DNA of 64,000 bases from an uncultured Bacteroidales bacterium (lineage in GTDB: Bacteria; Bacteroidota; Bacteroidia; Bacteroidales; Bacteroidaceae). Location of the stretch: the NCBI GenBank assembly GCA_902802815.1, contig CADCNQ010000003.1, forward strand, positions 124,001 through 188,000, read 5' to 3'. A program made the position numbers and the translations under genes. Positions 1 through 64,000 of the stretch are shown here, piece after piece; the first letter of the stretch is position 1; the number at the start of each line of letters is the position of its first letter. Below the pieces are notes generated by a model, which saw only the letters and a program-made list of their open reading frames with translations, had not been told where the DNA came from and did no database searches.

Positions 1-441
1 GACACCTACAAGGGCGGCAAGATATGCTACAACCGTGCAAAGACCAAAGACCGCAGGGGAGACGGCGCATATATAGAAGTCTCCGTGCATCCTTTCCTGT
101 CAGACCTGATGAAGAAATATAAGGGCAGCAGGAGGATATTTAATTTCTGTGAGCGGTACGGCACGCCGGAGACATTCAACCAGAACCTTAACAAGGGGCT
201 TAAGATAGTGGGTGAGGCGGTAGGAATTGCGGATTTAGATTTCTATCAGGCCCGACACACGTTTGCCACACTCTCCCGCAATCTTATGCGCTTCAGCAAA
301 TCCGACGTGGACGAAGCTCTCGATCATGTAGGCACGCTGGACATTGCCGACGTTTACATCCGCAAGGATTTCTCCATCATAAACGAAAACAATTTCAAAC
401 TGATAGAGCGGGTGTTCGGTAAACAAGTTCCGCAGATATAA
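1..441 (+). CDS. Tyrosine recombinase (phage integrase), C-terminal part
   Basis: The reading frame is open from the first base of the window, so the N-terminus lies upstream. About 146 residues of the catalytic domain are visible. They include the beta-hairpin lysine region (NRAKTK), box II as YQARHTFAT (Arg plus His), and box III with LDHVG followed by the nucleophilic tyrosine in ADVYIRK. This is the usual pattern of Bacteroidetes phage and ICE integrases, which cut and rejoin attP and attB. The first catalytic arginine lies outside the window. The gene converges with the TAC module. It is probably the integrase of the prophage that ends at the tRNA-His fragment at 52067-52113. Confidence 0.9.
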   Translation, partial: DTYKGGKICYNRAKTKDRRGDGAYIEVSVHPFLSDLMKKYKGSRRIFNFCERYGTPETFNQNLNKGLKIVGEAVGIADLDFYQARHTFATLSRNLMRFSKSDVDEALDHVGTLDIADVYIRKDFSIINENNFKLIERVFGKQVPQI

Positions 442-478
442 AAAAGTGGCACCCCATTTCGTGAGATGCCGCTTTTTA
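439..478. terminator. Bidirectional rho-independent terminator
   Basis: An A-run and GTGGCA arm pair with TGCCGC followed by a T-run (AAAAAG-t-GGCA ... TGCC-g-CTTTTT). The hairpin sits between the convergent integrase and SecB-like genes and has a T-tract in both directions, so it can end both transcripts. Confidence 0.75.
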
Positions 479-486
479 TCCTATTC

Positions 487-915
487 TTACAATGTTACAA
501 TAAACGGTTCTTTGAAAACCTTCTGGTATTCTACCGGAGGCATTATTAACCCATCAAGTGGGGTGTTTTGTGTTTTCAAATACATTACCCCTCTTATGGC
601 GCCGTGCCCAAATGATGCGCATTGGGCAAGAAATGATGGAGGTATTACAATTTTATCTTTAGATGATAGCTGTGCAATTGATTCCGGATGAATTTCGACA
701 TAGGTGCAAAATTGCATTGTCAGAATAGTGGTATCACCCTGCAAAAATATTATATCGTTAACACATTTCAGGATGCGCTCTTCTCGGTTGAGGGCGAAGT
801 CAATATTATTTTTAATACTTACCTCTTTTCCACCGATATAATTTTCCCATGCAGGCTTAAATTCGGTAAGTTCAAATCCTGCTAGTTTGTAAGCTATCGA
901 TGTTTCTTTGCTCAT
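487..915 (-). CDS. SecB-like chaperone of a TAC module
   Basis: This 142-residue protein has the shape of a SecB-family chaperone: alternating beta segments, then IPPSFLAQCASFGHGAIRG and a C-terminal proline motif (MPPVEYQ). These match the region in SecB around its conserved helix and LPPINF-like end. It starts 9 nt after the antitoxin stop. In TAC systems the SecB-like protein binds the unstable C-terminal tail of the antitoxin and so permits toxin neutralisation. The gene order toxin-antitoxin-chaperone supports that role rather than general protein export. Similarity was judged by eye, so the fold call is moderately strong. Confidence 0.75.
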   Translation of the reverse strand: MSKETSIAYKLAGFELTEFKPAWENYIGGKEVSIKNNIDFALNREERILKCVNDIIFLQGDTTILTMQFCTYVEIHPESIAQLSSKDKIVIPPSFLAQCASFGHGAIRGVMYLKTQNTPLDGLIMPPVEYQKVFKEPFIVTL

Positions 916-924
916 GATCTCATC

Positions 925-1341
925 TTAATAATTTACACACTTTGAATACCCGGTCGCCTTGGACATATCAATCGAATAGCACTTGTTATCAGAATAGGGG
1001 AGAGAAATAATATTTGATTTTTGAGTAGCTTGCATCACAAAAGAATATTTATGTACTCCAGTGTCAAGCAGTCTTACCCCTAGGGCTTTCTCAATTGATG
1101 TCAATGTATCAACAGTGAAATTCCTGTCACCTGAGAGCCAGTCGGAAATCTCGGACTCCGTTTTGCCCATCGTTTGAGCGAATTGCTTTTGGGTCAGGCC
1201 TTTTCCCGCCATTGCATCTGAGATTTTTATGGCAAGGAGCATCCTGTTACGGGTTTTTGCAACGCTTTCTTCATCGATGTTGGCAAGCATTGCCGCTAAA
1301 ACACCTGTTGCCTTTCTCTTTTCCACTTGTTTCATGATCAT
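925..1341 (-). CDS. HigA-type XRE antitoxin with C-terminal extension
   Basis: This 138-residue protein has a clear XRE helix-turn-helix at about residues 49-75 (LTQKQFAQTMGKTESEIS). A 44-residue tail follows (about 95-138), rich in Tyr, Ser and hydrophobic residues (for example NKCYSIDMSKATGYSK). Ordinary HigA proteins lack such a tail. In chaperone-controlled systems a comparable extension, called ChAD, is aggregation-prone and is bound by the SecB-like partner. The start codon overlaps the toxin stop by 4 nt (ATGA), indicating translational coupling. The HTH is likely to repress the module promoter. Confidence 0.8.
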   Translation of the reverse strand: MIMKQVEKRKATGVLAAMLANIDEESVAKTRNRMLLAIKISDAMAGKGLTQKQFAQTMGKTESEISDWLSGDRNFTVDTLTSIEKALGVRLLDTGVHKYSFVMQATQKSNIISLPYSDNKCYSIDMSKATGYSKCVNY

Positions 1342-1802
1342 AGTTCTCTTATGGTTCCGTCTTGTCCTATTTTCAATTCTCTGTTTTTTATTCTTCGATA
1401 TATTTCTTTTGCAATATCCTTCATCTGTTGGGCTTTCTCAAAGAGAGGTGGATAATCTTGATATGCTCTAACTTGTGGTGGTTTATATCCGCCGGAACCT
1501 AAAATAATAAGTGTATCATTGAAATATATTCCATATAATCTAAGTGTTCCTGTATGGTTAATAGCCACCATACCGTCCTCCAAATCACCTTCACCTTCTT
1601 TGAATAGGCTTCTTTTACATCCTATTTCATGAGCCATTACATATAGTTTTTGAAGGATCTTATTTAAAGCTTTTGTGTATGACTGGTTTTCCTCAAAGAA
1701 TTGTTCAAGAAGAGTGTTTGTATCACCATCCAAAATAACAGAATATATGCGAGCCATGTCGCCCGACAAAGATTCCTGTTCTTTTATCTTAAAGTCTCTC
1801 AT
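1338..1802 (-). CDS. HigB/RelE-like toxin of the TAC module
   Basis: This 154-residue protein has a C-terminal core (about residues 82-110, GTLRLYGIYFNDTLIILGSG) typical of HigB/Gp49-type RelE-superfamily toxins, which are ribosome-dependent mRNA endonucleases. A conserved arginine precedes the central strand. The N-terminal 60 residues are longer than in minimal HigB. The toxin is encoded first, ahead of the antitoxin, as in HigBA. It is the first gene behind a -7 box at 1820-1827. Target and activity are inferred from the family. Confidence 0.75.
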   Translation of the reverse strand: MRDFKIKEQESLSGDMARIYSVILDGDTNTLLEQFFEENQSYTKALNKILQKLYVMAHEIGCKRSLFKEGEGDLEDGMVAINHTGTLRLYGIYFNDTLIILGSGGYKPPQVRAYQDYPPLFEKAQQMKDIAKEIYRRIKNRELKIGQDGTIREL

Positions 1803-1819
1803 GATTTAAAATTCCGGTG

Positions 1820-1890
1820 CAAAGTTACAGCAAAATTCGGATATAACCTAATTTTATCACAGAAAATAAGGTGTTATATGATAAATAACA
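1820..1890 (-). promoter_or_regulatory. Promoter and operator-like repeat of the TAC module
   Basis: On the minus strand TAACTTTG (plus strand 1820-1827) fits the Bacteroidetes -7 consensus TAnnTTTG and lies 18 nt upstream of the toxin start. Farther upstream, 1872-1890 is an inverted repeat TGTTAT-7nt-ATAACA. It is a plausible binding site for the HTH antitoxin. Confidence 0.55.
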
Positions 1891-1920
1891 TAAAAAAATA
1901 TATGAATTAACCTCTTTAAC

Positions 1921-2037
1921 AAAAAAATAGTGTTCCCCTGTGCGCACACCTGTGCACACACTTGCGCATAGAAAAAAGCAAGCAAAAAAATAGTGCTTTC
2001 CTATGTGCATATGTATGTGCATACTTTTTGCGCATAA
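1921..2037. repeat. Two imperfect direct repeats of about 53 bp, each rich in GTGCRCA/ATGTGCAT words
   Basis: Copy 1 starts at 1921 and copy 2 at 1984, 63 bp apart. Both run: seven A, TAGTG, CT-rich, then two GTGCRCA or ATGTGCAT palindromic words, then TTGCGCATA. The inner words differ (GTGCGCACA and GTGCACACA in copy 1; ATGTGCATA twice in copy 2), yet both keep dyad symmetry. No credible gene lies here. The minus-strand reading frame across it is a by-product of the repeats. The copies could be protein-binding arms or a regulatory array upstream of the TAC promoter. Confidence 0.6.
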
Positions 2038-2049
2038 GGAAAACGAGCC

Positions 2050-2083
2050 AAAAAAAATGCCCCGCGTCTCTCGACGAAGGGCA
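2050..2083 (-). terminator. Rho-independent terminator of the late operon
   Basis: Read on the minus strand, TGCCC-tt-CGTC-gaga-GACG-cg-GGGCA forms a stable two-part stem, followed directly by eight T. It lies 42 nt beyond the DUF5675 stop, the last gene of the structural and lysis operon. Confidence 0.85.
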
Positions 2084-2124
2084 CTCCAAACCTTAAATTC
2101 TAATTATGAAAAACACATGAAAAA

Positions 2125-2571
2125 CTATTCTATCGTGATGAATACCCTGTCTCCCTTTTTGCGTGCATCGTTGAAGTAGGGTGCCAACTTCCTGAAGGTG
2201 GCTTTTGAGTTAATCACCTGGCCGACAACCTTGTTTTCTCCCACAAGGATGCAGCCGTCCGTGTCATCCTCCTTGTTTCCGCAGTGGATGAGCACTCCGT
2301 CGAAATGAGGCACATTCTTCACCCTGGGCAATCTTCCTTCGCACGTCTCTTTGTAGAAAGCTTTACCGCCGAATCGGGGAGATACGGTATTCAGGTCTAT
2401 CTCATACCTGCCGGCCGGGATTGCCGTGGAGCCCTTGACCTTCTTTTCGCCAAAGAAGAATCTGTCGCGATCCTCCAGCGTGTTACAGAAGAAAACGGTG
2501 TCAAGGAACATCTTACCAATGGTGTAGGTCTCCCTCCGTGCAATTCTTCTGAGTTTAATTTCTCTATCCAT
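2125..2571 (-). CDS. DUF5675 family protein, lysis-cassette associated
   Basis: The protein has 148 residues from the ATG at 2571, chosen because the upstream gene stops 4 nt before it; a longer in-frame start would overlap the holin gene. The sequence follows DUF5675: ...IGKMFLDTVFFCNTLEDRDR, then KGSTAIPAGRYE, SPRFGGKAF, PRVKNVPHFDGVLIHCGN and DTDGCILVGEN. The conserved His, Cys and Asp suggest an enzyme, but the function of the family is not established. It commonly sits next to holins in Bacteroidetes phages, so a role in lysis is inferred from context. No classical endolysin was recognised elsewhere in the window. Confidence 0.8.
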   Translation of the reverse strand: MDREIKLRRIARRETYTIGKMFLDTVFFCNTLEDRDRFFFGEKKVKGSTAIPAGRYEIDLNTVSPRFGGKAFYKETCEGRLPRVKNVPHFDGVLIHCGNKEDDTDGCILVGENKVVGQVINSKATFRKLAPYFNDARKKGDRVFITIE

Positions 2572-2575
2572 GATC

Positions 2576-3043
2576 TTATAAATTTTCTTTTTCCGAGAGT
2601 TTTTTGATAGCCTCCACGAGGGCCTCTGCATCTTTCTGGCGTGTACAGTTGATAATCTCCTTTGCCAGTTCCGGAATGAGGGCGGCGTGGCTGTGTTTGC
2701 GTCGTTTATTCTCAATGACACTAAAGCCCTCTATGAGAATGGCGCCGACAGCAATTATCAACTCGACATAGGGAAGCATATACCAGGAGAATAAGCTGCC
2801 GATAATGTCTATAAACAGAAAGGGGAACATCACTCCGGTATAATCCTTGACCTTTTTGACCGTTTCGCGTAATCCGTGGCTGTGGAGCTTCTCGCCGATG
2901 GTTTTGGCAGCATCGACGCCGGAGACAAGGTCTGCAAGGCAGGCCACCACCATGCCCGTCCACGCCAAGAAAATGACGAGGGCGAACACGGTGAGGTGTG
3001 CCTGCAGTGCATCCCAGTCCTGAGTCTTAATCAGTTCAAACAT
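2576..3043 (-). CDS. Phage holin
   Basis: This 155-residue protein has a first membrane helix at about residues 18-38 (FALVIFLAWTGMVVACLADL), followed by the conserved DLVSGV turn. Two more hydrophobic helices span about 70-107 (FPFLFIDIIGSLFSWYMLPY and VELIIAVGAILIEGFSVIE). A charged C-terminus follows. This topology, with the DLVSG motif, is typical of the Bacteroides phage holin family. It should permeabilise the inner membrane at the end of the lytic cycle. Confidence 0.85.
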   Translation of the reverse strand: MFELIKTQDWDALQAHLTVFALVIFLAWTGMVVACLADLVSGVDAAKTIGEKLHSHGLRETVKKVKDYTGVMFPFLFIDIIGSLFSWYMLPYVELIIAVGAILIEGFSVIENKRRKHSHAALIPELAKEIINCTRQKDAEALVEAIKKLSEKENL

Positions 3044-3054
3044 GGTTTTGCAGT

Positions 3055-4632
3055 TTATGATTGAACATTACTTCCGATGAGCACCCAGTCCATGAAGTTG
3101 AGGGTACCTTGTGCATCAATGAAGCCGAGTCGCTGCCATATCTTACCCGTATCGCCGTTGCTCCGGCCGTAGAAGGTTTGCTCAACGGAAATGAAGCCGT
3201 TACCGTCCGGCGTTGTAGCGCGACGGATAGACATTGAGCCCCATGCAGCATCGGAGGGAATATTGACGTTCACATAGCCACGGAAGCCAGTCACGGACAA
3301 CTCATTGGCGTCCGCACTGTCCTGCGGGTCAGACGGGAAGAGGGGCTGGTGCTCTTGCAGTGCGGAGTCGGCCTTGTTGAGAGATGTCTTTACCGTTTGG
3401 GACAAATCCGTTCTTGAAATGCCGCCGGAGGGCTTCACGTAGTATTCAGTGATGGAGGCCGTCCACGTCGTATCGCTGGAATCTGCAGTTATATAGTAGT
3501 GCTTGCCGTTGTAGAAGAATGTCATTCCGAAAGTGCTACCGTAAGAAATGATAGTAGCTATGACACTTGTAGCGCCACCTTTCAGGGCAATAAGCTTCGC
3601 TCTAGTCTGATCTGCTGCGTTGCGCAGGTTGACAAATGCGGTCTTCAAATTACCGGTAATTTCTCCGTTGACAATGTCTTGAACGTTGATGTCGGCGAAG
3701 TATATGCTGTGAAGCAAGTTTCTTACGTTTTCATCCAAATCGTTCTCCGTAATACCTCCGCCCGTAAGCACTTGTCCGTCACCGAACACAATCCAGGAGG
3801 CGTTGGAAGAGAAGTTGCCGGCAATATGGAGGTAGTAGTTACCGGCTACGGGCACGTTTACCTTGATGTAGTGCCAGCCGTATTCCGTATCGCTCCGGAA
3901 GAGGATGTCACGAATAAAGGCAAGATCCTGCCACTGCTTCTGCTCTTCGGTGAACGGGAACCCGAGGCTTCCCAGGCTTTTCACCTTCACGAAGTCGCTC
4001 TTGAGGTGAGTAATGTCGTGTCCTGCTGCAGACAGGTCGCTTACGTAGATGTAGGCGTCGCTGTCATAGGGGTAGTTATCCACGCCCTCCCACGAGAAGC
4101 CACGGCGATAGATGGCGCGCACCTTGATGATGTCGTTCGGGCGCAGGAAGACGGTCTTGTACACGTCAATGACTTTGTTCTCGCATCCGTTGCCGGCATA
4201 GACCTCTGCCAATCGGGTGTTGGAATCCGTGCCGAATCCGGCGCTGACGTTGGCCGTCCACTCGTTATATGCAATCTCATCGTTCGACGAATAGTGAAGG
4301 AGGGCCGCTGCCGCACTCTGCTGTAGGGTGTAATCGTCGTGATTAAGTGAGACCCAAGGGTGCTCCTTACCGAGGCGGGCAAAAGCCTTGCCGCTGTTTC
4401 TGCGAGAGAAGCAAACCTGGCCACCGTTACTTGAATGGTACAGGACATACTTTTCGTCACTCTCCGATCCTTCGGGTCTGCCCAAGGTGATGGAGTCGTA
4501 CCATCCCTCTTCTGTGATGAGACCGGCGTTAAACTCGCCCTTATGGGTTTTTGTGCTGCCGTTAATGGCGTCCACCATGAGATTCAACTTTGCAGATGAA
4601 AGTTTCTCTTTGAAAGCAAATTTTTCAAGCAT
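3055..4632 (-). CDS. Tail fibre-like / receptor-binding protein 1
   Basis: This 525-residue protein lies between the tail tip genes and lysis genes, where adhesins are normally found. The N-terminal part is followed by a carbohydrate-module-like beta region. Then come two linker motifs of the type GGIxxxDL..V...L (one near residue 298, one near residue 408, the second followed by NKADSALQ), as in Bacteroides phage fibres. The C-terminal 90 residues, starting at LFPSDPQDSADANE and including TGFRGYVNVNIP, FISVEQTFYGR and WQRLGFI, are shared with the next gene. It probably contributes to host binding. The receptor is unknown. Confidence 0.7.
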   Translation of the reverse strand: MLEKFAFKEKLSSAKLNLMVDAINGSTKTHKGEFNAGLITEEGWYDSITLGRPEGSESDEKYVLYHSSNGGQVCFSRRNSGKAFARLGKEHPWVSLNHDDYTLQQSAAAALLHYSSNDEIAYNEWTANVSAGFGTDSNTRLAEVYAGNGCENKVIDVYKTVFLRPNDIIKVRAIYRRGFSWEGVDNYPYDSDAYIYVSDLSAAGHDITHLKSDFVKVKSLGSLGFPFTEEQKQWQDLAFIRDILFRSDTEYGWHYIKVNVPVAGNYYLHIAGNFSSNASWIVFGDGQVLTGGGITENDLDENVRNLLHSIYFADINVQDIVNGEITGNLKTAFVNLRNAADQTRAKLIALKGGATSVIATIISYGSTFGMTFFYNGKHYYITADSSDTTWTASITEYYVKPSGGISRTDLSQTVKTSLNKADSALQEHQPLFPSDPQDSADANELSVTGFRGYVNVNIPSDAAWGSMSIRRATTPDGNGFISVEQTFYGRSNGDTGKIWQRLGFIDAQGTLNFMDWVLIGSNVQS

Positions 4633-4683
4633 GTGATTTAATTTTTAGGTTGTGAAATATTTGTTGATAATTACAGGGCCTGT

Positions 4684-5775
4684 TTAATCGTACCAGTCGA
4701 AGAATGTCGCTCTGTCTTCACGTGTATTGATAAGGCCGAGGCGACGCCATGATTTCCCGATATGATTCCCGTCGCGAGCATAGAAAGTCTGCTCTACGGC
4801 AATGAAGCCGTTTGCGTCAGCCGTGGATGCACGTCGAACGGCAAGGCTTCCCCAAGTCATGCCGGACTCAACGGGGATGTTGACGTTCACGTAACCCCGG
4901 AACCCCGTTTCGGTAATCCTGTTGGCATTATCGTAATTCTGTGGGTCAGAGGGGAAAAACCTCTCCATGATGTTATAGGGAATCTCGTAGAACTCGCTCC
5001 ACGCATCATAACGCTCCAGTGTGGGGTCTGTCTTAATGCGGAAACGAATGACAATATTCTTTCCCGGACGTACTCTTGATACATTATAACCCGCTGCGGC
5101 ATTAAGAAACACTTGTGTCCAGCGGTCTTCTGAATAACTCTCTACGTTATTGATAAACCAAATATGGCTCCCATGAAGGTTGATATGACAAACACCTCCC
5201 GGTATAGGTCGCGTGCCCCGGAGTTCTGCTTCTGCAGCACTACACTCGTAAGTTTCGTTAGACAGCCCGTTTGGTGAGTGAAGTTTGTTAAGCTCTTCAT
5301 TCATCAGTATTTCTGCATCTGCTCCGTGATATGTACTGTTAAAGGAGCCGCAATAAAACACGGGGTCTATACCTCTGTTATAGACAACTCCACCTTGAGC
5401 AGAAACACCATAGCCTCTAAGTTGTGCCCTAAGATTGTCAAAATAGCTTCTAACACCGCCACTCTTGACAAGGTTGTTCGAGCCGGACGTAGGAACAGCA
5501 TCCACGGGAAGGATCTTGCCATCCACTTCTGCCTTGGTGTAGGTCGTACTCTGAGGGGCTGCGTTGTTGGCCTTTGTGAGCAAATCACGTACAGCACTGC
5601 TCAAATCTGTTGAGGGTATGCCTCCGGTGGGCAACTGATATTTTCCATCGCGCAGCACTTTAATGGTTGCCACGATGACATTTATCTCGTCAGCGGAAAG
5701 TTGATAGGTTCGGTCGGTAGGCTCTTTTGCATTCTCCTTCCGAACGATCTCATCAATGTTTGTGATTGGTGTCAT
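4684..5775 (-). CDS. Tail fibre-like / receptor-binding protein 2
   Basis: This 363-residue protein contains the fibre linker GGIPSTDLSSAVRDLLTKAN and a module beginning TYTKAEVDGKILPVD (lysine/aspartate rich, seen in siphovirus fibres). Its C-terminal domain is paralogous to that of the upstream-numbered neighbour: FPSDPQNYDNANRITETGFR, GFIAVEQTFYAR, WRRLGLI. The two proteins may assemble together or offer alternative tips. Assigned by position and shared motifs. Confidence 0.65.
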   Translation of the reverse strand: MTPITNIDEIVRKENAKEPTDRTYQLSADEINVIVATIKVLRDGKYQLPTGGIPSTDLSSAVRDLLTKANNAAPQSTTYTKAEVDGKILPVDAVPTSGSNNLVKSGGVRSYFDNLRAQLRGYGVSAQGGVVYNRGIDPVFYCGSFNSTYHGADAEILMNEELNKLHSPNGLSNETYECSAAEAELRGTRPIPGGVCHINLHGSHIWFINNVESYSEDRWTQVFLNAAAGYNVSRVRPGKNIVIRFRIKTDPTLERYDAWSEFYEIPYNIMERFFPSDPQNYDNANRITETGFRGYVNVNIPVESGMTWGSLAVRRASTADANGFIAVEQTFYARDGNHIGKSWRRLGLINTREDRATFFDWYD

Positions 5776-5787
5776 ATCTGGAGCTTT

Positions 5788-6318
5788 TTAGGGGTTGAAA
5801 TGTCTGTACAGCATAAAGATTGCGCCGCACACGCCGGCGATAACCATTATCCAGTCAAAGATTCCGAAAAAGCTAAAACGCTCTTTCACGGTCTCTTTTT
5901 CATCCTGCCGGACAGATGTACTGTCGTTGTCTTTTGAGCGGCTCTCATAAAGCGTGCGGTCGTTTTTTACCTGTGTTGTGTCGCTCTGCAGATGTCGGGC
6001 GTCGCGTTCTGTATTTGTCTGCCGGTCGTTGGTGTTGGTGACGTGATGGGCCCTGTACACATCGCGCGTGCCGTCGGCATGCTCAACGATAAGCACGGTG
6101 TCCATAATCTGCTGCGTTTGTGTCACCCGTACATCATTGCTCTCACGCAGAGTGTCGGCTACATAGACCACACGCGCACTGTCTTTCGATGCCGTAGCGA
6201 CCAATGTATCAGACTCCACGGATGTCTTGTGCGTTACTGTAGAGGAAACCATGCTCTTGCGGCTCACGCATGAGGTGAGGCAGAGCGAGAGAAGAATGAA
6301 GATGATTGTCTGTTTCAT
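5788..6318 (-). CDS. Candidate unimolecular spanin (lipoprotein with C-terminal membrane anchor)
   Basis: This 176-residue protein starts with a lipoprotein signal ending in the lipobox LTSC (Cys17). It continues with a polar, Thr/Asp/Arg-rich periplasmic stretch. It ends with a hydrophobic helix at about residues 148-170 (IFDWIMVIAGVCGAIFMLY). An outer-membrane lipid anchor plus an inner-membrane C-terminal helix in one chain is the defining architecture of u-spanins, which fuse the two membranes during lysis. The start overlaps the tail-tip stop by 4 nt. Other phage lipoproteins with a C-terminal helix cannot be excluded. Confidence 0.55.
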   Translation of the reverse strand: MKQTIIFILLSLCLTSCVSRKSMVSSTVTHKTSVESDTLVATASKDSARVVYVADTLRESNDVRVTQTQQIMDTVLIVEHADGTRDVYRAHHVTNTNDRQTNTERDARHLQSDTTQVKNDRTLYESRSKDNDSTSVRQDEKETVKERFSFFGIFDWIMVIAGVCGAIFMLYRHFNP

Positions 6319-9300
6319 GATTTGCTTATTTCTTTTTCGAGTTTGTCAAGTCTGCTATATGCTTCCGTTTCGCCGATGGTGTACCTGGCTCCGTCCTCCG
6401 GGCAGTCAAGCTTCAGCTCGTAGCCGATAACACGGCTGTCCTTTGTGCCGACGTATCGCGAGTGCATAACCCGAACACCCTGTGCCACCGAGTCCACATA
6501 GAGCCAAAGGTCTGCCGGCGTGTTCTTTGTTCCTGCCCATACCTCGATAGGCTCGCCCTCGTTGTTAGTCCACTGCGTGCTTTCCCCTGTGCCTCCTACG
6601 ATGAACTCTTCCCACTCACCTTCTACCTCCTTGTAATATATCAAAGCAGTCGGCACCGTCGATTGAATCGTTATTGTCCTCCCGGGGTTTATCACTACGG
6701 GCTCTGGAGCAGACCATTGAGTGCCCCATCCGTCAATCGGATAATCCTCAAGCACTGAAGCAAGGAATTTCTGTACACGGCCTAATCCGACATAGAGTTC
6801 AACGTCGTTGTAGGTTGTGTTCTCGTACACCAACGTACCTTCTCCTGCCACAACACTCTCTCCTTCTCCGCTATTATCCCAAAGGAAGATTGTGTCGGCA
6901 GCCCCCTGCATTTCCAATTCGACACGCTCTCCGGCGCGTACCATTACCTTTCTCTTGGAAATGAACATACCGAACAGGAACTCTTCAAAATCGTCCTCGG
7001 TCAGTTGTGCCGTAGTCTTCGGGATGAGCATCTTCGTAGGCAGCGCATCATTGAGTATGCGCACCTTTCTGCCAGCATACAATCTGTCTGTATTGCCTGA
7101 AGTTGGAGAGGGAAGAGTGAAAGCCAGCTCGTTTTGAGAAGCTAACTCCTCTTGCTCGTTGATAGCAACACGACGCATAAAATCTGTCAACATGGTGCAA
7201 TCGAACGTGAAATTGCCCTCCTGCAGTGCATTTAAATACGTCAAGCCTTTGGCTTTCAATTCTTCCTCTGCGGTGGTGTACATGGAAGTCTTTCGGAACT
7301 TGCGCAGATTTATGCCGAGCAGGGTGCAATAATCGCCCTGCGTGACCTTGAGGTCATCGTTTGGCAACTTGGCACCAAAAGTGTCATTGCGGATGATCTT
7401 AAAGCATCCCATCTCGCCCCAACAGACAGACCCTCCGGCCCCGTCACCATAATACGTACCGTTTGGCATCCACTCCAAATCGAATTCCATGCCAGACAGT
7501 TTGCCTTGATAGTCGTTCTCGGGCAGATCAAAGTCTCTCGGAGTAACAAACTTAAGTTTCAATGTCTCGCCGTCAAGGATGCTCTTCTTGGAGAAATTCC
7601 CGTTGGTAATATCATCGCCGCCGATGAACGCGAGTTTTACAAAGAACTGATGATACATCCAATATGCACTTTCGTCCTCTGCTTCATATTGCTGCTCTTC
7701 CGTCTCTGCCACCGAAAGCACCTCTTTGACGTACAGCCTCAGTTTCGGGGAGATTTTGTCAAAAACGACACACGCTTCGATACGTTTCGAGGGGTCGCTG
7801 GCCGACTCTTCCGTCTCAACGAAATCCCCGAAATCCTGAGGCATTCTCAATCTCTGCTCTCCAACACGCAGCACCGAAGAGGGGTCGTCGTATGGCGTAG
7901 TGAACAGCGCAGACGGAATATCGGGATCATCGCTGTCAAAGGCAAAGCGCCTGGGTTCTGTAACGTCTCCGCTATTCGTACCACTATACGACTTGAAAAG
8001 AATATTCACCAACTCAGACACTGAGAGAGTATCATCGTCGTACGAGGTGCCATTCCACTCTACAATCGGACTAGTTGCCATAACGTATAATCCCTTGCCG
8101 TCATTATCCGTGCTGGAGCCGTCCGTCAACACGGCATGAACGGAATCGCTTGTTATGGCGTTCACGTCGGCGTAATACTTGATGTACACCGTCCTTACCT
8201 TACGTTCCGCGCCCGTGTCGTCAATGGTCTTGAACATTGCCCAGTCACCGACCGTGTGATGAAAGTGGTAGCGTATTCTTGCGTTCACATAATACCTATC
8301 TCTACTATTGTACTGGCTGTCTGAGTGCGTGCTATACACCTGTGTTCCGTTGCTCTTTAACTTAAGCTGCCATGAAACATCCAAGTATATACTGCCTCTC
8401 TTTACAGAGTAATCCTCGCTGAACAGCGTTCTCGGATCGTCGGTAAAATCAAATCCATAACTCTCCGACTCGCTATTGGTCAACGTGAGGTGTAAAACCT
8501 CCCATGACGGAACAGTGCCGGCCTCATCGTCGAAGTCGGTATATTGATTGCCACTTTCCATGAAGTACAGGTGGTAAGACTGGCTGCGTCTCGCCCTTCC
8601 TGTATACGTCAGCACCTTTGTGCCGATAGGATGCAAAACGTTATTCTCCTTTCTCTTAAGGATATACGTCACTACAACCTCGTAGTCAAGGTATGGGTCT
8701 GTCTGCTGGATGGCTTCTGTCCAATACGACCGAAAGCTCATGGAGGTGGTCTTGATGTTCAACCATTGCATATCGTACTCCGTATTGGTCGTTTTGGGCC
8801 ACGAATTATTGTCTATCACACCATCCTCTTCGACGAAGAAGTTGGCAGTCACCATAGCATTCTTGAAGGCCTTCGTGTTATTCTCCAACGCGAACACCGA
8901 GAAGTGCGGCTTCGATGTACCAGGGAAGTTTGCATCGTACCACTTCACGACGTTATTCTGCACCTTGCGGCGATAGTCATAGGCGATATTATCCTTACCG
9001 CCGTATACGTAAATTCTGTTGGCGAAAGTCTTGCGTCCGTCATTGATCTTCATGTTGGCCACATTGACGCCCTGTTCTAGGATGAGAGGTTCTTCCCCCA
9101 GCCCGCACTTACCCAACTTTAATCGGAAGCCTATTTCGGTGGTCTCAAACCAACATTCAATGCCCCATTTGTTACAAATATCATATATGGCCGATAACAT
9201 ACCGATACTAGAGAATTTCATCAACTCCACCTCATACGGCGCGATGTCTTCCGAGAAGTTGGTATCTGTATTCTTATCGAACTCAATATGATACCCCAAC

Positions 9301-9728
9301 GTCTCTGCACTGTTTATCCACGACTCAATCTGCCCGAACAGGTCTGCCGTAAGAGAAAACTCCACGCTGTCGCGCACAGGGATAAGAACGTCTTTCTCCG
9401 TTTGACTCTCTTTCTCCACCATGAGCATATACTTGCTGTCTTCCATGTGCATATATTCGGCGTCAAACTGAAGCTGGTACTTGTAGCCCCCGGTATTCTC
9501 CTGATACTGGGGCATCTGTTCTTTACGTATAATGAAGCGACCGAAGAGCTCATCGTCAATGTGACACCCGACACGGAACGGAATGGCCCTGTCTAGCGTA
9601 AAGTCAAGCCGGATGAAGTCCTCTTTCATAAGAAGAAACTTTCTTGTCGAAGTCTGCTCAATGAGGACTTCGGCCACCTGCTCGGAGCCGTACATGATAA
9701 CCTCTGTTGCTCGTTGTCTGTAGATCAT
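6315..9728 (-). CDS. Tail tip / tail-associated (Tal-like) protein
   Basis: The protein has 1137 residues from the ATG at 9728, which overlaps the preceding stop as ATGA; a longer frame exists but would overlap that gene. It follows the distal-tail gene in the order tape measure - Dit - Tal. The N-terminal 400 residues are mixed alpha/beta, as in baseplate-hub proteins (YQLQFDAEYMHMEDSKYMLM, then KINDGRKTFANRIYVYGG). Beta-rich modules follow, with an end rich in short carbohydrate-like or Ig-like segments. It probably forms the tail tip and holds the fibres. No peptidase motif was recognised. Confidence 0.7.
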   Translation of the reverse strand: MIYRQRATEVIMYGSEQVAEVLIEQTSTRKFLLMKEDFIRLDFTLDRAIPFRVGCHIDDELFGRFIIRKEQMPQYQENTGGYKYQLQFDAEYMHMEDSKYMLMVEKESQTEKDVLIPVRDSVEFSLTADLFGQIESWINSAETLGYHIEFDKNTDTNFSEDIAPYEVELMKFSSIGMLSAIYDICNKWGIECWFETTEIGFRLKLGKCGLGEEPLILEQGVNVANMKINDGRKTFANRIYVYGGKDNIAYDYRRKVQNNVVKWYDANFPGTSKPHFSVFALENNTKAFKNAMVTANFFVEEDGVIDNNSWPKTTNTEYDMQWLNIKTTSMSFRSYWTEAIQQTDPYLDYEVVVTYILKRKENNVLHPIGTKVLTYTGRARRSQSYHLYFMESGNQYTDFDDEAGTVPSWEVLHLTLTNSESESYGFDFTDDPRTLFSEDYSVKRGSIYLDVSWQLKLKSNGTQVYSTHSDSQYNSRDRYYVNARIRYHFHHTVGDWAMFKTIDDTGAERKVRTVYIKYYADVNAITSDSVHAVLTDGSSTDNDGKGLYVMATSPIVEWNGTSYDDDTLSVSELVNILFKSYSGTNSGDVTEPRRFAFDSDDPDIPSALFTTPYDDPSSVLRVGEQRLRMPQDFGDFVETEESASDPSKRIEACVVFDKISPKLRLYVKEVLSVAETEEQQYEAEDESAYWMYHQFFVKLAFIGGDDITNGNFSKKSILDGETLKLKFVTPRDFDLPENDYQGKLSGMEFDLEWMPNGTYYGDGAGGSVCWGEMGCFKIIRNDTFGAKLPNDDLKVTQGDYCTLLGINLRKFRKTSMYTTAEEELKAKGLTYLNALQEGNFTFDCTMLTDFMRRVAINEQEELASQNELAFTLPSPTSGNTDRLYAGRKVRILNDALPTKMLIPKTTAQLTEDDFEEFLFGMFISKRKVMVRAGERVELEMQGAADTIFLWDNSGEGESVVAGEGTLVYENTTYNDVELYVGLGRVQKFLASVLEDYPIDGWGTQWSAPEPVVINPGRTITIQSTVPTALIYYKEVEGEWEEFIVGGTGESTQWTNNEGEPIEVWAGTKNTPADLWLYVDSVAQGVRVMHSRYVGTKDSRVIGYELKLDCPEDGARYTIGETEAYSRLDKLEKEISKS

Positions 9729-10147
9729 AATGCTCTGTCGGTTGGGTCGGGTTCGTCGAGTATGAGAGAGAACAAAGCAAGATGCCCGCCGGACTCCTGC
9801 ATCTGGGAAATATTCTTGTATTTCATCCGGAATGTGACGCCGGGAAGATAATCGGTATTGAGGTTGCAATTCCCGTTGTTATCCTTGATCATTTCAACAA
9901 AGTTGTAAAGGGCGGCATACATTTGCTCGTATGTCCGGCCCTGATAGCCAAGGGGAATTGTCACCTGTCGCTCATCATCCAGGCACCGGTTTGCCGGAGT
10001 GAACATCTTTGCTCCGGCCCTCAGTCGCGTCTTGCTTTTGATGTATTCTTTTGCGGGGGCCGGTGCAATGAGGTTGCAGAACCAGCCGAATACGGGACGC
10101 ATCCCATATTCCTTCAAATCGTGCCCGTTTATTTTCAGTTCTATCAT
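9725..10147 (-). CDS. Distal tail (Dit)-like protein
   Basis: This 140-residue protein begins MIELKINGHDLKEYGM, a typical opening for small Dit-type N-terminal domains. It has a belt-like motif ERQVTIPLGYQGRTYEQMYA. It lies between the tape measure gene and the tail-tip gene, overlapping both by 4 nt. It should form the ring joining the tail tube to the tip. The assignment is mainly positional. Confidence 0.55.
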   Translation of the reverse strand: MIELKINGHDLKEYGMRPVFGWFCNLIAPAPAKEYIKSKTRLRAGAKMFTPANRCLDDERQVTIPLGYQGRTYEQMYAALYNFVEMIKDNNGNCNLNTDYLPGVTFRMKYKNISQMQESGGHLALFSLILDEPDPTDRAL

Positions 10148-13100
10148 AGTCTCTTCGTGTTACGGTCTATTTCGCTCAAATGTTCCTCAATAGCGGCGAG
10201 TCTGCGCGTGTGCTGTGTGATCTCCCGGACGTTCTCGGCCTGTTCCTGCAAGGTGAACTGCATGGCCGTCCAAAGGGAGAGCTGGCGCTGCTGTCCTATT
10301 GCAAGAGTGGTCACACGTCCGTTAATCTCGGCACCGTCCTCCCGGGTGATGCCGCTTGCCATACGACTTGTCGCATTACCCTCACTCTCGTTGAGGTCTT
10401 TTATGAGGCCGGATTGCTCAAGCTCACTGCGGTCTGCCCGCGCACGCTCTACAATTGCCATATATTCGGCCGTAGCAGCATCAATAAGGGCCTTGTTGTG
10501 AGTGCGTACGGCTTCATTGATTTTCTTCTGTGCCTTTTCTATTTCGTCCTTATATTTGTCCGCAATTTCGTCCGTAAACATCTTATTGATTTTCTCCTGC
10601 AGATTGTCGAAGAAGTCAAACGACCGGGACTCCATATCATCCATTAAATCATCAAAGCCGCCGTACACATCGGAGAATGTCAGAGACCACCGATCTATCA
10701 CGCCCTCGCTGATGAGGGCATCGATGCGGTCTTCGGCCTCCTGTGCCAATTTCTCGGCATCGGAGGTGAGATTGCGCAACGCATCATAGTCGTTGCGCTG
10801 AATTGCATCTGACATGCGTTTGTACACATCCTGAAGGACATCCTCCTGCGAGTCGGCTATGCTGGAAATAAGAGCGTCTCTCGTTTTGCCCATCACGTTC
10901 TCGCGAGCAGAGGCAGAAAGATTGCCCATCTCTTTCAGCATGGACTTATAATCACCTTTGAAGCTGTCGAATGTAAAGCCCGTGACAATCTCATCCAATT
11001 TCTCGCGAAATTCGTCACCCTGCCCGTTAAGATCCGTCATTTGGTCAAGGAGATTGTTCAGGCCCTTGCCGACCTTACCCTCATGGTCTTCCTCAACGCT
11101 GCTGATGGCGTTCTGCAGTTCGGAGTAAAGTCCGACGTAATTACGGCGAAGATTTGCCCATTGCTCAGCGGTGTAAGCGCCCATCCGGTCAAAGTCAAAG
11201 TTTTCAAAACCCTGCACTTTGCGTATTCTGCGGCGAATGTCATCATAGTCCTCTTCGTCATCGAGGTAATACTGCATCGAGTGGCTGGCGCCTTTATACT
11301 GTCGGGCGGTGGCGTCAATGCTATCCTGCAGGCTTCTTTCCTGCTGCTCCACGTTGGCAATGGCCTCGTTCACTTTGGAGGCGGCATTGAGGCTGTTGGC
11401 ATCATCCAACTCATCGCGCATCTTATCGAGAGACCATCCGAGGTTTTCAAGGGCCTCGGTGTTCATATCGATACGATCCTGCATTTCCTCCCAGTTGTCG
11501 GACAGGCCGGCAAAGAAGTCCACAAAGGAGCCGAACATCGAAAAGGCATCAACGGCTGCACCTACAAAGTCGCCGGACATGGCCTTAGATGCTGCATTTG
11601 CGCCCTGTGCAAGACCCTCCATTGCTTTTCCCGCGTCTTCGCCCATCTTGATGCCCATCTTATCAAGGCTCTCGTTGATGGCGCCTCCGGATCCTGCCAA
11701 TTGGCCAACATCTTCAATTGCGGCCTTTGTCGGGTTGCCCTCCTTCTTGCTTTTGTCGTACCTGTTGGTGAAGTTCTCCAGGCCCTCCTTCATCGTACCT
11801 TTGAAAGTACGCCTCTCAGCCTCTATTGCCTGCTCTGTGGTATGTGTGAGCTTTGCTTCTGCGGCATTGACGGCCTCCGTGGCTTTTCTGCGACGCTCCT
11901 CTGCTTCAGAAATCCTTTTGTTTTGTTCTGCCAAATGATCTGAAGCTATCTTGTCATTTGGATTTTTGTCGAGGATGGCCTGCAAATTATTCCTTCCAAC
12001 AGTTAATGTTCCCAGGTCGTGTTCTGCAGCAGCCTGCTCTTCACGGGCAGCTGTCAATTCTGCGCTGGCATCGCTTGCTTCTTTGCGCAACGCCTCAAGC
12101 GATTGAAGGTTTCCGCCATTGACCAGTCGGTCAAGAGCATTGAGAATGGTCTGTTGGTCAGTGGCGTCCATCTCGCCCAAACTACCATCCTCCTGAATCT
12201 TTTTCAATGTTGCAATCGCTTCATCGACAAAGCTCTTCATCTCTGGGGCCCGGAGTACCACATCGTCTGCGTTTGACAGAGCAATGGCGTTAGCCGTTCT
12301 TGCGCCCAAGTCTTCCTTGCGGAGCTCGTTTTGTTTGGCGAGTTGTTCAGATGTAAGCCTGCCAACCTCATAAGGGTCTCCGTTGGCTTTGGCAGTCTCA
12401 ATCCTATTGCGATAATACTCATCCACCGCAGCTTTTTTGCTTTCGGTGGTGCCGTGCTCCATGTCAAACTCCAGACGGCGGCGTGCCTCTTCCTCCACTT
12501 TGAGCTGTTTGGCAAGGGCCAGCTGCTGACGCAACTTGTCTAAGATGCGCTCTTTGTCCTTGATTTCGCTTTTCCCAATATCGGCAATCAGCTTTTCAAT
12601 GCCGGCAATGTCGGAGGCAAACTTTTCCTCTTCCTGTTGCTGCTTTATCCTCTCGGTGGTATAACTCTTGTAGTAGTCGATATTCTCCCTCTGCTGTCTC
12701 TTGAGAGTGGCATCGCGGAGGTTGGCCATGCCAGTTCTTGAGTCATCACCCAATGCCACCTCTCCATTTCCGGAAAGCTTGAGGTCGATCTCGTTCTTTT
12801 TTGCAAAGGCGACCTGTTCGCTTTCGGAGAGACTGGAGAAAGAAATTTTTTGGTACTTATCATCCCCGCCTTTCTTTATGTCCTGTTCTGCATCCCAGAG
12901 CGCCTTGGCATTTTTGAGGTAACGGTCTTTAAGGTCTTCCTCCTGCCGGTCAAGCTCATCAAGTTCTCTCTTATGCTTCTCTTGAAGAGTGATAAGAGAC
13001 TTTTCCGCTCCCTCTTCCAAAGCAGAGATTTCGGCATCGTTAATCTTTCTCTGCAGATCTTGTGCAGCGCGGAGTCGTTCTTTGGCCTGTTCTGCCCGGA

Positions 13101-16100
13101 GTTCTTTCAGGCGGGAATAGTCCTTTTTGGCTTGTGCCTCACCGCTTCCGGCATTATCGTCCTCGTTATCTTTCTCTTCTACGGCTTTTGCGTTTGCGTT
13201 TTCGGCCCTTGCCTGAATGCCCATGCGATGTGCATAGTTTTGTGCCCACGATTTCCTCGCATCTTCTGTTACACCGGCGATAAAAGGATGATTCTGCGCC
13301 CACGCCTCCGCATCTTTTTCCGTTTGAATCCACTTGGGAACGCCCGATTCCTCTGGGGAATTTTCACCATCATTGACACCCAGGAAAGAGAGAATGGCCT
13401 TGATATGTATAGGGTTCTCAGCGACCTTTCTCATCTCATCCATAAAGAAGGTCAAGTCGCTCTTGGTCTGTTCGGCGTTCGTAAGGGCGACCTTGATTTC
13501 TTTAACCTGCTTGCGCGTCAGGGTGGGGTCTTTGAGTTTGGTCTTCAGGGCCTCAATGCGGCCGTCAACCATCTTGATATTATCTCCCATCTTTTTCTGC
13601 GCGTCGCTGGCCGTAGTAGTGCCTTGGGCGACATCGCTGATGGCGCTTTCTGTATTCTTATATGCAGAAGAGAGTTCTTTAGCCGTTTCCGGGTCAAGAT
13701 AATCTGTGTCACCGGAAATGCTGGCACGTACTTCCACAATTGCCTCATGGCTGACATTTCCACTGAAAAGACCTTGCAGGCTCTCAAGATAGGCGCGGTC
13801 AGCCTGATTCTGCCGGATTTCTATATCAATGCTGGCCTTGTTGCCCTCGTTACGCATAGAGCGCAGCTCTGTCTCTTTCTTCTCAAGCTCTTCGATCTGT
13901 TTGCCGATGGCATCAAACGCCTCCGTGCGCTTACCCTTATCCTCAAGAGAGCTCAAATCAAAGCTGTTGACAATATCCTGTGCAGCCTTGATGTTGGACT
14001 CTGTCTCGCTCCTGAATTTCTGCAGTGTGCCGGTGGTGACGTTTTCCATCTTCCGGAGTGCGCCTCTGACGTTTTCGATGGCCTGTGCATCGTAGAGCTT
14101 ATATACCTCTTTTTTGGCATCCTTGGCTTCGTTAGCCAGTACCTCCAGCATGTCGTTGAAGAGGCCAATGTTTTTTGTTTCCTGCTTTATTTCTTCATCA
14201 GAGAAGCCATACTTGCGGAAAGTGTTGTTGACAAACAGGTTGTTAGCGGCCTTTCTTTCTTCGTTCGTGGCATATACCTGATTGCTTCCCTGGTTGTATC
14301 TGTCGGCGATCTCACCAAGAGCTTTCGCGCGCCGGATAAGGAAATCTTCCTGTTTGCTTGATTCTGCCTGCTCAATCTGCTTTTTTCTCTCTTCCGGAGA
14401 AAGCTTCATAAAGTCCTCGAACGACATGCCGTTCAGGGTCTTATACATCTCCTTGAGCTCATTCCACGCCTTATACTGCTCCTTAATGGAGGCCGTCTCG
14501 CTGTTGATGACACCTATCAAGGAGTTGCCTTTGTTGATTCTTTCATCAGTGGCCTTGTTGATGCGTTCCATTGCCTCCGCATGCTTCTGCGTGGCAAGAG
14601 TGGCTTCGTCTGTCCGTGTCGCATATTTGTACACGGCAATGCCGATGGCGGCAATAGCGGCAGCGGCCCAAACGTAAGGATTGGCTAAGAACTGAAGCCC
14701 GAGAAGGTTCAGGGCCTTTGTGAGCCCAGAGACCTTCTGCCCCGTGATGACAGACTGCAAGGCCATAGCCTTTTGTTGTGTCATATACACAAGGTTCTCT
14801 GCCTCTTCTACTTGAAGGGCCGCAGCCTTTGCGGCGTGTCCGCGTGCAGCGGCTTGTGCAGCTTTTGCCTCTACAAGCAGGGCCTGCGCAGCACCAAGAT
14901 CGGCCTGAACATTCTTCAATTCCTCCTGTGCGAGAAGCTGGAGCTGGGAAATCCTGATAGCATCCTCCAGGTTCATCTTACCGGTCAGCACGGCGCTTTC
15001 CATCTGCGGTGTAAGCCGCGCCTGCTCAATGGCGGTAAGTCGGGCGAGGGTAGCGGCCTGTGCATTATAGTGTGCCACCTCCATAGCAGAGAGTTTGGAG
15101 TATATGGCCTCCTTTACGGCCCCGGCGGCGCGGATGCCGTTATACACGACGTAGGTGGCGATAAGCTCTTCAAGGACGGTGAGCATGGTCTGCAGTACGT
15201 CCGAAGAGGAATCGCCCTTAATGGCGCTGGTAAGATCGTTGATGGTGTCGGTAATCAGCTTCACACCATCGGCCGCAACCTGTGTGGCCCCGGTGGATGA
15301 GTTGAGCTGCAGCATGAAGCCCTCCCATGCAGAGGCCAGCATCTTCACCTGGCCTTGGAAGTTGGCAACCATCTGTTCACCCATGATGTCAAGGGAGCCG
15401 TTATCCTCTTCTGCCTTAATCTGGTCTCTCAGTGTACGGATGGACTCGCCGGCCTGCATGAGGGCAAGGAATTGCGTACCGCCACGGGGACCGATCATCT
15501 TCATAGATTTGCCGACGCCCTCAGAGCCGGAAAGCGTTCCGACGTCTTTCATCCTTTCGAGGGCATCCACAAAGTCATCAAGAGACTTCACATTTTCCAT
15601 GCCGACTATCTTGCCCTGTGACATCTTTGTGAAGATGTTTCTCAGGGAGGTCATGGCGGTGGAGGCCTCGATACCGTTGTCGCGGAGCTTACCGAAGAGG
15701 GCAAGGACGTCCTCTATCTCAAAGCCTATGGAGTGGGCCATTGGGCCGAAGGTGGCGAGGTTGTCCGAGATGGCCTGAAAGTTCAACGCAGACCTGCGGG
15801 TGGCGGCGCTCATTGCGGCAGAGAACTGATAGGCCTTTTCGGTGTATTCTTCCTGGGACACGCCGAACATTCTCAGGGCGGCGCCCACGGTGGCGGCAGC
15901 ACTGCCCAGTTCTGCGCCGGTGCTCTGCGCGAAATTCAGCACGGCTTTCTGCATATCGAAGATGTTTTGTGCAGAGAAGCCGAGTTTTGAGAGTTCTGTC
16001 TGTAACTGAGTTACCTGTGTGGCGGTATACACCGTGGTGCGCCCGAGGTCTTGAGCGGACTTCATCATGGCCTGCATTTCCGGCGCGCTGATGTCATATC

Positions 16101-16521
16101 CGAGGATGGCGCCAAGGGTGGAGTTGGCAGCTTCAAAGTTCGTTACAGAGTCCACGGAGGACTTTATCAACGAAATGGCCCGGTAGAAGCCGTTGACGGC
16201 CAACGATGCAGCAGAGAAGTTTTTGATGAAGTTCGTGAGGTTGAAGTTCAGCTCTCCGGTGGACTTCTTAAGGTCATGCATGGCGGCATGGGTGCGACGC
16301 AAGGATGTTGACATGTTGTTGCCGCCAGTGACAACAGATCCGGCAAAGCGAGAAAAGCCCTCTCCTCCGAGCCTTAAAAACCTCGAATCTATCTTTGACC
16401 CTTCTCTGATAATCCTGCCGGTCATACTGGCAAGGCGGTTCTCAATCTTTTTCGCGTCCCTTTCGAGGCCGCTAATCTCAAGACCTATGCCAAATGACAA
16501 TCCATCGTTAATGCTATCCAT
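10144..16521 (-). CDS. Tail tape measure protein
   Basis: At 2125 residues this is the largest gene in the window. The first 400 residues carry the conserved tape-measure core (FEAANSTLGAILGYDISAPE, AQDLGRTTVYTATQVTQLQT, SAAMSAATRRSALNFQAISD). A hydrophobic patch near residues 610-630 follows, then very long charged coiled coils. Tape measure proteins set tail length at roughly 0.15 nm per residue, so a tail of about 300 nm is expected, i.e. a long-tailed siphovirus. It lies directly after the frameshifted chaperone pair, as in other siphoviruses. Confidence 0.95.
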   Translation of the reverse strand: MDSINDGLSFGIGLEISGLERDAKKIENRLASMTGRIIREGSKIDSRFLRLGGEGFSRFAGSVVTGGNNMSTSLRRTHAAMHDLKKSTGELNFNLTNFIKNFSAASLAVNGFYRAISLIKSSVDSVTNFEAANSTLGAILGYDISAPEMQAMMKSAQDLGRTTVYTATQVTQLQTELSKLGFSAQNIFDMQKAVLNFAQSTGAELGSAAATVGAALRMFGVSQEEYTEKAYQFSAAMSAATRRSALNFQAISDNLATFGPMAHSIGFEIEDVLALFGKLRDNGIEASTAMTSLRNIFTKMSQGKIVGMENVKSLDDFVDALERMKDVGTLSGSEGVGKSMKMIGPRGGTQFLALMQAGESIRTLRDQIKAEEDNGSLDIMGEQMVANFQGQVKMLASAWEGFMLQLNSSTGATQVAADGVKLITDTINDLTSAIKGDSSSDVLQTMLTVLEELIATYVVYNGIRAAGAVKEAIYSKLSAMEVAHYNAQAATLARLTAIEQARLTPQMESAVLTGKMNLEDAIRISQLQLLAQEELKNVQADLGAAQALLVEAKAAQAAARGHAAKAAALQVEEAENLVYMTQQKAMALQSVITGQKVSGLTKALNLLGLQFLANPYVWAAAAIAAIGIAVYKYATRTDEATLATQKHAEAMERINKATDERINKGNSLIGVINSETASIKEQYKAWNELKEMYKTLNGMSFEDFMKLSPEERKKQIEQAESSKQEDFLIRRAKALGEIADRYNQGSNQVYATNEERKAANNLFVNNTFRKYGFSDEEIKQETKNIGLFNDMLEVLANEAKDAKKEVYKLYDAQAIENVRGALRKMENVTTGTLQKFRSETESNIKAAQDIVNSFDLSSLEDKGKRTEAFDAIGKQIEELEKKETELRSMRNEGNKASIDIEIRQNQADRAYLESLQGLFSGNVSHEAIVEVRASISGDTDYLDPETAKELSSAYKNTESAISDVAQGTTTASDAQKKMGDNIKMVDGRIEALKTKLKDPTLTRKQVKEIKVALTNAEQTKSDLTFFMDEMRKVAENPIHIKAILSFLGVNDGENSPEESGVPKWIQTEKDAEAWAQNHPFIAGVTEDARKSWAQNYAHRMGIQARAENANAKAVEEKDNEDDNAGSGEAQAKKDYSRLKELRAEQAKERLRAAQDLQRKINDAEISALEEGAEKSLITLQEKHKRELDELDRQEEDLKDRYLKNAKALWDAEQDIKKGGDDKYQKISFSSLSESEQVAFAKKNEIDLKLSGNGEVALGDDSRTGMANLRDATLKRQQRENIDYYKSYTTERIKQQQEEEKFASDIAGIEKLIADIGKSEIKDKERILDKLRQQLALAKQLKVEEEARRRLEFDMEHGTTESKKAAVDEYYRNRIETAKANGDPYEVGRLTSEQLAKQNELRKEDLGARTANAIALSNADDVVLRAPEMKSFVDEAIATLKKIQEDGSLGEMDATDQQTILNALDRLVNGGNLQSLEALRKEASDASAELTAAREEQAAAEHDLGTLTVGRNNLQAILDKNPNDKIASDHLAEQNKRISEAEERRRKATEAVNAAEAKLTHTTEQAIEAERRTFKGTMKEGLENFTNRYDKSKKEGNPTKAAIEDVGQLAGSGGAINESLDKMGIKMGEDAGKAMEGLAQGANAASKAMSGDFVGAAVDAFSMFGSFVDFFAGLSDNWEEMQDRIDMNTEALENLGWSLDKMRDELDDANSLNAASKVNEAIANVEQQERSLQDSIDATARQYKGASHSMQYYLDDEEDYDDIRRRIRKVQGFENFDFDRMGAYTAEQWANLRRNYVGLYSELQNAISSVEEDHEGKVGKGLNNLLDQMTDLNGQGDEFREKLDEIVTGFTFDSFKGDYKSMLKEMGNLSASARENVMGKTRDALISSIADSQEDVLQDVYKRMSDAIQRNDYDALRNLTSDAEKLAQEAEDRIDALISEGVIDRWSLTFSDVYGGFDDLMDDMESRSFDFFDNLQEKINKMFTDEIADKYKDEIEKAQKKINEAVRTHNKALIDAATAEYMAIVERARADRSELEQSGLIKDLNESEGNATSRMASGITREDGAEINGRVTTLAIGQQRQLSLWTAMQFTLQEQAENVREITQHTRRLAAIEEHLSEIDRNTKRL

Positions 16522-16533
16522 GCCTGTATATGT

Positions 16534-16878
16534 TTAATAGACGTTTTCTTCGTCTCCGATTTCCCCTGTAGGTTCTTTCTCGCATTCGTCAACGCTATAA
16601 TCCCAGTTGTCATCCTCGGTATCATAGCTTGGCGCGGCCCTTGAGTACATAATGACGTTTTCGTAGGTCATTTCGTCCAAAATGTAGGAGATGGAAACTC
16701 CCATGTTTTTCGCGATATTCTGTACCAGGGCCCATACGCTATCGTTATCTACTCTTCTTTTTTTGTTTTTCTTAGCAGATTTGTTTCTCTCAGGAAAGCG
16801 GTAATTTTCAAAAAAAAAGCCAGCTTGTTGAGACCGATAAGCCCGGTGAGAATATTCATGATGTCTTCGCAGGAGCAT
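16534..16878 (-). CDS. Frameshift extension of the tail assembly chaperone (T part of GT)
   Basis: This open frame lies in the -1 frame relative to the gene at 16749-17231 and overlaps its 3' end by 130 nt. It has no convincing start of its own. After a -1 slip at the T9 run, the fused product would have about 232 residues ending in acidic sequence (SYDTEDDNWDYSVDECEKEP). In siphoviruses a G/GT pair made by such a slip sits between major tail protein and tape measure genes, exactly the order here. Confidence 0.8.
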   Translation of the reverse strand: MLLRRHHEYSHRAYRSQQAGFFFENYRFPERNKSAKKNKKRRVDNDSVWALVQNIAKNMGVSISYILDEMTYENVIMYSRAAPSYDTEDDNWDYSVDECEKEPTGEIGDEENVY

Positions 16879-17231
16879 TCGTCAAGGATGCGTTCGGCAA
16901 GGATCTCGCGTCTCGTTTTGATTGTTATGCGCGCCCACCCGAAAAGGCCTCTCTTTTTGGTGACGACAACTTCGGCAGCAGTGTGACGTCCGAGTATAAG
17001 GATGGCGAGAATATCTCCTATGATAGTGCTTTTCTCTGCGTTAGCGAATGCGTAACTGATAGCCTGCTCCCAGTTCGTTTCATCCAACTCGGGAAGCAGA
17101 GCGATATATTTGGATGCCTCTACGAGAGTTCCAAACGTAGGCTTGCTGACCATCATTTTCTCTTTTCCGATGGTGAGCTCCACCGGATTCTGAAGGAAAG
17201 TGTCAGCCGTAAGTGCTTCTAGATGATTCAT
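16749..17231 (-). CDS. Tail assembly chaperone (G part)
   Basis: The protein has 160 residues from MNHLEALTADTFLQ (ATG at 17231). Its role is to coat the tape measure during tail assembly. Codons 138-141 read GCT TTT TTT TTG across a run of nine T (16810-16818). Codons 157-159 read AAA AAA GAA across seven A (16758-16764), three codons before the stop. Both runs allow the tRNAs to slip -1 into the downstream frame. The 188 nt between this gene and the major tail protein contain only a small ACTCAG-ctt-CTGAGT hairpin near 17380. Confidence 0.8.
   Translation of the reverse strand: MNHLEALTADTFLQNPVELTIGKEKMMVSKPTFGTLVEASKYIALLPELDETNWEQAISYAFANAEKSTIIGDILAILILGRHTAAEVVVTKKRGLFGWARITIKTRREILAERILDECSCEDIMNILTGLIGLNKLAFFLKITAFLRETNLLRKTKKEE
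16758..16818 (-). other. Programmed -1 frameshift region (T TTT TTT and A AAA AAA slippery sites)
   Basis: Two heptamers of the X XXY YYZ form lie in the right phase. T TTT TTT is within the T9 run at 16810-16818. A AAA AAA is at 16758-16764, followed by G and, two codons later, the zero-frame stop. Either would connect the G frame to the T frame. Which one is used cannot be decided by reading. Confidence 0.7.
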
Positions 17232-17419
17232 GTGCTTTTTGTTTTTAGGTTGGGAGGGCAGCGATGTGGGCACTGCCCTCCCACGAATGTTGTTGACGGT
17301 CGTTCTCAGACCCATCTCTTGAAAACGAGGTAGAGTCGATGCACCGTTCACCCAGCGACGATACTTTACTCGTCTAACTCAGCTTCTGAGTCAAGGAGCG
17401 ATTCGTCTAACGTAAACGT

Positions 17420-17974
17420 TCAATCGGCCTTCTCCTTGTAGCCTCCGTTGACGGTGTCCTTCTCAACGCCCTTGCCGTTGAATTTCTTGTACCAGTAGGG
17501 CTTGTTCTCGCCGTCGGTCTGTGCGCCGTGCAGGATGTCCATCGAGAAGTCGATGTAGTGACCATCCTCTTCGCTCCAGCCGGGCAGAACAGATACAGAG
17601 CACTTGGGGGCCTTGATGCCCTTGGCGCCGACGTTCTTAGGAGTAACCTTGACGGACATCTCCTTGTCAACGACGTGAGACTGAACATCCAGCTCTTCGC
17701 CGTTTACGGCAGCGATGCCGAGGCGCGTGTAGAGGGCGTCTGCGGGTTCTACAACGCGGAACTTGAGCGTCTGGCCTCCTTCCTGAGTCTCCTTGGCAAC
17801 GGTCTCGCCGCCGGTACCCTTCATCTCCAGAGCATCACCTTCGTTGCTCTCGATGGAGGCGGACTTGTCTTTTACTACGCCTACAGAGGCGAGCTGTGCG
17901 GCCATTGCGTCATTTGCGCCGGTGTCGCCAATCTCGATGGCACACTTCGACCACGCCATGATAATCTTTCCCAT
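17420..17974 (-). CDS. Major tail (tube) protein
   Basis: This 184-residue beta-rich protein opens with MGKIIMAWSKCAIEIGDTGA and ends with a lysine-rich tail. Its size, its position just before the frameshifted chaperone pair, and the motif YIDFSMDILHGAQTDGENKP suggest the tail tube subunit. An alternative start at MAWSKC, five residues in, is possible and is preceded by GGGAAAG. Confidence 0.7.
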   Translation of the reverse strand: MGKIIMAWSKCAIEIGDTGANDAMAAQLASVGVVKDKSASIESNEGDALEMKGTGGETVAKETQEGGQTLKFRVVEPADALYTRLGIAAVNGEELDVQSHVVDKEMSVKVTPKNVGAKGIKAPKCSVSVLPGWSEEDGHYIDFSMDILHGAQTDGENKPYWYKKFNGKGVEKDTVNGGYKEKAD

Positions 17975-17978
17975 AGTC

Positions 17979-18368
17979 TTAATAATTAAATTGTTTGTAG
18001 AATAATTTGTTACTTATGCAATGCTCGTTTTTCCCGTTTACGGGTTTTACAATCTGAGATTCGAGCTCAAACATATAATCACCTCCGGAGCCGTACTCAA
18101 GAACCTCCTGGCAAAGTTCTTCGAGTTCCTTGATGCGTTTGATATTCTCAACGCTGGCCCCGTTGGAGTTGATGTTCGGAACATATACGCGAACGTAAAC
18201 ATAGACCTCTTGGAATTGCCCGTTTTCGTTGTCAGGGACGCTTATCATGCAATCCTCACCATCTACGTGATCGTTGGTATAGCTGATTTTGCCGCCAATG
18301 GCGGAAGCAATCTGCGACGATTTCACGAAGCGGTGAATGTCCTGTCTTATCTCAACGTCTGTTTTCAT
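17979..18368 (-). CDS. Putative tail terminator / completion protein
   Basis: This 129-residue protein (MKTDVEIRQDIHRFVKSSQI...) has mixed alpha/beta structure with a strand pattern EVYVYVRVYVPNIN. It lies between the neck proteins and the major tail protein, where tail terminator proteins are encoded. It overlaps the next gene upstream by 17 nt. Function is inferred from position only. Confidence 0.5.
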   Translation of the reverse strand: MKTDVEIRQDIHRFVKSSQIASAIGGKISYTNDHVDGEDCMISVPDNENGQFQEVYVYVRVYVPNINSNGASVENIKRIKELEELCQEVLEYGSGGDYMFELESQIVKPVNGKNEHCISNKLFYKQFNY

Positions 18369-18831
18369 GCTCCAGCTTCTCGCGTATCTTTTCTTTGATA
18401 CGATCTACCATTATATGCTTTGCCCTCAGTCGTGCAGATGACAGCACCACCTTTCCGTCAATAGCCTCCACATATACGGCGTATTCCTTGCCTGCGACGA
18501 TGATGAGCGCACATGCATAGCGCGACCACTGTTGGGCCAGTTTGGCAAGATAGGCCTTGCCCTCCACGGCTCCCGTCTGGTCATTGAGAACAGACTTGAA
18601 GCCGAAGGTTTTAATAATCTGACCACTGCAGACAACACCGCATCCGATGGAAGACCGGAGGGCCCCCGATTGGTCATCCCAGGAACTCAAGTCGCCGCTA
18701 ACGATTCCGTTTACCAGCTCTTCGCCCATCTCGCCGAACGCTTCTGTGGCGGCAGATACGACAATCTTGCCGACCTTGCGCCGGAGTGCTGCAGCGATAC
18801 CTGCGGAGCCTTTTTTGAGTATTATACCCAT
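18352..18831 (-). CDS. Putative neck protein (HK97 gp10-like)
   Basis: This 159-residue protein has a basic N-terminus (ILKKGSAGIAAALRRKVGKI), a central SGALRSSIG-type motif, and a YAVYVEAIDGKV segment. These are reminiscent of HK97 gp10-like minor structural proteins that close the head-tail junction. It starts within the end of the neighbouring connector gene (10-nt overlap). Confidence 0.5.
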   Translation of the reverse strand: MGIILKKGSAGIAAALRRKVGKIVVSAATEAFGEMGEELVNGIVSGDLSSWDDQSGALRSSIGCGVVCSGQIIKTFGFKSVLNDQTGAVEGKAYLAKLAQQWSRYACALIIVAGKEYAVYVEAIDGKVVLSSARLRAKHIMVDRIKEKIREKLEHENRR

Positions 18832-19151
18832 AGTCGAGCGTTGAGTTGATTCCTGAAAAAACCGATAACCTCGAACTGTTTGCTGTTCTCAAGAGGCTGG
18901 CCGTCCAGCCCAAAGAGTCTCACCTTATCTCCAACCTTGAATGTCCTGCAGTCATGGTCGAGATAGATGGAGTATGAGTAGTTGTGCGCTACGCCGTCTT
19001 CGAATCTTACCTGAGAGGCAGAGCCGTTAGACTCTATCCTGCACGGAATCTCCTCTGTGCTCTCTGCGTCCGGCAGCGGCGCGCCATCCTCATCATAGCC
19101 ACCTGGCGCGAAGAGGACAACTTGCAGTTTATGAGGCCGAAAGTCCAACAT
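18822..19151 (-). CDS. Putative head-tail adaptor/stopper protein
   Basis: This 109-residue beta-rich protein (MLDFRPHKLQVVLFAPGGYD...) carries RTFKVGDKVRLFGLDGQPLE, suggestive of a small beta-barrel like head completion proteins. The start codon overlaps the stop of the preceding gene by 1 nt. Assignment is positional. Confidence 0.5.
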   Translation of the reverse strand: MLDFRPHKLQVVLFAPGGYDEDGAPLPDAESTEEIPCRIESNGSASQVRFEDGVAHNYSYSIYLDHDCRTFKVGDKVRLFGLDGQPLENSKQFEVIGFFRNQLNARLWV

Positions 19152-19471
19152 TAGAAGAATGTAACTTTTGGACGTTCATCGATTGGCTCTTCTCCGATCT
19201 CCTTATACAGTCTGTTGGCCATGTCCAGCAACGACTTTCTGTCGGTCTTGGAAATACTCATTCCTCCCTCAGAGATGCTGTTAGGGTAAAGCAGGATCTG
19301 CCGAATGCAATCAGCATTAGCTCCCTTGAACTCTGCGGAGGTAAGGATTTCCTTCGTACACTCGGCATCGCCATCAAGACCCCTCTTGACCATGACGGTC
19401 AGGAAGAAAGTCGCTGGCAGCGGGTATTGTACCTGTGACTTCAGTGCGTCGCTAACGGTCGGGTTGGCCAT
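19151..19471 (-). CDS. Putative head-tail connector protein
   Basis: This 106-residue mostly alpha-helical protein (MANPTVSDALKSQVQYPLPA...) is the first gene of the connector block after the capsid region. Helical adaptor proteins that bind the portal have this size and position. No diagnostic motif was recognised. Confidence 0.5.
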   Translation of the reverse strand: MANPTVSDALKSQVQYPLPATFFLTVMVKRGLDGDAECTKEILTSAEFKGANADCIRQILLYPNSISEGGMSISKTDRKSLLDMANRLYKEIGEEPIDERPKVTFF

Positions 19472-19474
19472 CTC

Positions 19475-19867
19475 CTAATTCAATTTAGTGTAATGAACAG
19501 GTCGGGAATTGCCGTTGCGCTGTGATCGCCTGCAGATGTAATTGGGAGGGGCCATAATGTTCTCCCTATAACCCATTATATTCTTGGCGAAGAGACAGTC
19601 GATGAGCTTGGGAGCGGGGACGCTCGACGTATCCATCACTTCGTCGGCACAGGCCGGCATCATGTCGTAAGTGATGTAGAGAATATTCACGCCGACAACC
19701 TCTACAGAGGGAGCCTCTACGACAAAAGCGGCGGGCACGGCAGCCTGGTCGGGCACGATGGAAACTTCACACTGGACGGCGGGGTCGGGGGGAGTGCTAC
19801 CCACGTCGATGGCATGGACTGACAGAGAAATTATTGTCAGCAACATGCAGAAAATGAGATTTTTCAT
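19475..19867 (-). CDS. Secreted protein of unknown function inside the head gene cluster
   Basis: This 130-residue protein begins with a clear Sec signal peptide (MKNLIFCMLLTIISLSVHA, probable cleavage after HA). The mature part is Pro/Val-rich with several cysteines (PACADEV, LIDCLFAK, NYICRRSQR). A structural virion protein would not need a signal peptide. Its place between capsid and connector genes, in frame with the operon, is therefore odd. It could be a lysogenic-conversion or superinfection-exclusion protein expressed late. I do not recognise the family. Confidence 0.65.
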   Translation of the reverse strand: MKNLIFCMLLTIISLSVHAIDVGSTPPDPAVQCEVSIVPDQAAVPAAFVVEAPSVEVVGVNILYITYDMMPACADEVMDTSSVPAPKLIDCLFAKNIMGYRENIMAPPNYICRRSQRNGNSRPVHYTKLN

Positions 19868-19923
19868 TGTCTTGGGTTAATTATTGGTTAAACAGGAGGG
19901 AGGGCGGCGTACCGCCCATCCCC

Positions 19924-21039
19924 TTACTGTGCGTTCAGATTGGTGAGGTTGAGGTTCACCATCTTGTTCGGAGCGGCGATCTGCGGAACCCACTCGGCAG
20001 TGTATTCCATGTAGCGGCCGTTCTTGTCGCGGTAGTTGCTGATGAGCATCTGACCGTTGTCGTTGCCGACGGGACGATAGGTGCGGCCCTCTACGGGATC
20101 GGTGGCCTCGAACGGAGTGTGGTGACGCATCCAACCAATCTTCTCGTCCGTTGCGGAGCGCAGGAACGTGATGCGGTCATCGGCATACACCTGGGTGTTC
20201 GTGCCGTTCTGCTCTTCCACGAAGTCGTCCTTGATCTCGACAGCGGGCAGACCAACGCCAACGAGGGCATTGGAGGCCATCTGCGAGGTGATGAGACCGG
20301 TGTAGAGGTTGAAGCGCTGCTCGGGCAGAACCATCTTGAAGGTATCACCGAACTCTACGGAGCCCACGATGTCCTTGATGAAGGTCTGGCGGCTCATGAT
20401 CATCTTCTCGAACTTGCCGAACTGCGACTGGAGAGCGGCGAGTCTGCGCTGCAGCCACGTGATGAAGTAGAGCTTGCCGTCCTGAGTCACCTCTGCCTTG
20501 GTGGGCGTGATGAAGTGGAAGGGCAGGGAGATGTCGAGCAGGTCGATACCTTCGGCATTGTCCTTGTTCTTCACGGTGGCCTTGCCGGTCATCAGCAGAG
20601 AGCCGACAACGAGATCCATACGCTTGTGGGGAGCGAGGATAACCTGACGATAATCGTCGGTGATGAAGTCGATGATGTCGTTCATGGCAGCCACCTGATC
20701 TGCAGTCTTGGCCTCGTTGAACTTGTCAATGAGATCCTGCAGCTCCGACAGGCGCTCCACATCCATCTGGTAGGCATCGCCCAGGTAGGCGATTTCGCCG
20801 TAGCCGCTTCCCATCGACTTACGCTCACGGATGGGCTTCTCGCCGTAGCGGGCGTTGATGGAGCCTGCTACCACACCGGTAACGGTGCCGAGATAGTCCT
20901 TGAATACGCGGGTCGTAGTACGACGGAAGGTCAGGTACTGCTGCCAATAGATTTTGTCGAGTCCCCTCTGGAATACGCGGTCAATGGTGGCCTGCACCAC
21001 GTTGGCATCGTTGAATAATGTCTGGATTGTAAGTAACAT
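19924..21039 (-). CDS. Major capsid protein (phage capsid E type)
   Basis: This 371-residue protein opens with LFNDANVVQATIDRVFQRGL. The middle contains YGEKPIRERKSMGSGYGEIA, LGDAYQMDVERLSELQDLID and GSLLMTGKATVKNKD. Such segments and the length fit the capsid-E branch of HK97-fold major capsid proteins. It follows scaffold and capsid-associated genes. No N-terminal delta domain or protease is evident; the separate scaffold protein fills that role. Confidence 0.85.
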   Translation of the reverse strand: MLLTIQTLFNDANVVQATIDRVFQRGLDKIYWQQYLTFRRTTTRVFKDYLGTVTGVVAGSINARYGEKPIRERKSMGSGYGEIAYLGDAYQMDVERLSELQDLIDKFNEAKTADQVAAMNDIIDFITDDYRQVILAPHKRMDLVVGSLLMTGKATVKNKDNAEGIDLLDISLPFHFITPTKAEVTQDGKLYFITWLQRRLAALQSQFGKFEKMIMSRQTFIKDIVGSVEFGDTFKMVLPEQRFNLYTGLITSQMASNALVGVGLPAVEIKDDFVEEQNGTNTQVYADDRITFLRSATDEKIGWMRHHTPFEATDPVEGRTYRPVGNDNGQMLISNYRDKNGRYMEYTAEWVPQIAAPNKMVNLNLTNLNAQ

Positions 21040-21061
21040 GATTCTTCGTTTTTAGGGGTTA

Positions 21062-21856
21062 TTACTCAAACTGGAAGCGAGAGGTCAGCGTCTCCTTATC
21101 CTTCTCGGAGATGGGGAGAACGAGCTTGGCTTCCTGTACCTCGTAGGCCTGCATGATGAGGGCAGCGAGTACAGCGCCGGCTTCCACCTTCGTCTCTTCG
21201 TAGATCACGAAGTTTGCGGTACGAGCGGGCACGCTCTTCTGCGTCTCCGTAAAGGGAGTGTTGGCAGCGACATCCTCGGCCAGAGGCTCGGAGAAAGTCA
21301 GCACGTCCTTTGTCGCGTTTGAGGTGTCAACGGCAGTCACGGTGTAGGTGTTTTCACCGATGACAATGCTCATGCCGGCGCTCACGCCGCTGTTCTTTGC
21401 GACGTCGAGAGTGGTGGCATCCTTCACTCCGGCCTTGGTCTTGCCGGTAGCAAGGGCAACGGCCTCAAAGAGAACCTGCCCTGCGGTTACGTTCTCCCCG
21501 AGCTCCGACACGGTCAGGGTGTCGTAGTTGGCGTTGGTGGTGTTGATGGCCGACACCTTAACGCAGGTAGAGCCTGCGCCCAGAGTCATACCAACCGCAA
21601 CGAGGGAGTTCTTTGCGATCTTGATGCTCGTGGCCCCGGCGCTAGCGTCCTCCGTCAGGCGAACATTCTTCACGACGTCGAGCATTCGGGTCTGAAGGTT
21701 TGCGCGGACGGGAGTGAAGCGGGGGAGCTTCGAACCAATGACCAACCCCTCAGTATTGAGACGGTACGGACCTCTCTTGTGATGGAGGGTCTGCACATCG
21801 CAAATCTCTTCTACTACTGCTGCGGGGTTAAGATTGTAGTTGAATCCTGCTGGCAT
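21062..21856 (-). CDS. Capsid-associated protein (putative head fibre/decoration)
   Basis: This 264-residue protein starts MPAGFNYNLNPAAVVEEICD and contains two tandem beta modules of about 65 residues. The first begins ASAGATSIKIAKNS and the second DATTLDVAKNSGVSAG; both go on to a VSAINTTNANYDTLTV / VTAVDTSNATKDVLTF segment. The end (AGAVLAALIMQAYEVQEAKL) is helical. Position between scaffold and major capsid genes suggests a decoration or head-fibre protein. The exact role is inferred. Confidence 0.6.
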   Translation of the reverse strand: MPAGFNYNLNPAAVVEEICDVQTLHHKRGPYRLNTEGLVIGSKLPRFTPVRANLQTRMLDVVKNVRLTEDASAGATSIKIAKNSLVAVGMTLGAGSTCVKVSAINTTNANYDTLTVSELGENVTAGQVLFEAVALATGKTKAGVKDATTLDVAKNSGVSAGMSIVIGENTYTVTAVDTSNATKDVLTFSEPLAEDVAANTPFTETQKSVPARTANFVIYEETKVEAGAVLAALIMQAYEVQEAKLVLPISEKDKETLTSRFQFE

Positions 21857-21893
21857 TGTTGTAAATTTTTAAGGGTTAATGAATTGTTTCTCA

Positions 21894-22571
21894 TCATGCA
21901 GTCTTCGTGGCGCCCTCTTTGATGATGGCTGCGATGGTCTCACCATCGCTTTTGATGCCACTGCCGGCAGAGGGAGGTACGGAAGGCTGAAATCCGAGGT
22001 TGGCGAGTGTTTGGGCTTTGTCCTTCATGAAGGAGTCCAAATCCGTCACATTGCCAGGCACGTTGAGCATTCTGGCCAACTCTTCGTTGATGCCGTGAGC
22101 TTTAGCCTTTTCGAGAATCTGTGCAGTCCGCTCCTCTTGAGTGCGCCGCTCTTCCTCGGTCTTCATCCTGTCCGTGAAGGGTTTCATCTTCTCGTCCAGC
22201 AATTTTGAGAGCTTTGCATCGAGTTCGTCCTGCTGGGAGGGCTGCTGCTGTTTCCCGTCTTCGCCGATGTGATACTTCTCTTTGAACTGCTTTTCAAAGT
22301 CACCCTTGAGGCTCGATTTGAGGCTGTCGGTGAGACTTTGAGTAAGAGCGTTCTTCTGATTAGTGAAACGTGAGTCGAAGAGGCCCTGCATCTTCTTAAT
22401 TGCGTCCGCTTGCGCGTCCACAATCGCGGTCACGTTTTCGTCAGTCACCAGGCCGGTGGAAAAAAGACATGCGGCCAACCCTTGAATCTCGTTGTCGCTC
22501 AATCCGCTTTGAGGATATTTCGTCTTGAGCGCAGTGCATAATGCTTGAATGTCCATAGTTTTACTGTTCAC
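21894..22571 (-). CDS. Capsid scaffold protein
   Basis: This 225-residue protein is rich in Lys, Glu, Gln and Asp with long predicted coiled coil (DELDAKLSKLLDEKMKPFTD, RRTQEERTAQILEKAKAHGI). It has a Gly/Ser linker and a short basic C-terminus, typical of siphovirus scaffolds. It is the first gene after the late promoter at 22588-22595. An alternative start six codons downstream (MDIQALC) is possible. Confidence 0.75.
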   Translation of the reverse strand: MNSKTMDIQALCTALKTKYPQSGLSDNEIQGLAACLFSTGLVTDENVTAIVDAQADAIKKMQGLFDSRFTNQKNALTQSLTDSLKSSLKGDFEKQFKEKYHIGEDGKQQQPSQQDELDAKLSKLLDEKMKPFTDRMKTEEERRTQEERTAQILEKAKAHGINEELARMLNVPGNVTDLDSFMKDKAQTLANLGFQPSVPPSAGSGIKSDGETIAAIIKEGATKTA

Positions 22572-22587
22572 TTTATGTTAAGCACTG

Positions 22588-22660
22588 CAAAAGTATTCAT
22601 TCAAGAGTACATTATGAAGAGATTTGCGCCCAATGCTTTTACCTATCCGAAATAGGTAAA
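22588..22660 (-). promoter_or_regulatory. Late promoter of the capsid/tail operon with upstream activator-like inverted repeat
   Basis: Minus-strand -7 box TACTTTTG (plus 22588-22595) lies 17 nt upstream of the scaffold start, with no good -33 TTTG. Exactly 42 nt upstream of the box is a 23-bp inverted repeat (22638-22660), TTTACCTAT-5nt-ATAGGTAAA. The same repeat occurs at the same distance from the -7 box at 32276-32283. This geometry suggests activator-dependent late transcription. Confidence 0.7.
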
Positions 22661-22676
22661 AAGAATAAAGAAAACA

Positions 22677-22700
22677 GCCCGGCAATCACTTGCGGGGCTG
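22677..22700 (-). terminator. Rho-independent terminator of the amidoligase cassette
   Basis: Read on the minus strand, AGCCC-c-GCAA-gtga-TTGC-c-GGGCT is followed by GTTTTC. It lies 27 nt beyond the stop of the glutamine amidotransferase-like gene and separates it from the late promoter. Confidence 0.75.
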
Positions 22701-22727
22701 CTCAAAACAATAAGTCAAACTGATAGA

Positions 22728-23261
22728 TCAAAAGTGTATATTAGGCTTTTTCATGAGGTATGCAAACCTTAGATTTGAGAAGTAGTAATTGCCTACCTTC
22801 TCGAAGTGTCCGAAGAGTCGCACATCGTCACCCTGCATAAAGGCAAACTTTGAGCCCTCGATGATGTTCTGCACCATCTTCTCTGCTTCGCGAGAATACA
22901 GGCCGTAGCGTTCGATATTCGGGTACAGGTAACGGATAAATGCCGTTTCGCTGTCTGTCTTGTCGCCGATGGGGCGCACGCTTAATATGCCGTTGTGGGC
23001 AAAGTAAACATCGTCTATCTTGAACGGGTGGCAGTTGGCGCGCTTTACGCTGCCGTGTGTTGCCAGGCGAAAGTGCATGATGCACGGCTCATCTTTTCTG
23101 CGGCTCCGTAGGCGCTCTTCAAAATATCCGAAACTCAAACCTTTGCAAAACAGGGTGGGGGTGCAAAATCCCTGCCCGTGAGGGTTGGCCCGATGCATGG
23201 CGCTCAAAACATCGTGCGAGGGCGTCTCTACGCCTGCGGGTATATAGCAAATGACACACAT
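22728..23261 (-). CDS. Class II glutamine amidotransferase-like protein
   Basis: This 177-residue protein starts MCVICYIPAG; Cys2 would become the N-terminal nucleophile after Met removal. Further hallmarks are NPHGQGF, MHFRLATHG and VYFAHNGIL, the glutaminase signature of the Ntn-hydrolase amidotransferase fold. Only the glutaminase domain is present, so ammonia must be delivered to a partner. The amidoligase 33 nt upstream in the same transcript is the obvious candidate. It forms a two-gene unit with its own promoter (24235-24242) and terminator (22677-22700). Confidence 0.85.
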   Translation of the reverse strand: MCVICYIPAGVETPSHDVLSAMHRANPHGQGFCTPTLFCKGLSFGYFEERLRSRRKDEPCIMHFRLATHGSVKRANCHPFKIDDVYFAHNGILSVRPIGDKTDSETAFIRYLYPNIERYGLYSREAEKMVQNIIEGSKFAFMQGDDVRLFGHFEKVGNYYFSNLRFAYLMKKPNIHF

Positions 23262-23294
23262 AACTTTTTTCTTTTTTTGATGCCGGTGCGGCCC

Positions 23295-24185
23295 TTAGTT
23301 AAGGGCTGCACGGCGGTTGATGAAATATACTTTTTCGCTCTCTTTCAAGAAAGGTATCTCTTCGATGGTATTGCAGGTGTCACACTCATGTTTGTATGAG
23401 TATTCGACCAATTTTGCAAGAAACATCACCCAGTTGGAAATCTTCTCATATTCGGTCGTACCGCTATGCTGACGAAACTCGATGGTCTTGTGTCTGCTAT
23501 AAGCCACGGCGTTGACCTTGAAATATCTGTCATCGTTCATTGCCATCATGATGTCGCCCTTAGTTCTGCAGCCCTCAAAATTTATACCCTGCAAGCTGCG
23601 GCACCAACGGCTATTATTGCCACGGCGAGAAGCCGGCATGAAAGTATCAATGGCGTTCTCGATCTTTTGATAGTTGCGCACCAGTCTGCAGTAGTGCTCA
23701 TCGCTCATCTTCTCTGCACCGATGTGAACGTGCAAGCCGCATGAACGATTTACCTTTGCATCTACACATGCAAGAGCGGCCGTAATCTTCTCTAAGCTGC
23801 TCAGTCCCTTTTTACCTTTGAGAATGGGGCTGACAACCTCGTTAGTGTTTTCGCCGACGAGAGAACTATCTGACACAATCTTATAGTAGTGCTCGTTATC
23901 TTCGTGGTTGTAACCCTCAGAGCGTACTCGCAGACCCGATGCTGCGGCCTCTTCGATGAGCTGAATGCGGCTTACGTTGTAGCACTCAATCTCAACGCCG
24001 AACGTGAGCTTTGCAAAATTAAACTCGCTGCCGCTGTACGTCTTGCCCTTTGCGCTGCCGGCAAGCATAATTCTAACCTCATGCTCACACAGGCCGAGCT
24101 TAATCAACTCGTTGCGCTTTGCAACAATACCGCACTCTTTGTTGAGAACTTCGTTTACCTGTTCTGAAAGACTCTTTGTACTCAT
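23295..24185 (-). CDS. Amidoligase (glutamine synthetase-like fold)
   Basis: This 296-residue protein carries the motifs of the phage/prophage amidoligase family (COOH-NH2 ligase with a glutamine synthetase-like core). FGVEIECYN provides metal-binding Glu residues. SDSSLVGENTNEVVSPIL contains the second acidic site. CGLHVHIG has the conserved histidines, and KTIEFRQHSGT closes the core. Such enzymes are predicted to make peptide or amide bonds on small molecules or proteins. Co-transcription with a class II amidotransferase is a known genomic theme of this family. The substrate is unknown. Confidence 0.85.
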   Translation of the reverse strand: MSTKSLSEQVNEVLNKECGIVAKRNELIKLGLCEHEVRIMLAGSAKGKTYSGSEFNFAKLTFGVEIECYNVSRIQLIEEAAASGLRVRSEGYNHEDNEHYYKIVSDSSLVGENTNEVVSPILKGKKGLSSLEKITAALACVDAKVNRSCGLHVHIGAEKMSDEHYCRLVRNYQKIENAIDTFMPASRRGNNSRWCRSLQGINFEGCRTKGDIMMAMNDDRYFKVNAVAYSRHKTIEFRQHSGTTEYEKISNWVMFLAKLVEYSYKHECDTCNTIEEIPFLKESEKVYFINRRAALN

Positions 24186-24234
24186 AACTTTTGATTTTTT
24201 AATGTTTGACTTATTGTTTTCTGTTTTCTGAGTG

Positions 24235-24282
24235 CAAAGGTATAAGTTTTATCTTATATTACAAAATATTTTATAAGATAAA
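24235..24282 (-). promoter_or_regulatory. Promoter and operator of the amidoligase cassette
   Basis: Minus-strand -7 box TACCTTTG (plus 24235-24242) lies 49 nt upstream of the amidoligase start. Immediately upstream, an 11-bp inverted repeat with arms TTTATCTTATA (24248-24258) and TATAAGATAAA (24272-24282) covers the -33 region, where a repressor could bind. The rest of the gap to 24435 is AT-rich, with further TATAAG/CTTATA words near 24405-24425, and holds no recognisable gene. Confidence 0.6.
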
Positions 24283-24435
24283 TTTAATAAATATGCTGAA
24301 AAACATAAAAATTGGGTATATTTTATATATTTTTGCAAAATATAAGTCGAATATTGTGCTTTTCTGTGTGCAAAGATGTGTCTTGCATGCTTGTGTCGGT
24401 GTAACTCATAAGTTATACCTTATATAAATAAAAAT

Positions 24436-24470
24436 AGTATTCGATAGTCTTCTCTTGACTACCAAATACT
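24436..24470 (-). terminator. Terminator downstream of the packaging operon and small peptide gene
   Basis: Minus strand AGTATTTGGTAGTC-7nt-GACTATCGAATACT forms a 6+5 bp stem with a small internal loop. It is followed by ATTTTTATTTATA. It lies 31 nt after the stop of the 25-residue peptide gene. Confidence 0.65.
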
Positions 24471-24501
24471 ATCATGCGCGAGAAATGAAGTGAGCAACCT
24501 C

Positions 24502-24579
24502 TTACAAATTGCTCTCTATAAACTTAGTCAAAAGTGCAATTAAGACAACGATTATAAAAAAATAAATAGCTAAAGCCAT
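24502..24579 (-). CDS. 25-residue hydrophobic membrane peptide
   Basis: An ATG at 24579 opens a 25-codon frame, MALAIYFFIIVVLIAL followed by LTKFIESNL and TAA. It is one membrane helix with a short polar tail, the layout of small membrane-acting toxins of type I systems and of small phage membrane proteins. It lies downstream of the MuF-toxin gene on the same strand and before a terminator. A divergent small RNA gene begins about 50 nt away. No family is claimed; codon composition is too short to test. Confidence 0.5.
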   Translation of the reverse strand: MALAIYFFIIVVLIALLTKFIESNL

Positions 24580-24594
24580 TTTTTTATTGATTTG

Positions 24595-24626
24595 TTTGGT
24601 GGTTTCAAAAATTGTTTTTATATTTG
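24595..24626 (+). promoter_or_regulatory. Promoter of small RNA 1
   Basis: TTTG (24595-24598), a 20-nt spacer and TATATTTG (24619-24626) match the Bacteroidetes consensus TTTG-N19/20-TAnnTTTG. The upstream half TTTGGTGGTTTC is identical to that of the promoter at 30262-30293, with the same 20-nt spacing. Confidence 0.7.
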
Positions 24627-24700
24627 CATCACCAAAAGGACATTTTGGTCAGATGCGGGGGGTGTACCACGAAAGTGGAGCCTCCCGTTCCCTTTTTCTT
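24627..24700 (+). ncRNA. Small RNA 1, convergent with the MuF-toxin gene
   Basis: Transcription should start near 24630. The RNA has a 7-bp hairpin ACCAAAA-5nt-TTTTGGT. A longer stem follows, CGGGGGG ... CCTCCCG, enclosing a perfect CCAC-GAAA-GTGG hairpin. A T-rich tail (TTCCCTTTTTCTT) ends at the stop codon of the toxin gene (24699). No open frame of note is present. The sequence just after the promoter (GCATCACCA) recurs in small RNA 2. Confidence 0.6.
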
Positions 24701-26096
24701 AAAAGTCCATCTCATATACAATCTCACGGTCTTGGACGCATATTATTTTTTTGAACTTTACATATTGTCCATCATGGAGCTTTTCTAGCCCACGATACCG
24801 GTTTACTGCATTACTAAGCGTCTCTTGACTAAATCCTCCATTCGGGAAGTCAAGAATTGCAATTTCCGTGTTGCGTTTTTCTGCGCAATGTTTTAATCCT
24901 CTCAGGATATTGTTTGATGTGGCCGTTTCACGTCCGGCTACCTCAAACTTCATACCGTCCCATGTCCCTTCCGTGAATCGCTCACCTATCGTTGTGCTGT
25001 ATTCGTTACCAAGGATAACCACATGGCCTGCTTTATACCCGGCATCACGAACATGCTTCTCATACACACCGCCTTTCTTGTCGAAATTATGACCAGTGTG
25101 TTCGGCCTTTATTCCAAGTGTGTTTTCGTTAAACTCTACATTTCTATAGTTTGGATCATCAAGTAACCTGCGATACTCCCTCCATCGTTCACCTCTCAAG
25201 GCTATCCTCGATGTCAATTCTTGTGGAGGTGCGTTAAGAACTCCATCCACATACTTCGGATTATCCTTTATCCACCTCGGCAGCGTGCCGCGCTCTCGGG
25301 CCCTTTCGATTCTCTCCTTGTTGTCTTCAATCCACGTGTTGAAGTTCTCGGGCACCTCAGTGACCCTTTCACTCTCCCACGAGAAGATCGGTCTGGCGAA
25401 GCATCTGCACCAGGGATGCCAGCCGAAGAAATCAAAGTCCTTGGGGTAGATGCCTTGGAGGTCATCGCACATGTCGATTTTACGATGATTGTCTCCCAGC
25501 AGAACCTCGTAGCCTACCACAAAGGGGAGGGCGTTCCATATCCGCTTCTCTACGACACGGTACGCCGTGGCAATGTCGGAGACAACGAGCCGCCGGAGGT
25601 TACTGAAAAGGGCCTTCTGCGGTCTTACTGCAGACCCCTCGGAGTCTGCTACGATTGTGGCGGGCTTTTTCAGGTATTCGGCGAGCCTTGCCGCACGCTC
25701 CGCATTTGTCCCGGAGGGCAGGAGGCTGACAGCATCTTTCGTCTGTGCGGCGAAGCCCTTGAGGACGTCTCCCGCCGATGTCCTGTCCTCCCATGATCTG
25801 TATGACTGGAGTGAGGCCGCGCTCAAGGTTGCAATCAGGTCTGCATCTGGAGAGTAGTGTATCTTTTTCCGTGCCTCTTCCGACATGGCGTGTCCCATAT
25901 CGGAGGCCGTGACGCTGACCTGAGTCTCTCCGTCTTCTATCGAGGCCCCGACATCAGAGGCAAATTCGCCGGCAAGAGAATCGGCATCACCTCCGCTTAC
26001 GACCTGCATACAATAGGCTGAGAGGCGCTTATCCACGTCTCTCAGCTTCTTATTGATAACGGCCTTGGCCTGTTTGTCGTAAACGCCGGTATTCAT
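24699..26096 (-). CDS. MuF-type minor head protein fused to a C-terminal CdiA-C-like nuclease domain
   Basis: This 465-residue protein has two parts. Residues 1 to about 270 form the SPP1 gp7/MuF head-morphogenesis domain; the diagnostic motif is around YEVLLGDNHRKIDMCDDLQG followed by FGWHPWCRCFARP. From about residue 345 the chain changes to EKHVRDAGYKAGHVVILGNE, TWDGMKFEVAGRE, NNILRGLKHCAEKRNTEIAI. This resembles the C-terminal RNase domain of CdiA (BECR fold). MuF-toxin fusions are a known class of phage polymorphic toxins, possibly packaged in the virion and injected. No protein immunity gene follows; a small RNA gene and a 25-residue peptide do. It overlaps the portal stop by one base (TAATG). 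Confidence 0.8.
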   Translation of the reverse strand: MNTGVYDKQAKAVINKKLRDVDKRLSAYCMQVVSGGDADSLAGEFASDVGASIEDGETQVSVTASDMGHAMSEEARKKIHYSPDADLIATLSAASLQSYRSWEDRTSAGDVLKGFAAQTKDAVSLLPSGTNAERAARLAEYLKKPATIVADSEGSAVRPQKALFSNLRRLVVSDIATAYRVVEKRIWNALPFVVGYEVLLGDNHRKIDMCDDLQGIYPKDFDFFGWHPWCRCFARPIFSWESERVTEVPENFNTWIEDNKERIERARERGTLPRWIKDNPKYVDGVLNAPPQELTSRIALRGERWREYRRLLDDPNYRNVEFNENTLGIKAEHTGHNFDKKGGVYEKHVRDAGYKAGHVVILGNEYSTTIGERFTEGTWDGMKFEVAGRETATSNNILRGLKHCAEKRNTEIAILDFPNGGFSQETLSNAVNRYRGLEKLHDGQYVKFKKIICVQDREIVYEMDF

Positions 26097-27559
26097 TAAA
26101 ATGCGTTCTCTTCTTTAGCGATGTCCTGATCAATCTCATCCAGCTCTTCCTGGTATTCGTCGCAGATGCCCACAAGCATCACGCCCTGCTTACGCGACAT
26201 CACGTGACCGCTCACTCCCTTGGTGGCGTCTTCTATGCGCTTGGACAAATCTTCGATGCGGTAGGGGCGCTGCTCTACCTCAGCGTCTAAGGTCTCCGAT
26301 GCAGACTTCAGGGCCGGCACCAATGCCCCGACAGCATGGATGAGGAAGTTCAGTCTTCGCTGATAGAACTCTCCCATGTCCTCCCAGTGGCGTGCGGCAG
26401 CAAAGAGAGTGGCCATGAACATGAAGTCGAATGCCGTGCCCGAGGGCGGCTGTCCGGATCCTTTCACCTGATCGAAGGAGATAAGTGGGGTATTGGTGAG
26501 CGAGTAGCACCTTACAAGCAGGTTGTCGCACTGAGACTTCACCATGTCGCTGGTCTGATGCCAGTCGAGGTAATAAGCCTTACCGCCTCCCGTAATCTTG
26601 AGCAGATGAGACTTACCGATGTTCTCTGCACCGCCGTTTGCCAAATCGCCCTCCAGTATGAGCTTCGGGAAGAAATTCATCTTGATGGCATCCGACCAGT
26701 CGGAGGTGAGCGTTTCGAGACTCTCGCGTGCGCCGGTGATGTTGTGACACAACTCCTCCGGGCGATAAGCGTACATCGTGGGGTTCTTTTTAAAGCCGTG
26801 CTCGAAGGGGTAGCCCTTGGAGTTTGCCCAGTCTTCTTTGTCGATGTGCTGCACCTGATAGACGGAATCTTTGGTAACGAGCATGAAGCAATGGACGGTG
26901 CTGTTGTCCGATTTCTTGTATTCATATTCGCGGCCGATTCCAAGATAATCGTTACCGTCATCGGAGAATATGGGGTACAGCTTGTCGCCTCTGAAGGGAG
27001 ACCATATCTGCATGCGGAGTTTGTATTCAGGCTGAGTCTTGATACCAACAAAGGACGCGGCCTTATTCCACACCTTTCTCCAGAAGCCGCTGGCGTCGTA
27101 GCGATACCAGTATTCACAGACCTCCTGCTCGGCAAGCCATGCCCGAAGCTCGCGCTTGTTTTGGAACTTCAGCTTGTTGTCCTTGGAGACTTTCTTAATT
27201 ACATTAAGCAAGGTTTTTTCCTCTTTGTATTCCGTCTCCGCTTTGATGGCCGGTTCGTTGCCGATGGTAAAGGCCACATGAATGTTCACGATGTCCTGCT
27301 CGATGGGCAGAGCGATGCGTGCCACCTCTTCCTCTTCATATTCTGCAGGATGCTCCACGCCATGTGTATCGTAGTATGAATCCTTTTTCAGCGTCTTCAT
27401 ATTCTTACGGAATTGCTTGTCGTGGATCCTGTGTTTGTCGGTGTACCAGTTTTTCGACAACCGCTCCACGTTGGGCATCGGTGTCCGGCGGGAATTTTTG
27501 ATCACTTTGATTCTTTCGTCCCATGTCGGGAGTTCTAAGATTTCTTCGATGCTATTCAT
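26096..27559 (-). CDS. Portal protein (SPP1 gp6-like)
   Basis: This 487-residue protein carries the portal signatures IEQDIVNIHVAFTIGNEPAI, a clip/wing region (QIWSPFRGDKLYPIFSDDGN), and the stem motif TNTPLISFDQVKGSGQPPSG with a following helical crown. It lies between large terminase and the MuF protein, as in SPP1. The dodecameric portal is the DNA entry channel of the capsid. Confidence 0.95.
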   Translation of the reverse strand: MNSIEEILELPTWDERIKVIKNSRRTPMPNVERLSKNWYTDKHRIHDKQFRKNMKTLKKDSYYDTHGVEHPAEYEEEEVARIALPIEQDIVNIHVAFTIGNEPAIKAETEYKEEKTLLNVIKKVSKDNKLKFQNKRELRAWLAEQEVCEYWYRYDASGFWRKVWNKAASFVGIKTQPEYKLRMQIWSPFRGDKLYPIFSDDGNDYLGIGREYEYKKSDNSTVHCFMLVTKDSVYQVQHIDKEDWANSKGYPFEHGFKKNPTMYAYRPEELCHNITGARESLETLTSDWSDAIKMNFFPKLILEGDLANGGAENIGKSHLLKITGGGKAYYLDWHQTSDMVKSQCDNLLVRCYSLTNTPLISFDQVKGSGQPPSGTAFDFMFMATLFAAARHWEDMGEFYQRRLNFLIHAVGALVPALKSASETLDAEVEQRPYRIEDLSKRIEDATKGVSGHVMSRKQGVMLVGICDEYQEELDEIDQDIAKEENAF

Positions 27560-27570
27560 GTTGCTATGTT

Positions 27571-28806
27571 TTAGAAATATCCATTATACGATTTCGGCTT
27601 TTCCATATTGCGATATGCGTGACCCAGCAGCTCTTGCCAGCAGACGTAGCGAATGCCGTCGATGGCGTGATTGAAGTTGTCACAGGGTATATTGATGAAG
27701 CGGCCGGTCTTCGGGTCCTGTTGCCAGGTATAGTTTTTGAACTCCTTCCATATATTGACAGACCTCTCGGTGACGTAGATGTGCTTGAGGCCCTGCATGA
27801 AGTCGATGCCGAAAAGAACAGATCCGGCGCCCTTCGTCGTGGACTGGATAGGGAGGCCGGCATTATGTATCTCGGTAATCTCTCGCTGTTCTGCATTATC
27901 GGCCCATATCTTACGCGTACGGGCCTCGGGTAGGGGCTTTATACACTCAATGATGTCCGGCGTTGTCATGTGCGTGTTATAGCACTCTTCGTCGATATAG
28001 AGGCAGTCATCATGGAAGCCCACAGTCTCAATAGCCGTCGGATCGTTGGTGAAGCCGAAGTCGAGGCCCCTCCACCGGCGTTTGACGTAGAAGGGTATCT
28101 CTTTGATGAGAGACACCTTCTCAAAGATAAGGCCCTCCAAGGAGGCGCGTTCGCCAAGGCCGTAAATCTTCCACTTGCGAACATCCACCGTGCCGGCAGC
28201 GTAATTCTCTTCTGTCGGCTCATAGGAGAGGATCTTGCGGCGCATATTCTCCGGGATCATCGGATTGTCCAGCATCGTCGAATGGTCGAAGTAACAATCC
28301 GGACGCTTGCAGACGTTATCGTATATCCAATGCTCATCTGCAGTAGGGTTGTAGTCCAGGACAGAGAACCCGGCGCATCGCTGCTCCATCTGGTCGAAGT
28401 CGTCCTTCGTGGCCTCCATCGCCTCGTTAATCCAAAAGATGTCGGACGTGAGGCCGTGCAGCTTCTGTTGATCGTCGAGGCCGACAAACCAAAACGACCA
28501 CCTGTTTATCTTGATGATGTGGGAAGAGTTGTTGACGTAAACCCGGTTCAACAACCCCATGTCCGTGAGAATCGTCTTGAAGTCCTCCCATACCGTAGCA
28601 TTCAGCCATGTGCCTTTCTTACGTGAGATAACAACACGCTTTCTTTCGATGGAGCAAAGGGCAAGGACGATAAAAAACTGAATGATGGAGTATGTCTTCG
28701 ACGAACGGGAGCCGCCCTCAAATACGAGCACGTTGAATCTGCCCGATTCGTGGGCCTTCATCGCCCGGGCATATACAGGAGTGCAGGTAAGGTTCAGCTC
28801 GTTCAT
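27571..28806 (-). CDS. Terminase large subunit
   Basis: This 411-residue protein has an N-terminal ATPase with Walker A variant GGSRSSKT (residues 31-38) and Walker B region IFWINEAMEA. The RNase H-like nuclease begins at LDFGFTNDPTAI, with later acidic residues in IWADNAEQREI and NHAIDGIRY. This is the Terminase_3/PBSX type. It cuts concatemers and drives DNA packaging. It overlaps the small subunit gene by 4 nt. Confidence 0.97.
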   Translation of the reverse strand: MNELNLTCTPVYARAMKAHESGRFNVLVFEGGSRSSKTYSIIQFFIVLALCSIERKRVVISRKKGTWLNATVWEDFKTILTDMGLLNRVYVNNSSHIIKINRWSFWFVGLDDQQKLHGLTSDIFWINEAMEATKDDFDQMEQRCAGFSVLDYNPTADEHWIYDNVCKRPDCYFDHSTMLDNPMIPENMRRKILSYEPTEENYAAGTVDVRKWKIYGLGERASLEGLIFEKVSLIKEIPFYVKRRWRGLDFGFTNDPTAIETVGFHDDCLYIDEECYNTHMTTPDIIECIKPLPEARTRKIWADNAEQREITEIHNAGLPIQSTTKGAGSVLFGIDFMQGLKHIYVTERSVNIWKEFKNYTWQQDPKTGRFINIPCDNFNHAIDGIRYVCWQELLGHAYRNMEKPKSYNGYF

Positions 28807-29462
28807 CCCTTTTTCTCTTGAAGTTCGGTGTCTTCTTTCTTGTTGTACACGATGTTGACATTGATTTTTTCAATGCCCTTTTCGTCCACGGAGACATCCA
28901 TCCTCTTCATCTGCTGCAGGGCCTTTCTAAACTCTGGGTCGTGATGGAATCTCCACATGGTGATAGCCTGGAGGTTAGGCGGCAGCTCTTGAACGGTCTC
29001 AGTCGTGGTGGTGTCATCAACCTTGTTCCCCTCCTTATCTACGCCAGTCCTGTGCGTGGTAGTGGTGGTTTTTGTTTTGATCTTACCGAGGGCGATTTTG
29101 TCGTAAACTCCCTTGTAAACGAGGCCCAAACGGCCGCGTGCGCGCTGCAATACTTGACAAATGAGCATCGAACGCAGTTTGTTCTCTTGCTCTGTCCATC
29201 CGTCGTATGAGCCGTTTTTCATGCGTGAGAAAACCTCTGCCGTGAGGCTGTCGGGAATACCCTCTACATCTTCAAGCTCGGGCATAGGCTCGTTCGGGTC
29301 TGCGTCATCTATCTTCTGGTTGTTCCTCTCTGTGATAATAGCACGCACCTCCTCGCCTACAAATTGGGCTATCTCGTGGTCGTTGTAGTCCCTTGCCGCG
29401 AGATTGCCGATGGCAGTGTAGAAGTCCTGCCCGTCGTAGTCGAATTTCTTCTGCGCGCTCAT
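28803..29462 (-). CDS. Terminase small subunit
   Basis: This 219-residue helical protein has an N-terminal DNA-binding segment (ARDYNDHEIAQFVGEEVRAI). It continues with helix-rich and Thr-rich parts (TKTTTTTHRTGVDKEGNKVD). A conserved PPNLQAITMWRFHHDPEFRK motif, usual in Bacteroidetes phage small terminases, follows. It recognises the packaging site and recruits the large subunit, which follows with a 4-nt overlap. Confidence 0.85.
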   Translation of the reverse strand: MSAQKKFDYDGQDFYTAIGNLAARDYNDHEIAQFVGEEVRAIITERNNQKIDDADPNEPMPELEDVEGIPDSLTAEVFSRMKNGSYDGWTEQENKLRSMLICQVLQRARGRLGLVYKGVYDKIALGKIKTKTTTTTHRTGVDKEGNKVDDTTTTETVQELPPNLQAITMWRFHHDPEFRKALQQMKRMDVSVDEKGIEKINVNIVYNKKEDTELQEKKG

Positions 29463-29463
29463 A

Positions 29464-30234
29464 TTACTCCTCGTTTATCACTTCGCAGCGCATGTCGAAG
29501 TCTTCCCCCTTGACGAATTTCTTGTCGGGCTCGTACCCGAAGCGCTGCAGGAAACGGTTCTTGCTCTCTATGTTGTCGAAGGACAGCATTACATAGGCCT
29601 CCATGTCGCCGGCGCTTTTCTCTGACGCCTGCTTTACCTGGGCCTTGACCTCTTTCATGTGAGCGACCTTTGCCGCCCTCTCGGCCTGCTTCTCTGCCTC
29701 TCGCTTGGCCTTTTCTGTCTCCTTCTCATCGTTAACCTCCTTCATGAGGTCGCCGAGTGATTCGGTGAGGTCGGACTGCTCTTCAGTCTTGAACATGTAG
29801 TCCAATCCCAGGAGAGAAAGGTCGGCCTCTGAAAGCCCGGCATCCTTATATTCGATGTCCGGTATGATCTTGGCAAGTTTGTCTCTGTCCCACCGGCCCT
29901 GCGCATTGGGATTGTTGAGCAGGACGTTTTCTTCCATTTCGGTCTTCTCATCTACATCTACAAGCTCTACGCGCAGCCAGTAGTCGTTCTCTTTGGTCTG
30001 AGGGTTATATTTGTGCAGATCGTCGAGGATGTGGACTTTCTGATGGCCACCGACTATCGTCATGCCTGTGCGCTTGTTCACGACAATGCCGCCGAGAATA
30101 CCGTATCTCTTAATGCCCCGCTTGAGGTTTTTGCGGTTTTCTTCATCGATGATGCGCGGGTTGTATGAGGCAAAATGTATCTCAGAACGCCTGACAGTTG
30201 CGACCTCACCGGTAAAATATTTACTTAATTCCAT
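29464..30234 (-). CDS. ParB-like nuclease domain protein
   Basis: This 256-residue protein has an N-terminal ParB/Srx domain at about residues 10-110 (ASYNPRIIDEENRKNLKRGI, YGILGGIVVNKRTGMTIVGG). The GGHQ motif lies in the CTP/nucleotide-binding position. The second half is a charged coiled coil (ETEKAKREAEKQAERAAKVA). Such proteins next to terminases occur in many siphoviruses. A role in packaging or DNA processing is inferred. It stops 2 nt before the small terminase start. Confidence 0.85.
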   Translation of the reverse strand: MELSKYFTGEVATVRRSEIHFASYNPRIIDEENRKNLKRGIKRYGILGGIVVNKRTGMTIVGGHQKVHILDDLHKYNPQTKENDYWLRVELVDVDEKTEMEENVLLNNPNAQGRWDRDKLAKIIPDIEYKDAGLSEADLSLLGLDYMFKTEEQSDLTESLGDLMKEVNDEKETEKAKREAEKQAERAAKVAHMKEVKAQVKQASEKSAGDMEAYVMLSFDNIESKNRFLQRFGYEPDKKFVKGEDFDMRCEVINEE

Positions 30235-30261
30235 CGATTGTTCACTTTTTTGGGTTAATTA

Positions 30262-30293
30262 TTTGGTGGTTTCGAATTGTTTTCTTACTTTTG
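30262..30293 (+). promoter_or_regulatory. Promoter of small RNA 2
   Basis: TTTG (30262-30265), a 20-nt spacer and TACTTTTG (30286-30293) fit the Bacteroidetes consensus. The stretch TTTGGTGGTTTC is identical to that in the promoter of small RNA 1. Confidence 0.7.
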
Positions 30294-30298
30294 CAGCA

Positions 30299-30408
30299 TC
30301 ACCAGAGAATGGTGTGGGGCTTGTGCGGTAGCAGTTGCAGCATATTCGCATCGGCGGTATCCCTTCACAAGGCAAAGGCGTCCGGTATGCAGGCAACGCC
30401 TTTTTTTT
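30299..30408 (+). ncRNA. Small RNA 2, convergent with the BECR-like toxin gene
   Basis: About 110 nt, transcribed opposite to the operon. It starts with CACCA-gagaa-TGGTG and contains a long-range stem GCTTGTG ... CACAAGGC around a structured middle. It ends with an intrinsic terminator AAAGGCGT ... ACGCCTTT plus eight T at 30401-30408. The terminator touches the stop codon of the toxin-like gene (30407). No credible peptide is encoded. The strong terminator and consensus promoter make an independent transcript likely. Confidence 0.7.
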
Positions 30409-31015
30409 ATTTTATGTTCCATCTGTAGATTGATCTGGTTGTTTCGTTCACGTGAAGATAAAGAAGTGGACGTGCTTTTGTCTCCCCGTCTCTCACTTGT
30501 CTTTTGTATTCCGTGACACCATCACGAATGTGAAACCTATTGTATTGACTTCCTTTGGGTGCAATTGAAATAGCGACATCTGATTGAATCGTTTTTCTTT
30601 CGTCAGGTTTGAATTTTTTTCGACTGTGTTTAATTGCTTCCGCTACAGTTCTAGGATCCGGCTTACCGCTTAACTTGTATATCTCATGCGTAAACCCTTC
30701 AACACGTCCATCCGATGATGGTAAGGTAAGCGTCCTATCGTTTATTTTTATTTTGGCATTTCCTTCTCTGTCAAGTGTAAAGGCAAAACCGTTTTCTGCA
30801 AATATCCGGCCCACTTCTGTCTCGTGAGCATGATGTTGCCCAATCTTAGCAAAATAGGCTCCGTTTTTATGTAGGTTGCGCTCCACAGTATATCCCTCAC
30901 GTTCCAGTTTATCAGCTTCGGCCTGGTTACGTGCAATTCTCCTTGCACTGGCCACACCATTAGCCGAAACCTGACGGCTCGATTCAACTCCATAGATATA
31001 AACACCTTCACCCAT
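30407..31015 (-). CDS. BECR/CdiA-C-like toxin domain protein
   Basis: This protein has 202 residues from the ATG at 31015, which overlaps the upstream gene by 8 nt; longer in-frame extension would be a shadow of that gene. The C-terminal half has the layout of CdiA-C/BECR nucleases: a helix (TEVGRIFAENGFAFTLDREG), then PSSDGRVEGFTHEIYKL, then a helix AEAIKHSRKKF and strand SDVAISIAP. The N-terminal part is Arg/Ala/Glu-rich. It is probably a toxin or an accessory nuclease; the match is weaker than for the MuF fusion. Confidence 0.55.
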   Translation of the reverse strand: MGEGVYIYGVESSRQVSANGVASARRIARNQAEADKLEREGYTVERNLHKNGAYFAKIGQHHAHETEVGRIFAENGFAFTLDREGNAKIKINDRTLTLPSSDGRVEGFTHEIYKLSGKPDPRTVAEAIKHSRKKFKPDERKTIQSDVAISIAPKGSQYNRFHIRDGVTEYKRQVRDGETKARPLLYLHVNETTRSIYRWNIK

Positions 31016-31688
31016 TGTTCTGCTTTTGGTCATATTCCCACAATATCCTTTCGGACAGAGGGAAGGTTTTGTAAATCTTCTGCAGATCCTGCGGAAAGTT
31101 CTCGCGCAGCCAAAGAAAGCAATCGAGGTTGAATCCTGTGCCGCTCGAAGCCTTGAGAGAATATCGGACTGGCTCCGGAATGGCGTTCTGCCGCATGTAG
31201 GCCAGCACATCCTTCTGAGTCCAGTCTGCGAGAGGGTAGGCCTGCTGGTTGTAGATGTAATCGTCACCCTCCAAGCGTTTCAGCATCAGGCGCCGGTTCA
31301 TACTGTCGGCTTTCTTCATGCCAAGGAGCACGTAATCAATGCCCGTTTTCATGCGAACGGCCTTTATCACGTCGGCGAGCTTTATGAGCTGCACATTTGG
31401 CTCCGGCACACAATAGAGACCACCTCGAAGGATGTAAGACAGATTCCAATGAGGCACCTGCATAAACTCCACATTCGGGTAGCGGCTCTTGCACCAGTTG
31501 ACCCACCGCTCGATATGTTCAAGACCGGGGACAAAGTACATAAACACGCAGACAATCCTCTGAAACTTCCCGTAAACGAGATCCAGCGTCACAAGAGAGT
31601 CCTTCCCGAGACTACAAAAGACGATACAGCCATCAGAATTTCTCCTAACGGCTGCAATCGTCTTCGTAGCGGATTCCATCTTCGTCAT
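31008..31688 (-). CDS. PP-loop (PAPS reductase family) protein 1
   Basis: This 226-residue protein has the ATP-pyrophosphatase loop FCSLGKDSLVTLDL (residues 24-37, SLGKDS instead of SGGKDS). Later motifs are DYVLLGMKKADSMNRRLMLK and YPLADWTQKDVLAYMRQN, the PAPS-reductase-type C-terminal region. Phage members of this family may act in sulfur transfer or nucleotide modification. The true substrate is unknown. It is part of the packaging operon. Confidence 0.8.
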   Translation of the reverse strand: MTKMESATKTIAAVRRNSDGCIVFCSLGKDSLVTLDLVYGKFQRIVCVFMYFVPGLEHIERWVNWCKSRYPNVEFMQVPHWNLSYILRGGLYCVPEPNVQLIKLADVIKAVRMKTGIDYVLLGMKKADSMNRRLMLKRLEGDDYIYNQQAYPLADWTQKDVLAYMRQNAIPEPVRYSLKASSGTGFNLDCFLWLRENFPQDLQKIYKTFPLSERILWEYDQKQNNG

Positions 31689-31691
31689 CGC

Positions 31692-31856
31692 TTAACCAGT
31701 GGAGAGTCCGAAGGATTTGCGAAGTTGACGATATACGGTCTGATGGGATGCCAGGCGGTTGCCGGGCTCCAAAGAACGACGGCGGCTGTTACCAAGGTAA
31801 GCACCGGTGTTCCCGTTGATACGTCTCTGGAGAGGGGTGTTGTTACGTCTTGCCAT
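31692..31856 (-). CDS. 54-residue basic protein
   Basis: ATG at 31856 opens a frame (MARRNNTPLQRRINGNTGAY ... RKSFGLSTG) that stops 3 nt before the PP-loop gene. It is strongly basic, with an Arg triplet. It fills an otherwise empty gap in a tight operon, which supports reality. Function unknown; nucleic-acid binding is possible from charge. Confidence 0.6.
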   Translation of the reverse strand: MARRNNTPLQRRINGNTGAYLGNSRRRSLEPGNRLASHQTVYRQLRKSFGLSTG

Positions 31857-31882
31857 GATCTTCTACTGTTGAATGTTTAATC

Positions 31883-32266
31883 CTATTTTCGACTGTTCAC
31901 AGTATGGTTAATGATTCTTCCGAGGTCATACACAACTCTTTCGACAACCCATGTCTGCCCGCCGTACTGGTACTCAATGGGGTTGCGGTTGTCGTCCAGC
32001 ATGATTTCACTTCGAGCTGCCTTTACCTCTACAAGGGCCGTGTCGCCGGTCTCTTTCGAGGTGAAATGAATCGCGTCGTACACAATGGGGATTGCGTTCG
32101 CGTTTTCATCCTCTAACTCGTAGCCCTCTTTGTCAAGCTGAAGGTATTTCTTGACGTTGTTGGGGCGAACTTCGCAAAATTCTTGTACCTTTCGGCCGTC
32201 CTTGATAGCGTCAAGATACTTTTGTCTGATAAGACGTTGTAATGTTCTCATACGTTCGTGCTTCAT
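31883..32266 (-). CDS. ASCH-like domain protein, first gene of the packaging operon
   Basis: The protein has 127 residues from MKHERMRTLQRLIRQKYLDA. The start at 32266 (or at 32251) was preferred over 32308, because the -7 box at 32276-32283 places the RNA start below 32275. The pattern KYLDAIKDGRKVQEFCEVRP with a later YDAIHFTSKETGDTALVEVK recalls ASCH domains (IKDGRK...E.R plus a beta-barrel), a fold linked to RNA binding. Confidence in the fold is moderate. Confidence 0.6.
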   Translation of the reverse strand: MKHERMRTLQRLIRQKYLDAIKDGRKVQEFCEVRPNNVKKYLQLDKEGYELEDENANAIPIVYDAIHFTSKETGDTALVEVKAARSEIMLDDNRNPIEYQYGGQTWVVERVVYDLGRIINHTVNSRK

Positions 32267-32275
32267 GAATTTGTG

Positions 32276-32348
32276 CAAAGATAGCGCATTATCTTTGCTC
32301 AAAAGCAAAGCTTTAAGCCTATCCTTTTACCTATCGAAAATAGGTAAA
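32276..32348 (-). promoter_or_regulatory. Late promoter of the packaging operon with upstream activator-like inverted repeat
   Basis: Minus-strand -7 box TATCTTTG (plus 32276-32283) lies within a small palindrome GCAAAGATA-gcgcat-TATCTTTGC. The inverted repeat TTTACCTAT-5nt-ATAGGTAAA (32326-32348) lies exactly 42 nt upstream of the box, as in the capsid operon promoter at 22588-22660. A second CAAAGC/GCTTTG dyad lies between them. Confidence 0.7.
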
Positions 32349-32415
32349 CACTTTTATTCATGACTAAACGCATGTTCATACATATAAATAAGCGTATAAC
32401 TTACTAAAATGTATG

Positions 32416-32484
32416 TTTTATAACATATATATTATAAAATAATGTAAAAAGAGAGCGTTGTTTTAGAAAAATGTCGTACCTTTG
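32416..32484 (+). promoter_or_regulatory. Promoter and operator of the XRE-ASCH pair
   Basis: The -7 box TACCTTTG (32477-32484) precedes the XRE gene by 26 nt, with TTG at 32458-32460. Upstream is the inverted repeat TTTTATAA-8nt-TTATAAAA (32416-32439), a likely binding site for the XRE protein or the phage repressor. Confidence 0.6.
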
Positions 32485-32510
32485 CGGCAGTTAACCTAAA
32501 ACATGAGAAT

Positions 32511-32771
32511 ATGGACATAAGAGCAGTTATCAAAAGGCAGGGTTGGACTCTTGAGCGTCTGGCCGAAGAAATGTACAATTCGAAGACCGGCGCAAAGGGT
32601 GTCTCTCAGGCATCTGTCTCGCAGATCCTGAATGGTAATCCGACGCTTGATAAGCTGAAAGAGATTGCGTCGATAATCGGCGTTTCTGTTTCAGAGTTGG
32701 TCGGCGATGGTGACAGGACAATGATCAGGTGTCCGAAATGTGGTGAATTGATAAAGATTGAAGTAAAATGA
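32511..32771 (+). CDS. XRE-family regulator with C-terminal zinc knuckle
   Basis: This 86-residue protein has an HTH at about residues 13-58 (TLERLAEEMYNSK, then VSQASVSQILNGNPTLDKLK). It ends in RCPKCGELIKIEVK, half of a zinc ribbon. It is one of the few + strand genes in the prophage middle. It overlaps the following ASCH gene by 4 nt (ATGA). Such a pair resembles a toxin-antitoxin operon, with the regulator as antitoxin, or a regulatory accessory unit. Confidence 0.8.
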   Translation: MDIRAVIKRQGWTLERLAEEMYNSKTGAKGVSQASVSQILNGNPTLDKLKEIASIIGVSVSELVGDGDRTMIRCPKCGELIKIEVK

Positions 32772-33196
32772 GCACGCCGACAAAAGACAATACCCTTTAT
32801 CTGCCTATAAAGCAGGTTTATTTCGACCAGATTATAGCCGGTACTAAGAAAGACGAGTATCGCGAAGTGAAGATTGGTATTACGGCCAACAGGTATCTTC
32901 AGAAAAACGAAGATGGCAGCTATGTGCTCAATCCCGAATGCACCACGCCCGGGACAGAGTATTACGTGGATGACTACAACGACGGGCATTTCCCCTTCAT
33001 GCCAAAACGGTATAAATACCTGCACCTAGTTGTCGGCTACAACAAGGTGCGTGACGAAGCTCTCGTAGAGGTGACTGACATCAGCTTCGAGCCTACCCGA
33101 GTGCGCGGCACCGGCAAGATGAAGTTCACGTTTTGGATCATCGACTATCACCTTGGCAAGGTGGTCTCTCTAGAGCGCCAAAAGCATCACGACTGA
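32768..33196 (+). CDS. ASCH domain protein
   Basis: This 142-residue protein has a clear ASCH pattern: LPIKQVYFDQIIAGTKKDEY followed by REVK (the conserved GxKxxExR-like core), then YKYLHLVVGYNKVRDEALVE. ASCH proteins bind RNA, and some are nucleases or toxins. The coupling to the XRE gene suggests joint function. Its 3' end overlaps the convergent gene at 33187 by 10 nt. Confidence 0.8.
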   Translation: MSTPTKDNTLYLPIKQVYFDQIIAGTKKDEYREVKIGITANRYLQKNEDGSYVLNPECTTPGTEYYVDDYNDGHFPFMPKRYKYLHLVVGYNKVRDEALVEVTDISFEPTRVRGTGKMKFTFWIIDYHLGKVVSLERQKHHD

Positions 33197-33576
33197 GTAA
33201 GCACATCATAGATTTTTTGGGTCTCTTCTCTAAACCCTTTGTGGGTAAAGAGAAGAGATTTTGCATCACCGAAATAGATAGAAATAGCGTTCTTACTAAG
33301 GCCCAGCACCTTGGCAAGTTCACGGCGTACGCCGCCTTTGCACATCCGGCTGTTAACGAATGAGGCCGGCGAGTACATGAAAAACACAAGCAGAATAAAA
33401 ATCTTTGTGTTGTCCCGGTTCTTTGGGTTGGCAACACTGACAAACACATCATGAATGTGCCGGATCTCACTCAAGTCCGTCCTTGCTGGCTGTGTGTGCA
33501 TGCGCTCTTCGATGGCCGCGAGCTCTGCCTGTTTTCTCAGCCACCTGATCTGCTTAATTTTTTCCGCTATTTCCAT
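33187..33576 (-). CDS. HTH protein, candidate late-gene activator
   Basis: This 129-residue protein ends with RRELAKVLGLSKNAISIYFG and a basic/aromatic tail, an obvious helix-turn-helix. The middle (KIFILLVFFMYSPASFVNSR) looks hydrophobic but belongs to a helical domain. It is the last gene of the early operon, next to the late promoter, the position at which late activators are often encoded. The activator role is inference. A second HTH-based role in replication control is possible. Confidence 0.6.
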   Translation of the reverse strand: MEIAEKIKQIRWLRKQAELAAIEERMHTQPARTDLSEIRHIHDVFVSVANPKNRDNTKIFILLVFFMYSPASFVNSRMCKGGVRRELAKVLGLSKNAISIYFGDAKSLLFTHKGFREETQKIYDVLTQS

Positions 33577-33739
33577 CGCTGTCTATGATTTGGTAGATGA
33601 AGTTTACTTTGACGTGCTTGGATTTCTTGATGCTCTTCCTGTAAGCCTCAATATCCTCGACCTCGACGGGTTCATTAGAGAACACCTTCTCGCCGTTTCT
33701 GCACAGGAAAATTGTTTTTGTGATTCTGTACATAGTCAT
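33554..33739 (-). CDS. Small conserved-looking protein, unknown function
   Basis: 61 residues (MTMYRITKTIFLCRNGEKVF ... YQIIDSDGNSGKN), a small alpha/beta protein. It overlaps both neighbours (4 nt upstream, 23 nt downstream), typical of packed early phage genes. No family recognised. Confidence 0.6.
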   Translation of the reverse strand: MTMYRITKTIFLCRNGEKVFSNEPVEVEDIEAYRKSIKKSKHVKVNFIYQIIDSDGNSGKN

Positions 33740-34392
33740 TCAAATTTAATCACATTACCATCGAAAGTGTAAATGGGTATCTTATAGCGTCCGGCCGTCT
33801 CAAGCTCAGTGCGGCATCCGTCCGAATTTTGCCAGCCGACATCCATATAGATGGCGTCACTTGTGAATACCTCTTGCACGCACCTCTTTATGGCTTCATT
33901 CTCAGGCGTACCGAGGGGACAGATGTCCGTGCCGCCGACCACTTCCCAGCCGTTGAAACGATAGTCTGCGCGGAGTATGGGTTTGAGGTATTCAAGCCTC
34001 TCTTTTGCAGACTTGTATTTTTCCTCAAACGTATCTTCCTTCCTCGCGTTGATCGGTGTCGCGATATACAGCTTCAGACGACTGCTGACCTGTTTGCTGT
34101 CAATGAAGATGTAGTAATCCATGCAGCTCCAGCCTCCGTCACCCTCAACTTTCGCAATGCGGAGATTCTTCCATCTTTCCGGGACGGGCGAGAGCAATTT
34201 CCCATATCGGTATTCTATTCCGCCCGTCCTTCTGCGGCGCCCGTCTTCTGACACACGGAAGTGTCCCCATTCTCCGGGCTCAGCCTTCAACACTTCATTG
34301 ACAAAATCAGCTGCAGTCTTGGCCTGATAGTTCTCAATGGAAAAGGGGGCCGTTTCGTCACCTCTCCAGTCTCCGATTCGTATCTGTTTCAT
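33736..34392 (-). CDS. DUF4406-like (nucleoside deoxyribosyltransferase fold) protein with N-terminal extension
   Basis: This 218-residue protein has a C-terminal domain from about residue 105: LKLYIATPINARKEDTFEEK, then DAIYMDVGWQNSDGCRTELE and AGRYKIPIYTF. This matches the DUF4406/deoxyribosyltransferase-like fold with its DxxxxxxGWxxSxGCxxE signature. The first 100 residues contain GDWRGDETAPFSIENYQAKT and are specific to phage versions. A role in nucleotide metabolism or base exchange is inferred from the fold. Confidence 0.75.
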   Translation of the reverse strand: MKQIRIGDWRGDETAPFSIENYQAKTAADFVNEVLKAEPGEWGHFRVSEDGRRRRTGGIEYRYGKLLSPVPERWKNLRIAKVEGDGGWSCMDYYIFIDSKQVSSRLKLYIATPINARKEDTFEEKYKSAKERLEYLKPILRADYRFNGWEVVGGTDICPLGTPENEAIKRCVQEVFTSDAIYMDVGWQNSDGCRTELETAGRYKIPIYTFDGNVIKFE

Positions 34393-34394
34393 GG

Positions 34395-34757
34395 TTATTC
34401 CTCCTTAATGATTACTATTTTTACCTTCTCTCCAGAATTTCCGCACGCGAAATTACCGCAAAGGTGAACTTGTCCTTTCTTTTTGGGGCGTGCAAGTTCT
34501 GCAGTAAAGGCCCTCTTTAATATCTGCTCTTTCTGCCATTGGGCAAAGTGGCGAGCGATTGGTGGAACAAAAAAACCGCAGGGAAGAGTATTCTCCACGT
34601 AGTGTTGAATTTCTTCCTCCAATGCTTCGGTTTCATTACTACGCCTGCGTTCTCTCAGTTCTGTCAGCCACTCGGCCAGCTGCCGATGTTCCAAAGAGCA
34701 GCTATCATCGCCATTCTGCCTTTCAAGGCAATGTTGTATCGCTTCGTCTAACGTCAT
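34395..34757 (-). CDS. Hypothetical early protein
   Basis: 120 residues, helical and charged in the first half (EHRQLAEWLTELRERRRSNE), with a C-terminal PKKKGQVHLCGNFACGNSGE that may bind metal through its cysteines. It sits between DUF4406 and a small membrane protein, 2-nt gaps either side. Not recognised. Confidence 0.6.
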   Translation of the reverse strand: MTLDEAIQHCLERQNGDDSCSLEHRQLAEWLTELRERRRSNETEALEEEIQHYVENTLPCGFFVPPIARHFAQWQKEQILKRAFTAELARPKKKGQVHLCGNFACGNSGEKVKIVIIKEE

Positions 34758-34759
34758 GG

Positions 34760-34984
34760 CTATTTCCCGTATTTTAGAGTGAAGATGCTGTCCTTCAGGT
34801 CGTACACCTGCATGCGCAATTTGTGGTTTTCATTTATCACGGAATCACGCTGACATATAAGTTCTGCAGCTACTTCGTTTGCAATGCGAAGATCATAACT
34901 CTTCCGAAGTTTGGAGATACCTATATAAACGTTGTAAAGAAGCAGCACAAAAATGGTAGCGGTGGTTAAAGTTCTTTGATTCAT
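34760..34984 (-). CDS. Small membrane-anchored coiled-coil protein
   Basis: 74 residues: an N-terminal hydrophobic helix (ATIFVLLLYNVYIGI) and then a coiled coil (AAELICQRDSVINENHKLRM). Rz-like i-spanins share this layout but usually lie in the lysis cassette; this gene is early. Function unknown. Confidence 0.6.
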   Translation of the reverse strand: MNQRTLTTATIFVLLLYNVYIGISKLRKSYDLRIANEVAAELICQRDSVINENHKLRMQVYDLKDSIFTLKYGK

Positions 34985-35010
34985 GGTTATTTTTTTTTGA
35001 GTTTATTGTA

Positions 35011-35238
35011 TCAAATGTAGGGGCGCCTTGGCTGTGCGTAGATGTCGATGAACATACTGGAGGAGTCTGTATCGATTCTGTGAACTATACGCTCCACGGC
35101 ATATTCTTCTGTATCATGGCTGACAGTAATGCGTGTGCCGATGGCCACACCTGGCAGATTGCCAAAGATGGGGTCGGTGGCTAACTGCCAGTCTTGTGAC
35201 GGCCTGTTTTTCTTGTATATACGTGTGTAGGTTTTCAT
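35011..35238 (-). CDS. Hypothetical early protein
   Basis: 75 residues, basic and beta-rich (ATDPIFGNLPGVAIGTRITV, EEYAVERIVHRIDTDSSSMF). It overlaps the preceding gene by 4 nt. No family recognised. Confidence 0.6.
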   Translation of the reverse strand: MKTYTRIYKKNRPSQDWQLATDPIFGNLPGVAIGTRITVSHDTEEYAVERIVHRIDTDSSSMFIDIYAQPRRPYI

Positions 35239-35594
35239 GTTTTATTCGATTTTTGTCTTAAAGATTTCCATCTCTGTTTTCGAGTCTCTCTCAGCATGTC
35301 CTCCAATTCGTACGGAACATTCTGAATCATCCCGTGGTATCGATCATCCACCCACATTGTGTGAACTTTGATAACCGCTTTGTCGATGTCTTCCTGCGAC
35401 TTATGCTGCCAGCAATATTCGCATACCGGGAAGAACCCACTGCCACTATGTTCGTCTGTGCATTCTACCATGTCGATAAAATGGATCCTCACAACAGCCC
35501 AAGGCAAACCGCAACAGCCACAAGTAGTATTATATGGGTGCATGGCGCGATACGCACTTGCAACAAACGATAATCGCTTTAATCGTTCTATCAT
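35235..35594 (-). CDS. Small zinc-finger-like protein
   Basis: 119 residues with two CxxC pairs, CGCCG near residue 26 and CEYCWQHK near residue 58, spaced as in a zinc finger or an HNH-like treble clef. The catalytic HNH residues are not evident. The C-terminus is basic. Function unknown. Confidence 0.6.
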   Translation of the reverse strand: MIERLKRLSFVASAYRAMHPYNTTCGCCGLPWAVVRIHFIDMVECTDEHSGSGFFPVCEYCWQHKSQEDIDKAVIKVHTMWVDDRYHGMIQNVPYELEDMLRETRKQRWKSLRQKSNKT

Positions 35595-35632
35595 AGGTCG
35601 TTCCTCCTCAATTTTACTAAAAACATCTTACG

Positions 35633-36124
35633 TTATTCCGCATGGTGCTTGATGATAAACACATCGCGGTCCGTGGGCGCTCCCCATTCTGGCTTACCGC
35701 GTCCGATGGTGATGCTGCCAATCTTCCTGACGAAAGTGCGTTTGGTGTACCCGTAGCGGAAGAGCACATGGGTATATCCTTTTACATTGCATGATTCGTA
35801 GTTGTACCGGTGGGAGAATAGGGCAGTGTCACGCCCGAGCAGCCTCTTGCACCAGTATGGCGTTATCTCCCGGTATTCCTCATTCTTTTCGCCACTCTCC
35901 TGCATGTCGTACCAGATCGCTTTCAGCGGGAGATTGAGCAACTTAATTTCTTTTGCATTCATGGTCTTATTTTGGCTGATATTGATTTTTCTAAGCCTCT
36001 CAAACCCTTTAATAAAATCCCCCATAGAAAACGCCGCCTTGGCCACCTGCCCAAAGAACCGGTGTATTAGATGGGCATCACTAATTTTCTTGGGTTTGCC
36101 TTGATGGCTGCTTTTATAAGTCAT
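35633..36124 (-). CDS. ASCH-domain protein with helical N-terminal extension
   Basis: This 163-residue protein has a C-terminal ASCH-like domain: NLPLKAIWYDMQESGEKNEE, YREITPYW, then TVLFRYGYTKRTF-type strand (actual TH-VLFRYGYTKRTFVRKIGS). The first 54 residues (PKKISDAHLIHRFFGQVAKA) could be a separate short segment. The start at 36124 is preferred because it overlaps the preceding small gene's end. A start at 35962 would give the ASCH domain alone. It is one of three ASCH-type proteins of this prophage. Confidence 0.65.
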   Translation of the reverse strand: MTYKSSHQGKPKKISDAHLIHRFFGQVAKAAFSMGDFIKGFERLRKINISQNKTMNAKEIKLLNLPLKAIWYDMQESGEKNEEYREITPYWCKRLLGRDTALFSHRYNYESCNVKGYTHVLFRYGYTKRTFVRKIGSITIGRGKPEWGAPTDRDVFIIKHHAE

Positions 36125-36293
36125 TTACTCCCTTTTTTGTCGTTTCACATAAATTATCCAAGAGCTGCATTTTCGCCCGGTCAAGACACCTCCGGCAATA
36201 CGGATGACTGGGGATGTCAGGATCAATGCACGGCCAAAAGGCTACTGCCTGCTTCCCGCAGACACAGCATTTGCAATCTGAAGCCTTTATCAT
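36114..36293 (-). CDS. 59-residue zinc-knuckle protein
   Basis: ATG at 36293 gives MIKASDCKCCVCGKQAVAFW ... HPYCRRCLDRAKMQ. Two cysteine pairs (CCVC near residues 9-12, and CRRC at about 33-36) suggest a zinc knuckle. Its end overlaps the next gene by 11 nt, consistent with operon organisation. Confidence 0.65.
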   Translation of the reverse strand: MIKASDCKCCVCGKQAVAFWPCIDPDIPSHPYCRRCLDRAKMQLLDNLCETTKKGVNDL

Positions 36294-36302
36294 AACCGGT
36301 TA

Positions 36303-36644
36303 CTACGTTAAGGGTTCGTTCAACTTCAATATCATTTCGTAGCATGTATCAACTGGGTTGTCGTGCCAGTCCGAAAACATTTGGTCTGCGTAGATTCTGT
36401 AATGGTTATCTACAGAAGAGTCCAGCGATAAAAAAGGTATAACTCTAAGCAATGCGGCCAAGCTCCAGCAAGGAATATCCCTTCTGTCTGTCGCTTTTTC
36501 AAAATCCGGCCACTCACGATAATCCGGCTCTCCGACCCATCTGTCTTTCTGATATTTCCAGCTCATGTCCGCAGTATCGGGCGGAAGTACCTCTGCCAGC
36601 TTCTTCGACTGTTCAATGTCCGTGTATGATTTGATTTGTACCAT
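36303..36644 (-). CDS. Conserved Bacteroidetes-phage-type hypothetical protein
   Basis: 113 residues. The motif SLAALLRVIPFLSLDSSVDN followed by YRIYADQ, then NPVDTCYEMILKLNE, is a pattern I associate with a widespread small protein of Bacteroides prophages and conjugative elements. Function unknown; the acidic composition suggests protein binding. Confidence 0.65.
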   Translation of the reverse strand: MVQIKSYTDIEQSKKLAEVLPPDTADMSWKYQKDRWVGEPDYREWPDFEKATDRRDIPCWSLAALLRVIPFLSLDSSVDNHYRIYADQMFSDWHDNPVDTCYEMILKLNEPLT

Positions 36645-36649
36645 AGTCG

Positions 36650-36790
36650 TTAAAGTTCGAGTTCAGATTTATCTTCAAAGTTATCGCACGTCTCTCCTTC
36701 CATCGGCAGTGCAATCTCATCCCACATTTCACAAGGATAACCATAAAGGCATTTCTTGCATAGTTCTTTCGTTACTTTAATTGTTGCCAT
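36650..36790 (-). CDS. 46-residue Cys-containing protein
   Basis: ATG at 36790 opens MATIKVTKELCKKCLYGYPC and continues to GETCDNFEDKSELEL. Cysteines at 11, 14, 20 and 35 suggest metal binding. It fills the gap between two operon genes. Unknown function. Confidence 0.6.
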   Translation of the reverse strand: MATIKVTKELCKKCLYGYPCEMWDEIALPMEGETCDNFEDKSELEL

Positions 36791-36811
36791 ACTCGCTTTT
36801 CATGTGTATAA

Positions 36812-37303
36812 TTATTTGTTTCTCTTGCGGCCCTGTTTCTGCAGACGGCGCTTTGCTTTCTTTTTCTTGGTGAAGTTCCTCGGCTCAATGTGAGGCGTGC
36901 TGTGACTTTGACGTATGTCGTGCGGGAGCAATATAGGCATTCTCTCAAATATTTTAACGTCGTCGGTCGGTAGCGATAATGCAACGGAAGTTGGCTCAAT
37001 ATGAATCTTATTGTACTCTACTTTATCCAGCGGAACGATAGTACATCCGAACTTTTCCTCTGTCTTACGAATTAGAGCAGGGTCCATCTTGTCGTATTCT
37101 TCACGAAGCACAACAAGCTTGGGCATTGCGTCCTGTTGCATACAACGATCTATCAACACCTTTCGAGATAGCTCTTCTAGATCCGGTCTAGCGACATCTT
37201 GAATGACAATATTCAGCTTTTCTGCAGCACCTTCGAGATCTTGGGATAATTCCGTATTGCCGACAAATACTTTGAGACGGTCGGCGGTAAGTCTTTGTGT
37301 CAT
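36812..37303 (-). CDS. Hypothetical early protein with basic tail
   Basis: 163 residues, alpha/beta (TADRLKVFVGNTELSQDLEG ... CTIVPLDKVEYNKIHI), ending in a strongly basic tail (KKKKAKRRLQKQGRKRNK) that could bind nucleic acid. Not recognised. Confidence 0.6.
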   Translation of the reverse strand: MTQRLTADRLKVFVGNTELSQDLEGAAEKLNIVIQDVARPDLEELSRKVLIDRCMQQDAMPKLVVLREEYDKMDPALIRKTEEKFGCTIVPLDKVEYNKIHIEPTSVALSLPTDDVKIFERMPILLPHDIRQSHSTPHIEPRNFTKKKKAKRRLQKQGRKRNK

Positions 37304-37307
37304 AACT

Positions 37308-37493
37308 TTAGTCTCCTCGCATGCTTTCTTTGAGAGTTTTCATATAATCTTCTTCGTAGAAGACCTGTCTGGCGCGTTCTATGAGGCTGTCAGCGTATTT
37401 GTTGAGAACGTCTTCGATGTGTTCCACGTCCATGAATGCTTCAATCATGGCGTTCATTAATTCTTGCCGGAAGGCTACTCTTGCGTGTGTCAT
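37308..37493 (-). CDS. Small helical protein
   Basis: 61 residues, all helical (ELMNAMIEAFMDVEHIEDVL, IERARQVFYEEDYMKTLKES). It stops 4 nt before the next gene. Function unknown. Confidence 0.55.
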   Translation of the reverse strand: MTHARVAFRQELMNAMIEAFMDVEHIEDVLNKYADSLIERARQVFYEEDYMKTLKESMRGD

Positions 37494-37511
37494 AACTTTT
37501 ATATAAATGTT

Positions 37512-38507
37512 TCACATACTCACATACCTCTTAGCCCACTCGGAAAACTCCACGTCGAGCTTACGACTGCGGCGTGTCTTCTCTTGGCCAAGGCATCGGC
37601 TCAGGGAGCGAAGCACGTAGTGGTCAACGCCGGTGTAGATGCGCTTGCGGTGGGCCACGTCGTCGAGGATGCGGTCGAATATGGATGAAGCAGCCTCCAG
37701 CACGTCACCCTCTGTCAGTTTGTTGCGCAGATAGCCGCTCGGGTCCACTGTGTCTATCCATCGCTGGCGCTCTCCGTAGAGATAGTCGGAGAGTGGTGTA
37801 ATGTCGCCCATGTAGCCCAGTCGCAGCAGTTGAAGCTCATGCTCGGCGCGCCGCATCTCGGAGAGCACCTTGTCGGTGGCGGCGGGTGTGGGCTCTTGGT
37901 GCTTGCAACCCTCAAAGCGATTGACCGCCTGCGGCTTCTTGCCCTCCTGCCATTTGCACCACACATCCTGCGGCAGGCGGAAATAGGAGGCGCCGTAGTG
38001 CGCGGCCATAGCCAGACGGCCCTGCGTCACGCTGACAAAGCGTCCTTTCTCCGGGCACCATAGTGTGAAGTAGCGCACCGTATCGCCCGGATGAAAGCTG
38101 CCGTCCACGAAGCCTGCAGGCGTGCGTCTGTAGCTGACAACTTCGCCAGTCTTCATGATGAAGTCGTAATCCGGGAAGTCCACGAGGTTGTGCAACCTCT
38201 TGCGGTGGCCGGTGAGTGTGCGCTTGGAGTAGTGGCGCACGCCATCGCATGCTTGGTGCAGTTTCCTCGTGGTGACGACGGTGTAGGAGTTGATGCGCGG
38301 ACACCAGAGGGAGTAGTGGCGCCCCGTGCCTTTGGCGTTGGGTGTGCCCTGTATGATGCGCGGACGACGGCACCTCCAGCTGACAATCTCGCTGGTCTCC
38401 TTCAGGAAGTCGTAGTCCGGGAAGTCTTTGAGGTTGTTCAGACGCGGCCCGTCGTAGGGCTTGGTCTTAGGGAAAAGAGTCATAGTTCGGTTAGAGGTTA
38501 ATTCCAT
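37512..38507 (-). CDS. Protein with two NUMOD4-like repeats
   Basis: This 331-residue protein contains a duplicated module: LNNLKDFPDYDFLKETSEIV with SWR (first copy) and LHNLVDFPDYDFIMKTGEVV with SYR (second copy). Each is followed by HYSLWCPR or YFTLWCPE and a TTRKLHQA / TQGRLAMA helix. This resembles NUMOD4 modules of homing endonucleases (DNA-sequence reading), but no HNH or GIY-YIG domain is attached. The C-terminal 100 residues are helical and basic. Role unknown, possibly DNA binding. Confidence 0.6.
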   Translation of the reverse strand: MELTSNRTMTLFPKTKPYDGPRLNNLKDFPDYDFLKETSEIVSWRCRRPRIIQGTPNAKGTGRHYSLWCPRINSYTVVTTRKLHQACDGVRHYSKRTLTGHRKRLHNLVDFPDYDFIMKTGEVVSYRRTPAGFVDGSFHPGDTVRYFTLWCPEKGRFVSVTQGRLAMAAHYGASYFRLPQDVWCKWQEGKKPQAVNRFEGCKHQEPTPAATDKVLSEMRRAEHELQLLRLGYMGDITPLSDYLYGERQRWIDTVDPSGYLRNKLTEGDVLEAASSIFDRILDDVAHRKRIYTGVDHYVLRSLSRCLGQEKTRRSRKLDVEFSEWAKRYVSM

Positions 38508-38871
38508 GAATATGTGCGGTCACACCTTCAAGATAGAACAATGTTTCCGTTTTCAGTAGGAATGAAACTAAATCTCTTGAGAGCACGGCGATACAAACTT
38601 CGTCGTTCAGGTCAAATGGGAAGGCGTTGTAAATTCTCCATATTTGATCAAGGCGGCTGAACAACTCCTTGCTTCGCTGGTATGCCGCGTTATAATCTGT
38701 TCCTTCACTGAGACATGGGAACACGTGCGTCTCAAATATACGATTGTGTAGTTCGCATCGCCTTGTCTCGAAGGCGTATGGTGTCCCTGTTCCATTAAAT
38801 TCTTTTTGCCAGTTCGATATACTCCGCAGTATATGCAAGTAGTCCTTGATGTCTTGTCTCATGCTTGCCAT
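38491..38871 (-). CDS. Hypothetical early protein
   Basis: 126 residues, helical (MRQDIKDYLHILRSISNWQK ... RSKELFSRLDQIWRIYNAFP). It overlaps the NUMOD4-like gene by 17 nt. Not recognised. Confidence 0.55.
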   Translation of the reverse strand: MASMRQDIKDYLHILRSISNWQKEFNGTGTPYAFETRRCELHNRIFETHVFPCLSEGTDYNAAYQRSKELFSRLDQIWRIYNAFPFDLNDEVCIAVLSRDLVSFLLKTETLFYLEGVTAHIHGINL

Positions 38872-38885
38872 GTGTCAGTCCTCCT

Positions 38886-39020
38886 TTATTTTCTGTTGGG
38901 GTATCGTTCTTTGTAAAGCTGCTCGGCGCGGTGCATGATTTCCTCGTATTTCTTCTTCACGTCAACGCCGAACTCCTCCAGCACGTCCATGTTGTAGATT
39001 TGGTCGAGTTCAATTTCCAT
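38886..39020 (-). CDS. 44-residue helical protein
   Basis: ATG at 39020 gives MEIELDQIYNMDVLEEFGVD and then KKKYEEIMHRAEQLYKERY; amphipathic helices throughout. It fills the gap between two genes of the operon. Function unknown. Confidence 0.55.
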   Translation of the reverse strand: MEIELDQIYNMDVLEEFGVDVKKKYEEIMHRAEQLYKERYPNRK

Positions 39021-39041
39021 TGCTGTTTCTTTTACGGATGA

Positions 39042-39926
39042 TTATTCGCAAAGTCCGTGATAGATGCTCATACAGGAATAGCCCTCTTCAGGCTCGAAGA
39101 GGTCAAGCTGTGCGTCGTCTCGGCTGACGTAGGCGATGACATCTTCAAAGGCTGGGATGCCGCCGCCGTGCTTCGTGCAGTATCGATCGGGTATCTTGCC
39201 CTTCGGGAAGAACGACGAGGGTGTCTTGTCGCCCTCTTTCAGGCTGTTCACTTCATCTTCCAGCCGAATGAGCCGCTGCACATATTCCTCGTCCTTCCGC
39301 ATGGCTTTCACTTCTGACAGCCGCGAGTAGATGCAAGGATAACAGCCCACGCGACTGGCGCCGCGTCGGTAGAGCGGATTGGGTTGCTGGCCGTTGTCGA
39401 TGATGAAGTCGATGATGTCCTGTGCGCTCATTCCGAGCATGGGCCGCTCCACCGTCGCCTTGTGGTGCTGGCACCATTGGCGCACGTCGGTCTTGCGGTA
39501 GAGCCTTTTCTTATCGTCGGTGAAGTATTCCGCGAAGTAGTCTGCCGAACATGGCAGTTTGCTGCGCGATGCACTCTCGGCTGCCCTGATGCCCTGTATG
39601 ATAATGAGGTCGTCGTCTTGCTCCAGTATGTAGTCTATCATCGGCTGAATCTTCAGTTGCACCGTACACATGCGGTGCTGGGTGTCGGGGAACCATCGCA
39701 TTCGCTTGCACAGCCCGATGAAGCCGTCCACGCTCTTGTTGCGCAGAACCTCCAACGGCACGCCTAACTGCTTAGTCACGTCGTTGATGTGCACGTAGGT
39801 CAGTTCGTGCTCCCAGCCTGTGTCGCAGAATACGGCTGTCACCTTGTCGGCTCCGAACTCCTTGCAAGCCTGAATGAGACACGCCTGCGAATCCTTTCCT
39901 CCTGAAAATGATACAATGATTTTCAT
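39042..39926 (-). CDS. PP-loop (PAPS reductase family) protein 2
   Basis: This 294-residue protein has the canonical loop SGGKDS at residues 8-13, then FCDTGWEHELTYVHI and MCTVQLKIQPM. IIIQGIRAAESASRSKLP completes the PAPS reductase-like core. A later GCYPCIYSRLSEVKAMR may hold metal or a cluster. Phage enzymes of this group are suspected in DNA phosphorothioation-like or queuosine-like chemistry, but no dnd genes are near. Substrate unknown. Confidence 0.85.
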   Translation of the reverse strand: MKIIVSFSGGKDSQACLIQACKEFGADKVTAVFCDTGWEHELTYVHINDVTKQLGVPLEVLRNKSVDGFIGLCKRMRWFPDTQHRMCTVQLKIQPMIDYILEQDDDLIIIQGIRAAESASRSKLPCSADYFAEYFTDDKKRLYRKTDVRQWCQHHKATVERPMLGMSAQDIIDFIIDNGQQPNPLYRRGASRVGCYPCIYSRLSEVKAMRKDEEYVQRLIRLEDEVNSLKEGDKTPSSFFPKGKIPDRYCTKHGGGIPAFEDVIAYVSRDDAQLDLFEPEEGYSCMSIYHGLCE

Positions 39927-39964
39927 TATTTTTTTATTTTTTCTTGATTTTTGCGTTCATTTTC

Positions 39965-40072
39965 TCAATCTCCTTTGCTTCTTTCTCCATTGACGACAGC
40001 GTGCTCAACCCCGGTGGATGTGCCGCCGGCGCCGCAGAAAAGGTCAATGTATAAAAGTTTGATGTTCTCCAT
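39965..40072 (-). pseudogene. Remnant of a C5-cytosine DNA methyltransferase
   Basis: ATG at 40072 starts LYIDLFCGAGGTSTGVEHAV, the SAM-binding motif I of a Dcm-type methyltransferase. After VNGE the frame leaves the family and stops 5 codons later; a family member needs about 300 more residues. At the break the DNA reads TCAATGGAGAA, which is also the start of a short downstream frame (MEKEAKEIEKMNAKI), pointing to deletion by microhomology. The remnant cannot be active. Confidence 0.8.
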
Positions 40073-40083
40073 TGTTTTTGTGA

Positions 40084-40944
40084 TTATTTCGCTTCGCAAA
40101 AGAATTTCTTGAATCTATCGCCTCCGTACTCACCCTCCGTGAGTTTGATAATCTCGCGTATCGTGTACTTATCCTTGTGAGGCTGGGGGAGTCTCGTTTC
40201 GATGTAGTTTCGTGTGCCTGCAGAACAAGCTCCAGTTATCGTTCTGTAAGCTGCAATAGCCTCTTCGTAGGTCAGTGTATCGTCAAGGCCCATCTTCTCG
40301 TACTGAGACGTATCGCGGTCGTTGATCTTGAAAATCAAGTCCTCTTTTGCCTCTTTGTACGTGTCGCCATGTGCGTAGTATCCTTCCCCATCAGTAACAA
40401 TATACATTTGGTCTTTCTTGCCAATCCTGTGGGTTACATAGACGTTGCCCCGGTGAGAGTCAAGGACGGAGAACATTCCGTCGATCTTGATGTACTTCCT
40501 GCCGTTCCATTCCCAGATAAGGAGCGGGTTGCGGAGTCGTGTAATCTTTGATCGCTGTTCTGTCGTGAGTTTCTTGACGTTGCTTGTGTTGGTGATGCCG
40601 GTGCCACGGAGGTAGAGACTGCCGCCTACCGTGAGACCTTCGGGCAGTGAGGTGATGCCGGTGCATCCTTCAAGGTCGAGACTGCCGCCTACCGTGAGAC
40701 CTTCGGGCAGTGAGGTGATGCCGGTGCCACGGAGGTCTAAGTAATCGCCTACCGTGAGACCTTCGGGCAGTGAGGTGATGCCGGTGCCACGGGGGTCGAG
40801 CCAGCCGCCTACCGTGAGACCTTCGGGCAGTGAGGTGATGCCGGTGCCACGGAGGTCGAGACTGCCGCTTCGGTACGGCTTACCATTCTTCACTTCCAGC
40901 TTATAGCCAGTCTTATTTTCAAACTCTTCAATAATCTTTTTCAT
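40084..40944 (-). CDS. Leucine-rich-repeat-like protein
   Basis: This 286-residue protein has, after a short head, five consecutive repeats of about 20-21 residues with consensus LDLRGTGITSLPEGLTVGGS (residues 27-127), forming an LRR-like solenoid. The C-terminal 160 residues (WEWNGRKYIKIDGMFSVLDS ... TYEEAIAAYRTITGACSAGT) form a separate domain seen in phage-encoded proteins of this kind. The repeats are nearly identical in DNA. Likely a binding protein; partner unknown. Confidence 0.75.
   Translation of the reverse strand: MKKIIEEFENKTGYKLEVKNGKPYRSGSLDLRGTGITSLPEGLTVGGWLDPRGTGITSLPEGLTVGDYLDLRGTGITSLPEGLTVGGSLDLEGCTGITSLPEGLTVGGSLYLRGTGITNTSNVKKLTTEQRSKITRLRNPLLIWEWNGRKYIKIDGMFSVLDSHRGNVYVTHRIGKKDQMYIVTDGEGYYAHGDTYKEAKEDLIFKINDRDTSQYEKMGLDDTLTYEEAIAAYRTITGACSAGTRNYIETRLPQPHKDKYTIREIIKLTEGEYGGDRFKKFFCEAK
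40589..40866. repeat. Tandem 60-bp repeats inside the LRR-like gene
   Basis: About five units of 60 bp (one of 63 bp) share near-identical segments such as CCTACCGTGAGACCTTCGGG and GAGGTGATGCCGGTGCCACG. The units keep the reading frame. Such near-identity over adjacent units indicates recent expansion and easy length change by recombination. Confidence 0.9.
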
Positions 40945-40983
40945 TGTGTTTTGTCTTAAAAGGTTTATTAGGGAATTAGTATC

Positions 40984-41724
40984 TTATGAATCGAAAAAAG
41001 TAAGTTGCTTAACAATTTTACCCCCCCCTATACGAGTAATGTGCTTGCATTCACGATCAAATCGTTCGCAGCCTTTGTCGAAGTAGCCCTTATCAAGCTC
41101 GCACCCCACATAGTCGAAGCCCATCTTGTAAGCTGCTATCCGTGATGACTGACTGCCCATCATGGGGTCGAAGATGGTATTACCTTCTTTGGCGAATATC
41201 TTCAGCAGATATGCGTAAAGCTCGACGGGTTTTTGTGTCGGGTGTATCTTCTCAATAGTTCTCATGTCGGGCACACTACCGCCCCTGGATCCTCTGCGGA
41301 ACATTTTTGCAGGCATATCAAACGACGTCCAAGCCATTTCTACCTGTGAGAAGTTTTCCCACGGCTGTTCTTTGTCCCAGCAGACAACACAACGGGTTGG
41401 CGGGAGGTGGAAGTAATTACCGCCCCAGATGATGACGTTTCTGCCAACACGAAATAGTTCATCAAAGAACTCTTGTTTGGGAGGCTCACAATCCCATGAG
41501 CAATCCGACTGATTTAGCACCCTGTCTTTCAACTTGCCGCCGCCGGAGTTTAATCTGCCCTTCTTACACTTGGTTGCCGTTGACATATATCCGTCGTGTT
41601 CGCCCATCTTCATGTTTGGAGCGTTGATGCCATACGGCGGATCTGCAATGATAAGGTCAAACGCCTTGTCGGGCAGCTCTTTCATGTAATCGAGACAGTC
41701 CATGTTAAAAACGTCGCTTCTCAT
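40984..41724 (-). CDS. DNA methyltransferase (N6-adenine/N4-cytosine, DPPY type)
   Basis: This 246-residue protein has catalytic motif IV DPPYGIN at residues 28-34 and SAM-binding motif I NTIFDPMMGSQSSRIAAYKM near residue 190 (beta-class order). IHPTQKPVELYAYLL precedes it. No restriction partner is nearby, so this is a solitary phage methyltransferase, probably protecting phage DNA. A run of eight G lies in the coding strand near the 3' end (plus 41021-41028). Slippage there would change the last 13 or so residues. Confidence 0.92.
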   Translation of the reverse strand: MRSDVFNMDCLDYMKELPDKAFDLIIADPPYGINAPNMKMGEHDGYMSTATKCKKGRLNSGGGKLKDRVLNQSDCSWDCEPPKQEFFDELFRVGRNVIIWGGNYFHLPPTRCVVCWDKEQPWENFSQVEMAWTSFDMPAKMFRRGSRGGSVPDMRTIEKIHPTQKPVELYAYLLKIFAKEGNTIFDPMMGSQSSRIAAYKMGFDYVGCELDKGYFDKGCERFDRECKHITRIGGGKIVKQLTFFDS

Positions 41725-42413
41725 TTTTTATTCGGCCGGTTAACGTGAAACTCTCTGTAAAGTCTCTGCATTCTACTGTAATCCGCTTTTGTCACTACAT
41801 AATCGGAATTATACATGGCGATGATAGACTTAATTGTCAGCCAGTCTTCGATGCTTATGCCATCCTTTTTCCAATCTTCCCGCATCTGAGCCTCTTTCTC
41901 GCGCTCGGCCCTGTCAATGGCCGCATTACGCTCTTTGAGAAATTCGTAAAGCGATTGTATGATGACGATCGGGTCGATACTGCCGTAGAATCGTCCGTAC
42001 TTGGCTGCTTTGAATCTGTGGAAGAAAAGCATGAGCTCCGATATTTTGAGATAGTAGAACTCTGCAGCAATCACACACGCGCACTCTTCCAGCGGCGTGC
42101 CGCTCAACTTTTCTTTGCATCCGCAATACTCAGACAGGTCTTTGAGCTGGGGAACGAGCCACATGGCAGGAGCATTGGAGCCGTACGACGCTTTGATGGA
42201 TGCCAGCGTCGGGTAATCACCAAAGAAACACAGCTCGGTGTCTGCACGTACCGTTATCTGCTGACTGGGATTGAATCTTACTAGAAACTCGTTCAGCGTC
42301 CCGTATTCTTTAGACAACAGGTTGGTTTGTTGCGGCAAGGCGGGCCATGATGTCGGCCGCATCTTGCGCTCGCTGTTCCGCTGAGGCGTTGCTGTTTGTT
42401 CTGACTGAATCAT
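41721..42413 (-). CDS. Conserved phage hypothetical protein (DUF6633-like)
   Basis: 230 residues: QQITVRADTELCFFGDYPTL, YLKISELMLFFHRFKAAKYG, RFYGSIDPIVIIQSLYEFLK. This matches a helical family found beside DUF6291 proteins in Bacteroidetes phages, although the DUF number is from memory. It overlaps the DUF6291 gene by up to 104 nt; a start at 42362 would shorten the overlap. A role in replication is suggested by context. Confidence 0.6.
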   Translation of the reverse strand: MIQSEQTATPQRNSERKMRPTSWPALPQQTNLLSKEYGTLNEFLVRFNPSQQITVRADTELCFFGDYPTLASIKASYGSNAPAMWLVPQLKDLSEYCGCKEKLSGTPLEECACVIAAEFYYLKISELMLFFHRFKAAKYGRFYGSIDPIVIIQSLYEFLKERNAAIDRAEREKEAQMREDWKKDGISIEDWLTIKSIIAMYNSDYVVTKADYSRMQRLYREFHVNRPNKK

Positions 42414-43149
42414 TTGCGTTACGTTTTAACCAGTTGAGTAATGTTCGATATAGGTTGGTGTAGTTCTTCCGGAGATCTTTGCGATTCTCGATCTGGGCGC
42501 AGGTGTTTGCAATATCATCAGAGGAATACTTCTCTTTGAGCTTGGCAAGTTCCGCGTCTGACAAAAGCGTGTAGTGACCATAGATGTACGGACACTCTAC
42601 TTTTAACCAACTCTCAAAAGCCGCTATCGCGCACGAAGTTGTACGTGTGCTTTCTTGGGGGATTATAGGGGGATAACCTTCTTTAGGGGGTACGGGGGGA
42701 GTTTCTTCTAAGGGGGAGAAAGGGGGCTTTCTTTCAGCGTCATTGTTTTCGATATTGTTTCTTTGATTGTTTTTTAATTGTTTTTCATTTTCGTTTACAA
42801 TTTGCTGATTGTCTGCCGTTTCTGCACCTTGATTTGATTTTGATTTGATTTCGGTTTGATTTCGATTTGATTTCGATTTGATTTCCGTTTGATTTTGATT
42901 TGATTTTGATTTGATTTTTTTTGGACGGCCGGCTTTGCCGTTTACTTTGCTTCTCGACAACTTGAGTTGAGGGAAGATAATTTTCCATACAATCAGCTCA
43001 ACGCCGTCAAACGAACCTGGCGTTTTTCCATATAGGGCATATTCGTTTATCGCCCTCATGATACGGCCGTACTGCTCATCGGGCAGACTGCTCATTGCAT
43101 CATGAAAGTTTTCGTGAAACGTATAGCCGCTTCTTTTTGAATTACCCAT
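42310..43149 (-). CDS. DUF6291-domain replication-associated protein
   Basis: The protein has 279 residues from the ATG at 43149, one base after the helicase stop. The N-terminal domain GYTFHENFHDAMSSLPDEQY, MRAINEYALYGKTPG and FPQLKLSRSKVNGKAGRPKK is typical of DUF6291. Then follows a low-complexity linker of KSKSNQNQTE-type repeats and a Pro-rich stretch. A C-terminal helical domain ends the protein (WLKVECPYIYGHYTLLSDAE). By layout it resembles DnaD/Rep-type initiators: DNA-binding head, linker, tail. Function inferred. Confidence 0.75.
   Translation of the reverse strand: MGNSKRSGYTFHENFHDAMSSLPDEQYGRIMRAINEYALYGKTPGSFDGVELIVWKIIFPQLKLSRSKVNGKAGRPKKIKSKSNQNQTEIKSKSNRNQTEIKSKSNQGAETADNQQIVNENEKQLKNNQRNNIENNDAERKPPFSPLEETPPVPPKEGYPPIIPQESTRTTSCAIAAFESWLKVECPYIYGHYTLLSDAELAKLKEKYSSDDIANTCAQIENRKDLRKNYTNLYRTLLNWLKRNANDSVRTNSNASAEQRAQDAADIMARLAATNQPVV
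42656..42728. other. Cluster of six G-tracts (possible G-quadruplex) in the replication gene
   Basis: The plus strand has G-runs of five or six separated by short spacers (GGGGG ATTATA GGGGG, TTTA GGGGG TAC GGGGGG, TAA GGGGG AGAAA GGGGG). They encode the Pro-rich linker on the minus strand. Intramolecular four-stranded structure is possible; an origin role is speculation. Confidence 0.5.
42832..42916. repeat. Low-complexity GATTTGATTTC tandem array
   Basis: The plus strand reads as repeats of GATTTGATTTT / GATTTGATTTC / GGTTTGATTTC, encoding KSKSNQNQTE repeats of the DUF6291 protein linker. The repeat length varies around 6-12 bp, which permits expansion and contraction in frame. Confidence 0.8.
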
Positions 43150-43150
43150 A

Positions 43151-44314
43151 TCAGAATAAAGTATTAGTGAGCTGTCGCCCGTTGGATTGTACTTGCCACA
43201 TATTCGGCTTGGGCTCAACCAGAACGAGGTCTTGCACCTTGCCAAACCGATTGAGATTACCGCATAAGTCCACGACCCATCCTGTTTCTTTCTTGGGGCT
43301 GGGACGAATGGCCCTGCCGACAATCTGATACCAAAGGGCAAGAGATTTCGTCGGGCGTGCCATAACAACAGTATCAAGTTCCGGATAGTCGAAGCCGGTT
43401 GTCAGTACGCCGACATTCACCACGACCTTAAGATCTCCGGCCTTGAACGCTTTCAGGATCCTCTCGCGCTCGTTCTTGGGAGTATCGCCCGAAACCATTG
43501 CGCAGCCCTCAATCTCGTTTGCCAGTCTTTCGGCCTCTTTGAGGAAGCGGGTGAATACCAATATGCCGTTGCGCTTCTGTCCGCTTTTGGGCTGCATAAC
43601 ACGCTTGACGATGCAGACCAGCCACGAATAGAAGTCGATGCGTTGGTATTCCTCCAATATCGATTTGTCGGTGTATTCCGCGCCGGTGGAGTTGTCTTTC
43701 AGGTTGCTTTCATCATACAAAGGGGCAGGGGTGTAGTAGTATTCCAGCTCTGCCAGATAGCCCATCCTGAGCAACGTCTGTATTTGGACCTGATAGATAA
43801 CCTTGGAGAATATCCTTGGCCGTGTCCTGGTGATGAACTTCAACATGGCGCCCCACGAGCTCGTAGAAAGGCGATAAGGAGTAGCGGTGAGCCCCAATAC
43901 CTTGCATTGAACCTTGCGGATAAATTCCTCATACTGTCCGGCGTTGGCGTTGACCTTGTGGCACTCATCAATAATGATATTGTTGAAGTGCTTAAATTCG
44001 TCGATATGATTGATGGCACTTCCGATGGTGGCAAAGGTGATACGGCTGATGCGCTTGCGGTTGAAGGAAGCCGAATAGATGTCGCAGTCAAGCACGCCAT
44101 AGCTGCACAGCTTATCAAAGTTCTGCTGCAGGATTTCCTTCGACGGCTGGAATACGAGCGTATTTCCTTCAAGCCTGTTTGCGATGTCCGCAATGACAAG
44201 GGATTTACCGCTACCCGTAGGAAGCACCTCGATGGCATTCATTTCTGTCTTGGACTGAAAGAATCTCACGGCGGCGTCAACGGCCTCTTGTTGGTATGGT
44301 CTCAGTTGATACAT
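43151..44314 (-). CDS. Superfamily 2 DEAD/DEAH helicase
   Basis: The protein has 387 residues from MYQLRPYQQEAVDAAV (ATG at 44314); the upstream in-frame extension has no family support. Motifs in order: Q-like YQQEAV, Walker A LPTGSGKS, DECH box IIIDECHK, LTATPYR, then NVGVLTTGFDYPELD and QIVGRAIRPSPKK in the second RecA domain. It probably unwinds DNA for phage replication or recombination. The 64-nt gap behind the start holds a GCGTGCCGG/CCGACACGC hairpin (44343-44365). Confidence 0.92.
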   Translation of the reverse strand: MYQLRPYQQEAVDAAVRFFQSKTEMNAIEVLPTGSGKSLVIADIANRLEGNTLVFQPSKEILQQNFDKLCSYGVLDCDIYSASFNRKRISRITFATIGSAINHIDEFKHFNNIIIDECHKVNANAGQYEEFIRKVQCKVLGLTATPYRLSTSSWGAMLKFITRTRPRIFSKVIYQVQIQTLLRMGYLAELEYYYTPAPLYDESNLKDNSTGAEYTDKSILEEYQRIDFYSWLVCIVKRVMQPKSGQKRNGILVFTRFLKEAERLANEIEGCAMVSGDTPKNERERILKAFKAGDLKVVVNVGVLTTGFDYPELDTVVMARPTKSLALWYQIVGRAIRPSPKKETGWVVDLCGNLNRFGKVQDLVLVEPKPNMWQVQSNGRQLTNTLF

Positions 44315-44378
44315 AGGTTGGACTGTTCTCTTGATGGTGAGGGCGTGCCGGCAATTCCGACACGCACCCACCTGATGA

Positions 44379-45110
44379 TTACTGTTCGATGATGACGATT
44401 TCGGGAGCCTTTTCCCGGATCTTGGCAACAACATCGTTGATGACGTTAGCCCGGGTCTCTTCGATCACGTCGTTGGCTCCTGCAGATTGCAGGCCGATGT
44501 GTACTTCCGTTCCGTCGATGCAGGCGTAGGTCTCGACCTCAATCTCGACATATTCACCGCCGCTGAAGATGGGAAGCTTCAGTTTGAACTTCTCGGGAAT
44601 GTTGGAATCGACGGACTGCTTGAAGCGGAATGCGCGGTCGCCCTTTTCGTTGGTCTCGCGGCTCATGTCCTGATTGACCTTTGCCGTAAAATTCTTCAAG
44701 GCAGAAATCACATTCATGATGTCATCCTTGTTGGCAGCAAAGGAGCGGTTGAGTTTCAGGAATTGCCCGAGCTTTTCGGGTTCCCAAGAGCGGTCGGCGT
44801 TGATGCCGAATTTCTTAAAGATGTCACTAAAAGAGAGCTCGCCCAACACCTTACCGCGAGTATATTCATCATCTTCATTGATGATAAGGGTAATCCGCAA
44901 ATCGTCACGGCAGACAAGGATGTGGGCCTTGTGCTGGTCGATGTCCTTCACTCTCTTGTCGAGGAAGTTGAGCGGCGCGAAGATGGTGCCTTTGATGTCT
45001 ATCTTGACGGGAGGCTGATGATCCAACTGGGCAGGTGCATCGCCCTGGAGAATGGTTAAGGTGTTCTGTCCCTCGGGCAGATTCACCACAATAGGCTGTT
45101 CTTTTTCCAT
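44379..45110 (-). CDS. Conserved phage protein of the recombination/replication block
   Basis: 243 residues. The N-terminal part is VVNLPEGQNTLTILQGDAPA; the middle KIDIKGTIFAPLNFLDKRVK and FLKLNRSFAANKDDIMNVIS; the end is beta-rich and acidic (GGEYVEIEVETYACIDGTEV). It looks similar to phage DUF2303-type proteins, which sit near recombination genes, but I am not certain of the family. Operon position supports a role in DNA metabolism. Confidence 0.6.
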   Translation of the reverse strand: MEKEQPIVVNLPEGQNTLTILQGDAPAQLDHQPPVKIDIKGTIFAPLNFLDKRVKDIDQHKAHILVCRDDLRITLIINEDDEYTRGKVLGELSFSDIFKKFGINADRSWEPEKLGQFLKLNRSFAANKDDIMNVISALKNFTAKVNQDMSRETNEKGDRAFRFKQSVDSNIPEKFKLKLPIFSGGEYVEIEVETYACIDGTEVHIGLQSAGANDVIEETRANVINDVVAKIREKAPEIVIIEQ

Positions 45111-45128
45111 TTTGAATAAGTTTAGATG

Positions 45129-45563
45129 TTAATTGTCTTCTGTTCCGTTTTTACGCATGGCGGAGAAAATTGTCTTTTGAAGTTCCTGCTTGAAGGCCGG
45201 ACGCGAGTTGACCAGATTGCCCTCTTTGTTGTAGAATCCAACCGTTTTGGTGTCTTCATCGAAGAACTTGTAACACTTCTCTGTCACGGTCTGCGATTTG
45301 TCGCGCAGGGCCTTGATAGCCTCCTCTTTCTGCGTCTGCAGAGGTTTCAGCTGCTCTTTGTAGCCGTCCATGACCTGTTTCTTCTCTTCTTCGATGTCCG
45401 CAATCTTGATGGAGGCATCGGTGAGCTGTTCGCGTTTCAGCGCGAGCTCTTCGGGCGTGAACGGCTTGGAGTAGGTGACATCTTCCACCGCGTCGCAGCT
45501 GTCTTCAAGAACTTGCGCTCTGTCCTCTAAAGGGACATTCTTTGCTAATTCTGAATCTAACAT
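45129..45563 (-). CDS. Coiled-coil protein of the recombination block
   Basis: 144 residues from MLDSELAKNVPLEDRAQVLE. A long charged coiled coil (IADIEEEKKQVMDGYKEQLK, LQTQKEEAIKALRDKSQTVT) is followed by KTVGFYNKEGNLVNSRPAF. It overlaps the previous gene by 59 nt. Unknown function; frequently such proteins accompany SSB-annealing proteins. Confidence 0.55.
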   Translation of the reverse strand: MLDSELAKNVPLEDRAQVLEDSCDAVEDVTYSKPFTPEELALKREQLTDASIKIADIEEEKKQVMDGYKEQLKPLQTQKEEAIKALRDKSQTVTEKCYKFFDEDTKTVGFYNKEGNLVNSRPAFKQELQKTIFSAMRKNGTEDN

Positions 45564-45825
45564 TTTGTTGTAGTTTTTTAGTTTCCGCCAACTCTTTCCG
45601 GAGGCTGGCAATTACCCGTTTCTGATTACCTATTATTCTCTGCAGGGCGACAAAAGCGCCACTGGAGGATTCTGCCATACGCCGGTATTTCTCCACCTGA
45701 TACTCCAGGTAGCCGTGTACCTTAATGGCTTTGTCGTACAACGCTTTTTCTGCGGTAGCAAAGCGGCCCCGGCTGTCGCGTTTTTTTTGCTTGAAAACCG
45801 GATCATTTGAAAAGAGGTCACTCAT
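45505..45825 (-). CDS. Small helical protein, unknown
   Basis: 106 residues, basic and helical (FKQKKRDSRGRFATAEKALY, RMAESSSGAFVALQRIIGNQ). It overlaps the NinG gene by 4 nt upstream. Function unknown. Confidence 0.55.
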   Translation of the reverse strand: MSDLFSNDPVFKQKKRDSRGRFATAEKALYDKAIKVHGYLEYQVEKYRRMAESSSGAFVALQRIIGNQKRVIASLRKELAETKKLQQNVRFRISKECPFRGQSASS

Positions 45826-46286
45826 AGGTCTATCCCTTTCTCTTTTTTTAGCATTTCGACACGGGCCCGATAATATTTTATCAGCTGCTCAATCTCGAAG
45901 TGCGCCCACTGCTTATTTTGGTGTGCCTTGAACTCCAGCAGAGTGAAGCGGCGTTCACCAATCTTCTTTATGAGATTCTCACGGTAGCCGATGATGTGAT
46001 CCGCACTGAAACGGTTGCACGCACGGCATTCTGCATGGCAGTTGTCTTCGTCAAAACGTGTGTTCATGTGTACACGTGAATGGAAGTGCCCGCAGTCGGC
46101 CTGACTGATGGGCTTTATCTGTCCGCAGGAGATACATCGGAATAACCCGCTCGGCATGGCGTCCCTAAGCCGGATGTATTTGGAGAAAACATCATCCAGT
46201 CTGTGTGTAAGAGTGGAGAGCGTCGGGGACTTCCTCGATGTCTTTGCCGATGTCGTTTTTTTCTTTCGTTTGATGTAATAGGGCAT
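45822..46286 (-). CDS. NinG-like recombination endonuclease
   Basis: 154 residues. Zinc ligands CISCGQIKPISQADCGHF are followed by SRVHMNTRFDEDNCHAECRA and CNRFSADHIIGYR. This is the NinG (Rap) pattern, an HNH-related Holliday-junction-type nuclease acting with annealing proteins. It fits the recombination block with NinB, ERF and a RecB-like nuclease. Confidence 0.85.
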   Translation of the reverse strand: MPYYIKRKKKTTSAKTSRKSPTLSTLTHRLDDVFSKYIRLRDAMPSGLFRCISCGQIKPISQADCGHFHSRVHMNTRFDEDNCHAECRACNRFSADHIIGYRENLIKKIGERRFTLLEFKAHQNKQWAHFEIEQLIKYYRARVEMLKKEKGIDL

Positions 46287-46308
46287 GGTTGTTTGTTTTG
46301 AATTGTTG

Positions 46309-46389
46309 CGGCACGGAGGGGACTCGAACCCCGCTCACCGTAGATGGAAGCCCGTTGCTGCCTCTAACTTTTACGGACTTTTCCGTGCC
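46309..46389 (-). tRNA. tRNA-like element with perfect acceptor stem but non-canonical centre
   Basis: Read on the minus strand, GGCACGG pairs perfectly with CCGTGCC. The T arm is GGGG-TTCGAGT-CCCC, with G as discriminator. In between, normal D and anticodon arms are not found. Instead there are a stem GTCCGT/ACGGGC with a 17-nt loop and a hairpin GCTTCC/GGTGAGC like a long variable arm. No anticodon can be assigned. It may be a degenerate phage tRNA or a tRNA-mimicking RNA. A 7-bp hairpin TTCCGGC/GCCGGAA (46393-46420) lies 5' of it. Confidence 0.5.
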
Positions 46390-46475
46390 ATATTCCGGCT
46401 ATCTTCACAGACCGCCGGAACCAAGTAATCAAGAAAAATTATTGAACATGAAGTCCAACAACAATTAACTGGTAT

Positions 46476-46916
46476 TCAGTATAGGTATGTCTTGTATCGC
46501 TCCACCTCTATCTGCATGGCGGCTATCTCTGCCTCACTCGTTGGGTCGGGGAGGTATATCCCGGCCTCTGATGCGGCCCAGTTGCGGAAGCGCTCAATCG
46601 ACATGTTCATTTCATCCGTGCGCAGATCTGCAGAGCTTCTGACATATTTCACGCGCCCGAGAAACCTGTCCTCACGCTCACCGATGAAGATGTCCGGATT
46701 GCAGAGCTTCTTATAATACTGCTGCTTTACCCATTCGAGCGTGTTGCCCGTTTGGGAGGCGAAGTAGCCCAAAAGAAGATGCAAATAGGCGTTTTGGCTG
46801 AGCGTCCGCTTTTGTTTCTTCTCTGTCAGCTCGATGATGCAGCCGCGTTTTATAAGGAAGTCAAGCCTCGTTTTGGCGTTCTGCACATCGAGCGGATTCG
46901 TGAGATTGTACGTCAT
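46476..46916 (-). CDS. NinB-like recombination protein
   Basis: 146 residues, with KQKRTLSQNAYLHLLLGYFA, EWVKQQYYKKLC and NMSIERFRNWAASEAGIYLP, characteristic of the NinB/Orf family that loads annealing proteins onto SSB-coated DNA. It follows the SSB-like gene with a 3-nt gap. Confidence 0.75.
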   Translation of the reverse strand: MTYNLTNPLDVQNAKTRLDFLIKRGCIIELTEKKQKRTLSQNAYLHLLLGYFASQTGNTLEWVKQQYYKKLCNPDIFIGEREDRFLGRVKYVRSSADLRTDEMNMSIERFRNWAASEAGIYLPDPTSEAEIAAMQIEVERYKTYLY

Positions 46917-46919
46917 ATC

Positions 46920-47393
46920 TTAGAATGGGACTTTGCCGTTGTACTGCGGAGGGAAGGGCTCTTGCGGCTGCGGTTGATACTGCTGCTGTTGGGCCTGCGG
47001 CTGATATTGCTGCTGATACGGCTGCGGCGGTTGCTGCTGGTATTGCGGCTGTTGTCCGTTGCCCTGCGACTGGAAGGGAGAAACATAAGACTCAACACGG
47101 AAGCCCCGAAGTATGGTGAGATACCTTTCTTCGCCGTCTTTGTCGTACTTGACACCGGTAATATCAAAGCGCACCCTTACGCGGTCGCCCTGATGGAAAT
47201 TGTTCAGGCTGTCGCAGGCGTTGCCCGAAAACTCCAGGGTGGGGTAGTTGGGGTTGAACTCTTCACCCGTATTCGGGTCGTAACGCTTCTGCTCAAGCGT
47301 CAGCGAGCGGCGTTTGATGGTGTTGCCGCTCTTCGTCATGATGGTCTCGGGCGTGCCAACTTTGTACACGTTGCCGATGATGTCGTATGCCAT
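46920..47393 (-). CDS. DUF3127 SSB-like protein
   Basis: 157 residues. The OB-fold-like core is IIGNVYKVGTPETIMTKSGN, KRRSLTLEQKRYDPNTGEEF and CDSLNNFHQGDRVRVRFDIT, typical of DUF3127. A Gln/Pro linker and the terminal KVPF follow, resembling the SSB tail (DDDIPF) that recruits partners. It probably coats single-stranded phage DNA. Confidence 0.85.
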   Translation of the reverse strand: MAYDIIGNVYKVGTPETIMTKSGNTIKRRSLTLEQKRYDPNTGEEFNPNYPTLEFSGNACDSLNNFHQGDRVRVRFDITGVKYDKDGEERYLTILRGFRVESYVSPFQSQGNGQQPQYQQQPPQPYQQQYQPQAQQQQYQPQPQEPFPPQYNGKVPF

Positions 47394-47395
47394 AG

Positions 47396-48286
47396 TTATC
47401 GTACTGTTAGTTTAAGTGATTCACTGGTGGTGGAAGTCTTGAGGTATTTGTCATACAGATCGGCGTGCTCGGACTTGAACTTTTTACTGTCAAACGTGGA
47501 GCGTTCGGACGGCCCGACAAAGGTAATGAGGATGTTGCCGGTGTCAAATGATTTGTCGCCGTTCTCTTTCATCTTCTGCAGCACCTCGCCTTTGATGGTC
47601 TCGTATTCGTCCGTGAGTGCCTTGATGCGTTTGGCCAGAGAGCAGAGGACGATTTCGTTCTCGTTGATGTAGTCCGGGAATGCCGGAGAATACTCAAAGG
47701 CTTTGTCTTCGAGGTCGGCACGGATAAGGGCTTTCACCTCCTCGTTTCCGTGCCTCTCGACCTCGATAAGCTGCGCGATCTCGCCGCGTAACCACATACC
47801 GTATAGCTTACGCACCTTAATATGGGGATTGTTCTCTTCGAGGAAGTAGGCGCAGATGGACAACTGCCACGAAACACTCTCTTTGTCAAACTTCGAGGTT
47901 GTCTTGTAGTCGGCGATGTCAACCACGTTGTCCTCTACCTCATAGATGGCGTCGATATTGGTAGCGTAGTGTGCCATGTCGCTCACGGTGTGCTCACTGG
48001 CAAGGAAGTTCAGCCCGTTCTCTTTCTTGAGTCTCAGGTAGTTCTTTGCCTCTGTGCTGTTGGGCGTGATGCCCAGCGTTTCCGTGAGCTCGATTTCCTC
48101 ATGTACCAGGGAGCCGTGCTCTGCAGCCTTTTCCAAAACGGCCTTGGGGACGTTAGCGTACTTATCAGGGAACACCCTGTGGATGAGCGTGCCCGTGATA
48201 CCTTGATAAACCTCACCTGTTAAGGTGTTGGTGTATGTGTGTTGTTCCTGATTGAACAGCACCGGGATAGTGTTAAGCTTAGTCAT
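47396..48286 (-). CDS. RecB-like PD-(D/E)XK nuclease
   Basis: 296 residues. The nuclease core includes HGSLVHEEIE, NIDAIYEVEDNVVDIADYKT (D...D-x-K) and QLSICAYFLEENN (QxxxY), the classic RecB-type order. C-terminal residues are helical. In phages such nucleases supply 3' single strands to the annealing protein (here ERF). It starts with a 4-nt ATGA overlap. Confidence 0.88.
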   Translation of the reverse strand: MTKLNTIPVLFNQEQHTYTNTLTGEVYQGITGTLIHRVFPDKYANVPKAVLEKAAEHGSLVHEEIELTETLGITPNSTEAKNYLRLKKENGLNFLASEHTVSDMAHYATNIDAIYEVEDNVVDIADYKTTSKFDKESVSWQLSICAYFLEENNPHIKVRKLYGMWLRGEIAQLIEVERHGNEEVKALIRADLEDKAFEYSPAFPDYINENEIVLCSLAKRIKALTDEYETIKGEVLQKMKENGDKSFDTGNILITFVGPSERSTFDSKKFKSEHADLYDKYLKTSTTSESLKLTVR

Positions 48287-48408
48287 TGTTTACAGATTGG
48301 AGATTTCTCATATTCAACATATCGCTTCAAGACATCGCAGTAGCGGCCGTTCACCCCGTTGTGGGCCCGGTCGCATACCGCGCATGTGGTGTTGGTCTGG
48401 CTCTTCAT
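48283..48408 (-). CDS. 41-residue zinc-ribbon-like protein
   Basis: ATG at 48408 opens MKSQTNTTCAVCDRAHNGVN and then RYCDVLKRYVEYEKSPICKQ. The cysteines at 9, 12, 24 and 39 can hold zinc. ATGA overlaps join it to both neighbours, strong evidence for a translated gene in this operon. Confidence 0.7.
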   Translation of the reverse strand: MKSQTNTTCAVCDRAHNGVNGRYCDVLKRYVEYEKSPICKQ

Positions 48409-48998
48409 AGGCCCAACTCTTTACGCCGCGAGGTCAGGGCATTGGTAAACTCGGGAAGAGTCTGCAGGGTGGGGTAGTCGTTCCATATCCTCATCAACTC
48501 TTTCTTGTCTTGGGCCTGCTCGATGGCGGGTTTGGCGTAGGCGGTGAAGAGCTCTGCCGGCGAAACGCCGTCACTATTTTGTGATGGCGCCGGTTGGGCG
48601 GTGTACTGAGGGCTGTTGTTTAGACTGTCAGCATCCTTTGTGTCATCAATGGCGAAAAGCCCGTTCAGGGCGTACTTTCGGGCATAGGAAGAGGCGGCGC
48701 CAGTCACCTGTGAGCTGTCCATACCTTTCTTCTGGTCTTCTTCACGGGCAAATGCGGTAGTAATCACCTGTTCGCCGCTTTCGTTGGTGAGGGTGGCCGT
48801 TGCCTTGATGTAAATTCTGTCACCCACCATTGATACGTCATCGGAGATTGTCAGTGTGCATCTGAACTCGTTGAGAAGGGGTTTCACAGCACCGAGAATG
48901 TCTTCACAACTGCGATACTTGTACTTGCCGAAACTGTTGTACTGGCCCTTGGGGGCGTTCAGCGTGTGTTGGATTGAAATTAACTCTTTCATGTTCAT
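48405..48998 (-). CDS. ERF-family single-strand annealing protein
   Basis: 197 residues. The N-terminal ERF domain contains NSFGKYKYRSCEDILGAVKP, TATLTNESGEQVITTAFARE and the motif GMDSSQVTGAASSYARKYAL (the conserved GTAxSYAxRYAL-like box). A variable linker and a C-terminal helical patch follow. It promotes strand annealing in phage recombination. Confidence 0.92.
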   Translation of the reverse strand: MNMKELISIQHTLNAPKGQYNSFGKYKYRSCEDILGAVKPLLNEFRCTLTISDDVSMVGDRIYIKATATLTNESGEQVITTAFAREEDQKKGMDSSQVTGAASSYARKYALNGLFAIDDTKDADSLNNSPQYTAQPAPSQNSDGVSPAELFTAYAKPAIEQAQDKKELMRIWNDYPTLQTLPEFTNALTSRRKELGL

Positions 48999-49303
48999 TT
49001 GTCTTGATTGTTACACATTTCTTTGAGTCGGATGGAACTTATCAGATTCTTGATCTCTGCAAGGGAGTACCATACGGCGGCGTTCTGCTGTTCGCTGGTC
49101 TTCACCACCTTAAGAAGCCCTGCATCTACCCACTTGCGGAGCATGGAAGGCCGAAAGCCCATCTTGGAGATATACCGCCGGGCCTCTGACTGCTTAATGC
49201 GGTCCGTCTCGGGGTCTGTCTGCCGGATGTATGCCTGTACGCCAGCGTTGACGGCCATTGTCGTAAACTGCAACAGCTGGTCAAGCGATATTTCCATGTA
49301 CAT
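48995..49303 (-). CDS. HTH (MerR/excisionase-like) protein
   Basis: 102 residues. IKQSEARRYISKMGFRPSML followed by RKWVDAGLLK is a winged-helix HTH like those of excisionases. Downstream sequence is helical. It could be the phage excisionase or a replication accessory regulator. It overlaps the ERF gene by 4 nt. Confidence 0.65.
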   Translation of the reverse strand: MYMEISLDQLLQFTTMAVNAGVQAYIRQTDPETDRIKQSEARRYISKMGFRPSMLRKWVDAGLLKVVKTSEQQNAAVWYSLAEIKNLISSIRLKEMCNNQDK

Positions 49304-49305
49304 TG

Positions 49306-49338
49306 TTAAGTTCGTATTAAGTTCGTATTAAGTTCGGT
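49306..49338. repeat. Three tandem 11-bp repeats TTAAGTTCGTA
   Basis: Copies at 49306-49316, 49317-49327 and 49328-49338 (last two bases differ) lie between two early genes. Eleven bp is about one helical turn, so three proteins could bind on one DNA face. Confidence 0.7.
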
Positions 49339-49577
49339 TAACCGTAACAGGTGACAACCATTGTCCCGTAGTCCGGGTAGGTCTTCATGCCGTATTTGGA
49401 GTAACCCGCCTCGACATTCATTTCGCCTACCTTCGTGCGGAAGGAATTGACGTTCACGTCTGCCAGCGACCACTCGCGCTTGTCACCCGGCGAGATACTT
49501 CGGAGCTGGTCTTTGATGGTGCCCTTGGCGTTGTGGCGTTTCAGAGGGCGTCTTTCCATTGCTTTCTTCTTATTCAT
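49338..49577 (-). CDS. Small basic protein, unknown
   Basis: 79 residues with a Lys/Arg-rich N-terminus (MERRPLKRHNAKGTIKDQLR), then SLADVNVNSFRTKVGEMNVE, a layout seen in small phage DNA-binding or regulatory proteins. Unknown function. Confidence 0.6.
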   Translation of the reverse strand: MNKKKAMERRPLKRHNAKGTIKDQLRSISPGDKREWSLADVNVNSFRTKVGEMNVEAGYSKYGMKTYPDYGTMVVTCYG

Positions 49578-49599
49578 AGGCTGTATGTTTTAATTCTTG

Positions 49600-49672
49600 G
49601 AACGCAGATGGGACTCGAACCCACGACCTCACCATTAAGCATGATGCGCTCTGTCCGCTGAGCTACTGCGTT
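49600..49672 (-). tRNA. Phage tRNA, anticodon position reads CTT (Lys), with G at position 33
   Basis: The cloverleaf is complete on the minus strand. Acceptor AACGCAG/CTGCGTT; D arm GCTC..GAGC; anticodon stem CATCA/TGGTG with loop TGCTTAA; variable AGGTC; T arm GTGGG-TTCGAGT-CCCAT. The anticodon would be CTT. Position 33, almost always U, is G, which is unusual. The stem resembles that of tRNA-Met. It sits in the early operon. Confidence 0.8.
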
Positions 49673-49763
49673 CGCCGTTTTACTACTGCAAGCTGTCTTA
49701 ACGATTTTGCCTTGCGGCATCCCTTCCTCTCGCAGTAAAGGTTATATACTTGTGGGGATTATT

Positions 49764-49967
49764 TCACCCCACGTTCACGATCTCTGTTTCTTTCGGCTGT
49801 AATCCGTCCTTTTCAGGTGTCATCGCGCCACTTGCGCTCGCCCTACTTTTCGGATTCTGTCTCTTATGTAAGTATGTCAAAGAACGTCTGCAGGTTTTAG
49901 GGCTCTGCGTGCCCGTGTGGCGTAACTCTATTCGATAGCAGGGCCGTGTGACATGGCAGGAACACAC
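49764..49967 (-). CDS. Possible 67-residue protein (doubtful)
   Basis: The only reading frame of the operon strand in the gap 49673-49986: MCSCHVTRPCYRIELRHTGT ... GAMTPEKDGLQPKETEIVNV. No domain is recognised. Features of the same gap: a TGGGG..CCCCA hairpin at 49753-49771, and long-range GCGTAAC/GTTACGC arms (49920-49926 and 49973-49979) around a GTGTG/CACAC stem. Structured RNA rather than protein is an alternative. Confidence 0.25.
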   Translation of the reverse strand: MCSCHVTRPCYRIELRHTGTQSPKTCRRSLTYLHKRQNPKSRASASGAMTPEKDGLQPKETEIVNVG

Positions 49968-49986
49968 ACCCGGTTACGCCCCTATA

Positions 49987-50127
49987 TCAGTCGGCTTTCC
50001 ATGATACGAAAGCCATTACGCCCGTCATGGTGGCGGTGAGGTAGTGAAACTCAGCCTTGCAGAACAGGGCAAAGTACAATGCCATGACTGCCAACGAGCC
50101 GAAAACGAATGTAAATACGTATCTCAT
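49987..50127 (-). CDS. 46-residue membrane protein
   Basis: ATG at 50127 starts one base after the upstream stop. The sequence MRYVFTFVFGSLAVMALYFA LFCKAEF ... TGVMAFVSWKAD has two short hydrophobic helices. Tight coupling supports expression. Function unknown; phage early membrane peptides often interfere with host processes. Confidence 0.6.
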   Translation of the reverse strand: MRYVFTFVFGSLAVMALYFALFCKAEFHYLTATMTGVMAFVSWKAD

Positions 50128-50128
50128 A

Positions 50129-50437
50129 TTAGAAGTACATTTGATGGTCTAACTTAGTCTTGAACTCTTTCTCTAAGGCGCACTCGTGGCCGTAGTTGTC
50201 GTAGGTGACAATATCCAGGCTGCCGTGGCGGCTGTCCTCAACCCATGCGCCGGTACCGGTGAAGTAATCGCGGTCGCGGTGGCCCTCTACCTCAATCTGG
50301 CCGGTTACGACGAAATAGAAGTCGTCGCTGATGTCCACGATGGTTTCCAGTACATCGTCCTCGTAGGTGTTGCAGATCAACTCAATCTGCTCGATAAGCT
50401 GCTGCTTCTGTTCTTGTGTGAGTTTAGCGGTCTTCAT
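50129..50437 (-). CDS. Hypothetical early protein
   Basis: 102 residues from MKTAKLTQEQKQQLIEQIEL; a longer in-frame start at 50512 would overlap the upstream gene. EDDVLETIVDISDDFYFVVT and the acidic composition are reminiscent of small phage proteins common in Bacteroides. Not recognised. Confidence 0.6.
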   Translation of the reverse strand: MKTAKLTQEQKQQLIEQIELICNTYEDDVLETIVDISDDFYFVVTGQIEVEGHRDRDYFTGTGAWVEDSRHGSLDIVTYDNYGHECALEKEFKTKLDHQMYF

Positions 50438-50466
50438 AGTCGTACATTTTTCTTGATTACACATAC

Positions 50467-50808
50467 TTAAAACACAATCCTTACCACGTTGGCTTTCTTG
50501 AAGCAACGCCATTCGCCCTTCTCGGTGTCGAAATAGGTCTGCACGGTGTCGTTCTTCTTTCTGCCGCAGTCCTGATGCTCGGGCAGTAATTCAGCCTTGA
50601 GCGTGCCGTAAGCTTCACGGATGCTGCCGTCCACCTTCTGAAAGTAGAACTTGACGATACCGCCGTACATCTTCACTTTCAGCTTGGCGTTGATCCATGC
50701 CGTTCTCATCGCAGCGCTCATGCTCATGCCGTTTCTCTTTACCATCTGCCAAGCCAGTGACATCAATTCGCTTTTGTTAATGTTGGTTAAAGTTTTCATA
50801 GCTCTCAA
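50467..50808 (-). CDS. DUF2693-like SH3-fold protein, first early gene
   Basis: 113 residues. The C-terminal part (GGIVKFYFQKVDGSIREAYG, QTYFDTEKGEWRCFKKANVV) is the small SH3-barrel found in many Bacteroidetes phages and mobile elements (DUF2693/WYL_2). The N-terminal helix MSLAWQMVKRNGMSMSAAMR completes the pattern. It is the first gene of the early operon behind the CI-controlled promoter. An ATG three codons in is also possible. Confidence 0.7.
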   Translation of the reverse strand: MRAMKTLTNINKSELMSLAWQMVKRNGMSMSAAMRTAWINAKLKVKMYGGIVKFYFQKVDGSIREAYGTLKAELLPEHQDCGRKKNDTVQTYFDTEKGEWRCFKKANVVRIVF

Positions 50809-50996
50809 ATTTTTCTTGATTATACCTTATTATATATTAGATATTATTTGTATATTTGCAACTGCAAAACTTTCTTTTGACGCTGCAAAGGTACAAAAAA
50901 AGTTATAATAATTATAATAAATTAGAAGAAAAATTATAAGAATGTGTTGTAAAACATAAAATAGAGGTATAAAATTAGAAGTAGAGTTATAATTTT
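50809..50996. promoter_or_regulatory. Divergent control region (CI operators and early promoter)
   Basis: This AT-rich spacer separates the early operon from the repressor gene. The early -7 box TACCTTTG lies on the minus strand (plus 50886-50893). A perfect palindrome TTATAAT-a-ATTATAA is at 50903-50917. Half sites TTATAA recur at about 50933 and 50990. On the plus strand TATATTTG near 50850 could serve the repressor. No gene is present. Confidence 0.65.
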
Positions 50997-51698
50997 ATGA
51001 AAAAAGAGCGTTTAAGAGAGGCTATTGAGTACTTGCGGACAAAAGGCAAAGTGCATACTCAAAAAGAGGTCGCAGCTATAATGGGTGCGACTGCACCTCA
51101 CGTGTCCGGCGCGCTCGCTGGCGACGAACGCCTTCTCACCGACAAGTTTCTCAAACGCTTCAATGCCGCTTTCGATGGCGTCTTTAATATAAAGTGGCTT
51201 CTCACCGGCGAGGGAAGTATGTTAGCTGCTGCCCCGGAGTTGGTCGCCAGTCAGCCCGAAGCGGGCGGGCAGTCAGCCCGAAGCGGACAGGGTGTCGGCC
51301 TGCCGCTGGTGCCCATCAATGCGGTGGCCGGTCTGCCGACAGACTCGTTGGCCGGCATTCGGCTGGAAGACTGTGAGCGTTATGTCGTGCCGGAGTTCTC
51401 GCGACTGGGCGCGCAGTATCTCGTGCGGGTGGCCGGAGCAAGTATGCAGCCGCGTTACTATAACGGTGATCTGCTGGCCATACGGCGCCTCACGACGGCC
51501 TCTTTCATTGAGTGGGGCAAGGTCTATGTGCTCGACACGGAGCAGGGGATGTTGGTGAAGAAGCTGATGCCCTGCGCGGAAGATGACGCCTGTGTGCTCT
51601 GCGTGAGTGAAAACGCGACGGAGTTCCCGCCGTTCCGCATCCCGAAGACGGAGATTCGCAGCCTCTCCATCGTGCTCGGCCATGTCAGCGTAGAGTGA
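50997..51698 (+). CDS. Phage repressor, LexA/CI type with S24 protease domain
   Basis: This 233-residue protein has an N-terminal HTH at about residues 20-45 (TQKEVAAIMGATAPHVSGAL), a linker, a possible Ala-Gly cleavage site in NAVAG, and the S24 protease motif GASMQPRYYNGD (catalytic Ser). A Lys in GMLVKKLMP follows. It should maintain lysogeny by binding the divergent control region and self-cleave upon RecA activation. Divergent orientation to the early operon supports this. Confidence 0.9.
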   Translation: MKKERLREAIEYLRTKGKVHTQKEVAAIMGATAPHVSGALAGDERLLTDKFLKRFNAAFDGVFNIKWLLTGEGSMLAAAPELVASQPEAGGQSARSGQGVGLPLVPINAVAGLPTDSLAGIRLEDCERYVVPEFSRLGAQYLVRVAGASMQPRYYNGDLLAIRRLTTASFIEWGKVYVLDTEQGMLVKKLMPCAEDDACVLCVSENATEFPPFRIPKTEIRSLSIVLGHVSVE

Positions 51699-51729
51699 AC
51701 AGTTTGAGAACAGTCTGAGAACAGTCTGA
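51697..51729. repeat. Three tandem 11-bp repeats GAACAGTYTGA
   Basis: Copies at 51697-51707, 51708-51718 and 51719-51729 span the end of the repressor gene and the spacer before the HicB-like gene. The unit is 11 bp, as in the array at 49306-49338, though its sequence differs. Confidence 0.7.
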
Positions 51730-51734
51730 GAAGT

Positions 51735-51956
51735 ATGAGAAGAGTGACCGCGATCATTGAAACCTCCAGCGAGAACTATTCGGCTTACATTGTGGGCGTG
51801 GATGGTGTTACGGCTACGGGTGCAACTCTTGACGAAGTGAAGCAGAACCTTGTTGAAGCTGTTGAGGAGTTGATGGAGTCTTGCAAGGAAACAGGAAGCC
51901 CGGTACCCGAAGAACTTTCCGGGGAGTATGAACTAAATTTCTCGCACTGCAATTAA
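51735..51956 (+). CDS. HicB-like protein without HicA
   Basis: 73 residues: AIIETSSENYSAYIVGVDGV, GATLDEVKQNLVEAVEELME, the HicB N-terminal fold (partial RNase H-like). No HicA toxin gene adjoins it, and no DNA-binding C-terminus is present. It is the last gene before the attachment site. An orphan antitoxin or a regulatory remnant is possible. Confidence 0.65.
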   Translation: MRRVTAIIETSSENYSAYIVGVDGVTATGATLDEVKQNLVEAVEELMESCKETGSPVPEELSGEYELNFSHCN

Positions 51957-51978
51957 GCTGAAATCTTTCCGTTTTTTG

Positions 51979-52002
51979 GGAATTTTTCTCAAAAATTTCC
52001 GG
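51979..52002. terminator. Hairpin downstream of the HicB-like gene
   Basis: GGGAATTTTT-ctc-AAAAATTTCC forms a strong AT-rich stem, without a long T-run behind it. It may terminate the repressor transcript before the attachment site. Confidence 0.4.
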
Positions 52003-52066
52003 AAATCAAGAAAAAATTAAACATGAAAATCTAAGAAAACAAAAGCCCTCCGGACGTTTTCACGCT

Positions 52067-52113
52067 TTAGATTGTGGTTCTGAATGTCGTGGGTTCGAGT
52101 CCCACTAGACACC
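52067..52113 (+). other. Right prophage attachment site: displaced 3' half of tRNA-His
   Basis: The segment reads as the 3' half of tRNA-His: anticodon stem TTAGA-TTGTGGT-TCTGA with GTG anticodon; variable ATGTC; T arm GTGGG-TTCGAGT-CCCAC; acceptor strand TAGACAC and discriminator C (specific to tRNA-His). The 5' half (expected acceptor GTGTCTA) is absent. Phages that integrate at tRNA 3' ends restore the gene on one side and leave such a fragment on the other, so this marks attR; attL should lie left of the window. Confidence 0.85.
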
Positions 52114-52118
52114 CTGAG

Positions 52119-52157
52119 AAAAAGCCCTTGCATCTCGCAAGGGCTTTTCTTTTTTTC
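52119..52157. terminator. Strong terminator after the tRNA-His fragment
   Basis: AAAGCCCTTGC-atctc-GCAAGGGCTTTT is an 11-bp stem with a T-run following on the plus strand and an A-run on the other side. It presumably was the host tRNA-His terminator. It also ends the convergent Spy-like gene transcript. Confidence 0.9.
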
Positions 52158-52187
52158 TTAATCAGAATGTGTGTTTTATGGGTATGT

Positions 52188-52616
52188 TTATTCAGCAAAT
52201 CCTCCCTGAGGACTTTCCTGTATACGGGGTATTCTGGGACGTCTTGCACGCTGGCGTCGTTCCTGCTGCATCTTCTCGTATGCGGCATACTGCTTTTCGT
52301 CAAGAATGAGTTTCAGGGCATCGGTGACAACATTCTCTCGCTGCATCATCTTTTCTCTGTTCATTCTGGGCCGTTCTCCTTCTTTGGCTGTTGCCATAAC
52401 AGAGTCCCGCTCAGCCTTACTCTCTTGTGCACGCCAAAGATAGATGGCGTAAATCTGTTCGTATTGCTGGTCGGTGATGTTTTCAATCTTTTCGCGCAGT
52501 TCCATTGCCTGTTTCGTTGCAACTTCTTCAGGAGAAAATTCTTTGCTGGGACGATTTTGGGAATAAAGGGAGAGACTCAAAGTGAGTGCTGCAAGTGCAA
52601 AAAATAGATGTTTCAT
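52188..52616 (-). CDS. Spy/CpxP-like periplasmic protein
   Basis: 142 residues with signal peptide MKHLFFALAALTLSLSLYS. The mature part is helical and basic, with KIENITDQQYEQIYAIYL and DALKLILDEKQYAAYEKM, i.e. LTxxQ-like repeats of the Spy/CpxP group (Bacteroidetes DUF4890-type). Probable periplasmic chaperone. It overlaps the symporter gene by 4 nt. Confidence 0.65.
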   Translation of the reverse strand: MKHLFFALAALTLSLSLYSQNRPSKEFSPEEVATKQAMELREKIENITDQQYEQIYAIYLWRAQESKAERDSVMATAKEGERPRMNREKMMQRENVVTDALKLILDEKQYAAYEKMQQERRQRARRPRIPRIQESPQGGFAE

Positions 52617-53989
52617 AGTTGTGTTTGTTTTAATGGATTCCGCTTATTAGACAAATTGGAATATGTAAGGTTTAAAATATATGCTGAAATAATACTTACA
52701 CCGAGACCGATTGCTCCGTAGAGAAAGAAACAGAGAGGTGTGAAGAGCCACACAAGAAATACGACGCTCTCTCCTACAATAAATCCGGCCATAGCCTCCC
52801 GCGCATTTATTCGTGGCATGAATACGGCCATGAAGAACAGGCTGCCAAGCCCAGAGGTGAGAAGTCCGAGACTGGTGTTGAAATAGTCGAGTAGGGAAGT
52901 GATGTGCCATGTACTCATCATAAGTGCCACAGTCAGGCCGAACAGTCCTCCGATGATGCTTGTGATGCGGGCGGAGAGGAGTAGTTTGCTGTCGGGTATG
53001 TCGGGTTGCAGACGCTTGACGAAATCTACGTTGAATGCCGTTGCCAGAGAGTTGATACACGAAGAAACGGTGCTCATTGTAGCTGCAGCCAAAGCGAGCA
53101 TTAAAAAAATGCTTATGCCGGCGGGGAGTTCGTGTACAATGAAATAAGGGAACACAGCATCGATTTCCAACGGCGGCAGATGGTGTGTGGAATAGAAAGT
53201 ATAGAGACCTGTGCCTATCGCATAGAACAGAATGGAGGAAATGATATACAGCCATGCATTTATCCATAAACTGTGACTGCTGGCTTTGATATCGCGAGTG
53301 GATATATACCGTTGTATTACGGTTTGGTCGCTGGTGTAGGAAATAAGATTGGAAGCGATTCCTCCGACAAGAATCACCCACCACGTAGCTTTCGTAGCTG
53401 TCATATCCCAATCCATGAGACGCAGTTTGTCCGCAGCCATCGACATGTCAATGAATCCAAAGAGGCCTCCTTGTGTATTTGCTATAAGGTATATAACAGA
53501 AAATGATGCTCCCACAAAGAATATACCGCCTTGGATAACATCCCCCCATACAACTGCTCGCAATCCGCCGACAGTACTGTATATAATGGTTATAACGGCC
53601 ACTGTGATAATGCTGAAGTGTAAGTCCCATCCTCCAACACGGCTCAATGCCAACGAGGGGAGGTATAGTACAAGAGCGATGCGCACCACCATATACAGAC
53701 AGAATAGCGCGGAAGCGGTCATGCGTACGATTGGTGAGAAGCGATGTTCCAGAAGTTCGTAGGCAGATGTGCAATTGCTTCGATGAAAATAAGGCAGGTA
53801 GCGATGCACGACGAATGGTATCACGAGCGGTATGGTGAGTAGCATCGGATAGTAGGTCCAGTCGCTCGCAAACGCTTTGGCGGGTATGGAAAGATACGTC
53901 ACCGAAGATATGATTGTGGCGTATATGCTGACGGCTGCAGCCCATGAGGGAATGCGCCCTGATGCCTTGAAGAAATCGTCAGTTTTCAT
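52613..53989 (-). CDS. SSS-family sodium:solute symporter
   Basis: 458 residues with about 12 membrane helices. FFKASGRIPSWAAAVSIYAT is the usual sequence following the first helix. Characteristic are IYSTVGGLRAVVWGDVIQGG and NLISYTSDQTVIQRY. The usual TM1 that precedes FFKASGR is missing. The -7 box 12 nt upstream implies that this is the real start and not a misread. The substrate cannot be told. Confidence 0.88.
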   Translation of the reverse strand: MKTDDFFKASGRIPSWAAAVSIYATIISSVTYLSIPAKAFASDWTYYPMLLTIPLVIPFVVHRYLPYFHRSNCTSAYELLEHRFSPIVRMTASALFCLYMVVRIALVLYLPSLALSRVGGWDLHFSIITVAVITIIYSTVGGLRAVVWGDVIQGGIFFVGASFSVIYLIANTQGGLFGFIDMSMAADKLRLMDWDMTATKATWWVILVGGIASNLISYTSDQTVIQRYISTRDIKASSHSLWINAWLYIISSILFYAIGTGLYTFYSTHHLPPLEIDAVFPYFIVHELPAGISIFLMLALAAATMSTVSSCINSLATAFNVDFVKRLQPDIPDSKLLLSARITSIIGGLFGLTVALMMSTWHITSLLDYFNTSLGLLTSGLGSLFFMAVFMPRINAREAMAGFIVGESVVFLVWLFTPLCFFLYGAIGLGVSIISAYILNLTYSNLSNKRNPLKQTQL

Positions 53990-54110
53990 CGTAAATATGC
54001 TGCAAAGATACGGTTTTTCTCGGAAAAGATGGTAACATGTTGAGGATAAAGAATATTATTTTGTCTGTGTTGCAGACAATATCGTGGAAATGTTGTATCT
54101 TTGCGCGAGC
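53990..54110. promoter_or_regulatory. Divergent host promoters
   Basis: Minus strand TATCTTTG (plus 54002-54009) serves the symporter gene. Plus strand TATCTTTG (54096-54103) lies 7 nt before the ABC-F start, giving an almost leaderless transcript. Both fit TAnnTTTG. Confidence 0.65.
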
Positions 54111-56027
54111 ATGATAAGTATCGACCATCTTACAATTGAATTCAGCGCTAGGGCCCTTTTCTCCGACGTGTCGTATGTAATCAACGATCGCGACCGTATC
54201 GCTCTTGTGGGAAAAAACGGGGCGGGGAAGAGCACCATGCTTAAGATGATTGCCGGTCAGGAGCATCCCACTTCCGGTAATATTGCCATACCGCGTGACA
54301 CTACGGTAGGATATCTGCCGCAGGTAATGGTGCTGCATGACGGACGTACCGTGATGGAGGAGGCTGAGACGGCTTTCGCTCATATACAGGATGTGCAGAG
54401 GAATGTGGAAAGCATGCAGGAGGAATTGGCCCGGCGTACCGATTACGACACGGAAGACTATATGTCGCTGTGTGAACGTTTCACGCACGAGAGTGAGCGT
54501 TTCCAGATGATGGGAGGTGAGAATTACAGAGGCGAATTGGAGAAGACGCTCAAGGGACTCGGTTTTGAGCAGCGCGATTTAAACAGGCTTACGAATGAGT
54601 TTTCCGGCGGATGGCGTATGCGAATAGAACTGGCAAAGATACTTCTTCAGCATCCCGATGTGCTTCTCCTCGACGAGCCCACAAACCACCTTGACATAGA
54701 GTCAATACAATGGTTTGAGAAGTTCCTTTCCACTTATGACGGTGCGGTGATGCTAGTGTCTCACGACAGAGCGTTTATCAACAATGTCACGACTCGTACG
54801 ATAGAAATCACCTGTGGTCAGATATATGACTACAAGGTGAAGTATGACGACTATCTGGTGCTGCGTGCAGAGCGTCGCGAGCAACAATTGAGAGCTTACG
54901 AGAATCAGCAGCGTGAGATAGAGGAAGCAAAGGTGTTTATCGAGCGTTTCCGCTATCAGGCCACCAAGGCGATACAGGTGCAGCAGAAAGTTCGTCAGCT
55001 GGAAAAGATTGTGCCCATCGAGGTGGACGAGGTGGATAATTCCGCTTTGCATTTGAAATTCACATGTTCTCAGCGCAGTGGCGACTATCCTATCATCTGT
55101 GATGAGGTCAGGAAAGACTACGATCGCACCATATTCTCCCATGTAAACCTCACGATAAAACGAGGTGAGAAGGTCGCCTTTGTGGGGCGTAACGGTGAGG
55201 GAAAATCCACTCTTGTGAAGTGCATTCTGGGTGAGATTCCCTTTGAGGGTACACTCAAGATTGGACATAATGTGGAGATAGGGTATTTTGCACAGAACCA
55301 GGCGCAGTTGCTCGACGGCGAACTTACTGTGTTTGAGACCATCGACCGTGTGGCTCGTGGCGACATCCGTCTTAAGATACGCGACATCCTCGGTGCTTTT
55401 ATGTTCGGCGGCGAGGCTTCCGACAAGAAGGTTAAAGTGCTTTCCGGAGGAGAGCGCACTCGTCTGGCAATGATAAAATTGCTTCTCGAACCGGTTAATT
55501 GCCTTATCCTCGACGAGCCCACAAACCATCTCGACCTCAAAAGTAAGGATGTTTTGAAGGAGGCTATCAGAAGTTTCAACGGAACCGTGATTGTTGTGAG
55601 CCACGACAGAGATTTTCTTGACGGACTTGTGGAGCGTGTGTATGAATTCGGAGGAGGCAGGGTGAGAGAGTATCTTGGCGGTATTTACGACTGGATAAGG
55701 ATGCATGAATCGGAACCCGCCGCAGCATCGCTTTCCCAGAGTCCTACAGAGACGAAAGGTGGAGCAGAACCGGACTCGGAACAGAAGTCTTCCAAGGCTC
55801 TTTCTTACGAGGAACAGAAGGCGCAGGCCCGTGAGCAGCGCAGGAAACAGAAGGCCATCAAAGAGGCCGAAGATGCCGTTGCGCAACTGGAGCAGGCGGT
55901 TAAGATACTTGAGGACCGGATGGCCACCCCCGAGGGCAGTGCAGACCCGTCTCTTTACGAAAAGCATGCAGCCCTGAAAGCACAGCTGGAAAAAGCCGAG
56001 GAGACTTGGCTCGAATTGAACGTATAA
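54111..56027 (+). CDS. ABC-F family ATPase (Uup-like)
   Basis: 638 residues from MISIDHLTIEF (nine more upstream residues would precede the -7 box and are rejected). There are two ABC domains: GKNGAGKST with LSGG-like EFSGGWRMRI and LLDEPTNHLD, then GRNGEGKST with LSGGERTRLA and LILDEPTNHLD. A C-terminal charged coiled coil (AQAREQRRKQKAIKEAEDAV) is typical of Uup. There is no membrane domain; such proteins act on the ribosome or at DNA intermediates. Not adjacent to resistance markers. Confidence 0.93.
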   Translation: MISIDHLTIEFSARALFSDVSYVINDRDRIALVGKNGAGKSTMLKMIAGQEHPTSGNIAIPRDTTVGYLPQVMVLHDGRTVMEEAETAFAHIQDVQRNVESMQEELARRTDYDTEDYMSLCERFTHESERFQMMGGENYRGELEKTLKGLGFEQRDLNRLTNEFSGGWRMRIELAKILLQHPDVLLLDEPTNHLDIESIQWFEKFLSTYDGAVMLVSHDRAFINNVTTRTIEITCGQIYDYKVKYDDYLVLRAERREQQLRAYENQQREIEEAKVFIERFRYQATKAIQVQQKVRQLEKIVPIEVDEVDNSALHLKFTCSQRSGDYPIICDEVRKDYDRTIFSHVNLTIKRGEKVAFVGRNGEGKSTLVKCILGEIPFEGTLKIGHNVEIGYFAQNQAQLLDGELTVFETIDRVARGDIRLKIRDILGAFMFGGEASDKKVKVLSGGERTRLAMIKLLLEPVNCLILDEPTNHLDLKSKDVLKEAIRSFNGTVIVVSHDRDFLDGLVERVYEFGGGRVREYLGGIYDWIRMHESEPAAASLSQSPTETKGGAEPDSEQKSSKALSYEEQKAQAREQRRKQKAIKEAEDAVAQLEQAVKILEDRMATPEGSADPSLYEKHAALKAQLEKAEETWLELNV

Positions 56028-56053
56028 CCGACAGAAGAAATTGATATAAGAAG

Positions 56054-56971
56054 ATGCCACTTAGATTACCGAATAAACTACCGGCAATAGAGTTTCTCAA
56101 AAAGGAGAACATCTTTGTCTTGGACGAACTGCGTGCATCGACTCAGGACATACGTCCCCTGAGGATATGCATTCTTAATCTGATGCCTCTCAAGATAACC
56201 ACAGAGACAGACCTTATCCGTCTGCTCTCCAATTCTCCCTTGCAACTCGAATTGCATCTGATGAAAGTTAAGGCTCACACTTCCAAGAATACTCCTGTGG
56301 AGCACATGCGGGCATTCTATCGTGACTTTGAGGAGATGAAGGAGGAGAAGTTCGATGGAATGATAATCACCGGAGCTCCGGTGGAGCATCTCGGTTTTGA
56401 GGAGGTGAGATACTGGGAAGAGATGAAGGAAATCCTGGACTGGTGTCGCACTCATGTCACTTCCACACTCTACATCTGCTGGGCGGCTCAGGCTGGACTG
56501 TTCCACTATTACGGCATTCCGAAATATCCTCTTTCAGAGAAAATGTTCGGCGTATTCCCGCAGAATCTTGCAGATGCTTCATTGCCTCTCTTCCGTGGTT
56601 TCGACGATAAGTTCAATATGCCTCACAGCCGTCATTCCGAGATACGCCGTGAGGACATTGAGCGTGTGCCGGATTTGACTATCATTGCGGAAAGCCCGGT
56701 CAGCGGCGTCTCTATGGTGATGGGGCGTGGAGGGCGTGAGATATACATCACCGGACACAGTGAGTATTCGCCGCTCACGCTCGATACGGAATACCGTCGC
56801 GATTTGGCAAAAGGATTGGATATTCATGCGCCTTACAACTACTATATTGACGATGATATGAATAAGGGCGTGCATGTGACCTGGCGTGCACATGCCAATC
56901 TGCTTTTCACCAATTGGCTCAACTATTACGTATATCAGGAGACGCCGTTTGACATCAACGAGATACATTGA
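56054..56971 (+). CDS. metA: Homoserine O-succinyltransferase
   Basis: 305 residues, the family's usual length. Motifs: MPLRLPNKLPAIEFLKKENI, LNLMPLKITTETDLIRLLSN, catalytic Cys in YICWAAQAGLFHYYGIPKYP, and His/Glu in GHSEYSPLTLDTEYRRD. It transfers an acyl group (succinyl or acetyl, depending on one active-site residue) to homoserine in methionine synthesis. Confidence 0.95.
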   Translation: MPLRLPNKLPAIEFLKKENIFVLDELRASTQDIRPLRICILNLMPLKITTETDLIRLLSNSPLQLELHLMKVKAHTSKNTPVEHMRAFYRDFEEMKEEKFDGMIITGAPVEHLGFEEVRYWEEMKEILDWCRTHVTSTLYICWAAQAGLFHYYGIPKYPLSEKMFGVFPQNLADASLPLFRGFDDKFNMPHSRHSEIRREDIERVPDLTIIAESPVSGVSMVMGRGGREIYITGHSEYSPLTLDTEYRRDLAKGLDIHAPYNYYIDDDMNKGVHVTWRAHANLLFTNWLNYYVYQETPFDINEIH

Positions 56972-58412
56972 ACTGCTTGCTCCGGCTAAGAATCTGGAGA
57001 CGGCCCTGGCTGCAATCAGTCATGGTGCGGATGCTGTCTATATCGGCGCAGAGCACTATGGCGCACGTGCAGCAGCGGGTAATTCGGTGGAAGATATTGC
57101 AACGGTGGTGAAGAATGCCCGTCCTTTTGGTGTGAAAGTATATGTGACGCTCAACACCTTGCTCTACGATGAAGAGTATGATGAGGCCGTCCGTTTGGCT
57201 CACGATTTGTATGCCGTCGGTGTGGATGCCTTTATCATACAGGATGAGCGTCTGGCTGAGATGCTGTCCGATTTGCCGCTTCACGCCTCTACGCAGATGG
57301 ACAATCGCGATGCCTCCAAGGTCAGAAACCTTCTTGACAGAGGTTTTCTTCAGACAGTGCTTGCCCGCGAACTCACAATAGAGGAGATACGCAGCATCCA
57401 CGAGGCTGTGCCGGAGATGCCGTTGGAGGTTTTTGTTCATGGTGCCGTATGTGTGTGCTACAGCGGTTGCTGCTATGCGTCGGAGGTGTGCTACGGACGC
57501 TCTGCCAACAGAGGCGAGTGCGCTCAGTTCTGCCGCATGCCTTATACGTTGGAAGATGCCGAGGGGCGTCCTCTTGCCAACGGACATCTTTTGTCGATGA
57601 AGGATATGAATCGCACCGCCGACCTGGAAGCTCTGCTCGATGCCGGTGTCACGTCGTTCAAGATAGAAGGACGTCTGAAGGATGTTGCCTACGTGAAAAA
57701 TGTTACGGCGTGGTATCGTCAGCATCTGGATGCGCTGTTCCGCAGGAGGAGTGAATACCGGAGAAGTTCGTGGGGACGCGAGACGTTCCTGTTCACCCCG
57801 GATATCGAGCGCACCTTCCAGCGCGGTTATATGGACTATTTCATGCACGGACGCACAGCGGATATGGCTTGTTTCCTCACGCCCAAGAGTATGGGGAAAC
57901 GGGTCGGTGTGGTGAAGAGTGTTCGCCACAATCATATCGTGGTGTCTTCCCTGTGCAGTTTTACCAACGGCGACGGACTCTGCTATGACGACGGCGGCCG
58001 TCTTGTCGGATTCCGTGTGAACCGGGCGGACGGTAATCATCTCTATCCTCATGTGATGCCCTCCGGACTGCGTGAAGGGACAGTGCTCTATCGCAATCAG
58101 GATATGGATATGGAGCGCACTCTTCAGGGAAACACCGCAGTGCGTAAGGTGGGTCTTACCTGGACGCTTGAGCATATTTCCGGGAACGGTTTCCGTCTGA
58201 CGGCAGACAGGGAAGACGGTGCGAAGGCTCAGTGTGTATTCACATGGGAAGCCCAGACGGCAAAGACAGATCAGAGACAAAGCATCACCGATGTGTTGTC
58301 GCGATTGGGCGATACTCCCTACGAAGCGCGTGAAGTGCGTTGTGACGGTGATTGTTTTATTCCTAAAAGTGTACTCACAGAATGGAGAAGAGAGACGATA
58401 TCCCGGTTCTGA
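56949..58412 (+). CDS. U32 family peptidase
   Basis: 487 residues from a TTG at 56949, which overlaps metA by 23 nt; no ATG is close, and the conserved part begins at RYIELLAPAKNLETALAAIS. Further motifs are GADAVYIGAEHYGARA, GAVCVCYSGCCYASEVCYGR with its Cys cluster, RGECAQFCRMPY and SFKIEGRLKDVAYV. It is a U32 collagenase-like peptidase; related members form RNA-modification complexes (TrhP). The TTG start makes translational coupling with metA likely. Confidence 0.9.
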   Translation: MTSTRYIELLAPAKNLETALAAISHGADAVYIGAEHYGARAAAGNSVEDIATVVKNARPFGVKVYVTLNTLLYDEEYDEAVRLAHDLYAVGVDAFIIQDERLAEMLSDLPLHASTQMDNRDASKVRNLLDRGFLQTVLARELTIEEIRSIHEAVPEMPLEVFVHGAVCVCYSGCCYASEVCYGRSANRGECAQFCRMPYTLEDAEGRPLANGHLLSMKDMNRTADLEALLDAGVTSFKIEGRLKDVAYVKNVTAWYRQHLDALFRRRSEYRRSSWGRETFLFTPDIERTFQRGYMDYFMHGRTADMACFLTPKSMGKRVGVVKSVRHNHIVVSSLCSFTNGDGLCYDDGGRLVGFRVNRADGNHLYPHVMPSGLREGTVLYRNQDMDMERTLQGNTAVRKVGLTWTLEHISGNGFRLTADREDGAKAQCVFTWEAQTAKTDQRQSITDVLSRLGDTPYEAREVRCDGDCFIPKSVLTEWRRETISRF

Positions 58413-58582
58413 TGACCTGCCGCTACTGCATCCGCTACGAGATGGGACTGTGTCTTAGGGAGAATCCCGATGCACCTCGCGGGCCGCTGTTTCTGCGCGG
58501 TGCCGACGGTCGCCGCTTCGAACTGCGCTTCGACTGCAGACGCTGTGAGATGCAGGTTTTGAATACGGATTCCGACAAATAA
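58382..58582 (+). CDS. Small Cys-rich protein resembling the detached C-terminus of U32 peptidases
   Basis: 66 residues with MTCRYCIRYEMGLCL and RFELRFDCRRCEMQVL. These segments look like the C-terminal Cys-containing tail that follows the U32 domain in many Bacteroidetes proteins. Here it is in the -1 frame and overlaps the peptidase gene by 31 nt. Either a natural split with translational coupling or a frameshift explains this. Confidence 0.7.
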   Translation: MEKRDDIPVLMTCRYCIRYEMGLCLRENPDAPRGPLFLRGADGRRFELRFDCRRCEMQVLNTDSDK

Positions 58583-58594
58583 GCCCTCACCGCT

Positions 58595-59365
58595 ATGCCT
58601 CGCCACTATACAGCAAATTTCAACTTCCGTGTGACGGACTCGATACCTCTTCAGAGTGAGCGTCCGCTGCATAGCCGGCAGGTGCTGGGCGACACAATGT
58701 GGGTGACGCGGGATGATATTCTGGTGGTGGCTCAGATATCTGTCATTCCTGAGGATTCCGTCGACACTGTGTGGGTGAAGGTGGCCCGCGATCAGATGAC
58801 ACAGGGGTGGGTGAGAGAGAGCCGTCTTCTGGAGAGCGTGGTGCCCAGCGATCCCATTTCGGAGTACATAAATCTCTTCTCCAGCCGCCACACGGATTAT
58901 TTTATGAGTTTCACTCTTCTCATACTTCTCCTGTGGCTGTGGTTCCGTTCGGAGCATATGTCTTTGCCCACCGTGCATTTCAACGATATCAAAAGCGGTT
59001 ATCCCGCCACATTCTGTCTCACGTTGTCGGCATCTGCGATGCTGTACGCTGCGATTCAAAAATACTATCCCGATGAGTGGCAGGAGTATTATTTTCATCC
59101 CTCGCTGAATCCTTTCGGGTGGCCTCTGATGGTGAGCCTGTTTCTCATCAGCGTGTGGTTACTGATAATTATGGCTATTGCTACGGTTCAGGAGATGTTC
59201 CGTCTGCTGTCGGGACGCAACTTTGTGTTGTATGCTGCCACGCTGACCAGTGTTGCGATGGTTGATTATATGCTGTTTACCATGCTGCCCTTCCCCTGGG
59301 CGAGCATACCTCTATTTGTGTTATACACCCTCTATGCCCTTTATAAAATGTATGGCAAAGGTTAA
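58595..59365 (+). CDS. Membrane protein, unknown function
   Basis: 256 residues. The N-terminal SH3-like beta region (LGDTMWVTRDDILVVAQISV, KVARDQMTQGWVRESRLLES) is followed by four hydrophobic helices between about 105 and 252 (FTLLILLLWLWF, PLMVSLFLISVWLLIIMAIA, ASIPLFVLYTLYAL). It lies between U32 and radA and overlaps radA by 14 nt. Not recognised as a named family. Confidence 0.75.
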   Translation: MPRHYTANFNFRVTDSIPLQSERPLHSRQVLGDTMWVTRDDILVVAQISVIPEDSVDTVWVKVARDQMTQGWVRESRLLESVVPSDPISEYINLFSSRHTDYFMSFTLLILLLWLWFRSEHMSLPTVHFNDIKSGYPATFCLTLSASAMLYAAIQKYYPDEWQEYYFHPSLNPFGWPLMVSLFLISVWLLIIMAIATVQEMFRLLSGRNFVLYAATLTSVAMVDYMLFTMLPFPWASIPLFVLYTLYALYKMYGKG

Positions 59366-60743
59366 AACGATGTATGTCTGTTCCGAGTGCGGACAGGAGA
59401 GTTCACAGTGGATGGGACGTTGCCCCTCCTGCGGTCAGTGGAACACGATGAAGCAGTTCCGCGAGGCACAGATACCGAATGAAAAGATAAAGTTGCCGGG
59501 AATGTCGTCCCTTTCCGGCGCAGAGCGTTCTTCGCAGCGAACCCCCACGCTCATCCGTGATATTTCCGTCGACAAGGAGGTCCGTATTGATATGCGCGAC
59601 GATGAGCTCAACCGTGTTCTTGGCGGAGGTCTTGTTGCCGGCAGTCTGTGTCTTCTCGGCGGTGAACCCGGTATAGGCAAGAGCACGCTGGTGCTTCAGA
59701 CCATTCTCCGTCTCGACGGGCTCCGGGTGCTGTACGTTTCCGGTGAGGAGAGTGCCCGTCAGATAAAACTCAGGGCCGATCGTCTTGGCGGCACCACGAG
59801 CGACAGTCTCCTGCTTCTCACCGAGACATCTCTCGAACAGATATATGCCCGTATAGAGGAGTTGCAGCCCGACCTTGTGGTGATAGACTCCATACAGACA
59901 ATATCCACAGAGACCGTAGAGTCTTCTCCCGGCAGCCTTTCCCAGATACGTGAATGTGCAGCATCACTGCTGAAATACGCTAAAAGCGGCGGTGCAAGCA
60001 TCATTCTCATCGGACATATCACCAAGGACGGCACGCTGGCCGGTCCCAAGGTGCTGGAGCATATTGTCGACACCGTACTTCAGTTTGAGGGCGACCAGCA
60101 TCACATGTACCGTATCCTGCGTGGCATCAAGAACCGCTTCGGCAGCACTTCCGAACTCGGACTCTACGAGATGCGTTCAGAAGGACTTCGTGCAGTATCC
60201 AATCCTTCTGAACTGTGGATTTCCGATGAGCGTGAAGGCCTTTCCGGTGTTGCCATCTGTTCCGTGATGGAGGGTGTGCGCCCCTTCCTCATCGAGACGC
60301 AGGCACTTGTCTCTACGGCTGCTTACGGTACGGCGCAGCGCAGCACCATCGGTTTTGACGGGCGTCGTCTCAACATGCTCCTGGCTGTGCTCGAAAAGCG
60401 CGTCGGTTTCAAGTTGGCTCAGAAGGATGTCTTTCTCAATATCGCGGGAGGACTGCGTGTGTCCGATCCGGCTCTCGACCTTGCCGTCGTTGCAGCCGTC
60501 CTTTCCAGCAATGTGGATACGCCCATAGAGTCCGATGTGGCGATGTGCGGTGAGGTGGGCCTTTCGGGTGAGATACGTCCCGTTTCGCGTATCGAACAGC
60601 GCATCTCCGAAGCTCAGCGCCTGGGCTTCAGCCGTATGGTGTTGCCCCGCGGGAATATGAACGGCATAGATGCTTCCAAATACAGGATATCACTCTGTCC
60701 CGTGTCCCGGGTGTCTGATGCCGTGAGAGAACTTTTCGGATGA
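59352..60743 (+). CDS. radA: DNA repair protein RadA
   Basis: 463 residues from MAKVKTMYVCSECGQ (ATG at 59352); upstream in-frame sequence belongs to the neighbour. Zinc finger CSECG...CPSCG at residues 9-27; Walker A GGEPGIGKST; RadA-specific RGIKNRFGSTSELG (KNRFG motif); C-terminal Lon-like domain (LNIAGGLRVSDPALDLAVVA). It drives branch migration in homologous recombination. Confidence 0.95.
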   Translation: MAKVKTMYVCSECGQESSQWMGRCPSCGQWNTMKQFREAQIPNEKIKLPGMSSLSGAERSSQRTPTLIRDISVDKEVRIDMRDDELNRVLGGGLVAGSLCLLGGEPGIGKSTLVLQTILRLDGLRVLYVSGEESARQIKLRADRLGGTTSDSLLLLTETSLEQIYARIEELQPDLVVIDSIQTISTETVESSPGSLSQIRECAASLLKYAKSGGASIILIGHITKDGTLAGPKVLEHIVDTVLQFEGDQHHMYRILRGIKNRFGSTSELGLYEMRSEGLRAVSNPSELWISDEREGLSGVAICSVMEGVRPFLIETQALVSTAAYGTAQRSTIGFDGRRLNMLLAVLEKRVGFKLAQKDVFLNIAGGLRVSDPALDLAVVAAVLSSNVDTPIESDVAMCGEVGLSGEIRPVSRIEQRISEAQRLGFSRMVLPRGNMNGIDASKYRISLCPVSRVSDAVRELFG

Positions 60744-60744
60744 T

Positions 60745-62277
60745 ATGGAATACACGTTGAAACTTACGCCGAAACAGGCTTCCAGTGAGGATAACATACG
60801 TCGCTTTCTGGCTGAGGAAAAGGGTGTGAAATGCTCTTCTCTTTGGGTGCGCAGACGCAGTATTGATGCCCGTCAGCGTCAGGTGTGGGTTAATCTCACG
60901 GTGGAGACCGATCCCGACAGGGATGTTTTTGACATACCTCCCTTTCAGATACGTGATGTCTCATCCAGGCCTTCGGTTATCGTTGTGGGTGCGGGGCCTG
61001 CCGGACTTTTTGCTGCTTTGCGTCTTATCGAGCGCGGTCTGCGTCCTGTGGTGCTTGAGCGTGGTAAGGATGTGCGTGAGCGCAAAAAGGATATAGCCCG
61101 CATACGTCCCGAACAGCGCGTGAATCCCGAGAGCAATTATTCTTTCGGCGAGGGAGGTGCCGGTGCCTATTCCGACGGAAAACTCTACACCCGCAGCAAG
61201 AAGCGCGGTGATGTCACCTCCGTGCTTCGTCTCTTCGTGCAGCACGGTGCATCGCCTGCCATTCTTGTGGATGCCCATCCCCATATCGGCACCGACCGCT
61301 TGCCTCGCGTCATTGAGAACATACGGGAGAGTATCCTGCGTGCCGGAGGTGAGGTGCATTTCCAGACACGTGTGGAGAGCCTTCTCCTTTCTGCCGACAG
61401 TCGTGTGGAGGGTGTTGTGGCTGCCGGACGTGAGTTCCGCGCTTCTGCCGTTATTCTTGCCACAGGTCATTCGGCGCGCGATGTCTATCGCTATCTTGTG
61501 GAGGCCGGTGTCGAGGTGGAGGCAAAAGGACTGGCCATAGGTGTGCGTCTGGAGCATCCTGCGCATCTCATAGATCAGATAATGTACCACAGCCGCGAAG
61601 GTCGCGGGCCGTATCTCCCGGCAGCGGAGTATTCTATGGTGGATCAGATTTCCGGACGGGGTGTCTATACCTTCTGCATGTGTCCGGGCGGTTTTGTCGT
61701 ACCTGCAGCCACAGGTCCCGAACAGGTGGTGGTCAACGGTATGAGTCCCAGCGGACGCAACGGTCGCTGGTCCAACAGCGGGGTTGTTGTGGAGATGCCT
61801 CCCACCGATGCCGACCCCCTCTCCATGCTGCGTCAGCAGGAGGAGATAGAGCGTCTCTGCTGGCTTCAGGCCAATCGCCTGCAGACGGCTCCGGCGCAGC
61901 GCATGGCGGATTTTGTCAACGGTCGTCTCTCTGCCGACCTCAATGCATCGAGCTATGCACCGGGCCTGGTGGCCTCTCCGCTTCATTTCTGGATGCCGAA
62001 GGACATCTCCGACCGTCTGCGTGAAGCCTTCCGTCTCTGGGGCAGACGCTATCACGGTTTCCTCACCAACGAGGCTACTGTCATTGCTGTGGAGACGCGC
62101 ACCTCTTCGCCCGTCCGCATCCTTCGTGACAGGGATTCCCTTCATCATGTGCGCATCCGGGGGCTTTATCCGGCCGGTGAAGGGGCAGGGTATGCCGGCG
62201 GTATAGTGAGTGCAGCCATCGACGGTCAGCGCTGTGCAGATGCCATTTGCGACAACATATTTCATATTACGACATAA
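60745..62277 (+). CDS. FAD-dependent oxidoreductase (COG2509-type)
   Basis: 510 residues. A small N-terminal region precedes the dinucleotide fold VIVVGAGPAGLFAALRLIER. Further motifs are NYSFGEGGAGAYSDGKLYTR, VILATGHSARDVY and, at the end, LYPAGEGAGYAGGIVSAAID. This matches the widely conserved, poorly characterised COG2509 flavoprotein. The electron acceptor and substrate are unknown. It begins 1 nt after the radA stop. Confidence 0.9.
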   Translation: MEYTLKLTPKQASSEDNIRRFLAEEKGVKCSSLWVRRRSIDARQRQVWVNLTVETDPDRDVFDIPPFQIRDVSSRPSVIVVGAGPAGLFAALRLIERGLRPVVLERGKDVRERKKDIARIRPEQRVNPESNYSFGEGGAGAYSDGKLYTRSKKRGDVTSVLRLFVQHGASPAILVDAHPHIGTDRLPRVIENIRESILRAGGEVHFQTRVESLLLSADSRVEGVVAAGREFRASAVILATGHSARDVYRYLVEAGVEVEAKGLAIGVRLEHPAHLIDQIMYHSREGRGPYLPAAEYSMVDQISGRGVYTFCMCPGGFVVPAATGPEQVVVNGMSPSGRNGRWSNSGVVVEMPPTDADPLSMLRQQEEIERLCWLQANRLQTAPAQRMADFVNGRLSADLNASSYAPGLVASPLHFWMPKDISDRLREAFRLWGRRYHGFLTNEATVIAVETRTSSPVRILRDRDSLHHVRIRGLYPAGEGAGYAGGIVSAAIDGQRCADAICDNIFHITT

Positions 62278-64000
62278 TGAAGAAACACTGTTTGCTGATA
62301 ATTTCCCTCGTCCTCTCGGCTATCTTTGCCTTTGCAGGAGTGAAGAGCCCCGACGGCCGGCTGGAAGTGCTCGTGGAGCAGAAGGACGGAAGTACGTACG
62401 TCGTGCTGAAAGACATCGCGGGCGAAGAGCTCGTGCGCACCGTTGCGGGATTCACCACCGGCGGTGAGGATTTCTCCTCGTCGCTGGCTTTCGTGTCTCT
62501 TTCCGACGGTGAGCGGTTCACCGAGAGCTACACCAATATTCACGGTAAGAAAACTCAGGTAAACAGTTCGTATACCCGCTCTGTGGCTTCGTTCACGGGT
62601 GGTAAGGGCACTCCCATGAGCATTGAGCTTCGCCTCTTCAACGACGGTCTGGCCTTCCGCTATCTTCTGGACAACAAAGAGGGTTCGCACCTGGAGTTCA
62701 CAGGAGAGGAGACAGCCTTCTCGCTGCCGTCGGCCACGCGTCGCTGGCTTCAGAAATACATCACCTGCTACGAGGGCGACTTCCCCCTTCAGGAGGGTGC
62801 CGGCAGACAGGGTGTGTGGGGTTATCCCGCGCTGTTCCAGCTCTCCGGCGGACGTTTCGCTCTGCTCACCGAGGCGGGTCTCACACGCAGCTACTGCGCC
62901 ACGCATCTCAGCAACGTTGCCGACGCCTCCCTCTATCGTGTGAGCTATCCCGATGCCCGTGAGGGCAACGGACAGGGAGATGTCAATCCCTCGTGGGACG
63001 GTGCTTGGTCTTCTCCCTGGCGTGTGGCTATAGTCGGTTCTCTGGGCGACATTGTCGAGTCCACAATGGTGGACGATGTCTCACCCGCCCCCTCTCTCAA
63101 CTCTCAACTTTCAACTCTCAACTTTATTACCCCCGGTCGCGCCTCCTGGGTGTATTGGGCCTACAATCATGGCACTAAGGATTTCCAGACGTGCAGGCAG
63201 TATGTCGATCTCGCTGCCGGGATGGGGTGGGAGTATGTGCTCTTCGACTGGGAGTGGGATGCCATGACCAAAGGAGGCCGCCTCGAGGATGCCGTAAAGT
63301 ATGCTCTCTCCCGGGGTGTTAAGCCTTGGATGTGGTACAACAGCGGCGGCACTCACACCGGTGTGCGCGCCACACCGCTCGACCGCATGCTGACTCACGA
63401 AAACCGTGTTGAGGAATTCACCTGGCTCAGGAATCTCGGTGTGGTTGGTGTCAAGGTGGACTTCTTCGAGAGCGACAAGCAGCAGATGGTGGACTACTAT
63501 CTTGACATCCTTGAGGATGCGGCGTCTTTTGAGATGATGGTTAATTTTCACGGATGCACGCTGCCCCGGGGCTGGAGTCGCACCTATCCCCATCTCATGT
63601 CGCAGGAGGCTGTCTATGGTGCGGAGCAGTATAACAATACGCCCTTCATGACCGACAACGGTGCCCGCATCAACTGTCTCCTCCCTTACACGCGCAATGT
63701 CGTTGGTCCGATGGACTACACTCCTGTGGCTTTCACCAATTCCCAGCATCCTCATCGCACGTCGTATGTTCACGAACTGGCTCTGTCCGTTGCTTTCGAG
63801 TCGGGTGTGCAGCACTGGGCCGATCGCCCCGAGGGTTTCCTCTCGTTGCCTGATGAAGCGAGGGAACACATGTCTGAGGTACCTGTGGTGTGGGATGAGA
63901 CGCGTTTCCTGCGCGGTTATCCGGGTGAGTCGTTTGTTGTGGCCCGCCGCAGCGGTGACAGGTGGTATGTGGCAGGTCTTAACGGCCGTAACGAGCCTTG
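62277..64000 (+). CDS. Glycoside hydrolase family 97 protein, 3' end outside window
   Basis: The ATG at 62277 overlaps the previous stop by 1 nt (TAATG). 574 residues are visible. The signal peptide MKKHCLLIISLVLSAIFAFA indicates export. The catalytic (beta/alpha)8 part has WVYWAYNHGTKDFQTCRQYV, YVLFDWEWD, GVVGVKVDFFESDKQ, MMVNFHGCTLPRGWSRTYPH and SQEAVYGAEQYNN, characteristic of GH97 (SusB-like alpha-glucosidase or alpha-galactosidase). A 12-residue insertion from a minisatellite-like DNA stretch lies near residue 275. It reads to the window edge without a stop. Confidence 0.93.
   Translation, partial: MKKHCLLIISLVLSAIFAFAGVKSPDGRLEVLVEQKDGSTYVVLKDIAGEELVRTVAGFTTGGEDFSSSLAFVSLSDGERFTESYTNIHGKKTQVNSSYTRSVASFTGGKGTPMSIELRLFNDGLAFRYLLDNKEGSHLEFTGEETAFSLPSATRRWLQKYITCYEGDFPLQEGAGRQGVWGYPALFQLSGGRFALLTEAGLTRSYCATHLSNVADASLYRVSYPDAREGNGQGDVNPSWDGAWSSPWRVAIVGSLGDIVESTMVDDVSPAPSLNSQLSTLNFITPGRASWVYWAYNHGTKDFQTCRQYVDLAAGMGWEYVLFDWEWDAMTKGGRLEDAVKYALSRGVKPWMWYNSGGTHTGVRATPLDRMLTHENRVEEFTWLRNLGVVGVKVDFFESDKQQMVDYYLDILEDAASFEMMVNFHGCTLPRGWSRTYPHLMSQEAVYGAEQYNNTPFMTDNGARINCLLPYTRNVVGPMDYTPVAFTNSQHPHRTSYVHELALSVAFESGVQHWADRPEGFLSLPDEAREHMSEVPVVWDETRFLRGYPGESFVVARRSGDRWYVAGLNGRNEP

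Follow-up and report, generated by a model that had tools for sequence, protein, structure and literature searches.

What does a temperate phage gain from an amidoligase gene and a glutaminase gene lodged among the genes for its head, and are these genes expressed with their neighbors or separately? Both questions are raised by a locus in an uncultured Bacteroidales bacterium with a genome of 2.46 Mb. The window, the whole stretch of DNA that we analyzed, comprises 64,000 nt (positions 124,001-188,000 of the forward strand of contig CADCNQ010000003.1, assembly GCA_902802815.1). The coordinates of the principal features are in Table 1.

Table 1. Features of the cassette and of the prophage that carries it (positions in the window).
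Feature	Position	Strand	Properties
Late-operon palindrome, copy 1, upstream of scaffold/capsid operon	22638..22660	.	TTTACCTATCCGAAATAGGTAAA
Terminator hairpin closing the cassette, after the glutaminase gene	22660..22704	-	-20.1 kcal/mol, z = -4.5, U-rich tail
Class II (Ntn) glutamine amidotransferase, short, stand-alone	22728..23261	-	177 aa; Pfam PF13230, E = 2.7e-8
Amidoligase_2, GS/GCS2-like fold	23295..24185	-	296 aa; Pfam PF12224, E = 5.9e-36
Bacteroidota-type promoter	24234..24265	-	TTTG-N19-TACCTTTGC; 3 strict matches in the window vs 0.16 expected
11-bp perfect dyad, candidate operator	24248..24282	.	TTTATCTTATA-N13-TATAAGATAAA; arms 24248-24258 and 24272-24282
Terminator hairpin at the end of the preceding head operon, before the cassette promoter	24428..24478	-	-20.4 kcal/mol, z = -6.7, then T-rich
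Late-operon palindrome, copy 2, upstream of packaging operon	32326..32348	.	TTTACCTATCGAAAATAGGTAAA
Cro/CI-type HTH protein	32511..32771	+	Pfam HTH_3, 1.3e-9; in many relatives its homologues are oriented divergently from the cassette
S24-type (CI/LexA-like) prophage repressor	50997..51698	+	Pfam PF00717, 1.7e-9
attR	52069..52115	+	47-bp repeat of the tRNA-His 3' end

Setting of the cassette in a tRNA-His prophage

The cassette is carried by a prophage of approximately 53 kb at tRNA-His. The copy of the tRNA-His 3' end at attL, 915 bases to the left of the start of the window, recurs at attR. A tyrosine integrase gene (L097:9143-10441) follows tRNA-His and host genes that, by inspection, are SRP54/Ffh- and FolD-like, and the region between the integrase and the S24-type repressor contains head, packaging, and tail genes. 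With both attachment sites, an integrase, a repressor, and these structural genes present, the prophage looks intact. An initial annotation had described the two genes as wedged between the packaging and capsid operons, and this arrangement was confirmed: portal and minor-head genes (24699-27559) lie on one side and scaffold and capsid genes (19924-22571) on the other.

Other parts of the prophage also had distinctive features. A small gene group by the integrase (487-1802, minus strand) encodes an HTH_3 protein and two partners that match the PADLOC candidate defense models PDC-M64B/C. There are two distinct PAPS-reductase-like proteins (39042-39926 and 31008-31688, both minus strand), the first of which matches SspD/DndC-type models. 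The N-terminal part of the minor-head protein (24699-26096, minus strand) matches head-morphogenesis families and the protein matches PHROG 16625, labelled Bxa ADP-ribosyl transferase; its C-terminal 170 residues have no Pfam match. This protein is absent from the syntenic locus L003, and in L134 it is replaced by a 632-aa open frame that is 33% identical. Two plus-strand promoters with a common TTTGGTGGTTTC...TTTGCA(G)CATCACC sequence lie in short intergenic gaps (24595-24695 and 30262-30410), each with a terminator-like hairpin approximately 60-110 nt further on, and mark candidate small phage RNAs. An Rfam search recovered tRNA only, with no match for either candidate, and the whole 30262-30410 RNA folded no better than shuffled sequences.

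The two enzymes and their predicted chemistry

We found strong family matches for both genes, as the initial annotation had proposed, and the PHROG assignments agree with those from Pfam. The amidoligase scored 125 bits against PF12224 (curated cut-off, 22), and the residues of its signatures (E65-x-E67, G150-LHVHIG, and T234-IEFRQH) were invariant in 33 relatives. The AF2 model (pLDDT 91.7) was compared to the PDB with Foldseek; the best match was YbdK (E = 2.8e-5), followed by GCS and GS, with modest TM-scores of 0.40-0.49. The GxExE, GLHVHxG, and TIEFR motifs occur in the identical order in GCS2 proteins, with hhalign itself aligning the HVH motif only. No solved PF12224 structure was found by sequence. 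In the glutaminase, C2 (directly after the initiator Met), H63/R65, HNG 89-91, and TDS 102-104 were invariant in 32 relatives, and its model (pLDDT 95.3) matched the glutaminase domains of GlmS/GFAT (E = 1e-6; TM 0.55-0.68 by query length) and also EgtC. The initial annotation would have been undermined by missing active-site residues; instead, the catalytic residues and signatures are present in both proteins, and the amidoligase model has a GS/GCS-like fold. Sequence and modeled fold thus support a putative glutaminase and a putative ATP-dependent ligase.

The pair is conserved as a unit. An alignment scan for the amidoligase yielded 79 loci, and at 41 of 66 distinct testable loci a glutaminase gene was located at most 3 kb away. 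These included nearly all close relatives, in which the glutaminase gene follows the amidoligase gene, the outcome of a neighborhood search that the initial annotation had suggested. In the window the two genes are separated by 33 nt. The strong family matches and the conserved pairing rule out chance or miscalled genes. Neither protein matched any PADLOC-DB model at E ≤ 0.01, and neither was placed in a known anti-phage defense system.

Amidoligase-glutaminase pairs have precedents in many phages. For phiEco32, modification of the envelope against superinfection was predicted (Iyer et al. 2009, as cited in PMC10580990 and PMC11318856). Pairs are also present in the OM43 phages MEP401/402 (PMC10580990), in the early module of the LUZ24-like phage UFV-P2 with an HNH gene between the two genes (PMC3890496), and, as comparable genes, in the lytic phage tf (PMC3517423); a role in nitrogen metabolism was proposed for Phage-ZRK32 (PMC10945688). 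The papers cited here on phiEco32, OM43, LUZ24-like phages, tf, and Phage-ZRK32 assign no substrate to any of these pairs, and the proposal that phage amidoligases modify the cell surface is a prediction from the literature. Because similar pairs occur in lytic phages (tf, LUZ24-like), their function is not specific to lysogens. The cassette resembles the pairs of phiEco32, OM43, tf, UFV-P2, and Ottawa in having both families together, with a proposed change to the host envelope or a metabolite. It differs from them in its short 177-aa glutaminase, in the direct adjacency of the genes, and in its isolation as a separate operon within a temperate phage of Bacteroidota.

More distant comparisons inform the chemistry. 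The MurT/GatD system for peptidoglycan amidation applies a similar logic, a ligase and a glutaminase acting on a carboxylate, but the likeness is one of working only: MurT/GatD (PMC3267633) has a Mur-ligase fold and a different class of glutaminase, and is not known to be homologous to the pair described here. EgtA/EgtC (ergothioneine synthesis) and YbdK combine a GCS2-fold ligase with an Ntn hydrolase and are structural matches, although the similarity is at the level of the fold (approximately 10-15% identity). Amidoligases in Bacillus phage 031MP004, Arthrobacter cluster AL phages, and C. clostridioforme prophages also have a partner that acts on gamma-glutamyl bonds, but that partner is GGCT/AIG2 and not a glutaminase.

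These relatives raise the possibility, which we regard as tentative, that the amidoligase couples gamma-glutamate to an amine, from which the Ntn hydrolase would cleave it, the pair making or detoxifying a small molecule. YbdK, EgtA, and other GCS2 relatives attach gamma-glutamate, EgtC trims in the ergothioneine pathway, and it is YbdK and the gamma-glutamylcysteine synthetases that give the best structural matches to the amidoligase, with EgtC among those to the glutaminase. The partner slot in the 66 loci held a glutaminase only (41), GGCT/AIG2 only (14), neither (11), or both (0). That more distant amidoligases pair with a gamma-glutamyl cyclotransferase rather than a glutaminase suggests gamma-glutamyl chemistry. 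However, the partner pattern tracks clades in loci that are not independent, and both partner types are reported in Phage-ZRK32 (PMC10945688). In addition, both sequence and fold place the glutaminase nearer to the glutaminase domain of GlmS/GFAT than to EgtC.

Promoter, dyad, and late-operon palindromes

The initial annotation had called a -7 box, an 11-bp dyad over the -33 region, and a terminator specific to the cassette, and we found all three. The promoter is a strict match to the Bacteroidota type and recurs among relatives: strict matches were present upstream of the amidoligase gene in 13 of 37 relatives with a glutaminase, compared to 7 of 366 control genes (p = 1.9e-10, calculated from related loci that are not independent). 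There were none upstream of the glutaminase gene in the same 37 relatives. A sigma-70 scan gave nothing useful, as expected for Bacteroidota. Hairpins bound the cassette on both sides, one closing it and a further one ending the preceding head operon.

The arms of the dyad are perfect, and the -33 TTTG (24262-24265) sits in its spacer. When the 130 nt upstream were shuffled by dinucleotide, a dyad at least as good arose in 5 of 400 sequences; the observed one is thus moderately unusual for the composition, and it occurs only once in the genome. The closest syntenic relatives (L002-L005) keep the promoter and have no comparable inverted repeat with arms up to 25 nt apart, and we therefore rejected the dyad as a conserved operator. 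We also judged control by the S24-type repressor through the dyad unlikely: the genome has no second copy of the dyad, and there was no half-site with at most one mismatch near 50.8-51.0 kb. Nor was any regulator tied to the dyad. Copies of a GGTATAACTTAT-like element are concentrated around the cassette promoter and next to the HTH gene; their AT content is too high for interpretation.

The flanking late operons have a different signature. A 23-bp palindrome with identical arms, TTTACCTATNNNAAATAGGTAAA, is found at exactly two places in the genome, both of them in late-operon upstream regions. In L003, a different dyad (TTCACnT..AnGTGAA) is found twice in 20.7 kb, at the equivalent positions (3926 and 11381); this pattern was written after viewing the sequence, so that an estimate of chance is optimistic and the evidence is the coincidence of place. 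The simplest reading is that these elements are a candidate operator shared by the late operons, changing with its regulator. The late palindrome is present at both flanking operons and absent at the cassette, in the window phage as in L003, which indicates that the cassette is probably outside the late regulon.

Separate regulation of the cassette, as originally proposed, is therefore well supported by a promoter kept in relatives, terminators on both sides, palindromes at the flanks only, and, in 14 of the 37 relatives, a neighboring divergent HTH gene upstream. We conclude that independent regulation is likely. Expression in the lysogen is plausible from the type of promoter. What is new here is mainly the pair of palindromes at the flanking late operons and the clean separation of the cassette from the late genes.

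Distribution of the cassette and its possible role

Two settings were common among relatives. One has the order portal, amidoligase, glutaminase, scaffold, and capsid, in some cases with a divergent HTH gene after the portal gene; the other has a divergent HTH gene followed by amidoligase, glutaminase, an ASCH-like gene, PAPS reductase, ParB, and terminase. The cassette is absent from most phages that share the head backbone, and 13 loci with the same backbone lack it between portal and scaffold. Among relatives by capsid gene, the scaffold gene directly follows the portal gene in L117 and L130, and the cassette is present there in L124, L131, and L133, indicating that the portal-scaffold interval is a cargo slot. 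The cassette also occupies other positions in other phages. It heads the packaging operon in several relatives and may be read with the late genes there. Porphyromonas phages have the amidoligase without the glutaminase.

Occurrence in hosts is sporadic. Matches were found in 5 of 295 genomes of the order (including the genome analyzed here), and a search of 60 other related genomes yielded no full-length homologue and one partial, weak match. Tyrosine integrases above the cut-off were present in 9 of the 26 phage records checked, 23 of which have the cassette. At L009:9998-10863 (a contig shared with L068) the amidoligase is split into two frames and the glutaminase is open, consistent with a decaying copy or a sequencing error.

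The neighbors in the second setting could point to nucleic-acid modification, with the cassette and the PAPS-reductase-like, ParB-like, and ASCH-like proteins hypermodifying or reading phage DNA. Approximately one third of the relatives have this gene order, and ParB-like genes follow closely in Arthrobacter phage Ottawa. It seems unlikely that this accounts for the cassette: PAPS reductase or ParB genes also occur in phages of the same backbone that lack it, of 23 cassette loci with wide flanks only 6 include either gene nearby, and in the window the two groups of genes are in separate operons. A non-exhaustive scan of the prophage recognized no gene set for thymidine hypermodification or deazaguanine.

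Position alone might suggest that the pair acts late, on the virion itself or during assembly (amidation of a capsid protein is one example), and sits with the head genes that it serves. The cassette directly precedes the scaffold and capsid genes at 10 of 23 loci, and the amidoligase of the Porphyromonas phages is also located after portal or adaptor genes. Nevertheless, phages of the same backbone assemble without it, it has its own promoter and no late palindrome, and elsewhere it is located away from head genes or in an early module. We consider a role in the virion improbable.

We favor a different reading, to which we assign a probability of roughly 0.6: that the cassette is a moron, an accessory amidoligase-glutaminase operon with its own host-type promoter, whose products carry out paired, glutamine-dependent amidation or gamma-glutamylation of a carboxylate target to the advantage of the carrier cell. 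The anatomy agrees with that of phage morons, in that the cassette has its own promoter and terminator between late operons and is absent from relatives of otherwise equal gene order. It differs from known morons in its Bacteroidota type of promoter, its two enzymes, and the late palindrome shared by the operons on either side. In this moron, the pair of genes that separates the packaging operon from the capsid operon would be transcribed as an operon from its own promoter, outside the late regulon, and the conserved adjacency of the genes suggests that the two products work as a pair. The substrate hydrolyzed by the Ntn-type glutaminase would be glutamine or else a gamma-glutamyl amide; the amidoligase, with its GS fold, would activate a carboxylate at the expense of ATP, and an amide would result. 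Overall, the two reactions would probably amidate or gamma-glutamylate a target with a carboxylate group in a glutamine-dependent manner, and a component of the cell envelope or a peptide is the most plausible target. The advantage to the carrier cell, for example altered phage adsorption, is the weakest step and is proposed with corresponding caution.

A broader combination of these ideas is that the cassette is a unit of lysogenic conversion, in which a novel change to the Bacteroidota envelope, of the gamma-glutamyl or amide type, keeps out superinfecting phages. Partners of the glutaminase and cyclotransferase types would then be interchangeable routes to a single chemistry, and the cargo slot would be insulated by late palindromes specific to each phage. 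We offer this combination as speculative and unlikely.

More than 15 years after phage amidoligases were first recognized in sequences, their substrate is still sought. The minimal, probably self-transcribed two-gene cassette described here, in an intact prophage and with natural sister phages that lack it, would be a good place to find that substrate. The paired late palindromes, in turn, provide a testable handle on the control of late genes in Bacteroidota phages.
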